A stretch of DNA of 30,124 nucleotides from a virus: the IMG/VR virus record IMGVR_UViG_3300009083_000317, positions 1 through 30,124 of that record. The stretch is one strand, 5' to 3'. Under the pieces are notes generated by a model, which searched no databases, was not told the origin of the DNA, and saw nothing but the letters and a program-made list of their open reading frames with translations. Below, in pieces: positions 1-30,124 of the stretch; position 1 is the stretch's first letter, and every line of letters starts with the position of its first letter. The position numbers and the translations under genes were made by a program.

Positions 1-1563
1 ATGAGCCGCAACATCGCCAAGCAACCCGAAACCTCAACGGTCCGCTGCGCCATCTACACCCGCAAGTCCACGGAAGAAGGGCTCGACCAGGACTTCAACA
101 CGCTCGACGCCCAGCGCGAGGCGGGCGAAGCCATGATCAAGAGCCAGAAGAACGAGGGCTGGGAATGTCTGCCGGAGCTTTACGACGACGGAGGTTTCTC
201 CGGCGGCAACCTGGAACGCCCCGCGTTCAAGCGACTGATGACGGACATCGAGGCCGGGAAGGTCGACTGCGTGGTCGTCTACAAGGTCGACCGGCTGAGC
301 CGATCGCTCTTGGACTTCGCCCGCATCATGGAAGTCTTTGATCGGCACAAAGTCGCCTTCGTTTCCGTGACCCAGCAGTTCAACACCGCCGCGCCGATGG
401 GCCGATTGGTGCTTAACGTCTTGCTCTCCTTCGCTCAGTTCGAGCGGGAGATCATCGGCGAACGCATCCGGGACAAGATCGCCGCCCAGCGCCGGAAGGG
501 CAAATGGACCGGCGGCACGCCCGTGCTGGGCTACGACGTGGAGCGATCCTCCCGAGGGCCGCACCTGGTAGTCAACCCGGACGAGGCCAAGAAGGTTGTC
601 GCCATCTACGATTTGTACCTCAAGCTCGGTTCGCTGCTGCCGGTTGTGGGAGAGCTCGAGAATCGCGGCTGGATCACCAAGTCCTGGACGACCAAGAAGG
701 GGGTCACCCGCGGCGGCGAGCCGTTCTGCAAAAGCAACCTGTACGGCTTTCTTACCAACACGATCTACGTGGGCAAGATCAAGCACAAGACGGCCGTGTA
801 CCAAGGAGAGCACCCGCCGCTCATCGAACAAGCGGTGTTCGACCGCGTGCAGGCCGTATTGCAACACAACGGCCGCAGCGGCGGCGGGTCGCATCCGCGG
901 CACCGCTACAGCACGCCGCTCAAAGGGCTGCTGCACTGCAAGGCTTGCGACCGAACGATGGTGCACACCTACACCGACCGGGGGACGACCCGCTACCGCT
1001 ACTACACCTGCACCCACGCCCTCCACAGCGGGCGGGGTAAATGCCCTTCAGGCTCGTTGCCGGCCAATGAGGTCGAAGAACTGGTCGTTCGCCAATTGCG
1101 CAACATCGCGGCCGACGCCGATCTCCGTGCCGGCGTGCTCCAGCAGGTTCGCTCGCACCTGGAGGACGAACTGCAAGCGTTACAGCAAGAGCAGCGAGAC
1201 GTGCAGCGTGAACGCAAGGCGCACCACGCAGCCATGAGCCGTCTCTCCAAGTCGGACGCCGAAACGTCGGCCGGGAAGGCGGCGGACCTGCTGGAGCGGA
1301 TCACCGGCTGCGAGACCCGACTGGCCGAGATTCACGCCCGCACGAAAGCCCTGGAAGCCGAGAGTATCAGCGGCCACGAACTTGACGCGGCGTTCGCCGG
1401 TTTCGATTCGCTGTGGACCACACTCGGTCCTCGCGAGCAGGGCCAGTTGATGGAACTGCTGGTGGCACGAGTCGAATACGATGTCCAAGCAAGCGCCATT
1501 TCGATTTCCTTCCACGACACGGGAATCAAGACGCTGGCGGCAGGCCAGGGGAGTGCTGCATGA
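1..1563 (+). CDS. Large serine recombinase (phage integrase)
   Basis: Site-specific DNA recombinase of the large serine family, expected to integrate and excise the element by cutting attachment sites through a 5' phosphoserine. The 520-aa product has an N-terminal resolvase domain (about residues 14-165) with the catalytic serine S23 in YTRKSTEEG and the arginine-rich YKVDRLSRS block near residue 95. A recombinase domain follows (about 190-290). A zinc-ribbon-like region comes next, with CKAC near 315 and two later cysteines (YTC and GKC). A long charged coiled coil lies at about 375-455. Length and order match large serine integrases rather than small resolvases or invertases. The ATG is the first base of the window, so its upstream signals are not visible. 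The stop overlaps the next ATG (ATGA), which implies translational coupling. Transposon-type serine recombinases share this architecture, but the phage genes downstream favour an integrase. Confidence 0.95.
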   Translation: MSRNIAKQPETSTVRCAIYTRKSTEEGLDQDFNTLDAQREAGEAMIKSQKNEGWECLPELYDDGGFSGGNLERPAFKRLMTDIEAGKVDCVVVYKVDRLSRSLLDFARIMEVFDRHKVAFVSVTQQFNTAAPMGRLVLNVLLSFAQFEREIIGERIRDKIAAQRRKGKWTGGTPVLGYDVERSSRGPHLVVNPDEAKKVVAIYDLYLKLGSLLPVVGELENRGWITKSWTTKKGVTRGGEPFCKSNLYGFLTNTIYVGKIKHKTAVYQGEHPPLIEQAVFDRVQAVLQHNGRSGGGSHPRHRYSTPLKGLLHCKACDRTMVHTYTDRGTTRYRYYTCTHALHSGRGKCPSGSLPANEVEELVVRQLRNIAADADLRAGVLQQVRSHLEDELQALQQEQRDVQRERKAHHAAMSRLSKSDAETSAGKAADLLERITGCETRLAEIHARTKALEAESISGHELDAAFAGFDSLWTTLGPREQGQLMELLVARVEYDVQASAISISFHDTGIKTLAAGQGSAA

Positions 1564-1970
1564 TCACCATCACCCAGACCGTTGCGTTCAACCGTGGCAC
1601 CCGGGGGCGTCGACGTCTGTCGGACCAGCCGCGTGCTCCCAAGGCGCCCCGCGAGCCGCAGCTGCCCCGGATTGCCAAATTGATGGCGCTGGCGATCCGC
1701 TTCAACCAACAGATTCGCCGGGGCAAGATCAACGACTTGTCGGAGCTGGCGCGCCTGGCGCATGTGACGCAGCCCCGCGTCACGCAGATCATGAATCTCA
1801 ACCATCTGGCGCCGGACATCCAGGAGGCGCTCCTGTTTCTGCCGAGTATTTCAGCCGGCCGGCCGCCGATTCACGAGAAGCTGCTGCGCCCGATAGCCGG
1901 CGAGATCGACTGGCAAAAGCAGCGGGCGATGTGGCGAGAAGTGCGCGGCACGGCCTTGGAGACCGTTTAG
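1560..1970 (+). CDS. Small HTH DNA-binding protein coupled to the recombinase
   Basis: Predicted 136-aa DNA-binding protein. The N-terminus (1-40) is basic and proline-rich. A helix-turn-helix is visible at about residues 59-82 (LSELARLAHVTQPRVTQIMN), of the type seen in ParB/KorB-like and Cro-like proteins. The C-terminal part (100-136) is helical and charged. I chose the ATG that overlaps the recombinase stop by 4 bases; a longer upstream reading would run far into the recombinase gene. The tight coupling suggests the two proteins act together, so a recombination directionality factor or a repressor of the recombinase is plausible. That role is inference from position and fold only. Confidence 0.8.
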   Translation: MITITQTVAFNRGTRGRRRLSDQPRAPKAPREPQLPRIAKLMALAIRFNQQIRRGKINDLSELARLAHVTQPRVTQIMNLNHLAPDIQEALLFLPSISAGRPPIHEKLLRPIAGEIDWQKQRAMWREVRGTALETV

Positions 1971-2360
1971 ACGGCGGCATTTTCTGCGCGCAAATTCAAG
2001 TCGCCTGACCGCCAAACCTTGCCCCACTTGCCCTTACGAAACGACCCGAAAAACTTGCGCCGAAGTGCTTGCATCTGTTCCGATGTACAGTAGAGTAGCC
2101 GCAATGGATTGAGCTTCGGGACCACGGATAAATGGTCCTCCGGAAGACTGGAAAAGGTCTCCACGCCGCGGCCCTCGGGTGAATCGGGGCCGACAAGGAA
2201 TCGAACGCCGAGCGAGAGGAACTGACGACGGGCAGCTGGCCGAAAGGTCGGAGTCGCAGTTCTCTCTTTGGTCCATCTGACCACCTCGCTCTACCCCAAA
2301 AACCGCTTCCCGCGTTTGTTGCGTCCACAACCTGCTTTCAACTTACTCATTGGAGAAGCA
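1971..2360. other. 390-bp gene-poor spacer after the recombinase module
   Basis: I see no convincing gene here. A GTG-started minus-strand reading of 105 codons (2284 down to 1967) exists but lacks recognisable domains. A short dyad, GGACCA (2119-2124) and TGGTCC (2133-2138), is present. The sequence near 2281-2298 and 2196-2210, read on the minus strand, resembles D-loop and T-loop words of a tRNA, but the arms do not pair. The stretch could hold an attachment site or the promoter for the next genes; nothing here proves either. Confidence 0.35.
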
Positions 2361-2654
2361 ATGGCCTCTTTCCAATTTGGCTCTCTGCTTGCGCGCGTCC
2401 ATGAAGCTCACCGGGAAACCTTGATGGATTGGCTGATCGACGCGGCGGGCGGTCACGTCTTGGACGGCTACCTCAAGGACTGTGCGAACCACTGGCTCCG
2501 CGTCGAGATGAGGCCCTTCCGCAAAGGGCCTGAGGTCGATGGCGTCGAAATGCGAGCAGAGTCCATCGGAGACGCCTGCGATTTATTGACGGCCCGCCAG
2601 GAGCCCATTCTGTTGACCCGCGTTCCTCGATGCGCCGAGGGGGTGCCCTTCTAA
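2361..2654 (+). CDS. Hypothetical protein, 97 aa
   Basis: Not recognised. The ATG at 2361 follows a Shine-Dalgarno-like GGAGAA (2352-2357) at good spacing, which is why I prefer it over starts further upstream. The product is soluble-looking with no signal peptide or membrane segment. A helical N-terminal half (residues 8-45) is followed by a charged mixed region. The stop overlaps the next start (TAATG), so this gene and the 68-aa gene after it are likely co-translated. They sit between the recombinase module and the 396/394-aa gene pair and read in the same direction. Confidence 0.6.
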   Translation: MASFQFGSLLARVHEAHRETLMDWLIDAAGGHVLDGYLKDCANHWLRVEMRPFRKGPEVDGVEMRAESIGDACDLLTARQEPILLTRVPRCAEGVPF

Positions 2655-2860
2655 TGCGATACCCATGGAAAGCACACCTTGACCGATTCTTGCCAACCGC
2701 AACGCCCGAGGAAGCCGCAGAACGCCGCACTGAGCGTCTCCAGCGTAACCGGGAGCTGCGAGCCATGACCGATCCCTACGAGCCCGAGCGGCCCAACAAG
2801 CCGTTGCCCTGGCTCACCCAGACTGAGATCGAGCAGGCCCAGCAAGAAGGGGACCTGTAG
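2654..2860 (+). CDS. Hypothetical protein, 68 aa
   Basis: Not recognised. It starts at the ATG inside the TAATG overlap with the preceding stop; a start 24 bases upstream is possible but has no better ribosome site. The product is very charged, with an Arg/Glu-rich helix at about residues 17-45 (PEEAAERRTERLQRNRELRAM) and a proline-rich middle. It has no membrane segment or cysteine motif. Its size and charge would suit a small regulatory or anti-host phage protein, but there is no direct evidence for any function. Confidence 0.55.
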   Translation: MRYPWKAHLDRFLPTATPEEAAERRTERLQRNRELRAMTDPYEPERPNKPLPWLTQTEIEQAQQEGDL

Positions 2861-2914
2861 CGCTTCCAAGGTTTCTAACCATTCCCATCCGCAGGGCGCC
2901 GCACGACGCCCACC

Positions 2915-2944
2915 CCGCCGTTTGGTCATCCCAAACGATGGCGG
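2915..2944. repeat. Bulged inverted repeat (hairpin) upstream of the 396-aa gene
   Basis: CGTTTGG (2919-2925) and CCAAACG (2931-2937) form a perfect 7-bp dyad around TCATC. The outer CCGCC (2915-2919) can also pair with GGCGG (2940-2944) across a small bulge. There is no T-run after it, so an operator or attenuating hairpin in the 223-bp leader of the next gene is more likely than a classic terminator. Confidence 0.45.
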
Positions 2945-3083
2945 TGGTCGCCGTGCGCGCCTGCGGGTGCGCGTGACCGTCGAACTGAATCGGCGGTCGT
3001 CACTCGCGGCTCGATGGATGAGCCCGATCATTCTCCTCAAGGAAACACCTATCGCCGTTTTGATGAAATGCTGGAGACACCCG

Positions 3084-4274
3084 ATGAGTCCGCACTTTGA
3101 TCCACGAGCCATTCTCAAACAGTCGTCCATTCCCCTCCTGCGCCAGTTCTTTGACCGGCGTGGCGAACTCCAAGACTTGCCGTGGGAGGAGATGCAGGAA
3201 AACCGCCAGTTCGATTTGATCTACCACGCTTGGCAGGCGTTGCCGGACGATCACCGCCGCCAGGTGCAGGCGGTCCTTCAGGACCTGTGGGAGTTGGCCA
3301 GCGAACGGGGCATTCGCGCGTTCGCCGACGAGCTGCAGTCCTATGAACCCCAACGGGCATGGGAATTCACGGCATGCCAGTCGCGCCTCAACAAGGTGCT
3401 CTGGTTCTTCCTCAACTATCCCGACCTGTTCGAGAGGTCTGCGCTCTTCGTGAGGGCCGACTCCCTTTCGAGCAGTCGCTATGCTGTGCGCCGCAACAGT
3501 CTGCCGAAGCAGAGCATCACCGTCACGCCGGAGATACGCGAGACCCTCGCCGGTGCGCTGCGCGACTACTACTGGCCGCACGAGATGCGTGGCCGCCACT
3601 GCCATGTCGAGCACTACACGCGCTCCGGCGGCAGCGAGTACTTCTTCGCGTACCTGGACGACTGGCCCGACTCGCGGCTGGTGTTCGAAGACAACGGCGC
3701 CTTCGAGTCGGTTTCCCAGCGGTACGCCTTCTCCGTGTTGTTCGTGTTTGGCCCGCATGATGGCTCGCTGGAGCTCGTCACGCAGGGAAGCAAGGCGGTG
3801 CACTATCCGCTACAGCGGGCTTTCTCCAAGTCCGTGTTTGGCGTTGATGTCGAACCGGTCGATCCGCTCCGTCCAGTGTATGACCTGCATCGATTGATGG
3901 AGCCGGACTTCACCTATCCCACCGAGACGACGGACCGCATCGCCCTGGTCCGGCTCACGCGCATTGGGCTGGTCCCGATTGCCAGTGCGCTCTGCGCCGC
4001 GTCCGTCGAAATCCGCTTCACGTCCAAGATCGCCCGCCGCGGATGGCTGGACGTCATTCATCGGCAAATCGAGGCTCTGGGTCTGGCCCAGTCGCAAATC
4101 GAAGTCCGACAGGCGTCGTTCCAGTTGGTCTTCCTCAAGGCGGGCCTGGGGCGCACGAAGACGGCGACCTTCACGGTAAGCCTGCCGAGTTCCTGTGATC
4201 TGAAAACGAAGTCGGATGAGATTCGAGAGATTGGCGAGCGCTGCCTTCAACGCTGGGAGATTCTTCATGACTGA
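3084..4274 (+). CDS. Hypothetical protein, 396 aa, first of an overlapping pair
   Basis: Not recognised. The chosen ATG at 3084 has GGAGA at 3073-3077; the longer reading from 2922 adds an Arg-rich, unnatural-looking 54 residues. The protein begins with a helical section (about 1-110), including a Gln/Arg/Trp-rich stretch (DDHRRQVQAVLQDLWELA). A middle alpha/beta region follows (about 150-280), with a cluster of aromatic and histidine residues (RGRHCHVEHY, GGSEYFFAYL). A C-terminal alpha/beta region (about 285-390) ends in a charged helix. No signal peptide, membrane segment, P-loop or nuclease motif is obvious. The stop lies inside the next gene (8-bp overlap), so the two products are probably made in fixed ratio and may form a complex. 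It could be a lysogenic cargo or host-defence gene; that is speculation from position. Confidence 0.75.
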   Translation: MSPHFDPRAILKQSSIPLLRQFFDRRGELQDLPWEEMQENRQFDLIYHAWQALPDDHRRQVQAVLQDLWELASERGIRAFADELQSYEPQRAWEFTACQSRLNKVLWFFLNYPDLFERSALFVRADSLSSSRYAVRRNSLPKQSITVTPEIRETLAGALRDYYWPHEMRGRHCHVEHYTRSGGSEYFFAYLDDWPDSRLVFEDNGAFESVSQRYAFSVLFVFGPHDGSLELVTQGSKAVHYPLQRAFSKSVFGVDVEPVDPLRPVYDLHRLMEPDFTYPTETTDRIALVRLTRIGLVPIASALCAASVEIRFTSKIARRGWLDVIHRQIEALGLAQSQIEVRQASFQLVFLKAGLGRTKTATFTVSLPSSCDLKTKSDEIREIGERCLQRWEILHD

Positions 4275-5451
4275 TTTATTGCCTCTGTTCTGGCCGCTGG
4301 TCGATGCACCTGTCCCCGTTTTCCCTGGCCGCGTGGTGGGGGCCTGGCGGGAAGGCACCCACAAACGACTCGTCGAACTGGGGATTCTTGAGGCCGCGGA
4401 AAACGCGGATTGCGTACTGTGCCCCGAGTGTTTTGAGCACGAAGAGGAAGTGATCGCGCTCGCTTGGCCGGACGGGCGTGTGCGCCTGATGATTCCCTGC
4501 CCTGAAGTACTGCGTGTGGAGATACCGCCGGCGCTGTTGCAGCAGTGGGCGATCAGCCTGTCGACGGTGATCGCCCAGCTAGCCGGGAGTCTGCAGTTGA
4601 CGGGAAAGCCACTCGAGCTTGTTCCGGAACGGCTGTGGCGGCTGGGACGCCTGAACGTAGAAGGAAATCTCCGCGACGTGTTGTTCGCACGCCTGGTCGG
4701 CACGAGTGACGCGGACTTTCAGTCGGCATTCGCCCGGGCGCTGCGCCCGATCGTGCTCTTTGCGGGCGCCGTGCCGCCGCAGCGGTGGTGGCAAGCTCGG
4801 ATACTCCCATGTTCCTCGGTGCCGCACATCGCCACGTGCCCGACCGACGGCATCGTCGTCGACCGCGCGGCGCTCGTGGGGCTCGTGTCCCAGGCGGAAG
4901 ATGTTCCGGCCACTTTGACCTTTCGACAGCGCGGCGAATTCTGGGTGCTGAACTTCGAAGGCGAAACGGCCTATCTCAAAGATGCTGTGGGCCTGGCCTA
5001 CATCGCGCGGCTGCTGAGCGAGCCCCACCGCGACATTCCGGCAGTGTCACTGCTCGCGGCGCGGGCCGGAATCGATCCGCTGATTTCCACGGGATCGTCA
5101 GGCGAGATCTTGGACGACGCTGCCAGGGATGCCTACTCCGCCCGGTACCGAGACCTCCGTGAAGAACTGGCCGATGCCAGCCGGAATCACGATCTCGGGC
5201 GGATCGAGAAACTGCAGGGGGAGATGGAGCAGTTGGCTACCGAACTCGCCAGTGCCACGGGCTTGGGTGGTCGCGGCCGGGAAACGTCGAACGCAGATAA
5301 GGTTCGCATTTCGGTGACGATGGCGGTGAAACGGGCCATGGAAGCCGTTTCTGCAAACCACGCGCGCTTGGGACGCCATCTGATTTCCTCGATTTCGTCA
5401 GGCCAGACTTTTCGCTACTCCCCGGACTCCCGCCAAGACTGGATTTTGTGA
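4267..5451 (+). CDS. 394-aa protein with C-terminal winged-helix/coiled-coil signalling domain
   Basis: Putative DNA-binding or signalling protein. The ATG at 4267 overlaps the preceding gene by 8 bases and follows GGGAGA (4255-4260). The N-terminal region (1-210) has a cysteine cluster, C49-x2-C52-x2-C55 with C78, that could bind metal; its fold is unknown to me. Residues about 216-388 resemble a C-terminal domain recurrent in large bacterial ATPase, cyclase and SARP-type regulators. It has a short beta/helix unit (WVLNFEGETAYLKDAVGLAYIA), a helical coiled coil (about 285-332), then LGLGGR-like and ALGRHL-like blocks (here TGLGGRGRE and ARLGRHL). Those proteins normally also carry an ATPase or cyclase part, which is absent here. 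The tandem dyads right after the stop make autoregulation or control of the early operon an attractive but unproven idea. Confidence 0.78.
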   Translation: MTDLLPLFWPLVDAPVPVFPGRVVGAWREGTHKRLVELGILEAAENADCVLCPECFEHEEEVIALAWPDGRVRLMIPCPEVLRVEIPPALLQQWAISLSTVIAQLAGSLQLTGKPLELVPERLWRLGRLNVEGNLRDVLFARLVGTSDADFQSAFARALRPIVLFAGAVPPQRWWQARILPCSSVPHIATCPTDGIVVDRAALVGLVSQAEDVPATLTFRQRGEFWVLNFEGETAYLKDAVGLAYIARLLSEPHRDIPAVSLLAARAGIDPLISTGSSGEILDDAARDAYSARYRDLREELADASRNHDLGRIEKLQGEMEQLATELASATGLGGRGRETSNADKVRISVTMAVKRAMEAVSANHARLGRHLISSISSGQTFRYSPDSRQDWIL

Positions 5452-5462
5452 TTTTTCGCAGT

Positions 5463-5501
5463 TGTCACACGGTTTGTGACATTGTCACACGAGTTGTGAC
5501 G
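5463..5501. promoter_or_regulatory. Two tandem operator-like dyads (TGTCACA-N5-TGTGACA)
   Basis: Site 1 is TGTCACA (5463-5469), CGGTT, TGTGACA (5475-5481), a perfect 7-bp inverted repeat. Site 2 is TGTCACA (5483-5489), CGAGT, TGTGACG (5495-5501), perfect over 6 bp. Centres are 20 bp apart, about two helical turns, so dimers would sit on the same DNA face. The pair lies between the regulator-like gene ending at 5451 and the sigma-factor gene at 5635, where an early promoter is expected. Which protein binds is unknown; the 394-aa or 136-aa proteins are candidates. Confidence 0.8.
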
Positions 5502-5606
5502 CCTTGGCTGCGAGGCCGTGAGGCACACAACCTGGCAGTCGCAACATGTTGTTCTAGCGGCAGTTAGCCGCAGCATGTCGCCTACATCCACCCCGGTACT
5601 TTCGGG

Positions 5607-5635
5607 TGGCTGCCTCCGGACCTCGGAGGCAGCCA
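5607..5635 (+). promoter_or_regulatory. 12-bp perfect hairpin masking the sigma-factor ribosome site
   Basis: TGGCTGCCTCCG (5607-5618), loop GACCT (5619-5623) and CGGAGGCAGCCA (5624-5635) form a perfect 12-bp stem. The 3' arm contains the Shine-Dalgarno GGAGG (5625-5629) and reaches the A of the start codon at 5635. In mRNA this would sequester the initiation site, pointing to translational control by a protein, RNA or temperature. It could also be a DNA operator. Confidence 0.8.
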
Positions 5636-6303
5636 TGTCAAACGCCCAGACGAAAGAGTTCGTCCTTACCGACTACGCCAAGAACCTGATTGAGTTCAAG
5701 GCACGGCAGCTCTCGCGGCAGCGGGGGTTCGGCCGCACGGACCAGGATGATCTGGAGCAGAGGCTGTGGTTGGCGGTCGTCAATCAAGCGGATCGCTTCG
5801 ATCCATCTCGTGCTTCGCTGGACACCTTCATCGACCGGGTGGTGAACACCGCCGTGGCAAGGATCCTGCGGGACCGGGAGCGGCGGGTGCGGCCCCAAGG
5901 TCCCGAGACGGTCTCGCTGGATTTCGTTTCCAAAGACAACGACCGCAGCAAGCAACCTCTGGCGGCTGAGATCACAGAGAACGATCTCCAACGTCGCCTC
6001 GGTGTCGAGCGCCGCGATGAAGTCGCGGATCGCGAGCAGGCGGAAGCCGTCGCTGACGCATTGGGCCACATGCTGCCGGAGGTCTACGACGTGTGCCGGC
6101 GCGTGATGGCCGGCAGCATCTCTTCGGCCGCCAGCGACTTGGAGACATCTCGCCGCCAGGTTCGCAAGGCGCTTGCCGCCGCGCAGCCCTTCTTGGAGGA
6201 ATCCGGATTCGCCGCTCGGCAATTGCCGGACAGCAGCGCCCGCCGCGGCATAGGTAACAGATGCGGCCAACACAGAACGCGCCGCCGAGAGGAGCATCCC
6301 TGA
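5635..6303 (+). CDS. Phage-encoded sigma-70-family RNA polymerase sigma factor
   Basis: 222-aa sigma factor of the small (region 2 plus region 4) class, expected to redirect host RNA polymerase to phage promoters. Region 2 is seen at about residues 35-85: DDLEQRLWLAVVNQADRFDP, then a SLDTFIDRVV helix and an Arg-rich ARILRDRERR end. Region 4-like helices lie at about 135-190, with an HTH-like SISSAASDLETSRRQVRKAL. The linker between them is acidic and polar. The start at 5635 is chosen because GGAGG sits 5 bases upstream; the reading open further upstream has poor composition. It heads the early operon, so it may drive early or late genes. The hairpin over its start suggests tight control of its translation. 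Confidence 0.85.
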   Translation: MSNAQTKEFVLTDYAKNLIEFKARQLSRQRGFGRTDQDDLEQRLWLAVVNQADRFDPSRASLDTFIDRVVNTAVARILRDRERRVRPQGPETVSLDFVSKDNDRSKQPLAAEITENDLQRRLGVERRDEVADREQAEAVADALGHMLPEVYDVCRRVMAGSISSAASDLETSRRQVRKALAAAQPFLEESGFAARQLPDSSARRGIGNRCGQHRTRRREEHP

Positions 6304-6304
6304 A

Positions 6305-6508
6305 ATGGCAACCAGACAACGCACCTGCCTGAAGTGCAACAAGCTCTTTGCTTCGGCAGGTCCCGCCAATCGCATCTGCCGGCACTGCCAGCAGGTCAAC
6401 GCCCGTCTGCCGCAACTCACCGAGGCGCAGTTGCAGAAGCAACGCGGCGCCAAGCGGCACAACGGAGTGCTACTCGAACCCAGTGCGGCGGACGAAGGAT
6501 CGTTCTGA
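6305..6508 (+). CDS. Small zinc-ribbon protein, 67 aa
   Basis: Predicted zinc-binding protein with two CxxC knuckles, C8-x2-C11 and C25-x2-C28, spaced like a compact treble-clef or ribbon finger. A basic glutamine-rich helix (about 29-50) and an acidic end follow. It starts one base after the sigma-factor stop and reads in the same operon. Such small zinc proteins in phages often bind nucleic acid or RNA polymerase, and sitting next to a sigma factor makes a transcription role reasonable. No direct evidence separates these options. Confidence 0.75.
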   Translation: MATRQRTCLKCNKLFASAGPANRICRHCQQVNARLPQLTEAQLQKQRGAKRHNGVLLEPSAADEGSF

Positions 6509-6539
6509 GCTATTCACCCCTTATTGCCGGATTCACTCC

Positions 6540-7580
6540 ATGCCAGAAGTCGCACCTACTCCGCCGGACAAGAGCGTGCTCACGTATTCGGCGCTCAACA
6601 CCTTTCGCAATTGCCCGCGGAAGTACAAGCATCGGTACGTCGACTGCCTCCGCCCCCGCGAGAAAGCCGAGTCGCTATCGTTCGGCAGTGTGGTCCATAG
6701 TGCGGTGGAACTGTGGTATCGCTCGGTCGGCGCTCCGGACCGCATCACATCGATGTTGGCTCACATAGACCGGCAGTTTCCCGCCAGCGCCGGCGATGAG
6801 CGAGCCAAGGCGCATTGGCACTTGGCCCGTGCCATGCTTACGGGCTATGCCGCCTGTTATGCCGACGAGGACTTCGAGATCGTCGAGATCGAGAAGCCGT
6901 TCACGGGCGAGATTCGCAACCCGGACACGGGCCGTTCGAGCCAAACCTTTGTCATGTCGGGCAAGGCGGATGCCATCGTGCGTCGCGCTGACGGGCTGTA
7001 CCTATTGGAACATAAGACGGCCTCATCCGTCGACGCCAACTACCTCGACAAGCTGTGGACCGATACGCAGATCGCGCTTTACTCGCACTACCTGCGGCAA
7101 CTCGGCTATCCGATTGTCGGCGTGATCTACAACGTGCTGCTCAAGAGCCGCTTGCAGCAGAAGGCCGGCGAGACCGAGGCGGAGTTCGCCATCCGCTACG
7201 CCGAGCTTGCCGCGAAGAACAAGAACGGCAAATCAACCGCCAAGCGGCAGTTGCCGGAGACTGACGAAGAATATCAGGCTCGGCTGGCCGAATGGTACAG
7301 CCGCCCCGAAGCCTTCCATCGCGAGCACGTTTATCTCTCCGAAGAGCGGCTCGCCATGCTCCAAGAGGAAGTGTGGGAGATCACCCAGCAGTACCTCGAC
7401 GCCCGCCGACGCGGTAAGTGGCTGCTCAATACGTCGAACTGCTTCTCTTATCAGCGGCCGTGCGAATACCTGCCGTACTGCCAGTCGGGCTTCAACCCCA
7501 ACATCGTCGACAACCTGTATGAAATCGTGCCGCCGCACGAGGAACTCCAAACACCCGAGTCCGAAGCCCCTTCGTTTTGA
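6540..7580 (+). CDS. PD-(D/E)XK nuclease, Cas4/RecB-like with iron-sulfur cysteines
   Basis: 346-aa exonuclease of the Cas4/RecB-nuclease type, expected to resect DNA ends for phage recombination. Visible motifs in order: C25 in FRNCPRKYK, H53 in GSVVHSAVE, D144 in SGKADAIV, E157-x-K159 in LYLLEHKTA, Q177-x3-Y181 in QIALYSHY, then C301, C308 and C314 in the C-terminal NCFSYQRPCEYLPYC. The four cysteines would ligate a 4Fe-4S cluster as in Cas4 and AddB. The ATG at 6540 gives a protein starting just before the S-x-L-N-x-F helix typical of the family. No strong ribosome site is visible. Its neighbours, a Sak4-like ATPase and an SSB-like protein, make the usual phage end-processing and annealing trio. 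There is no CRISPR array in the window. Confidence 0.92.
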   Translation: MPEVAPTPPDKSVLTYSALNTFRNCPRKYKHRYVDCLRPREKAESLSFGSVVHSAVELWYRSVGAPDRITSMLAHIDRQFPASAGDERAKAHWHLARAMLTGYAACYADEDFEIVEIEKPFTGEIRNPDTGRSSQTFVMSGKADAIVRRADGLYLLEHKTASSVDANYLDKLWTDTQIALYSHYLRQLGYPIVGVIYNVLLKSRLQQKAGETEAEFAIRYAELAAKNKNGKSTAKRQLPETDEEYQARLAEWYSRPEAFHREHVYLSEERLAMLQEEVWEITQQYLDARRRGKWLLNTSNCFSYQRPCEYLPYCQSGFNPNIVDNLYEIVPPHEELQTPESEAPSF

Positions 7581-7592
7581 TAGGAGCACCCG

Positions 7593-9428
7593 ATGAACGT
7601 CACGCTGCCAACCCAGCGCACCAAGCCCGTCGTGGATCTGGGCAAACAGACGATCCTGCTGTATTCCGCGCCCAAGTTAGGCAAGTGTCTCGGCGGCGAC
7701 ACGCTCGTCTACGATCCGACCAGCGGACTGCCGACGAGGCTGGCGGACCTAGTGGCTTCGCAGTCCGGTTCCGTGCTCACGATGGGGATCGCGGGAGTAT
7801 TGCAGGCAGCGATCCCTTCCAAGTTCATCGAGCACCCTGTCGACCAGTTGTTCCGTGTGACGACCCAGACGGGACGAATCATCGAGGCCACCGGTCAGCA
7901 CCCATTTCTCACACGTGAGGGTTGGAAGCCACTCGCCGGCCTGACCGTGAATGATCGGGTCGGCGTGGTCGCCGAATATAAGTCGCTGTTCGGCGAGACG
8001 GTGACGGACCACAACTTTCTGAAAATCTTGGCGTATTTGATCGCCGACGGATCGCTCGCCCAAACCAGCCCGGTGTTCACGAAGACTGACCTGGAAGTCC
8101 GGGAGGACTTCGAGCAGGCGGTGGAGGCGGTTGGCGATGACTTCGTGGAGTTTGATAACGATCGCGGGATCACCCACGTTCGTGTCAAGGGACGTCGCGC
8201 GGCAAAAAACAATGTTCTGCGGTTCATTCGTGAGGTTGGACTCGACGGACTACGGTCGGCGGAGAAATTCATTCCTGAATTCGTCTTCAGCTTGAAGCGC
8301 GAAAGGCTCGCGCTGTTCCTGAACCGACTGTTCACCTGCGATGGCAGTGTCGAGCGGAAGCTGATTTCCTACAGCTCCACGTCGATCCACATGGTTCGAC
8401 AGATTCAGCATCTCTTGCTGCGGTTCGGCATCGTGAGCGTCATCCGGGATCGATACCTCGAGGGGAAGCTGTATGGCGCCGAGCTCTACATTGCGGGCAA
8501 AGACGATATTCTCCGCTTTCTCGATGACATCGGAGTCATCGGCGCGAAGCAGATTGCGGCCGAACGCCTCCGTGAAGCCCTGTACCAGGTGCGCTGCAAG
8601 GGAACGCAGCTTGACCGTCACGGCAACATGCTGTTCGACCGCATTCGCAGCATTGAGCCGCTGGGCGTCGAGCCGGTGTTTGACCTGACTATCCCTGAGA
8701 CCCACAACTTTATCGCCAACGACTTCGTTGTTCACAACTCGACCTTCTCCAGCCAATTTCCCGAGGCCATCTTCTTCGAATGCGAGCCGGGCCTCAGTCA
8801 CCTGGAAGTCTTCAAGGTCCCGACGTACACGTGGGACGATTTCTTGGCGGCCTGCAAGCTTGTCGCGCAGGGCAATCACCCCTTCAAGACGATCGTGATC
8901 GACACGGCCGACAACGCCTTCAAGTTCTGCAGCGAGCACGTCTGCGGGAAGCACGGCATCGAATACGAAGGCGACATGGGGCATGGCAAAGGCTGGGCGC
9001 TCGTGAAGAACGAGTGGCATCGCGTCCTCACGCGGCTGGCGAGCCTGCCCTACGGACTCGTGCTGATCTCGCATGCCCAGGACAAGACGATCGAAACACG
9101 CACCGGCGAATTCACAAAGACCCAGCCGAGTCTGCCGGACCGAGCCCGCAATGTGGTGCTTGGGCTCGTGGACATGATCCTGTATTGCGAAGCCATCCCC
9201 CGCAAAGATGCCGCCGGCAACGTCACCATTGATCGCGTTATGCGCACCAAGCCGCATCCGACCTACGAGGCCGGCGACCGCACCGGCCGCCTGCCGGAGG
9301 TCTTGCCCCTGGACTACGAGGCCTTCGTGAAGGCCTTTACCTCCGCCGCCCCTGAAAGCACTCCCGGCAAGGGCACGGCGGAACGCACCAAGCCGGGAAG
9401 CACCCCTGAGGAGAAGAACCGCAAATGA
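7593..9428 (+). CDS. Sak4-like RecA-fold ATPase interrupted by a P-loop intein
   Basis: 611-aa precursor. Removing the intein (residues 32-382) leaves a 260-aa ATPase of the phage nucleotide-binding (AAA_24, Sak4) type, thought to promote strand annealing or exchange together with phage SSB. The Walker A is split: the N-extein ends SAPKLGK and the C-extein starts STFSSQF, giving APKLGKST after splicing. A Walker B is visible in KTIVIDTADNAF. Later blocks include ALVKNEWHRV and GLVLISHAQDK. The C-terminal 30 residues are Pro/Lys/Thr-rich and look disordered. The start follows AGGAG (7582-7586). The stop overlaps the next ATG (ATGA). Without splicing the nucleotide site cannot form, so ATPase activity depends on splicing. 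Confidence 0.93.
   Translation: MNVTLPTQRTKPVVDLGKQTILLYSAPKLGKCLGGDTLVYDPTSGLPTRLADLVASQSGSVLTMGIAGVLQAAIPSKFIEHPVDQLFRVTTQTGRIIEATGQHPFLTREGWKPLAGLTVNDRVGVVAEYKSLFGETVTDHNFLKILAYLIADGSLAQTSPVFTKTDLEVREDFEQAVEAVGDDFVEFDNDRGITHVRVKGRRAAKNNVLRFIREVGLDGLRSAEKFIPEFVFSLKRERLALFLNRLFTCDGSVERKLISYSSTSIHMVRQIQHLLLRFGIVSVIRDRYLEGKLYGAELYIAGKDDILRFLDDIGVIGAKQIAAERLREALYQVRCKGTQLDRHGNMLFDRIRSIEPLGVEPVFDLTIPETHNFIANDFVVHNSTFSSQFPEAIFFECEPGLSHLEVFKVPTYTWDDFLAACKLVAQGNHPFKTIVIDTADNAFKFCSEHVCGKHGIEYEGDMGHGKGWALVKNEWHRVLTRLASLPYGLVLISHAQDKTIETRTGEFTKTQPSLPDRARNVVLGLVDMILYCEAIPRKDAAGNVTIDRVMRTKPHPTYEAGDRTGRLPEVLPLDYEAFVKAFTSAAPESTPGKGTAERTKPGSTPEEKNRK
7686..8738 (+). mobile_element. Intein with LAGLIDADG homing endonuclease
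   Basis: In-frame 351-aa protein intron. The N-terminal splice residue is C32 (CLGGDTLVYDP, block A). Block B shows TGQHPF. A LAGLIDADG-type homing endonuclease has its two acidic motifs in LKILAYLIADGSL (about 143-155) and LALFLNRLFTCDGSV (about 239-253). Block F is the VFDLTIPETHNFIANDF segment. Block G ends H381-N382, followed by S383 as the +1 nucleophile. All expected splicing residues (Cys, TxxH, His-Asn, Ser) and both endonuclease acids are present, so both splicing and homing look intact. Confidence 0.95.
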
Positions 9429-9898
9429 GCACCACCTACGAACAGGATGAATTTGAACCGACGGCGTCACGAGGGGTAGACCTCACCGCCTACGACGATG
9501 AGTTTGCGTCGGCCGAATCACCGGCCCACGACGAAGTGCCGGACGGCAAGTACCAGGTCCGCATCCAGGGCGTGCGGCTCGACCACAGCCAGAAGGGCGA
9601 CCCGATGATCAAGTGGGATCTGGTCGTCATCGCCGGCAGCCAGGCCAATCGGCACATCTTCAAGAACTCCGTCATCACGCCGGCGGCGTTGCCGTTCGTG
9701 AAGGGCGACTTGAAGACACTGGGGCTCAACCTCGCGAAGTTCAGCGAACTTCAGCAGCGGCTCGACGAACTGCTCGATGTCACGCTGGAGGTCACCAAGC
9801 GGATGCGAGGCGACTACGCGAACGTGTACTTCAACAGACGCATGAAGCTGGCCGCCAGCGCCGCTCCACTGCCGCCGCGTGGGGATATCCCGTTCTGA
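9425..9898 (+). CDS. SSB-like (DUF669-type) single-strand DNA-binding protein
   Basis: 157-aa predicted OB-fold ssDNA-binding protein. The N-terminal 40 residues are acidic. A beta-rich core (about 42-135) contains VPDGKYQVRIQGVRLDHSQK and the MIKWDLVV strand typical of DUF669 and phage SSB-like proteins. The C-terminus ends in GDIPF, very like the acidic-Pro-Phe tip by which SSB proteins recruit partners. It overlaps the ATPase gene by ATGA, and Sak4 proteins are commonly paired with an SSB. I see no standard bacterial SSB sequence elsewhere in the window, so this probably fills that role. Confidence 0.78.
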   Translation: MSTTYEQDEFEPTASRGVDLTAYDDEFASAESPAHDEVPDGKYQVRIQGVRLDHSQKGDPMIKWDLVVIAGSQANRHIFKNSVITPAALPFVKGDLKTLGLNLAKFSELQQRLDELLDVTLEVTKRMRGDYANVYFNRRMKLAASAAPLPPRGDIPF

Positions 9899-9965
9899 GC
9901 GTGCGACTTCGCAGCATCCAGTAACTCAGGAGTGCGGCCGGGGCGGGATAGCATGCTTCACGCGT

Positions 9966-9985
9966 GTTGTGGTGGTTTCCACAAC
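9966..9985. repeat. Inverted repeat in the leader of the RusA gene
   Basis: GTTGTGG (9966-9972), a 6-base spacer, and CCACAAC (9979-9985) form a perfect 7-bp dyad. It lies in the 151-bp gap between the SSB-like gene and rusA, one of the few gaps in the early operon. It could be an operator or a small mRNA hairpin; no T-run follows. Confidence 0.4.
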
Positions 9986-10049
9986 GGATGGGTCTGCCGC
10001 ACGTCGTCGGGCGATACCCCGTGCCCGTCCCGGCTTCTTGGAATCAACC

Positions 10050-10436
10050 ATGATCACACTGGAATTGCCGTATCCGCCAAGCATCAATCACGCATTCTCG
10101 ATCATCCGCGGGCGGCCCGTTCTTACGCAGCAGACACGTGCCTACCGGCAGCGCGTCCGGAGCCTGGTGCGGGCCTCAAGCATGCCCACGCTCTTGGGGC
10201 CGCTGGCCGTACGGCTCGAGCTTTATCCACCGGATGCACGTCGGCGCGACTGTGATAACGCCCAGAAATCCTTGCTTGATGCGCTCCAGCAGGCGGGCGC
10301 GTTCGTCGACGACTCGCAGGTCGTGTGGCTGCTGACCATCAAGACGCAGATCGTCGCAGCCGGCAAAGTCATCGTGATCGCCAGTTGCCTGCCCGACGAT
10401 CCGTTTCCCAGTAGCGAACTTGGTCCAACCCTATGA
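10050..10436 (+). CDS. rusA: RusA-family Holliday junction resolvase
   Basis: 128-aa endonuclease of the RusA family, which cuts four-way DNA junctions as a homodimer. The family start ELPYPPSINHAF (residues 5-16) is clear. The catalytic block RRDCDNAQKSLLDALQQ gives D67, D69 and K73, with the third acid in FVDDSQV (D87 or D88). Length matches E. coli RusA (about 120 aa). I chose the ATG at 10050 because it places the Pro-Pro-Ser-x-N block at the usual N-terminal position. The upstream ribosome site (TTGGAA) is weak. Its place after the nuclease, ATPase and SSB genes fits a recombination and DNA-packaging preparation role. Confidence 0.92.
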   Translation: MITLELPYPPSINHAFSIIRGRPVLTQQTRAYRQRVRSLVRASSMPTLLGPLAVRLELYPPDARRRDCDNAQKSLLDALQQAGAFVDDSQVVWLLTIKTQIVAAGKVIVIASCLPDDPFPSSELGPTL

Positions 10437-10454
10437 CTCACTCGGACTCCAACT

Positions 10455-10481
10455 GACACCGTGGAACATCCGCGACATTAG
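10455..10481 (+). pseudogene. Short remnant resembling the start of DUF3310
   Basis: Nine codons here read Asp-Thr-Val-Glu-His-Pro-Arg-His-stop, matching the DTVEHPRHY block of the intact DUF3310 gene at 12151. Over 27 bases only four differ: three are synonymous third-position changes and the fourth turns TAC (Tyr) into TAG. This looks like the trace of a diverged second copy lost by recombination. The match is short, so chance is not fully excluded. Confidence 0.5.
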
Positions 10482-10538
10482 CGCCTAACGTCGGCGGCGC
10501 ACAGTGATCCCTATTCGGAGATGCGGAGACTCTCACTC

Positions 10539-11288
10539 ATGCAACTGAATCTACACCAAATTCGCACAGACGGCGGCACACAGCCGCGTGCCGCACTGCA
10601 CCAGGACGTGATCCTGGAATACCAAGAGCAGATGGAGGCGGGCATAGCGTTTCCGTCGCCGACGGTGTTCTTCGACGGCCAGGAGTATTGGCTGGCTGAC
10701 GGTTTTCATCGGCACGCCGCCGCGGCGGGCGCGTTTCCCGGCAAGCCGATCGAATGCGAGGTGCGGCAAGGCACCCAGGGGGATGCTCAGTGGTTCAGCT
10801 ACAGCGCGAATCAGAGCCACGGCCTACGGCGGTCCAACGAAGACAAGCAGCGTGCAGTGCGGGCGGCCCTTGCGCATCCCAAGGCAGCCACGCTGAGCAA
10901 TATACAACTTGCCCAGCACTGTGGAGTCGATGAAGGGACCGTACGAAAGTACCGTCAAAACGCATCCTCGGAATTTCCGAAGATAGCCACCCGACAGGTT
11001 ACGCGTGGCGGAACAACCTACCAGCAGAATACGGCCAATATCGGCCAGGGCCGGCGTCAGGCCGCCGAAGCCCGCAAGCCTCGGCAGCAGTTCGGCGGCA
11101 TCTCTCCCCGAGCCCATCATCCGGTTCGGGAATGCTCCAGCCCCTACCCGGCGAAAACCGCGCTCGAACTCCCTCATGACGCGGAGATGGGGGCCCGCAC
11201 GCTGATCAGCGTCTTTGACCTGCCATATCTCCAAAAGCTTGTGAACGTCTTGACCCATTACCTGTCCCAACAAGGAGCCGAAGAATGA
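10539..11288 (+). CDS. ParB/sulfiredoxin-fold protein with HTH
   Basis: 249-aa ParB N-terminal-domain protein. The nuclease/CTPase-like ParB box is seen at about residues 1-90, with WLADGFHRHAAAA around 52-64 and a YSANQSHGL block near 93. A helix-turn-helix follows at about 115-142 (LSNIQLAQHCGVDEGTVRKYR). The remainder (145-249) is Arg/Gln-rich, then helical. I prefer the ATG at 10539, which has GGAG 10 bases upstream; the ATG at 10521 sits directly against its ribosome site. Phage ParB-like proteins can be partition, transcription or nuclease-related factors. No parA is present, so classical partition is unlikely. The stop overlaps the next start (ATGA). Confidence 0.8.
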   Translation: MQLNLHQIRTDGGTQPRAALHQDVILEYQEQMEAGIAFPSPTVFFDGQEYWLADGFHRHAAAAGAFPGKPIECEVRQGTQGDAQWFSYSANQSHGLRRSNEDKQRAVRAALAHPKAATLSNIQLAQHCGVDEGTVRKYRQNASSEFPKIATRQVTRGGTTYQQNTANIGQGRRQAAEARKPRQQFGGISPRAHHPVRECSSPYPAKTALELPHDAEMGARTLISVFDLPYLQKLVNVLTHYLSQQGAEE

Positions 11289-12151
11289 GCGTTGCGATCA
11301 CCGCCGAGGCGGAACTGTCCAAGTGCGTACTGGCCGAACTGATCGAGTCCAGCAAGCAGCGAATCAACCTGACCCTGGCGGTAACCCCCGCCGATGCCGA
11401 GTGGGCCTTGGCGCATACCAACACACGAAACCGCGCCGTCGCGAGTAGCTGGGTCGACGAACTGACCCGACGGCTCAAATCAGGCCTCTGGCAGCTGACG
11501 CATGAAGGGATCGCCTTCGACTCGAATGGCGTTCTGATCGATGGGCAGCATCGGCTGTGGGCAGTGGCGCTGGCGGGTTTCACCGTGCCGATGCGGGTCT
11601 TCTTGAACGAACCGCCCGAGGGTTTGCAGGTGATCGACACCGGCCGCACCCGGGCCAACCACGAAGTGATCACGCTGGCGGGTGGCCTGGGCAAGGTGGG
11701 CAAGACTGAAATTGCCGCGCTGCGGGTCTTGTTAGCGGGTCTGCAGAACTACGCTCGCCGGTCTGCATCTGAGGAGGCCAAACTCCTGCGACAGCACCGA
11801 GCGGCGGTCGACTTTGCCCATGAAGTTCTGCCATCCGCCCGCTATCGAGGCGTTGCCACGGCAGTGACCAGGGGCGTAATCGGTCGGGCCTTCTACTCGG
11901 CAGATCACGCAAAGGTGCGGCATTTCGCGGACGTGCTGCAGACGGGAGTGGCCAGCGATGAAGCCGACGGCCCCATTACTTTGCTCCTCCAAGCCTTTCT
12001 ATCGACACCCACCGGGCGGCGCGGTTATTCCGACAATCGCGTGATTTATGCCAAGACCGAGCGCGCCTTGTCGGCCTATCTCAAGGGAGAGCAACTCGGC
12101 AGGCTGTACGCCGCCGCGGGCGAACTGTTTCCGCTTCCCGGTGAGGAGTAA
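11285..12151 (+). CDS. DGQHR-type ParB/sulfiredoxin-like protein
   Basis: 288-aa protein with a ParB/sulfiredoxin-like core. The signature NGVLIDGQHRLWAVALAG (about residues 81-98) matches the DGQHR block seen in ParB-related and DndB-like proteins, and VIDTGRTRANHE follows at 117-127. The helical C-terminal half (130-280) contains HAKVRHFADVL and a YAKTERALSAYLKG helix, with no HTH I can name. The start is the ATG overlapping the previous stop by 4 bases. It is the second of three ParB-fold proteins in this window and has the least certain role; DNA or nucleotide binding is the likely common feature. Confidence 0.75.
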   Translation: MSVAITAEAELSKCVLAELIESSKQRINLTLAVTPADAEWALAHTNTRNRAVASSWVDELTRRLKSGLWQLTHEGIAFDSNGVLIDGQHRLWAVALAGFTVPMRVFLNEPPEGLQVIDTGRTRANHEVITLAGGLGKVGKTEIAALRVLLAGLQNYARRSASEEAKLLRQHRAAVDFAHEVLPSARYRGVATAVTRGVIGRAFYSADHAKVRHFADVLQTGVASDEADGPITLLLQAFLSTPTGRRGYSDNRVIYAKTERALSAYLKGEQLGRLYAAAGELFPLPGEE

Positions 12152-12411
12152 TGAATCCAGCAGACACTCAACCCGACACCGTGGAGCATCCACGGCATTA
12201 CACGTTCGGCGGCATTGAAGTGATCGATGCCATCGAAGCGTGGGAACTCGGCTTCCATCTGGGCAACGTCGTGAAGTACGTGGCCCGCGCTGCGCATAAG
12301 GGACGCTTTCTCGAAGACCTGCGGAAGGCCCGCTGGTACCTCGACCGGCAGATCGAACTCGCCTCGCAACAACCAGCGACACCGGGCACGAAGGCCCAGG
12401 AGGAGCAATGA
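12151..12411 (+). CDS. DUF3310 family protein
   Basis: 86-aa member of the DUF3310 phage family. The hallmark VEHPRHYTFGGIEVIDAIEA (residues 11-30) and LGNVVKYVARAAHKG (about 37-51) are both present, followed by the usual helical LRKARWYLDRQIE. The family is common in phage replication regions and has been annotated as a nucleotide-kinase-like or replication accessory protein, but its biochemical role is not settled. It starts within TAATG of the upstream stop and overlaps the primase start, so it is embedded in the coupled replication block. Confidence 0.9.
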   Translation: MNPADTQPDTVEHPRHYTFGGIEVIDAIEAWELGFHLGNVVKYVARAAHKGRFLEDLRKARWYLDRQIELASQQPATPGTKAQEEQ

Positions 12412-14957
12412 GCGCCTCGGTCATGGCGGACCTGTCTCTGATTTTGCAACACACGCCCGTCTGCCTGCGCGAGCGTGCGCAGTGGGTCGCGTGGAAAGCG
12501 GTCGAGCGCGACGGCAAGCAAACCAAAGTGCCTATCAATCCGCACAGCGGCGAACTGGCCAAGGCGAACGACAAAGCAACCTGGGGCACGTTCGATCAGG
12601 CTCTTGCTGCTTGCCGAATGCATCCAGGTTTGTGCGGCGTCGGCTTCGTGTTTTCCGCCGACGATCCGTACTGCGGTGTCGATCTAGATGACTGCATCGA
12701 TCCCGCGACCGGTGCAATCAAGAGTTGGGCTGCCGAGTTCATCGAGCAACTCGCCAGCTACAGCGAGATCAGTCCGTCGGGCAGCGGCGTGAAGGTGTTC
12801 GTCAAAGCCAACAAGCCTGGCCGACGCTGCCGCAAGCGCTACGCCGATGGCGAAGTCGAGATTTACGACAACGATCGGTTCTTCACGGTCACGGGACAAC
12901 GCCTCGAGACGACGTCTAGCGAGGTCGAACTGCGGCAGGAACAACTCGACTCCGTCTATCAAACGGTGTTCGGCGACGATGACCGCGTCAACGGACAAGC
13001 CGTGCGGACATCGCCAACTGGTCCTCGGCCGAGCGCCAATGGGCATGCCCAACTCAGCGACAACGAGATCATTCAGTTAGCCTCGCAGCAGCGGCGGAGC
13101 GGAGCCAAGTTCGCCGCCCTGTGGTCCGGCGACTGGAACTCGCATTTCAACTCGGCCAGCGAAGCCGACTCCTCGGTGGTATTCACCTTGGCCTTCTACA
13201 CCAAGGATGCGGCGCAGATTGATCGGCTGTTTCGTTGCTCGGGGCTGATGCGGGCCAAGTGGGATGAACGGCATGGCGAAGAGACCTATGGCGAATCGAC
13301 GGTGGGTAAGGCGCTCGGCAAGGTCACCCAGCAGTATGAACCGCGAGGCAAACCTGGACGGCCGAAGACACCACGTCCACGAGCCTCGCCGCCCAACAAT
13401 TCGGGACTCCCTTCCATCCTGCTCTGCGATACGCAACTGAATGACCTCACTGCTCAGGCGCTCGCAGCGGTGGCGCTGGCCAACTCACCTCCCACTGTAT
13501 TCGTACGTGGCGGCACGCTGGCTCGAGTCACACGCGATGAGAACGGGCAGCCCAAGATTGAGGCCTTCGACCGGACGCGCGTGCGGTGTCGCCTCAGCGA
13601 AGTGGCTAATTTCTTCACGCTCCGCAAGGGTGAGGATGGCTACGAACCGGTGGGTGCAAACCCGCCGCTCGCGCTCGCAGAGAACGTGTTGGCGCTCGGC
13701 AACTGGAATCTGCCGGCGCTGGCGGGAATTGCGCGAGCGCCGATTCTACGTAGCGATGGCACGATCTGCACGCAGCCTGGCTACGATCCGACCTCTCGAC
13801 TCATGTACTGCCCTGACCCCGGGCTGACGCTTACCCCGATTCCAGACAATCCCGACAGCGACGAAGTCCAGGCATGCGTGGACATCCTGCTCGACCTCAT
13901 CAGCGACTTTCCTTTCGCGGACGCCCCCAGCCGCGCCAACGCCCTGGCGATCCTGTTCTCGACGCTGATGCGTCCCGTGATTTCAGGGCACATCCCGCTG
14001 GCGGTCATCGACGCACCGGTGCAGGGAACTGGCAAAACACTGCTCGTTACAACGCTGGCCTCGATTGCCGTCGGAAGCGTCGCCTCCGAATCGATCCCCG
14101 CTCAGCAGAACGACGACGAATGGCGGAAGAAGATCACCTCGATCCTGCTCTCCGCGGCGCCGTTCGTGCTTCTCGACAATATCCCAGACAACACGACCAT
14201 TGACTCGCCCTCGTTGGCGGCAACGCTCACGTCGAGCGAGTGGTCCGATCGGCTACTGGGTCGCAACGATACGATCCGATTGCCGGCCCGTGCCGTGTGG
14301 GCGGCCACCGGCAACAATCTCCGCGTGACCGGCGACATGCCCCGGCGCAGTTACAGCATCCGGCTCGATGCAAACGCCGAGCGACCGTGGGAGCGAACAG
14401 GCTTCCACATCCAAGGCCTGCAGCAGCATGTGCTGGCTCATCGGGGCAATCTGCTGTCGGCAGCGCTGACCATCGTGCGAGCCTGGTATACGAATGGCAA
14501 ACCGCAAGCAAACGTCCCGATGCTCGGCAGCTTTGAGCAGTGGGCCAGCACCGTGGGGAGTGTACTGGCGTTTGCGGGGATCGAAGGGTTCTTGGGCAAC
14601 CTCGCGCAGACCCAGGTGGTACAGGATGACGACACCCGGCAATGGACGGCGTTCTTCGACGCCTGGTGGGGCGCGTTCGGAGCCAAAGGGGTCTCGGTCG
14701 AGGCGCTGTCGCAGCGGATTCTAGCCCACGGCGATATTGCCGATTCAGCGATTCCCGACATCATCACCTTGAATCGGGATCGTGGAGAGGGAGCGCTCCG
14801 GCGTTCACTTGGCCGACATCTTTCGAGATTGAACGGTCGCATCTACAGCGGCCGCAAGCTGCGCACGCTCGGTGAGGACAAGCATCGACATGTTCGCGTC
14901 TGGCATCTCCAGGAAGCAGATGCGGCGCCGGAAAGGAGGCTCTTCGATGATCAGTGA
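12408..14957 (+). CDS. Primase-polymerase / SF3-like helicase replication protein
   Basis: 849-aa replication initiator-type protein. The N-terminal PrimPol domain (about 15-185) shows WVAWKAVERDGKQTKVPINP, the metal-binding D92-x-D94 in CGVDLDDCID, the SPSGSGVKVF block (122-131) with K129 where many homologues have histidine, and the DNDRFFTVTGQ strand. A linker region follows (about 225-400). The helicase/ATPase region has Walker A at 538-545 (VQGTGKTL, K543), an acidic LLDNIPDN block near 592, and WAATGNN as the sensor-like segment. Primase plus helicase in one chain is usual in phages and plasmids that start their own replication. An ideal ribosome site AGGAGGAG (12397-12404) precedes the ATG, so high expression is expected. 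The gene-free iteron region follows directly. Confidence 0.9.
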   Translation: MSASVMADLSLILQHTPVCLRERAQWVAWKAVERDGKQTKVPINPHSGELAKANDKATWGTFDQALAACRMHPGLCGVGFVFSADDPYCGVDLDDCIDPATGAIKSWAAEFIEQLASYSEISPSGSGVKVFVKANKPGRRCRKRYADGEVEIYDNDRFFTVTGQRLETTSSEVELRQEQLDSVYQTVFGDDDRVNGQAVRTSPTGPRPSANGHAQLSDNEIIQLASQQRRSGAKFAALWSGDWNSHFNSASEADSSVVFTLAFYTKDAAQIDRLFRCSGLMRAKWDERHGEETYGESTVGKALGKVTQQYEPRGKPGRPKTPRPRASPPNNSGLPSILLCDTQLNDLTAQALAAVALANSPPTVFVRGGTLARVTRDENGQPKIEAFDRTRVRCRLSEVANFFTLRKGEDGYEPVGANPPLALAENVLALGNWNLPALAGIARAPILRSDGTICTQPGYDPTSRLMYCPDPGLTLTPIPDNPDSDEVQACVDILLDLISDFPFADAPSRANALAILFSTLMRPVISGHIPLAVIDAPVQGTGKTLLVTTLASIAVGSVASESIPAQQNDDEWRKKITSILLSAAPFVLLDNIPDNTTIDSPSLAATLTSSEWSDRLLGRNDTIRLPARAVWAATGNNLRVTGDMPRRSYSIRLDANAERPWERTGFHIQGLQQHVLAHRGNLLSAALTIVRAWYTNGKPQANVPMLGSFEQWASTVGSVLAFAGIEGFLGNLAQTQVVQDDDTRQWTAFFDAWWGAFGAKGVSVEALSQRILAHGDIADSAIPDIITLNRDRGEGALRRSLGRHLSRLNGRIYSGRKLRTLGEDKHRHVRVWHLQEADAAPERRLFDDQ

Positions 14958-14985
14958 AGTCACAGCCCGTACATCACCGGGAGGC

Positions 14986-15070
14986 GTACAGCGCTGCGCG
15001 CGCGGCACGTCCTACCGCTCTTCGGCGCGTAATGTACAGGCCGCTGTACGGTGCGCGCGCGCTGCTGTAC
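14986..15070. repeat. Nested inverted repeats with four GTACAG/CTGTAC words
   Basis: GTACAG occurs at 14986-14991 and 15034-15039, and its complement CTGTAC at 15044-15049 and 15065-15070. The inner pair makes a perfect 6-bp dyad around GCCG. The outer pair extends into GC-alternating arms (GCGCGCGCGG and GCGCGCGCGC) that can pair imperfectly over about 20 bases. This could form a cruciform or serve as four half-sites for one protein. Confidence 0.6.
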
Positions 15071-15161
15071 ACGATCCTCGGTCGCACGTCGTGTTTTGGT
15101 CGCAAAGTATTGGGCAGCATCACCTTTATGTAAAAAGCTATGGTGTCGAGGCCGAAAACCT

Positions 15162-15380
15162 TAACCTCGCTAACCGCGCACTTTGCGAGGTTACGATTTT
15201 GGCTAACCTCGCCGAGAAAAGTGAGTCTCGCCAACCACTTACATCTTTCTGCGAGGTTAGCGAGGTTATTTCCCCGCTTCGCACGTACGCGGGCGCGCAC
15301 GCACGCACACGCGCAGGAGACAACGCGCAACCAAATAGAACCGGGCTAAAAATAACCTCGCACAACCTCGCTAACCTCGC
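15162..15380. repeat. Iteron array, 9-bp TAACCTCGC on both strands
   Basis: Exact copies on the plus strand are at 15162-15170, 15204-15212, 15353-15361 and 15372-15380. Exact minus-strand copies (GCGAGGTTA) are at 15185-15193, 15251-15259 and 15260-15268. A one-mismatch copy, CAACCTCGC, is at 15363-15371, and a decayed one starts at 15171. Several are directly abutting (15251-15268; 15353-15380). Such density of a 9-mer in 220 bases is far beyond chance and fits binding sites for a replication initiator, partition or regulator protein. Confidence 0.85.
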
Positions 15381-15562
15381 AGAGCAATCTGCGTCGCGCG
15401 CCGCTGCCGATCCACAACGGCGACTCGAACACGCCGTTCGCCCGCGTCGGCGACATTGCACCACGTGGCCCCAACTTCCCAAGTCACTGACGAACGCGGC
15501 ACGCGCCACCCGTTGGCCCACGGCGCGTCTCTACAAGGTAATTGCGCGAACGGAGGCCACAA

Positions 15563-16078
15563 ATGACAAACGTTCTCGTGCAAATTCAATCCATCACAGT
15601 TCCAGCAATTGTCGTAGGAAACCGGGCGTTTCTCATTGACTCCAAGGGGCGGCAAATCTGCCGAAGCCGACTGTTGACATCGTTCGAAGGGATCGCCGAC
15701 GAAAGCGTTGTTGTTTCCTGGCGTTGGCGATTGGCAGTCCAACGCATGAAGCATCGTGCCCAATCGCATTGCGGCGAACAGGATCGCGATCCTTGGGCCG
15801 CGAAAGTCAAGAGCTTGGAAACTTCATTGCGACTGCGAAGGACTTTCGCAACTAGCAGGCCGCGACGCAGGCAACGATTCGAGCACTATCTGACGCACGA
15901 GTGGCCTGACGCCGTGCATCGCATGTTGGAACAAGGAAGAAATCGATCTCGCCGTCATAGTCGTGACGGTTGGGTTCGTTGGGCTCATACCGTCTCCAAT
16001 AACCACAACAAGAGAAAGGGAGGACGCTATGCCTCTGCCATCTACAGTCACAGCCAAGATGATCTTCGGTCTGCTTGA
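15563..16078 (+). CDS. Hypothetical basic protein, 171 aa
   Basis: Not recognised by name. The start at 15563 has CGGAGG (15551-15556) upstream. The first 60 residues look like a small beta domain (VLVQIQSITVPAIVVGNRAFLID). The rest is very basic, with Arg-rich segments (RLRRTFATSRPRRRQRF) and a C-terminal GWVRWAHTVSNNHNKRKGG stretch, suggesting nucleic-acid contact. The last 50 bases overlap the HNH gene in another frame. That overlap lowers confidence, but both genes have good ribosome sites. It is the first gene after the putative origin. Confidence 0.55.
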   Translation: MTNVLVQIQSITVPAIVVGNRAFLIDSKGRQICRSRLLTSFEGIADESVVVSWRWRLAVQRMKHRAQSHCGEQDRDPWAAKVKSLETSLRLRRTFATSRPRRRQRFEHYLTHEWPDAVHRMLEQGRNRSRRHSRDGWVRWAHTVSNNHNKRKGGRYASAIYSHSQDDLRSA

Positions 16079-16301
16079 GAAGCAGCAATATCGCTGTGCG
16101 CTCACCGGCTGCGAGCTCACACCGGAAACAGCATCACTGGATCACATCAGGCCGCTATCGCGAGGCGGCTCTCACGAACTCAACAACCTCTGGGTCATTG
16201 GGCACCATGTGAATTCAGCGAAGGGTTCGCTAACCGTCGACGAGTTCGTCGCGCTTTGCCGCGAGGTGGCATCCCACTTCCTAGCGGTTCCTTCCGCGTA
16301 G
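16029..16301 (+). CDS. HNH endonuclease, 90 aa
   Basis: Small free-standing HNH nuclease. The metal-finger core is clear: C23-x4-C28 in YRCALTGCEL, the catalytic D38-H39 in SLDHIRPLSRGG, N52-N53 in HELNNLW, and H59/H60 in the closing helix (IGHHVNSAKG). The ATG at 16029 is preceded by GGGAGG (16018-16023). Its length fits minimal phage HNH proteins. It lies between the origin region and the methyltransferase gene and well before the terminase genes. It may assist packaging, act as a homing or host-DNA nuclease, or pair with the neighbouring methyltransferase. Confidence 0.88.
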   Translation: MPLPSTVTAKMIFGLLEKQQYRCALTGCELTPETASLDHIRPLSRGGSHELNNLWVIGHHVNSAKGSLTVDEFVALCREVASHFLAVPSA

Positions 16302-16388
16302 ATGTGATTGCCCGTGGCCAGTGGGAACAGCCGCGGTAGACCACACAGTTTCTTTCGAGTGTCAGAACTTTCAACGGAGTGAATCGCC

Positions 16389-17702
16389 ATGAAGATCGAG
16401 CTCTGGAAGCTATCCGAGATCAAGCCATATCCGAACAACCCTCGCATCAACGATGACGCGGTTGAGGCCGTGGCGGCGTCGATCCGTGAATTCGGCTTCC
16501 GGCAGCCGATCGTGGTCGACGCCGAGGGCGTGATCATCTGTGGTCACACGCGGTACAAGGCGGCGATGAAGTTGGGCCTGGAGAAAGCGCCGGTCCATGT
16601 CGCCAAGGACCTGTCGCCGGCGCAGATCAAGGCCTACCGCATCGCCGACAAGCGCGCCGCCGAGAACGCCACTTGGGACTTCGACCTGCTGCCCATCGAA
16701 CTGGGCGAGTTGCAGGCGATGGATTTCGACCTGGGACTGTTGGGTTTCGATGCGGATGAGCTGACCAAGATCCTCGCACCCGCCGGCAACGAAGGGCTGA
16801 CCGACCCCGACGATATTCCCGCGCCCCCGGACGCGGCCACCACGCAACCGGGCGACCTGTGGGTTCTCGGAAACCACCGGCTCCTGTGCGGCGACAGCAG
16901 CAAGCCGGCAGACGTGGACCGCCTGTTGGCTGGCGCTGTGGTTCATCTTGCGAATACAGATCCGCCGTACAATGTGAAGGTCGAACCGCGGTCGAACAAC
17001 GCGATCGCGGCTGGCCTGTCGTCGTTCGCTGGGACCACGCACCACCAGGGACTCGACCTGGCCCGTCATCCTGAGAAATCGAAACCTACGCAGAAGAAGC
17101 TCCGCCCCAAGGACCGGCCCCTCGCGAACGACTTCGTCTCCGACGAGGAGTTCGACCGCCTGCTCGCGGCCTGGTTCGGCAACATCGCCCGCGTGCTGAT
17201 CCCGGGCGGCGGATTCTATATCTGGGGCGGCTACGCGAACCTCGGCAACTACCCGCCTTTCCTCAAGAGCAGCGGGCTGTACTTCAGCCAGGGGATCGTG
17301 TGGGACAAGCAACATCCTGTTCTCACTCGCAAAGATTTTATGGGGTCTTTTGAGCTCGCATTCTATGGCTGGCGTGAGGGAGCGGCGCACCGCTACTTCG
17401 GCCCCAGCAATGCCCGCGACCTGTGGCACGTGAAGAAGGTGAACCCGCAGAGCATGGTTCACCTCACCGAGAAGCCGGTGGAACTGGCTCGCTTGGCCAT
17501 CGAGTACTCGTCACAGCCAGGCGAGAACGTGCTGGACCTCTTCGGCGGGAGCGGGTCGACGCTGATCGCCTGCGAGCAGACGGGGCGCAGGGCGTTCCTG
17601 CTGGAGCTCGACCCGCTGTATTGCGACGTGATCGTGCAGAGGTTCGAGAAGTTCACCGGGCAGAAGGCCGAACGGATCGTGGCCGAGGAGGTGGGAGCAT
17701 GA
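16389..17702 (+). CDS. ParB-domain DNA methyltransferase (N4/N6 amino)
   Basis: 437-aa fusion. A ParB/sulfiredoxin-type domain occupies about residues 1-125, with PYPNNPRINDDAVEAVA, the IICGHTRYKAA box and KAYRIADKRA. It is joined to an adenine/cytosine amino-methyltransferase (about 155-430). The catalytic motif is D191-P-P-Y194 (NTDPPYN) and the AdoMet-binding FGGSGST lies at 385-391. Motif IV precedes motif I, so it is of the beta-type order. HLTEKPVELA near 358 is the usual substrate-side block. The ribosome site GGAG is at 16375-16378. The phage probably methylates its own DNA against host restriction or alters regulation; the target sequence cannot be read from the protein. It overlaps the DUF1937 gene by 4 bases. 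Confidence 0.93.
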   Translation: MKIELWKLSEIKPYPNNPRINDDAVEAVAASIREFGFRQPIVVDAEGVIICGHTRYKAAMKLGLEKAPVHVAKDLSPAQIKAYRIADKRAAENATWDFDLLPIELGELQAMDFDLGLLGFDADELTKILAPAGNEGLTDPDDIPAPPDAATTQPGDLWVLGNHRLLCGDSSKPADVDRLLAGAVVHLANTDPPYNVKVEPRSNNAIAAGLSSFAGTTHHQGLDLARHPEKSKPTQKKLRPKDRPLANDFVSDEEFDRLLAAWFGNIARVLIPGGGFYIWGGYANLGNYPPFLKSSGLYFSQGIVWDKQHPVLTRKDFMGSFELAFYGWREGAAHRYFGPSNARDLWHVKKVNPQSMVHLTEKPVELARLAIEYSSQPGENVLDLFGGSGSTLIACEQTGRRAFLLELDPLYCDVIVQRFEKFTGQKAERIVAEEVGA

Positions 17703-18025
17703 TCTATCTCGCCAGTCCCTACACACATACTGATCCGGACGTGCGCGAGTCGCGGTTCGATGCGGCTTGCCGGGCGACCGCCGAGCTTGTCCGCGGCGGG
17801 CACGTCGTGTTCTCGCCCATCGTGCACGGGCATCCGCTGGTGCGATTCGAGGTTCCCGTCGAATGGGATTTCTGGGAGCGATTCGACCGTGAGCATCTCC
17901 GGTGGTGCGACGAGTTGGTGGTGCTGATGCTCGATGGCTGGCGCGAGAGCCGGGGCGTACAGGGCGAGTTGCAGATCGCCCAAGAACTCGGAAAGCCCGT
18001 GCGGTTCAAGGAAGAGGTGCGATGA
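17699..18025 (+). CDS. DUF1937 family protein (nucleoside deoxyribosyltransferase-like)
   Basis: 108-aa protein of the DUF1937 type. The start MIYLASPYTHTDPDVRESRF, the VFSPIVHGHPL segment (about residues 37-47), the DFWERFDREHLRWCDELVVL block and the GVQGELQIAQELGKPV end are diagnostic. The fold is thought to resemble nucleoside 2-deoxyribosyltransferases, so a role in nucleotide or modified-base metabolism is possible. The start ATG overlaps the methyltransferase stop. It is the last gene of the early operon before the strand switch at 18178. Confidence 0.88.
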   Translation: MIYLASPYTHTDPDVRESRFDAACRATAELVRGGHVVFSPIVHGHPLVRFEVPVEWDFWERFDREHLRWCDELVVLMLDGWRESRGVQGELQIAQELGKPVRFKEEVR

Positions 18026-18124
18026 TGGAAGCCCCTCCGGTCGCGACCGGTCCGCGCCCCGTTGCACTCGTTGGCCCCTGTGACGGCCGGCGGGAAGGCT
18101 CCGGTCGTTGGCCTACCAAAAAGA

Positions 18125-18156
18125 AAACGCCCCACCGTGGCGAGCGTGGGGCGTTT
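18125..18156 (-). terminator. Rho-independent terminator, mainly for the minus-strand pair
   Basis: AAACGCCCCAC (18125-18135) pairs perfectly over 11 bp with GTGGGGCGTTT (18146-18156) around a 10-base loop. On the minus strand the stem is followed by a T-rich stretch (complement of the A-rich 18118-18124), fitting termination of the HARE-HTH operon. On the plus strand only TTT follows, so it may also weakly end the early operon. Confidence 0.85.
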
Positions 18157-18177
18157 GGGCGGAACCCGTTCCTCGAG

Positions 18178-18528
18178 TTACCCGTTGGCGACGAAGCGCC
18201 CGCGGTCGGACTTCTTGAAGCGGGCGTCCTTCCCCTTGGTGGCGATCTCTCGAATGATCGAACTGTAGAGAGTCGCCGAGGGGGTCTTGCCGCCGGGGCT
18301 GGTCCAGAGCCCCTTTGCCGACATGGCCTCGATCATTTCCTTGCAACCCATTGCCTCCTTCGATGCGGCCAGCAGTTTCGCGGCCGCGTCGATGGCACTG
18401 ACCTTCTTGGCCTTCGCTTCCTCGTCGCCGGCCTTGGCCTGCTTGCCCGCCTTCTTCGCTGGCTCGGCCTTCGCGCTCTTGGTCGCCTTCGGGGTCGCGG
18501 CCTTTTTGGTTGTCTTCGTCTTGGTCAT
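18178..18528 (-). CDS. HARE-HTH protein with Lys/Ala-rich N-terminal tail
   Basis: 116-aa minus-strand protein. Residues 1-42 are a Lys/Ala-rich, histone-H1-like basic tail (KTTKKAATPKATKSAK). Residues about 43-115 form a HARE-type winged helix: SAIDAAAKLLAAS, then CKEMIEAMSAKGLW, then PSATLYSSIIREI, and a KDARFKKSDRGRF wing. HARE-HTH domains bind DNA in chromatin and restriction contexts. I chose the ATG at 18528 because AGGAG sits upstream on this strand; the longer reading starts in unlikely sequence. Opposite orientation to its surroundings and its own terminator mark it as a moron-like gene, perhaps expressed in the lysogen. Confidence 0.88.
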   Translation of the reverse strand: MTKTKTTKKAATPKATKSAKAEPAKKAGKQAKAGDEEAKAKKVSAIDAAAKLLAASKEAMGCKEMIEAMSAKGLWTSPGGKTPSATLYSSIIREIATKGKDARFKKSDRGRFVANG

Positions 18529-18576
18529 GATTCGTCTCCTCGGTCTTGGATGCGATGGGGTGGCTGCCATCATCAG

Positions 18577-18597
18577 GCGGCGGGAACCACCCGCCGC
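18577..18597. repeat. Intercistronic hairpin between the two minus-strand genes
   Basis: GCGGCGGG (18577-18584), loop AACCA (18585-18589) and CCCGCCGC (18590-18597) form a perfect 8-bp GC stem. A second short stem (ACCCGC with GCGGGT) lies next to it at 18600-18616. There is no T-run. It may be an RNA-stabilising or attenuating structure that sets the ratio of the two proteins. Confidence 0.5.
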
Positions 18598-18621
18598 GAC
18601 CCGCACGCGGGCGGGTTTCGG

Positions 18622-18873
18622 CTACAGCCCCAGGTCCTCCATCAGGCGGTTGTGCTCTTCGGCCCCCAGCAGCGCGGTCAGCGTGTCGGCAAACCATTCG
18701 ACTTGCAGCAGCGCGTCGAGCGCGTCTTCGTTGGCGGGCTTATGGAACGCCGCCGGCTGCAAGAAGGCGATGATCGTGGCCACCGCCTCGGGCGAAAGGT
18801 TGTCCCGAATCACTTTCTCAAAGGCCGGCTGGTCAACCGCTCCGCTCATCCGGTCGTCGTTCTTCGTGTTCAT
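18622..18873 (-). CDS. Hypothetical acidic protein, 83 aa (minus strand)
   Basis: Not recognised. The minus-strand ATG at 18873 is preceded by AAGGAG at suitable spacing. The product is small, acidic and almost wholly helical, with LSPEAVATIIAFLQ (about residues 26-39), an EDALDALLQVEWFADTLTALL helix, and an EEHNRLMEDLGL end. It has no signal peptide or membrane segment. It is first in the two-gene minus-strand unit with the HARE-HTH protein. It could be a partner or antagonist of that DNA-binding protein, but no motif shows it. Confidence 0.7.
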   Translation of the reverse strand: MNTKNDDRMSGAVDQPAFEKVIRDNLSPEAVATIIAFLQPAAFHKPANEDALDALLQVEWFADTLTALLGAEEHNRLMEDLGL

Positions 18874-18989
18874 CGTTGGGCTCCTTGGCGTCTGTGGTCG
18901 ATTACCCCGCTCGGACAGTCACCCATGAGCCAGCAGTTCCGAAACACATCAAGCGCGGTTGGCCAGCATCGCGAGAATTCCTCAAGGCC

Positions 18990-19007
18990 TTTTAGGGCGG
19001 CCTAAAA
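18990..19007. promoter_or_regulatory. Inverted repeat directly upstream of the late operon
   Basis: TTTTAGG (18990-18996), GCGG and CCTAAAA (19001-19007) form a perfect 7-bp dyad ending one base before the ATG at 19009. No ordinary ribosome site is visible there, so the dyad may be an operator at the late promoter, or an mRNA hairpin that affects initiation of the first late gene. Confidence 0.55.
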
Positions 19008-19008
19008 C

Positions 19009-19239
19009 ATGTCAACCGACGAGTCTCGCAAACCGATCAACCCGACGGCGCTCGCGCTTCCGGACGCGGTGCGCCTGCTGGTCAAGGTCGGCGGCCCGTC
19101 GATCACTGAAACAATGTTGCGGGCGGACTTGGCGGCCGGCGCGCCGACGAACGCAGACGGCACGATCAACTTGGTGCGCTACGCCGCGTGGCTGGCGAAG
19201 GAAATGGGACGTGGCGCGGGAGAGCAGCATGGCGACTGA
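19009..19239 (+). CDS. Terminase-associated small protein, 76 aa (candidate small subunit)
   Basis: Candidate small DNA-binding partner of the large terminase. Residues about 20-66 read RLLVKVGGPSITETMLRADL, then AAGAPTNADGTINLVRYAAWL. This resembles residues 12-57 of the adjacent large terminase, with the same spacing of RLL, I-x-E-x2-L, AG and L-x-RY-x-AWL. That points to a shared small fold, probably HTH-like, present once alone and once fused. The start is the ATG just after a dyad. The stop overlaps the terminase start by 11 bases. Its position, first in the late operon, is where a small terminase gene is expected. The length is short for a classical small subunit. Confidence 0.65.
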   Translation: MSTDESRKPINPTALALPDAVRLLVKVGGPSITETMLRADLAAGAPTNADGTINLVRYAAWLAKEMGRGAGEQHGD

Positions 19240-21496
19240 TCCCCGCAAACTTCGACCGAGCGAGCTGTGTCGATTGCTCAACTCGACCCCGCTGGGCGAG
19301 GTGATCAACGAGCGGCAACTGCATCGCCACCGCACGCGCGCCGGCATGCGGATCGGTGATGCCCGCCACGTCGACCTGTTGCGTTACACGGCCTGGCTTG
19401 TGGAATTGCGTCACGCGCCGAAGGCTGGACCCGTTGGCGACCCCTACGAGAAGCTAAAAAGCCGGGCACGGGCGCGCAACGTGGCGATTGCCATCGCGGG
19501 GCGCGACATCGGTGATCTGCCTGACGTGGTGAATCCTGAACGGAAGTCGCAAGCCGCCTCCGATTTTAGGTTCTTCTGCGATTCGTACTTTCCGCTCACC
19601 TTTCACCTTCCGTGGTCGCCCGACCATTTGAAGGTCATCGCCAAGATCGAACAGGCCGTGCTGCGGGGCGGACTATTCGCGATGGCCATGCCTCGCGGAT
19701 CGGGAAAAACGACCGTCTGTGAGTGCGCCTGCATCTGGGCCGTGCTCTACGGGCACCGGGACTTCGTGTGCCTAATTGGCAGCGACGAAGGGCACGCCAT
19801 GGACATGCTCGAATCGATCAAGATGGAGCTCGATGGCAACGACCTTTTGCTGGAGGACTTTCCCGAGGTCGTCTACCCTATCCAGTGCCTCGACGGGATC
19901 GCCAACCGCTGCAACGGTCAGCTCTACAAGGGCGAGCGGACCCACATCGGATGGACCGCCCGCGAGATCGTACTGCCAACCATGCCAGGCAGCGTGGCCA
20001 GCGGAGCGATCATCAAGGTGGCGGGAATTACCGGGCGCATCCGCGGCATGAAGTACAAACGGGCTGACGGACATACGGTGCGGCCTTCCCTCGTCGTTTT
20101 GGATGACCCACAAACCGACGAATCGGCCCGCTCGCTTTCGCAGTGCGCCACCCGGGAAGGGATTCTCGCTGGCGCCATCCTGGGCCTGGCCGGTCCCGGC
20201 CAGAAGATCTCCGGCATCATGCCCTGCACCGTGATCCGGCCCAGCGACATGGCGGACAACATCCTGTCGCGTGAAAAACACCCCGAATGGAATGGCGAGC
20301 GGACGAAGATGGTTTACGCTTTCCCAGCCGACGAAAAGAAGTGGCAACGCTATGGCGAGTTGCGGGGGGAAAGCCTGCGCACCCACGGTGACATCCGCCT
20401 GGCTACCGAGTTCTATGCCGCCGATCAAGAGGCCATGGACGCCGGCGCCACGATCGCCTGGCCTGAGCGGTATAACTACGACGAGCTTTCGGCGATCCAG
20501 CACGCGATGAACCTCAAGCTGCAGGACGAGGCAGCGTTCTTCGCGGAATACCAGAATGAACCGCTTCCTGCTACGACCGCTCAGGATGACGAACTCACCG
20601 CCGACCAGATCGCAGCTAAGACCAACCGCATCGCGCGAGGCGTCGCCCCGATCGGCTGCAACCACCTCACGATGTTCATCGATGTCCAAGCGACGCTGTT
20701 GTTCTTCGTCGTGGCAGCCTGGGAGGACGACTTCACGGGGTACGTCATCGACTATGGCGCCTACCCTGACCAGCAGCGTCCCTACTTCACGCTCCGAGAC
20801 GCCCGCCACACGCTGGCGCTCGCGACCAAAGCCAGCGGGCTGGAAGGCTCGATCTATGCCGGACTCGAGCGTCTCACGGCCGCATACTTGAGCCGAGAAT
20901 GGCGGCGAGATGACGGGGCCATGCTGCGCATCGAACGCTGTTTGATCGACGCCAACTGGGGTTCGAGCACGGACGTGGTTTACCAGTTCTGCCGGCAATC
21001 GGCGCACGCCGGGATCGTCATCCCCAGCCATGGGCGATTCGTCGGCGCGTCCAGTCAGCCTTTCTCCGAGTACAAACGCCGGCCAGGTGATCGCGTGGGG
21101 CACAACTGGCGGATGCCCAATGTGGCAGGCAAGCGATCGGTGAGGCACACGGTGTATGACACCAACTATTGGAAGACCTTCGTGCACGCCCGTTTGGGGG
21201 TAGCGATGGGCGACCGTGGTTGCCTGTCTCTGTTTGGCGACAGCGTCGACCAGCATCGTCTGCTGGCCGAGCATCTGACGGCCGAATATCGCGTCCGCAC
21301 CGAGGGCCGGGGACGGACGGTCGACGAATGGAAGATGCGTCCGGAGCGCGGGGACAACCACTGGTTCGATGGTCTTGTCGGCTGCGCCGTAGCCGCATCT
21401 ATCCAGGGGGTCGTTCTGGAAGGAACCTCGGGCGCTGGCTCAGCGAAGCGGGGCCGCGTCAGCTTCTCGGAAATGCAGCGGGGCCGTCGCCGATAG
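19229..21496 (+). CDS. Phage terminase large subunit with fused N-terminal domain
   Basis: 755-aa DNA-packaging motor. Residues about 10-60 form a small helical domain like the preceding 76-aa protein. The ATPase has Walker A at 155-162 (PRGSGKTT) and Walker B at 288-293 (LVVLDDPQ). The C-terminal RNase H-like nuclease has acids at D485 (MFIDVQ), D574 (IDANWGSS) and D714 (HWFDGLVG), the usual three-metal-site pattern. Length and layout suit GpA-type or similar large terminases. The start at 19229 has GGGAGA just upstream. The motor docks on the portal encoded at 22397. An opposite-strand gene separates it from the portal, which is unusual for this normally compact gene order. Confidence 0.95.
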   Translation: MATDPRKLRPSELCRLLNSTPLGEVINERQLHRHRTRAGMRIGDARHVDLLRYTAWLVELRHAPKAGPVGDPYEKLKSRARARNVAIAIAGRDIGDLPDVVNPERKSQAASDFRFFCDSYFPLTFHLPWSPDHLKVIAKIEQAVLRGGLFAMAMPRGSGKTTVCECACIWAVLYGHRDFVCLIGSDEGHAMDMLESIKMELDGNDLLLEDFPEVVYPIQCLDGIANRCNGQLYKGERTHIGWTAREIVLPTMPGSVASGAIIKVAGITGRIRGMKYKRADGHTVRPSLVVLDDPQTDESARSLSQCATREGILAGAILGLAGPGQKISGIMPCTVIRPSDMADNILSREKHPEWNGERTKMVYAFPADEKKWQRYGELRGESLRTHGDIRLATEFYAADQEAMDAGATIAWPERYNYDELSAIQHAMNLKLQDEAAFFAEYQNEPLPATTAQDDELTADQIAAKTNRIARGVAPIGCNHLTMFIDVQATLLFFVVAAWEDDFTGYVIDYGAYPDQQRPYFTLRDARHTLALATKASGLEGSIYAGLERLTAAYLSREWRRDDGAMLRIERCLIDANWGSSTDVVYQFCRQSAHAGIVIPSHGRFVGASSQPFSEYKRRPGDRVGHNWRMPNVAGKRSVRHTVYDTNYWKTFVHARLGVAMGDRGCLSLFGDSVDQHRLLAEHLTAEYRVRTEGRGRTVDEWKMRPERGDNHWFDGLVGCAVAASIQGVVLEGTSGAGSAKRGRVSFSEMQRGRRR

Positions 21497-21514
21497 GGCG
21501 TCGTTCCGGCGAAC

Positions 21515-22009
21515 TCAGCCGCCCAGGCCCTTCTTGCCCGGCGCGGAATTGCCTTCTGGAACCTTGCCCGGCCCCCCAGACCCCTTCGGATTTTCTCCGT
21601 TGCCGGCACCGGAATTCGGGGCGAGTTCCATTTCCAAGTATCCCAATTCATTCCCCAGGGCCACCAGCGAGGCCTGGTATTGGGTATTCGACTGTTTGCC
21701 CTGCTTATGCATCCGTTCTGAGCTCCCAAACCGGGCTTTGAAGGCGTCGAACCGCTTGTCATTGAACATCTTCATGTCCCGTTCGATCCGGAACTTCACC
21801 TGCGCAGCCAGAGCCGTGGGAGCCTCGGCCTGCCAGGGGGTTTCGGCCGCCTTCTCGGCGAACTTGGTGAAGCGGCTCTCGTTGCGGAGCGAGTCGCGGG
21901 ACGGGCTGAAGTAGCCCTTGTAGGCCAAGATCCCCCCGACGCCGACCACCAGGACGACTGCCGCGCCAATCAGAACCTTCGTGTTGGGATTCGCAGGCGT
22001 CGATGCCAT
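21515..22009 (-). CDS. Single-pass membrane protein, 164 aa (minus strand, moron-like)
   Basis: Not recognised. One N-terminal transmembrane segment is clear (about residues 12-31, VLIGAAVVLVVGVGGILAY), with a short cytosolic N-terminus and no signal-peptidase site obvious. A helical charged domain follows (about 45-125). The C-terminal 35 residues are Gly/Pro/Asn-rich and low-complexity. It reads against the late operon between terminase and portal, so it must have its own promoter in 22010-22196. Phage membrane proteins placed like this often serve superinfection exclusion or host-envelope functions; that is only a position-based idea. Only a weak GAGG lies upstream of the start. Confidence 0.7.
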   Translation of the reverse strand: MASTPANPNTKVLIGAAVVLVVGVGGILAYKGYFSPSRDSLRNESRFTKFAEKAAETPWQAEAPTALAAQVKFRIERDMKMFNDKRFDAFKARFGSSERMHKQGKQSNTQYQASLVALGNELGYLEMELAPNSGAGNGENPKGSGGPGKVPEGNSAPGKKGLGG

Positions 22010-22128
22010 ATATCCTCGCGTGGAGGGTGGGAGAAAGTCCTATTTTCCTGATCCATCTGAGGCTTGGCAAGCAATTTCCAAGCGGTAGGCCGCCGCACAC
22101 CCATCTGGAATTCCGTCAGCAGCGCGGA

Positions 22129-22140
22129 CAACCGCGGTTG
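22129..22140. repeat. 12-bp perfect palindrome in the divergent promoter gap
   Basis: CAACCGCGGTTG is fully self-complementary. It lies in the 187-bp gap between the divergent minus-strand membrane protein gene and the plus-strand structural genes. It could be an operator controlling one or both directions; a 12-bp palindrome alone can arise by chance in GC-rich DNA. Confidence 0.35.
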
Positions 22141-22196
22141 CGCGGGCATAAGTATCCCACATCCCCGCTCTGTTGGTTACCGGATGTGGCTTCTGC

Positions 22197-22394
22197 ATGG
22201 CTGACAACCTCGACGACACGATCCACGAGAACGCCCAAGGCCCCGTGAAGGCCACCGGCGATTCGGGCTCGGTAGAGCAGCACAAGCTTGTCGACCAAAT
22301 CGCGGCCGACAAGTACCTGGCCTCGAAGGACGCGGTCAAGGCAAAGCGTCGGGGCCTGCGTTTCAACAAGCTCGTTCCCCCTGGAGCCGAGTAA
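22197..22394 (+). CDS. Small gpW-position protein, 65 aa
   Basis: 65-aa protein in the place where lambda has gpW, between terminase and portal. An acidic, flexible N-terminal half is followed by a basic helix (about 31-55, KLVDQIAADKYLASKDAVKA) and a KRRGLRFNKLVPPGAE end. In lambda, gpW is a head-completion protein; size and position fit, but I see no clear sequence match to gpW. I chose the internal ATG over the TTG 24 bases upstream. Neither has a good ribosome site. Confidence 0.7.
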   Translation: MADNLDDTIHENAQGPVKATGDSGSVEQHKLVDQIAADKYLASKDAVKAKRRGLRFNKLVPPGAE

Positions 22395-22396
22395 TC

Positions 22397-23863
22397 GTGT
22401 TTCACTGGCTCGCCAACCTGTTCGCCGCCAATCCCGCTCGGACGAGCGCCTCTCGCGCCGTCCGTTCGGTGCGGGCGCGATACGACGCCGCCGTGACCAA
22501 CGATGACAATCGTCGGCACTGGGCGCACGCGGATGGTCTGTCGGCCAATAGCGCCAACAGCCCCGCAGTGCGACGCATCCTGCGGAACCGGGCCAGGGCC
22601 GAATCGGCAAATAACTCGTATTGCCGCGGAATGATTCTGACTTTGGCCCACGATGCTGTGGGAAATGGGCCGCGAGTGCAGGTCATGACTTCGGACGCTG
22701 AAGCGAATCGCCGCATTGAGATCGAGTTCTCGCGTTGGTCCAAGGCCGTTGGTCTGCCGGCCATCCTGCGGACGATGCGGATGGCCCGCGCCACCGATGG
22801 CGAGGCCTTTGCCGTCCTGACCAGCAATCCCCGACTGTCGACTGCGATCCAGCTCGATCTGCGGCTCATCGAGGCGGAGCAGGTCTGCACACCCAGCCTC
22901 GACGCTCTCTCGGGCAACAACGTCGACGGCATCGTGTTCGACGGGGCCGGCAACCCCGTGGAGTACCACGTCTTGCGGCGGCATCCGGGCGACATCGGCA
23001 CGGGACTCAACCGCGAGTACGACCAGCTGCCCGCCTCGAGCGTCATTCACTGGTATCGCTGCGACCGCCCTGGGCAAGCCCGCGGCATTCCCGACATCAT
23101 GCCGGCGCTCCCTCTCTTTGCGCAACTGCGTCGGTTCACGCTGGCCGTGCTGGCCGCCGCCGAAACGGCTGCCGACTTCGCCGGCATCCTCTACACGGAT
23201 GCGCCGGCTAACGGCGAAGCAGACGCTGCCGAACCGTTTGAGCCCATCGAACTGGAGAAGCGAGCCCTGCTGACGATGCCGGGCGGCTGGAAGATGAGCC
23301 AGATGGAGGCCCAGCAACCTGCCACCACCTATGCGGAGTTCAAGCACGAAATCCTCAATGAAATCGCTCGCTGCTTGAATATGCCGTTCAATATCGCCGC
23401 CGGAAACAGCGCGGGTTACAACTACGCGTCCGGAAGGCTCGATCACCAGACCTATTACAAATCCATACGAGTCGAACAGTCGCACCTGGAGTGCGTCGTC
23501 CTGGATCGAGTGCTCGCCGCCTGGTTCGACGAGGCGGTGCTGATTCCCGGCCTCTTGCCCGCCGGCGTTGGACCCATCGCCGACTGGCAACATCAGTGGT
23601 TCTGGGACGGCCATGAGCATGTGGACCCTCTCAAAGAGGCGAATGCTCAGGGCGTTCGCTTGGCCAACCATACCACCACGCTCGCCGATGAGTACGCGCG
23701 GCGCGGTCAGGACTGGGAGGCACAGCTGCGCCAGCGCGCCAAGGAAATGGCGCTGATGAGCGAACTCGGATTGCCGCTGGCGCAGCCACTTTCCACACCC
23801 TCGCCCCCCCTTACGGAACAACCGAATGAAGCCCTCAACGACGCCCCAGCCGACGACGCCTGA
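22397..23863 (+). CDS. Portal protein, lambda (gpB) family
   Basis: 488-aa portal, the ring through which DNA enters and leaves the head. Family-typical segments are the N-terminal AVRSVRARYDAA and RRHWAHADGLSANSANSP (about 22-55), RNRARAESANNSYCRGMI, the DGEAFAVL turn near 135, LIEAEQVCTP, SVIHWYRCDRPGQARGIP (about 215-232), and the C-terminal SGYNYASGRLDHQTYYKSI-like block near 350, which is characteristic of lambda-type portals. The C-terminal tail is acidic and proline-rich. It starts with GTG two bases after the upstream stop, with GGAG 10 bases before. It overlaps the protease-capsid gene by 38 bases. Confidence 0.95.
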   Translation: MFHWLANLFAANPARTSASRAVRSVRARYDAAVTNDDNRRHWAHADGLSANSANSPAVRRILRNRARAESANNSYCRGMILTLAHDAVGNGPRVQVMTSDAEANRRIEIEFSRWSKAVGLPAILRTMRMARATDGEAFAVLTSNPRLSTAIQLDLRLIEAEQVCTPSLDALSGNNVDGIVFDGAGNPVEYHVLRRHPGDIGTGLNREYDQLPASSVIHWYRCDRPGQARGIPDIMPALPLFAQLRRFTLAVLAAAETAADFAGILYTDAPANGEADAAEPFEPIELEKRALLTMPGGWKMSQMEAQQPATTYAEFKHEILNEIARCLNMPFNIAAGNSAGYNYASGRLDHQTYYKSIRVEQSHLECVVLDRVLAAWFDEAVLIPGLLPAGVGPIADWQHQWFWDGHEHVDPLKEANAQGVRLANHTTTLADEYARRGQDWEAQLRQRAKEMALMSELGLPLAQPLSTPSPPLTEQPNEALNDAPADDA

Positions 23864-25829
23864 CACGCGCCGCCTTCCCGCCACGCTGAGCCTCCTCGCC
23901 TCCGCCGTCATCGACATCGATGCGGCGGTGGAAGGTGCGCAGCCTGCGGGCCTGCCGCGGTTCCGCATGGTCGCCTACACCGGCGCCCCCATGCGAATCG
24001 CCGGCTGGCGCCATCCCGTGATCCTCGATCTGGCAGGCCTGGCGATCCCCTCGCAGGCCCGGCCGATCCGGTTCGGGCACGACCCGCTGTCGGGCGTGGG
24101 GCACACCGATAACATCCGCATCGAACAGGGGCAACTCGTCGCGGGCGGATTGGTGTCCCGCGATACGGCGGCGGCCCGCGAGGTCGTCGTCAGTTCGAAG
24201 AATGGCTTTCCCTGGCAGGCCTCCGTCGGCGCTAGCGTTGAGGAGTTTGAGTTCCTCAAGGAAAGCCAGAAGGCCATGGTCAATGGTCGCGAGTACAGCG
24301 GCCCGTTGAACGTCGTCCGCAAGGCGACGCTCGGTGAAATCAGCTTCGTCGACCTCGGGGCCGACGGCTCTACGAGCGCCAGCGTGGCCGCAGGCGTGAA
24401 CCCTTCTTCCGGAGAACCCATCATGGACGAGCCGAACCCCGCCCCGCCCGCTAGTCCCATTGCTCCGCCCCCGGCCCCTCCGCCGCCGCCGCCTTCCGCC
24501 CCGAGCGCGCAGGCCGTCGAGGAATTGCGCGCCCAGGCCGCAGCGGAAACCGAGCGGATCGACGCCGTACGTCGCATCTGCGCCGGCCGGGCGCCGCGGC
24601 TGGAAGCCCAGGCGATCCGTGAGGGCTGGAACGAGCAGCGCACGGAACTCGAAGTGCTGCGGATCACCCGGCCCGCTGCTCCGGCCGTGCATGTTGCGGA
24701 CAACACGGTCAACGGCGCGGTCCTCGAAGCGGCCTGCCTGCTCACGGCCGGCTTGGCCAACCTCGAGGCGGCCTATGAACCGCAGGCGCTGGACCTGGCG
24801 TCGCGCCGGTTCCGCGGCGGAATCGGTTTGCAGGAGCTGCTGCTCGAAGCGGCCTGGGCCAACGGCTACACGGGCCGCAGCTTCCGCGACAGCCGCGCCG
24901 TGCTGCGATTCGCCTTTGGCCGCGGGATCGAGGCCGGCTTCTCGACCGTCGACATCGGCGGCATCCTGTCGAACGTGGCCAACAAGTTCCTGCACGAAGG
25001 CTTCTTCAGCGTGGAGCGGACCTGGCGGAACATCTGCGCGGTGCGGAACGTCAGCGACTTCAAGACGGTCACGAGCTACCGCCTGATCGGCAAGGATCAA
25101 TACGAGCTGGTTGCTCCCGGAGGCGAGCTGAAGCACGGGACGCTCGGCAGCGAGCAGTACACCAACAAGGCCGACACCTACGGCCTGATGCTCTCGCTCG
25201 ACCGCCGCGACATCATCAACGACGACCTGGGCGCGATCACCACCGTGCCTCGTAAGTTGGGCCGGGGGTCCGGCCTCAAGATCAACGACGTCTTCTGGAC
25301 CATCTTCCTGGCCAACAGCGGCTTCTTCACGGTAGGGAACAAGAACTTCCTCGCGGGCGCCGACACGGCGCTGACCATCGACGGCCTGACGAAGGCGGAA
25401 GTCGCCTTCATGGACCAGGTGGACGGGGACGGCAAGCCGATCGGCATCATGCCGGCGATCCTGCTAGTGCCCACGGCCCTCTCGGCCATGGGCTCACAGC
25501 TCTTCAAGTCCCTCGAACTGCGGGATACGACGGCCAACGCCAAGTTCCCCGTTGCCAATCCCCACCAGGGGAAGTTCCGCGTCGAAGTGAGCCGGTATCT
25601 GGCGAACGCCGTGTACCCCGGCAACTCGGCGAAGGCCTGGTACCTCCTGTCCGAACCAAACGATCTGCCCGTGATCGAGGTCGCGTTTCTCAACGGCCAG
25701 GAAGCTCCGACCATCGAAACGGCGGAGGCCGATTTCAACGTGTTGGGCGTCCAGATGCGGGGCTATCACGATTTCGGCGCGAGCCTGCAAGACCCGCGGG
25801 GCGGCGTGCGGGCCAAGGGTGAAGTGTAA
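23826..25829 (+). CDS. Fused prohead protease, scaffold and major capsid protein
   Basis: 667-aa fusion. The prohead protease domain (about 25-190) shows the catalytic histidine in RFGHDP (H85), serine in WQASVGAS (S133) and the LGEISFVDLGAD block (about 169-180). A proline-rich linker (203-230) and a charged helical delta/scaffold region (about 230-290) follow, then an HK97-type major capsid domain (about 300-667). The capsid part includes DIGGILSNVANKFLHEGF, a GSGLKINDVFW region and LLVPTALSAMG. Such fusions let the protease cleave itself away after assembly. The ATG at 23826 lies inside the portal gene and has only a weak ribosome site. A second, better initiation site inside the gene (ATG 24423) would give scaffold plus capsid alone. 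Confidence 0.92.
   Translation: MKPSTTPQPTTPDTRRLPATLSLLASAVIDIDAAVEGAQPAGLPRFRMVAYTGAPMRIAGWRHPVILDLAGLAIPSQARPIRFGHDPLSGVGHTDNIRIEQGQLVAGGLVSRDTAAAREVVVSSKNGFPWQASVGASVEEFEFLKESQKAMVNGREYSGPLNVVRKATLGEISFVDLGADGSTSASVAAGVNPSSGEPIMDEPNPAPPASPIAPPPAPPPPPPSAPSAQAVEELRAQAAAETERIDAVRRICAGRAPRLEAQAIREGWNEQRTELEVLRITRPAAPAVHVADNTVNGAVLEAACLLTAGLANLEAAYEPQALDLASRRFRGGIGLQELLLEAAWANGYTGRSFRDSRAVLRFAFGRGIEAGFSTVDIGGILSNVANKFLHEGFFSVERTWRNICAVRNVSDFKTVTSYRLIGKDQYELVAPGGELKHGTLGSEQYTNKADTYGLMLSLDRRDIINDDLGAITTVPRKLGRGSGLKINDVFWTIFLANSGFFTVGNKNFLAGADTALTIDGLTKAEVAFMDQVDGDGKPIGIMPAILLVPTALSAMGSQLFKSLELRDTTANAKFPVANPHQGKFRVEVSRYLANAVYPGNSAKAWYLLSEPNDLPVIEVAFLNGQEAPTIETAEADFNVLGVQMRGYHDFGASLQDPRGGVRAKGEV
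24411..24425 (+). promoter_or_regulatory. Internal ribosome site and start within the protease-capsid gene
   Basis: GGAGA (24411-24415) lies 7 bases before an in-frame ATG (24423-24425, residue M200), exactly at the junction between protease and proline-rich linker. Initiation here would yield a 468-aa scaffold-capsid protein without the protease, which the head needs in large excess. Lambda makes C and Nu3 from nested starts in a similar way. Confidence 0.7.
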
Positions 25830-25880
25830 TCGCATCGCCCATTGTTCCATCCATAAGGCACCTGGCCCGGAGTGTTCGCA

Positions 25881-26216
25881 ATGCCTCAAGCCACGTTCGT
25901 TCGAGAAGGTAACACGATCGACTACACACCGGCGGCGACGGTCGCCACCGGCGCGGTTGTCGTGCAAGGCGAGTTGGTGGGAGTTGCCAAGGTTGAGATC
26001 CCGGCCGGCCGCCCGGGCGCTCTGGCCGTGGCCGGAGTTTTCGACTTCCCAAAGGCCACGAGCTTCGGCTCAGCGATTGGCGTCGGACTGGAAGTCTACT
26101 GGGATGCCGGGTTGTCCCTGGCGACCACCTCTGCCGCTGGCAACAAGCGAATCGGCAAGACGATCAAAGCCGCGGCCGACTCAGACCCCACGGTCCGCGT
26201 CCGCCTTAGCCAATAG
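25881..26216 (+). CDS. DUF2190 family protein (capsid-associated)
   Basis: 111-aa DUF2190 protein. The family pattern is clear: an N-terminal AtFVREGNTIDYTPA-like stretch, a GAVVVQGELVGVAKVEIPAG beta block (about 24-43), AVAGVFDFPK, then VYWDAG and a RIGKTIKAAADSDPTVRVRL end. Members are small beta-rich proteins placed directly after major capsid genes and probably decorate or stabilise the head. I chose the ATG at 25881 (CGGAG at 25868-25872) over the GTG nine bases upstream. Confidence 0.9.
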   Translation: MPQATFVREGNTIDYTPAATVATGAVVVQGELVGVAKVEIPAGRPGALAVAGVFDFPKATSFGSAIGVGLEVYWDAGLSLATTSAAGNKRIGKTIKAAADSDPTVRVRLSQ

Positions 26217-26227
26217 GGTAGTTCGCC

Positions 26228-26614
26228 ATGTCCGATCTGCTCCGGCACGGGTCCGATTGGTTGGAAGACCAACGGACGCGGCACGCGACCCGCCTGGTGA
26301 CCTATCAGCGCGGGCTGGCGCAAGCCGGAGTCCGGGCCACGATCGGCAAGACGGTCTTCGAAACAGACGGTGGCACGGGCGTGCTGGAGAGGACGGAGTC
26401 TCGCGACTATCTGATCCTCGCAGCAGACCTGACATTCGAGGATGTGGCGATCCTTCCTAACCGCGGGGATCGGATTCGTGAGACGGAGGGGAGCAGGGTC
26501 TTTGTTTACGAGGTGATGGCTCCCGGTCGACAGCCGCACTACCGCTATTCCGACCCGTACCGCAAGACGCTGCGAATTCACACCAAGCATGTGGAGACGG
26601 TGGTCCCGCCATGA
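26228..26614 (+). CDS. Head-tail joining protein (stopper-like)
   Basis: 128-aa protein likely to be a head-tail connector. A helical N-terminus (LRHGSDWLEDQRTRHATRLV) is followed by a beta-rich domain (about 25-128), including DYLILAADLTFEDVAILPNRGDRI and VFVYEVMAPGRQPHYRYSD. That is the pattern of small beta-barrel head-closure proteins (lambda gpFII and SPP1 gp16 types). Position after capsid and DUF2190 and before the tail-completion genes supports this. Sequence alone does not fix the exact family. The stop overlaps the next ATG (ATGA). Confidence 0.7.
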   Translation: MSDLLRHGSDWLEDQRTRHATRLVTYQRGLAQAGVRATIGKTVFETDGGTGVLERTESRDYLILAADLTFEDVAILPNRGDRIRETEGSRVFVYEVMAPGRQPHYRYSDPYRKTLRIHTKHVETVVPP

Positions 26615-26976
26615 CTCGCATCTGGATTCAAAGCGCCTCGGTGGAGATCGACTCGGCCACCGGGGCGATCTTAGTCCTGTTCGCGCCGCCGAGCTCGTTC
26701 GCTGGCGGGACCAAGACTGTGGCTACGATCGCGGCAGCACGGAAACTCGTCAACGCCAGCACGCTTTGCAAGTTTGTGTGGCTTGGACCTCGGCTGGATG
26801 CCAACGGCAACCCACAGAACACGGCCCCCGTGTTCGTGGGGGACAGTGGCAACCAGAACATGCCGCTCATGCCTACCGATCGGGCGGGGATCGTGATTCA
26901 GATCGATGACGCGAGCAAGGTGTATCTGAAGGTTAGTGTCGTGGGCGAAGGGGTTGTGTATCGCATCTTCACCTAA
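26611..26976 (+). CDS. Hypothetical beta-rich virion-region protein, 121 aa
   Basis: Not recognised. Coupled to the connector gene by ATGA. The product is nearly all beta-strand with Gly/Asn turns: IWIQSASVEI, AILVLFAPPS, then FVWLGPRLDANGNPQNTAPV and GIVIQIDDASKVYLKVSVV. There are no charged helices or signal. This profile suits a virion decoration, neck or fibre-base protein. Its place between the head-tail joining gene and the tail terminator gene makes a structural role probable, but nothing shows which. Confidence 0.65.
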   Translation: MTRIWIQSASVEIDSATGAILVLFAPPSSFAGGTKTVATIAAARKLVNASTLCKFVWLGPRLDANGNPQNTAPVFVGDSGNQNMPLMPTDRAGIVIQIDDASKVYLKVSVVGEGVVYRIFT

Positions 26977-26987
26977 CGGGGAACCAG

Positions 26988-27428
26988 ATGGCCACGATTG
27001 ACGAGATTGCGGAGGCAGTGAAGGGGCGACTCAACGAAGCGCCGTTCTCGATGCCATTCACCGCCGAGCGCCAGTACCTGCCGATGTTCGAACTGCCGGA
27101 CATGGCCGTGTTGCGTGTGACGGTCGTTCCCAAGGGGCTCGTGACCACGGGCCTGTCGCGGGACACCAGCCAGAACGAGTATGCGATCGACGTAGCCGTG
27201 CAGAAGAAGGTGGCAGTCGAAACGCCCGAGGAGATTGATCCTCTCGTGTCCCTGGTGGAAGAGATCGCTGACCGCTTCCAGTTTCGTCGGCTGGGCGACT
27301 ACCCGACGGCGGCTTGGTCCAAGACCGAGAACGTGCCGGTCTATGCCGTGGAGCATCTGGAAGAGTTCAGGCAGTTCACCAGCGTTTTGACGTTCACGTT
27401 CAAAGTCTTTCGCGCGGCGCAGGGATGA
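26988..27428 (+). CDS. Tail completion / tail terminator-like protein
   Basis: 146-aa protein with the alpha/beta outline of tail terminators (lambda gpU type). A starting helix (IDEIAEAVKGRLNEA) is followed by strands with MAVLRVTVVPKG and YAIDVAVQKKV, a central helix (DPLVSLVEEIADRFQF), then SVLTFTFKVFRAA at the end. It is followed by, and overlaps (ATGA), an HK97-gp10-like gene, which is a common order. The ribosome site GGGGAA precedes the ATG. Assignment is by fold outline and context, not by a diagnostic motif. Confidence 0.7.
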   Translation: MATIDEIAEAVKGRLNEAPFSMPFTAERQYLPMFELPDMAVLRVTVVPKGLVTTGLSRDTSQNEYAIDVAVQKKVAVETPEEIDPLVSLVEEIADRFQFRRLGDYPTAAWSKTENVPVYAVEHLEEFRQFTSVLTFTFKVFRAAQG

Positions 27429-27817
27429 TCCGCGTCAATGTCTCGATCCGAGTGCAACCCAAGACGGTGCTGGATCGCGTAGGGCAGGCCACGTTCAAGA
27501 ATCTGGGGCATGCGGGTGCGGCCGTTCGACTGGTAGCCAGGCGTTCGATCCGCAAGCGGAAGAAGGCGTCGCCCGAGGAAACACCTCCCAGCACCCGCAA
27601 AGGGCAGCTGAGGCGGGCAATTCTCTACAAGGTCGAGAAGGGACGGGGAACTGTGGTGGTGGGTCCGGACGTGAACATCGTGGGAACGGCAGGCAAGGCC
27701 CACGAGTTCGGCGGACCCTACAAGCGGGAAGTCTATCCGAAGCGACCGTTCATGGGGCCGGCGCTCATGAAGATGCAAAGCCGACTGCCCCGTCTATGGG
27801 CCAATTCCGTTCGTTAG
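27425..27817 (+). CDS. HK97 gp10-like / virion morphogenesis tail protein
   Basis: 130-aa minor tail or neck protein. The C-terminal block HEFGGPYKREVYPKRPFMGPAL (about 97-118) is the hallmark of the HK97 gp10/virion-morphogenesis type, in which the phrase ends in a proline-rich RPFM-x-PAL. The middle is basic (RRSIRKRKKASPEE). It starts within the previous gene's stop. It probably binds head-tail connectors at the neck. Confidence 0.85.
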   Translation: MIRVNVSIRVQPKTVLDRVGQATFKNLGHAGAAVRLVARRSIRKRKKASPEETPPSTRKGQLRRAILYKVEKGRGTVVVGPDVNIVGTAGKAHEFGGPYKREVYPKRPFMGPALMKMQSRLPRLWANSVR

Positions 27818-27832
27818 AAAGGGGATCTGCTT

Positions 27833-28405
27833 ATGAAGAGCATGCTTGCGTGGATGGTCGCGGTGATGGTGACGCTCGCGGGGCAGATGGCGCAAGCGCA
27901 GCGGGTCGCCGATCCGATGGCGGTGGACCTGCCTGCCGAGATTCGCAATTGGTACCGCAACCCGGACGGGAGCTGCGTGCAGTGCAGCATCGGCATGTGC
28001 GGCGCCGACCAAGATGTACCCGCCGCTGCCACCCTCCTGTGGGACACGGAGTATGGGCGCGCCGAGCGAGGCGGCTCGGGGCCCAGTCGCGTGGCCGGCT
28101 ACTGCGAGCGCCGAGGCATCCGCGCCTACAACGTCACGGGACAGTCCACATTCGATTGGATGAAGTGGGCGACCAGCACCGGCCGTGGCGCAGCCATCGG
28201 AGCCGGCACGAATCACTTCCAGACCCTGATGGGCTACGACCCGCGCCAGGGCAAGTGGTATGTGTGCAACAACAACTCGCCCGAGCGGATCGACACCTAC
28301 GATGAAGCCGCCTTTCGGCGGTTGCATCTGGCCAGCGGCCAGTGGGTGGTGGTCCTCGACTACCCGCCTCATCCGGTCCGCCCGCGCTACGTTCGCTGGT
28401 GGTAG
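27833..28405 (+). CDS. Exported papain-like cysteine protease candidate
   Basis: 190-aa protein with a signal peptide (about 1-22, LAWMVAVMVTLAGQMAQAQ, likely cleavage after AQA). A papain/C39-like arrangement follows: a cysteine block DGSCVQCSIGMCG (C48 and C51, either may be the nucleophile), a histidine in GTNHFQTLMGYD (H128), and an asparagine cluster in YVCNNNSPE (N146-N148). That is the Cys-His-Asn order of the superfamily. The substrate could be a virion protein or cell-wall peptide. The ribosome site AAGGGGA lies upstream. It is odd for a tail gene cluster to encode an exported protease. It could act in lysis, or in host surface change in the lysogen. Confidence 0.7.
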   Translation: MKSMLAWMVAVMVTLAGQMAQAQRVADPMAVDLPAEIRNWYRNPDGSCVQCSIGMCGADQDVPAAATLLWDTEYGRAERGGSGPSRVAGYCERRGIRAYNVTGQSTFDWMKWATSTGRGAAIGAGTNHFQTLMGYDPRQGKWYVCNNNSPERIDTYDEAAFRRLHLASGQWVVVLDYPPHPVRPRYVRWW

Positions 28406-28452
28406 TCGGCCTGCTTTCTTGACTCTCCATTCTTCAACCTTGGGAGGATGCT

Positions 28453-29709
28453 ATGCGTAATGCGTGGTTTTTGAGCGTGATCTGGCTCGCGGTGGGCGTC
28501 ACCGCCTGGGGACAGGCGCCCCAGAATTCGTTCGTCGTCGATCAGAACGAAGTCCGTCGCCTGGGGAACGTCGTCCAGTATGTCGGCGACGGCTTTCGGG
28601 CCGATACGACCGACTTCTATGTGGAGGCAATGGGTCCGCCGGCCTCGGATGCCGACAAGTGGTTCATCACGGTTCTTTCGATGAAGGGCTGCCCGGCCTG
28701 CGAGCGGCTCAAGCGGGAGTTCCAGTCGGACCCGTGGCTCCGTGCCCTGGCGAATCCGGCCGATCCGAAGCAGAGTTGGTCGCACTACAACGTCTACCAG
28801 CGCGAGGATAAGAGCCAGGCCTGGCGGTTCACGGCCATCAAGGTGACCACCTTCCCCACGATTCTGGTGCAGCCTCCCCGGAATGGCCGTTACGGCGATC
28901 CCGGCGCAGTGGTCTATCAGGCGGCCTATGGGGGCAGCCCCGAAAAATTGGCAAGGGACATCACCTCGGCCATCCGGCTCTATGTGTCGAAGGTCCGGCC
29001 GCAGCCGGTCGAACGGGGCCATCGGTTGGCCGAGGGTGCGTACGGGATCAACCCGCCCTGGCAGCCAAATCCGAAGGAAGATCCGCTCGCGCCGTTGCCC
29101 ATTCCCCCTGTCGTCGATCCGCTCGATGTCTTGAAGATTCCGCCCGAGCCGGCGCCCATCCCGGTTCCGCAACCCAAGCCGGTCGCGCCGGACGATGAGT
29201 CGCCTTCGTCGGGCTACCCGGAAGCGATCGTGGTCACGGACGCCAACGATGGCCTCGATATGGCCAATGACGGTCGCATCAAAGGCATCCTTGAAGGTCT
29301 TCGCCGGGAGCGCGGCAAGAACTTCAAAGTTCGCTTCATGGACTTTGCCCACGCCAAGGACAAGTTTCCGGTGCGCCGGGATGAACTCCCCGTGGTGCTG
29401 TTCACCGCTGATGGCCGGATCGAGGACAAGATCTCGGGGCGGCTGCTGCCCTACGTCCAGACCGAGCGCCGCGCCGTAGGAATCAGCGATCTGCCTTGGT
29501 CGTCGATTTTGACGCTCATCTCGACCGGATTCAGCATTCCCGCGGTCGTCACGTTGGCCGTGTGGGGCGTGCGGTTCGTCCGCTCGCGCCGCCAGGCTGC
29601 GGGCAAACCGCTCCTGCTGGACGACGCCATGTTCGAGCAACTCAGCGAGTTGGTGCAGTCGTTGATCGAGAAGCAGGACAAGAAGCCGACGGACCTGCAG
29701 AAGAAGTAA
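28453..29709 (+). CDS. Membrane-anchored double-thioredoxin-fold protein
   Basis: 418-aa exported protein. Signal peptide at about 1-20. A thioredoxin-like domain at about 60-180 has the active site C80-P-A-C83 (SMKGCPACERL) and cis-proline P135 (TTFPTILVQ). A proline-rich linker (206-248) follows. A second thioredoxin-like unit (about 256-335) has ELPVVLFTADGRI and no CxxC, so it is probably structural or binding. A transmembrane segment (about 350-375) and a basic-then-acidic cytosolic tail close the chain. It would face outside the cytoplasm and reduce, oxidise or isomerise disulfides. It is placed next to a Cys-rich exported protease, so disulfide formation in that protein is a natural guess. 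It starts after GGGAGGA. Confidence 0.85.
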   Translation: MRNAWFLSVIWLAVGVTAWGQAPQNSFVVDQNEVRRLGNVVQYVGDGFRADTTDFYVEAMGPPASDADKWFITVLSMKGCPACERLKREFQSDPWLRALANPADPKQSWSHYNVYQREDKSQAWRFTAIKVTTFPTILVQPPRNGRYGDPGAVVYQAAYGGSPEKLARDITSAIRLYVSKVRPQPVERGHRLAEGAYGINPPWQPNPKEDPLAPLPIPPVVDPLDVLKIPPEPAPIPVPQPKPVAPDDESPSSGYPEAIVVTDANDGLDMANDGRIKGILEGLRRERGKNFKVRFMDFAHAKDKFPVRRDELPVVLFTADGRIEDKISGRLLPYVQTERRAVGISDLPWSSILTLISTGFSIPAVVTLAVWGVRFVRSRRQAAGKPLLLDDAMFEQLSELVQSLIEKQDKKPTDLQKK

Positions 29710-29727
29710 TCCTGTCGGTTCGTCGCG

Positions 29728-29763
29728 CCCGGCGGCTGGGCGGTCCGGCCGCCGGGGCCTTTT
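29728..29763 (+). terminator. Rho-independent terminator after the thioredoxin gene
   Basis: CCCGGCGGC (29728-29736) pairs perfectly over 9 bp with GCCGCCGGG (29748-29756) around an 11-base loop, and TTTT follows at 29760-29763. It lies 19 bases after the thioredoxin stop. The tail tube gene that follows therefore needs a new promoter or read-through. Confidence 0.75.
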
Positions 29764-29788
29764 CACTTCAGTAGGAGCGAGGTGACCT

Positions 29789-30124
29789 TTGAGCGTGAAA
29801 CTTGGACTTGATGCCAAGCTGTATAGGAACACCGGCACCTACGCCGTGCCCGTGTGGGTCGAGATCAAGAACGTAAAGGACGTGACCCTTAACCTGGAGG
29901 CTGGCGAAGCGAACGTCACCACGCGCGGAAATGCCGGATGGAAGGCAGTTGTCGGGACGCTTAAAGATGGCTCCATCGAGTTTGAGATGGTCTGGGATAG
30001 TTCGGAGGACGACTTCGCACAACCATACTTTCACCTACACCGATCTGGGGATGCCGAAGACGCTGCCGGAACGGGTGGCCGAGTTGGTTCGCGAGCGGTA
30101 CGACGGCACGCCAGTTCGCACGCG
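29789..30124 (+). CDS. Tail tube-like protein, 5' part (partial at window end)
   Basis: First 112 codons of an open frame that runs off the window. The first 77 or so residues look like a siphophage major tail tube protein: a start of LGLDAKLYRNTGTYAVPVW type, then EIKNVKDVTLNLEAGEANV, TRGNAGWKAVVGTL, and a GSIEFEMVWDSSEDDF block. The TTG at 29789 is my start choice, with GAGGTG at 29779-29784; the GTG at 29795 is an alternative. After about base 30018 the reading turns low-quality (HLHRSGDAEDAAGTGG). The +1 frame at that point gives a protein-like stretch (TYTDLGMPKTLPERVAEL), so a frame break or sequence junction is likely. Confidence 0.7.
   Translation, partial: MSVKLGLDAKLYRNTGTYAVPVWVEIKNVKDVTLNLEAGEANVTTRGNAGWKAVVGTLKDGSIEFEMVWDSSEDDFAQPYFHLHRSGDAEDAAGTGGRVGSRAVRRHASSHA

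Follow-up and report, generated by a model that had tools for sequence, protein, structure and literature searches.

Iteron origins lying directly downstream of a gene for an AEP primase and D5-type helicase are a known kind of replication origin. In the Staphylococcus aureus islands SaPI5 and SaPIbov1, the respective proteins PriRep1 and Rep represent an AEP primase fused to, or encoded beside, a self-loading hexameric helicase. According to PMC7581432, the C-terminal domain of SaPI Rep reads the multiple short iterons of the origin directly downstream of its own gene (citing Ubeda 2007), Cch2 also binds repeats downstream of its gene, and the origins of SaPI and SCC elements have been published at the corresponding place. 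ORF904 of the archaeal plasmid pRN1 unites a PrimPol, a helix-bundle, an SF3 helicase and a winged-helix initiator, and its origin, which is essential and lies just 3' of the gene, is described in PMC4234260 as a 100-nt stem-loop without iterons. The same source, citing earlier work, describes a primase, a helicase and a winged helix that binds origin repeats in the α protein of phage P4.

Two further cases come from phages. The polymerase of the Nitratiruptor phage NrS-1 also has a PrimPol and a helix-bundle domain; in PMC8718748, its mapped 8-nt recognition/start site is given as 5'-TTTGGTTA-3', and R249, K251 and Y261 of the helix-bundle are marked as key residues. The records of the Lactobacillus phages A2 and phiadh carry a rep_origin annotation that overlaps the end of the primase gene and sits immediately 3' of it, and a two-strand array is found there, consisting of TACGGGAGG in A2 (seven copies) and of AACTATGCA in phiadh (eight copies).

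The DNA considered here, referred to below as the window, is the whole of an IMG/VR viral record (G000) of 30124 bases and, being a viral record, comes without a host genome. Related loci are from Planctomycetota genomes, one of them (L242) lying inside a 7-Mb genome, and a serine recombinase encoded at 1-1563 suggests that the phage is temperate. The replication block encodes, in order, a PD-(D/E)XK nuclease, a Sak4-like ATPase with an intein, DUF669, RusA, a ParB-like protein (10521-11288), phrog_5931, DUF3310 and the primase-helicase, followed by the array that is the subject of this report. A fusion protein joining a ParB domain to a DNA methyltransferase is encoded further on, at 16389-17702 on the plus strand.

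The primase-helicase (12408..14957, plus strand, 849 aa) consists of a PrimPol and helix-bundle region (aa 1-315), a D5/SF3-like AAA+ helicase and a C-terminal winged-helix-like domain. It matches the Pfam family NrS1-1_pol-like_HBD (PF22763) with E=1e-23 and 83.4 bits against a cut-off of 27.9, and aa 15-324 match the primases of NrS-1 (6a9w, E=2.6e-46) and SaPI5 (7ola, E=7.9e-44) by sequence. Judged by sequence and by model, it is a PrimPol of the NrS-1/SaPI5 type. In an AlphaFold2 model of aa 316-849 (pLDDT 80), the predicted fold is nearest to that of the SaPI5 primase-helicase 7ola (Z 13.2, 303 aligned residues, rmsd 5.0), followed by poxvirus D5/E5 and the NrS-1 CTR (Z 10.4). The predicted winged helix, aa 764-836, coded by 14697..14915 (plus strand), has the order helix-helix-helix-strand-strand in two AlphaFold2 models, and the C-terminal part folded alone reaches a pLDDT of 85. 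Searched by itself in Foldseek, this domain gave no significant match; many winged-helix proteins were listed for it only in the second look, by VIA, at Z 5-6.6. In the N-terminal half, NrS-1 R249, K251 and Y261 align with R282, K284 and Y294, and the SPS loop is present as S122-P123-S124 in the alignment. NrS-1 H115, which we take to be the catalytic motif-B histidine of AEP primases, is replaced by Lys129, which is invariant in six close relatives, and for this reason priming activity is not assured.

The resemblance to the SaPI5 protein is thus one of sequence in the N-terminal half and of fold in the C-terminal half, whereas the helicase half differs by sequence, the host is that of a planctomycete phage, and the SaPI origins are likened to the present one from published descriptions. 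With NrS-1, the N-terminal halves are 33% identical and the helicase halves are not alignable by BLAST. A2 and phiadh share a homologous N-terminal primase half and NTP-binding genes upstream, but differ in their iterons, in their Firmicute hosts and, in A2, in the helicase half. The likeness to P4 α is one of domain make-up and origin repeats, and its primase, unlike this one, is of the TOPRIM/DnaG type.

The initial annotation had proposed that a two-strand array of 9-bp iterons lies right after the primase-helicase gene, with some copies abutting and others inverted. The array is indeed there. Between 15162 and 15380, TAACCTCGC occurs nine times over the two strands, seven times exactly and twice with one mismatch, in the order + + - + - - and, after an 84-bp spacer, + + +. 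Iteron 1 (15162-15170, plus) is exact and abuts iteron 2 (15171-15179, plus), which reads TAACCGCGC with one mismatch; iterons 3 (15185-15193, minus) and 4 (15204-15212, plus) are exact, as are the abutting iterons 5 (15251-15259) and 6 (15260-15268), both on the minus strand. Beyond the spacer, iteron 7 (15353-15361) is exact, iteron 8 (15363-15371) reads CAACCTCGC with one mismatch, and iteron 9 (15372-15380), which abuts it, is exact, all three on the plus strand. With up to one mismatch allowed, the window contains 17 matches, against a chance expectation of 5.1 for its whole length, and 9 of the 17 fall within these 219 bp. The array is also the densest cluster of any single 9-mer in the window: it holds seven identical copies in 220 bp, and the maximum over 100 simulated second-order windows was four.

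The array begins 204 bp beyond the primase-helicase stop at 14957. Open frames run across the region; however, the window and the relative L004 are only 76% identical over it, with gaps of 1, 2 and 4 bp, and the region is therefore non-coding, in agreement with the earlier claim that it is free of genes. The same frame-breaking indels dispose of a repeat within a coding gene. Of the A/T-richer flanks that had been proposed, only the left one stood: 15085-15161, a candidate DNA-unwinding element, has 47% GC and includes the 50-mer with the least GC anywhere in the window (15092-15141, 38% GC against 62% for the window overall), whereas the right flank, 15381-15460, has 68% GC. The central spacer between the inverted iteron arms (15269-15352), which is kept but diverged in relatives, has a GC-rich part of alternating purine and pyrimidine and then an A/T-richer part at 15315-15352 (47% GC).

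A feature absent from the initial annotation is the dyad symmetry of the array. Two 20-bp arms, 15248-15267 and 15364-15383, are perfectly complementary around 96 bp, forming a dyad core (15248-15383) whose arms are formed by iterons 5-6 and 8-9. Folded as single-strand DNA, 15150-15392 gives z=-4.8, a strong fold that follows from the inversion of the iterons. In this the locus differs from pRN1, since the inverted arms are themselves made of iterons and more copies lie outside the stem. Also newly seen is a second small repeat family, GTACAG/CTGTAC, which occupies 14986-15070 between the primase stop and the array, with four copies at 14986, 15034, 15044 and 15065; the corresponding 450 bp of L018, L021, L058, L060, L062 and L063 contain 11-18 GTACA words. 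No terminator-like site was found in the array stretch, a nucleotide search of the non-coding region against phage records gave no match, and no clear switch in GC skew along the linear 30-kb fragment coincided with the array.

Absence of the repeats from close relatives had been named as grounds for doubting an origin; they are present. Among relatives with enough sequence, full-length proteins 57-88% identical to that of the window are followed directly 3' by a related two-strand array. In a six-sequence alignment, column identity is 0.79 in the iteron copies, 0.55 in the spacers and 0.45 in the flanks (p=6e-9), and conservation extends to single copies that lie apart from the hairpin. The iteron varies by lineage and is largely uniform inside each array, being, besides TAACCTCGC, TAACCTCGG in L058, TAACCCCGC in L059 and L170, of the TGCGGGGT type in L022 and TAACCCGG in L060. 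One candidate relative, L012, which had been found by the tandem-iteron pattern, was set aside as a GC-rich minisatellite behind a different gene and is unrelated.

A wider comparison covered 19 isolate phages whose primases are homologous, in which the 400 bp after the gene were scored against 40 shuffles. In 12 of the 19 a two-strand array there exceeded all 40 shuffles, and in 10 of these 12 it outranked all other windows of the locus. A2 and phiadh, with their rep_origin annotated at this position, are two of these phages. In the remaining seven, and in many distant homologues, the sequence directly 3' shows no clear array, and so a 3' array is not universal. Helicase-half homologues that do not have this PrimPol half nevertheless have arrays directly 3', such as nine copies of TACCCGCA in vir525. 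Among other helicase-half homologues, AAACTCACC or near variants are found directly 3', in 11-14 copies in L180, L183 and L187 and in four in L256; L065 and L255 have AGACTCACC.

We consider the most probable explanation, at roughly three chances in four, to be that a temperate planctomycete phage starts its replication at this array, with its own primase-helicase as initiator and the C-terminal winged helix of that protein binding the iterons. The proposal of a candidate phage origin has in this way gained strong comparative support from a position kept in relatives, from repeats more constrained than the spacers between them and from homologous origins at the same place; origin activity itself is what we infer from these comparisons. 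The course of initiation can be sketched by analogy with the SaPI, pRN1 and NrS-1 homologues. The winged helix of the primase-helicase would bind the 9-bp iterons, and the opposed clusters at 15251-15268 and 15353-15380 would seat two D5/SF3-type helicase rings facing opposite ways, the copies at 15162-15212 acting as helpers. Melting would probably take place either in the central spacer or in the A/T-rich segment at 15085-15161. The strands so exposed would receive their first primers from the N-terminal PrimPol and helix-bundle domain, and forks would depart in both directions.

Which part of the enzyme reads the repeats is approached through relatives in which its two halves have different partners. 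Where the N-terminal part is 57-65% identical and the C-terminal half is homologous, arrays of the GAGGTTA or GGGGTTA type are retained. Where the N-terminal part is 46-64% identical and the C-terminal half unrelated, GAGGTTA is absent from the 28 loci with enough sequence. An earlier wording, that the repeats of these N-terminal-only relatives are wholly unrelated, has been softened, as the group L024-L070 shows a GCGC-NN-GGTT dyad by eye. Beyond the close family, the iterons of C-terminal homologues are no closer to those of the window than are the iterons of N-terminal homologues (p=0.23, or p=0.43 with only loci above 50% GC). Taken together, the comparison suggests which part of the enzyme reads the repeats and, possibly, which single amino acid does so.

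That amino acid is His828, whose codon is 14889-14891 and which is placed at the tip, or turn, of the predicted wing. Among 17 full-length proteins of the planctomycete family, T at base 6 of the iteron goes with His828 in 12 of 12 and C with Lys or Asn in 5 of 5. Of 772 columns, it is the only one that fully separates T from C loci (mutual information 0.87, the next column having 0.57). The distant L017, 37% identical and with an array of TAACCTCGC, fits the pattern with base T and His. So does L242, found after the pattern had been stated, with base C and Lys; in its C-terminal tail it is similar to L019, and it therefore counts as an extra sample and not clearly as an extra change. On the best trees the base-6 label changes four to five times, only two of these on well-supported branches, and a sign test is not significant. 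With so few well-supported changes the covariation is only suggestive of a pairing between residue 828 and iteron base 6.

The strongest competitor, which we regard as improbable, also takes the array for an origin but has the iterons read mainly as single-strand templates by the N-terminal PrimPol and helix-bundle, in the manner of NrS-1, or by another phage or host protein. The alignment of the three key helix-bundle residues of NrS-1 with R282, K284 and Y294 speaks for such a reader, as does the start site of its polymerase, with which the window iteron, read as GCGAGGTTA, has GGTTA in common; GGTTA is likewise common to the iterons of the two phages, yet TTTGGTTA as a whole is absent from the window array, and the motif-B histidine is a lysine here. 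Against an N-terminal reader, among loci of equal identity in the N-terminal half (about 57-65%) the motif is kept only alongside a homologous C-terminal half, the sole covarying column falls in the C-terminal domain, arrays accompany helicase-only homologues too, and SaPI Rep uses its C-terminal domain, as described in PMC7581432.

NrS-1 itself (L138, AB746912.1) has 11 copies of GGTTACACT within the 330 bp that follow the primase gene, in a two-strand array directly 3' of it. Its TTTGGTTA lies on the minus strand at 17198, where one GGTTACACT copy abuts another and their junction makes up the site. According to PMC7102993 the genome has two copies of the 8-mer; we found one in bases 1-35740. 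An iteron array around the template site is not described in those parts of the NrS-1 literature that were covered. At 17055-17380 an annotated hypothetical gene, NRS1_29, overlaps the 11-copy array, and this gene call may be spurious.

Returning to the origin bound by its own winged helix, a broader formulation can be offered, tentatively and with rather more doubt than belief. It would hold that phages with a PrimPol and D5-type helicase generally have a two-strand array directly 3' of the gene, lineage-specific in its iteron and read by a code in the C-terminal winged helix, in which, for the planctomycete family, residue 828 sets base 6 (His for T, Lys or Asn for C). As TTTGGTTA is the junction of two iterons, the template preference of the NrS-1 polymerase and the origin would then be parts of one system. 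If such a rule were true, the origins of many uncultured phages would be predictable from sequence. Measured against the parts of the literature covered, what is new is the planctomycete family, the proposed pairing of base 6 with residue 828 and the placing of the NrS-1 template site within an iteron array. The locus would provide Planctomycetota phages with a small, defined candidate origin-initiator pair, with a domain and one residue named for a specificity swap.

Much less probable is that the array is a multi-site operator at which a repressor or activator controls early phage genes. A single sigma-70-like match lies just left of it on the minus strand (15134-15106), where shuffles expect 0.2. 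An operator fits poorly with the observation that the array travels with the primase-helicase gene while neighbouring genes differ, with its place 3' of the gene (arrays of six copies number none upstream and 11 downstream among 52 homologous loci, not all of which have upstream sequence) and with the annotated origins that homologous replicons carry at this place.

A parS-like partition site bound by a ParB-type protein seems very unlikely, in spite of the ParB-like protein and the ParB-methyltransferase encoded nearby. Both the primase-helicase and ParB-type proteins had been proposed as binders; the former is now the favoured, predicted one. Of the 19 array-family loci, searched with flanks limited to about 4 kb, one (L005) was found to encode the separate ParB-like protein, and the absence of this protein from nearly all array-bearing relatives within such flanks is the ground on which the partition site was rejected. 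The ParB-methyltransferase does not track the motif, its identity being mostly 61-78% in loci with differing arrays and 65-79% in loci with the same array. The fusion was found throughout the 19 array-family loci with two exceptions, each having short 3' sequence, and also in most N-terminal-only relatives.

Equally remote is a packaging, attachment or RNA element, or a coding repeat: the single-strand folding of the inverted arms (z -4.8), which might suggest one, is a consequence of inverted iterons, copies outside the hairpin are conserved as well, relatives differ by frame-breaking indels, the terminase gene is 3.6 kb away, and Rfam had no match in 14950-15560 even at E<=1, on which a structured RNA was rejected.

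Three further elements of the window were noted. The Sak4-like AAA_24 ATPase (7593-9428, plus strand) is split by an intein that carries a LAGLIDADG endonuclease domain. At 5462-5500, two tandem 20-bp palindromic units, TTGTCACACGAGTTGTGACA, operator-like in appearance, stand just upstream of an ORF (5518-6303) with weak sigma-factor matches. A type II hammerhead ribozyme (18558-18623, minus strand; Rfam RF02276, 51.3 bits against a gathering score of 37) lies in the interval that separates the replication block from the terminase gene.
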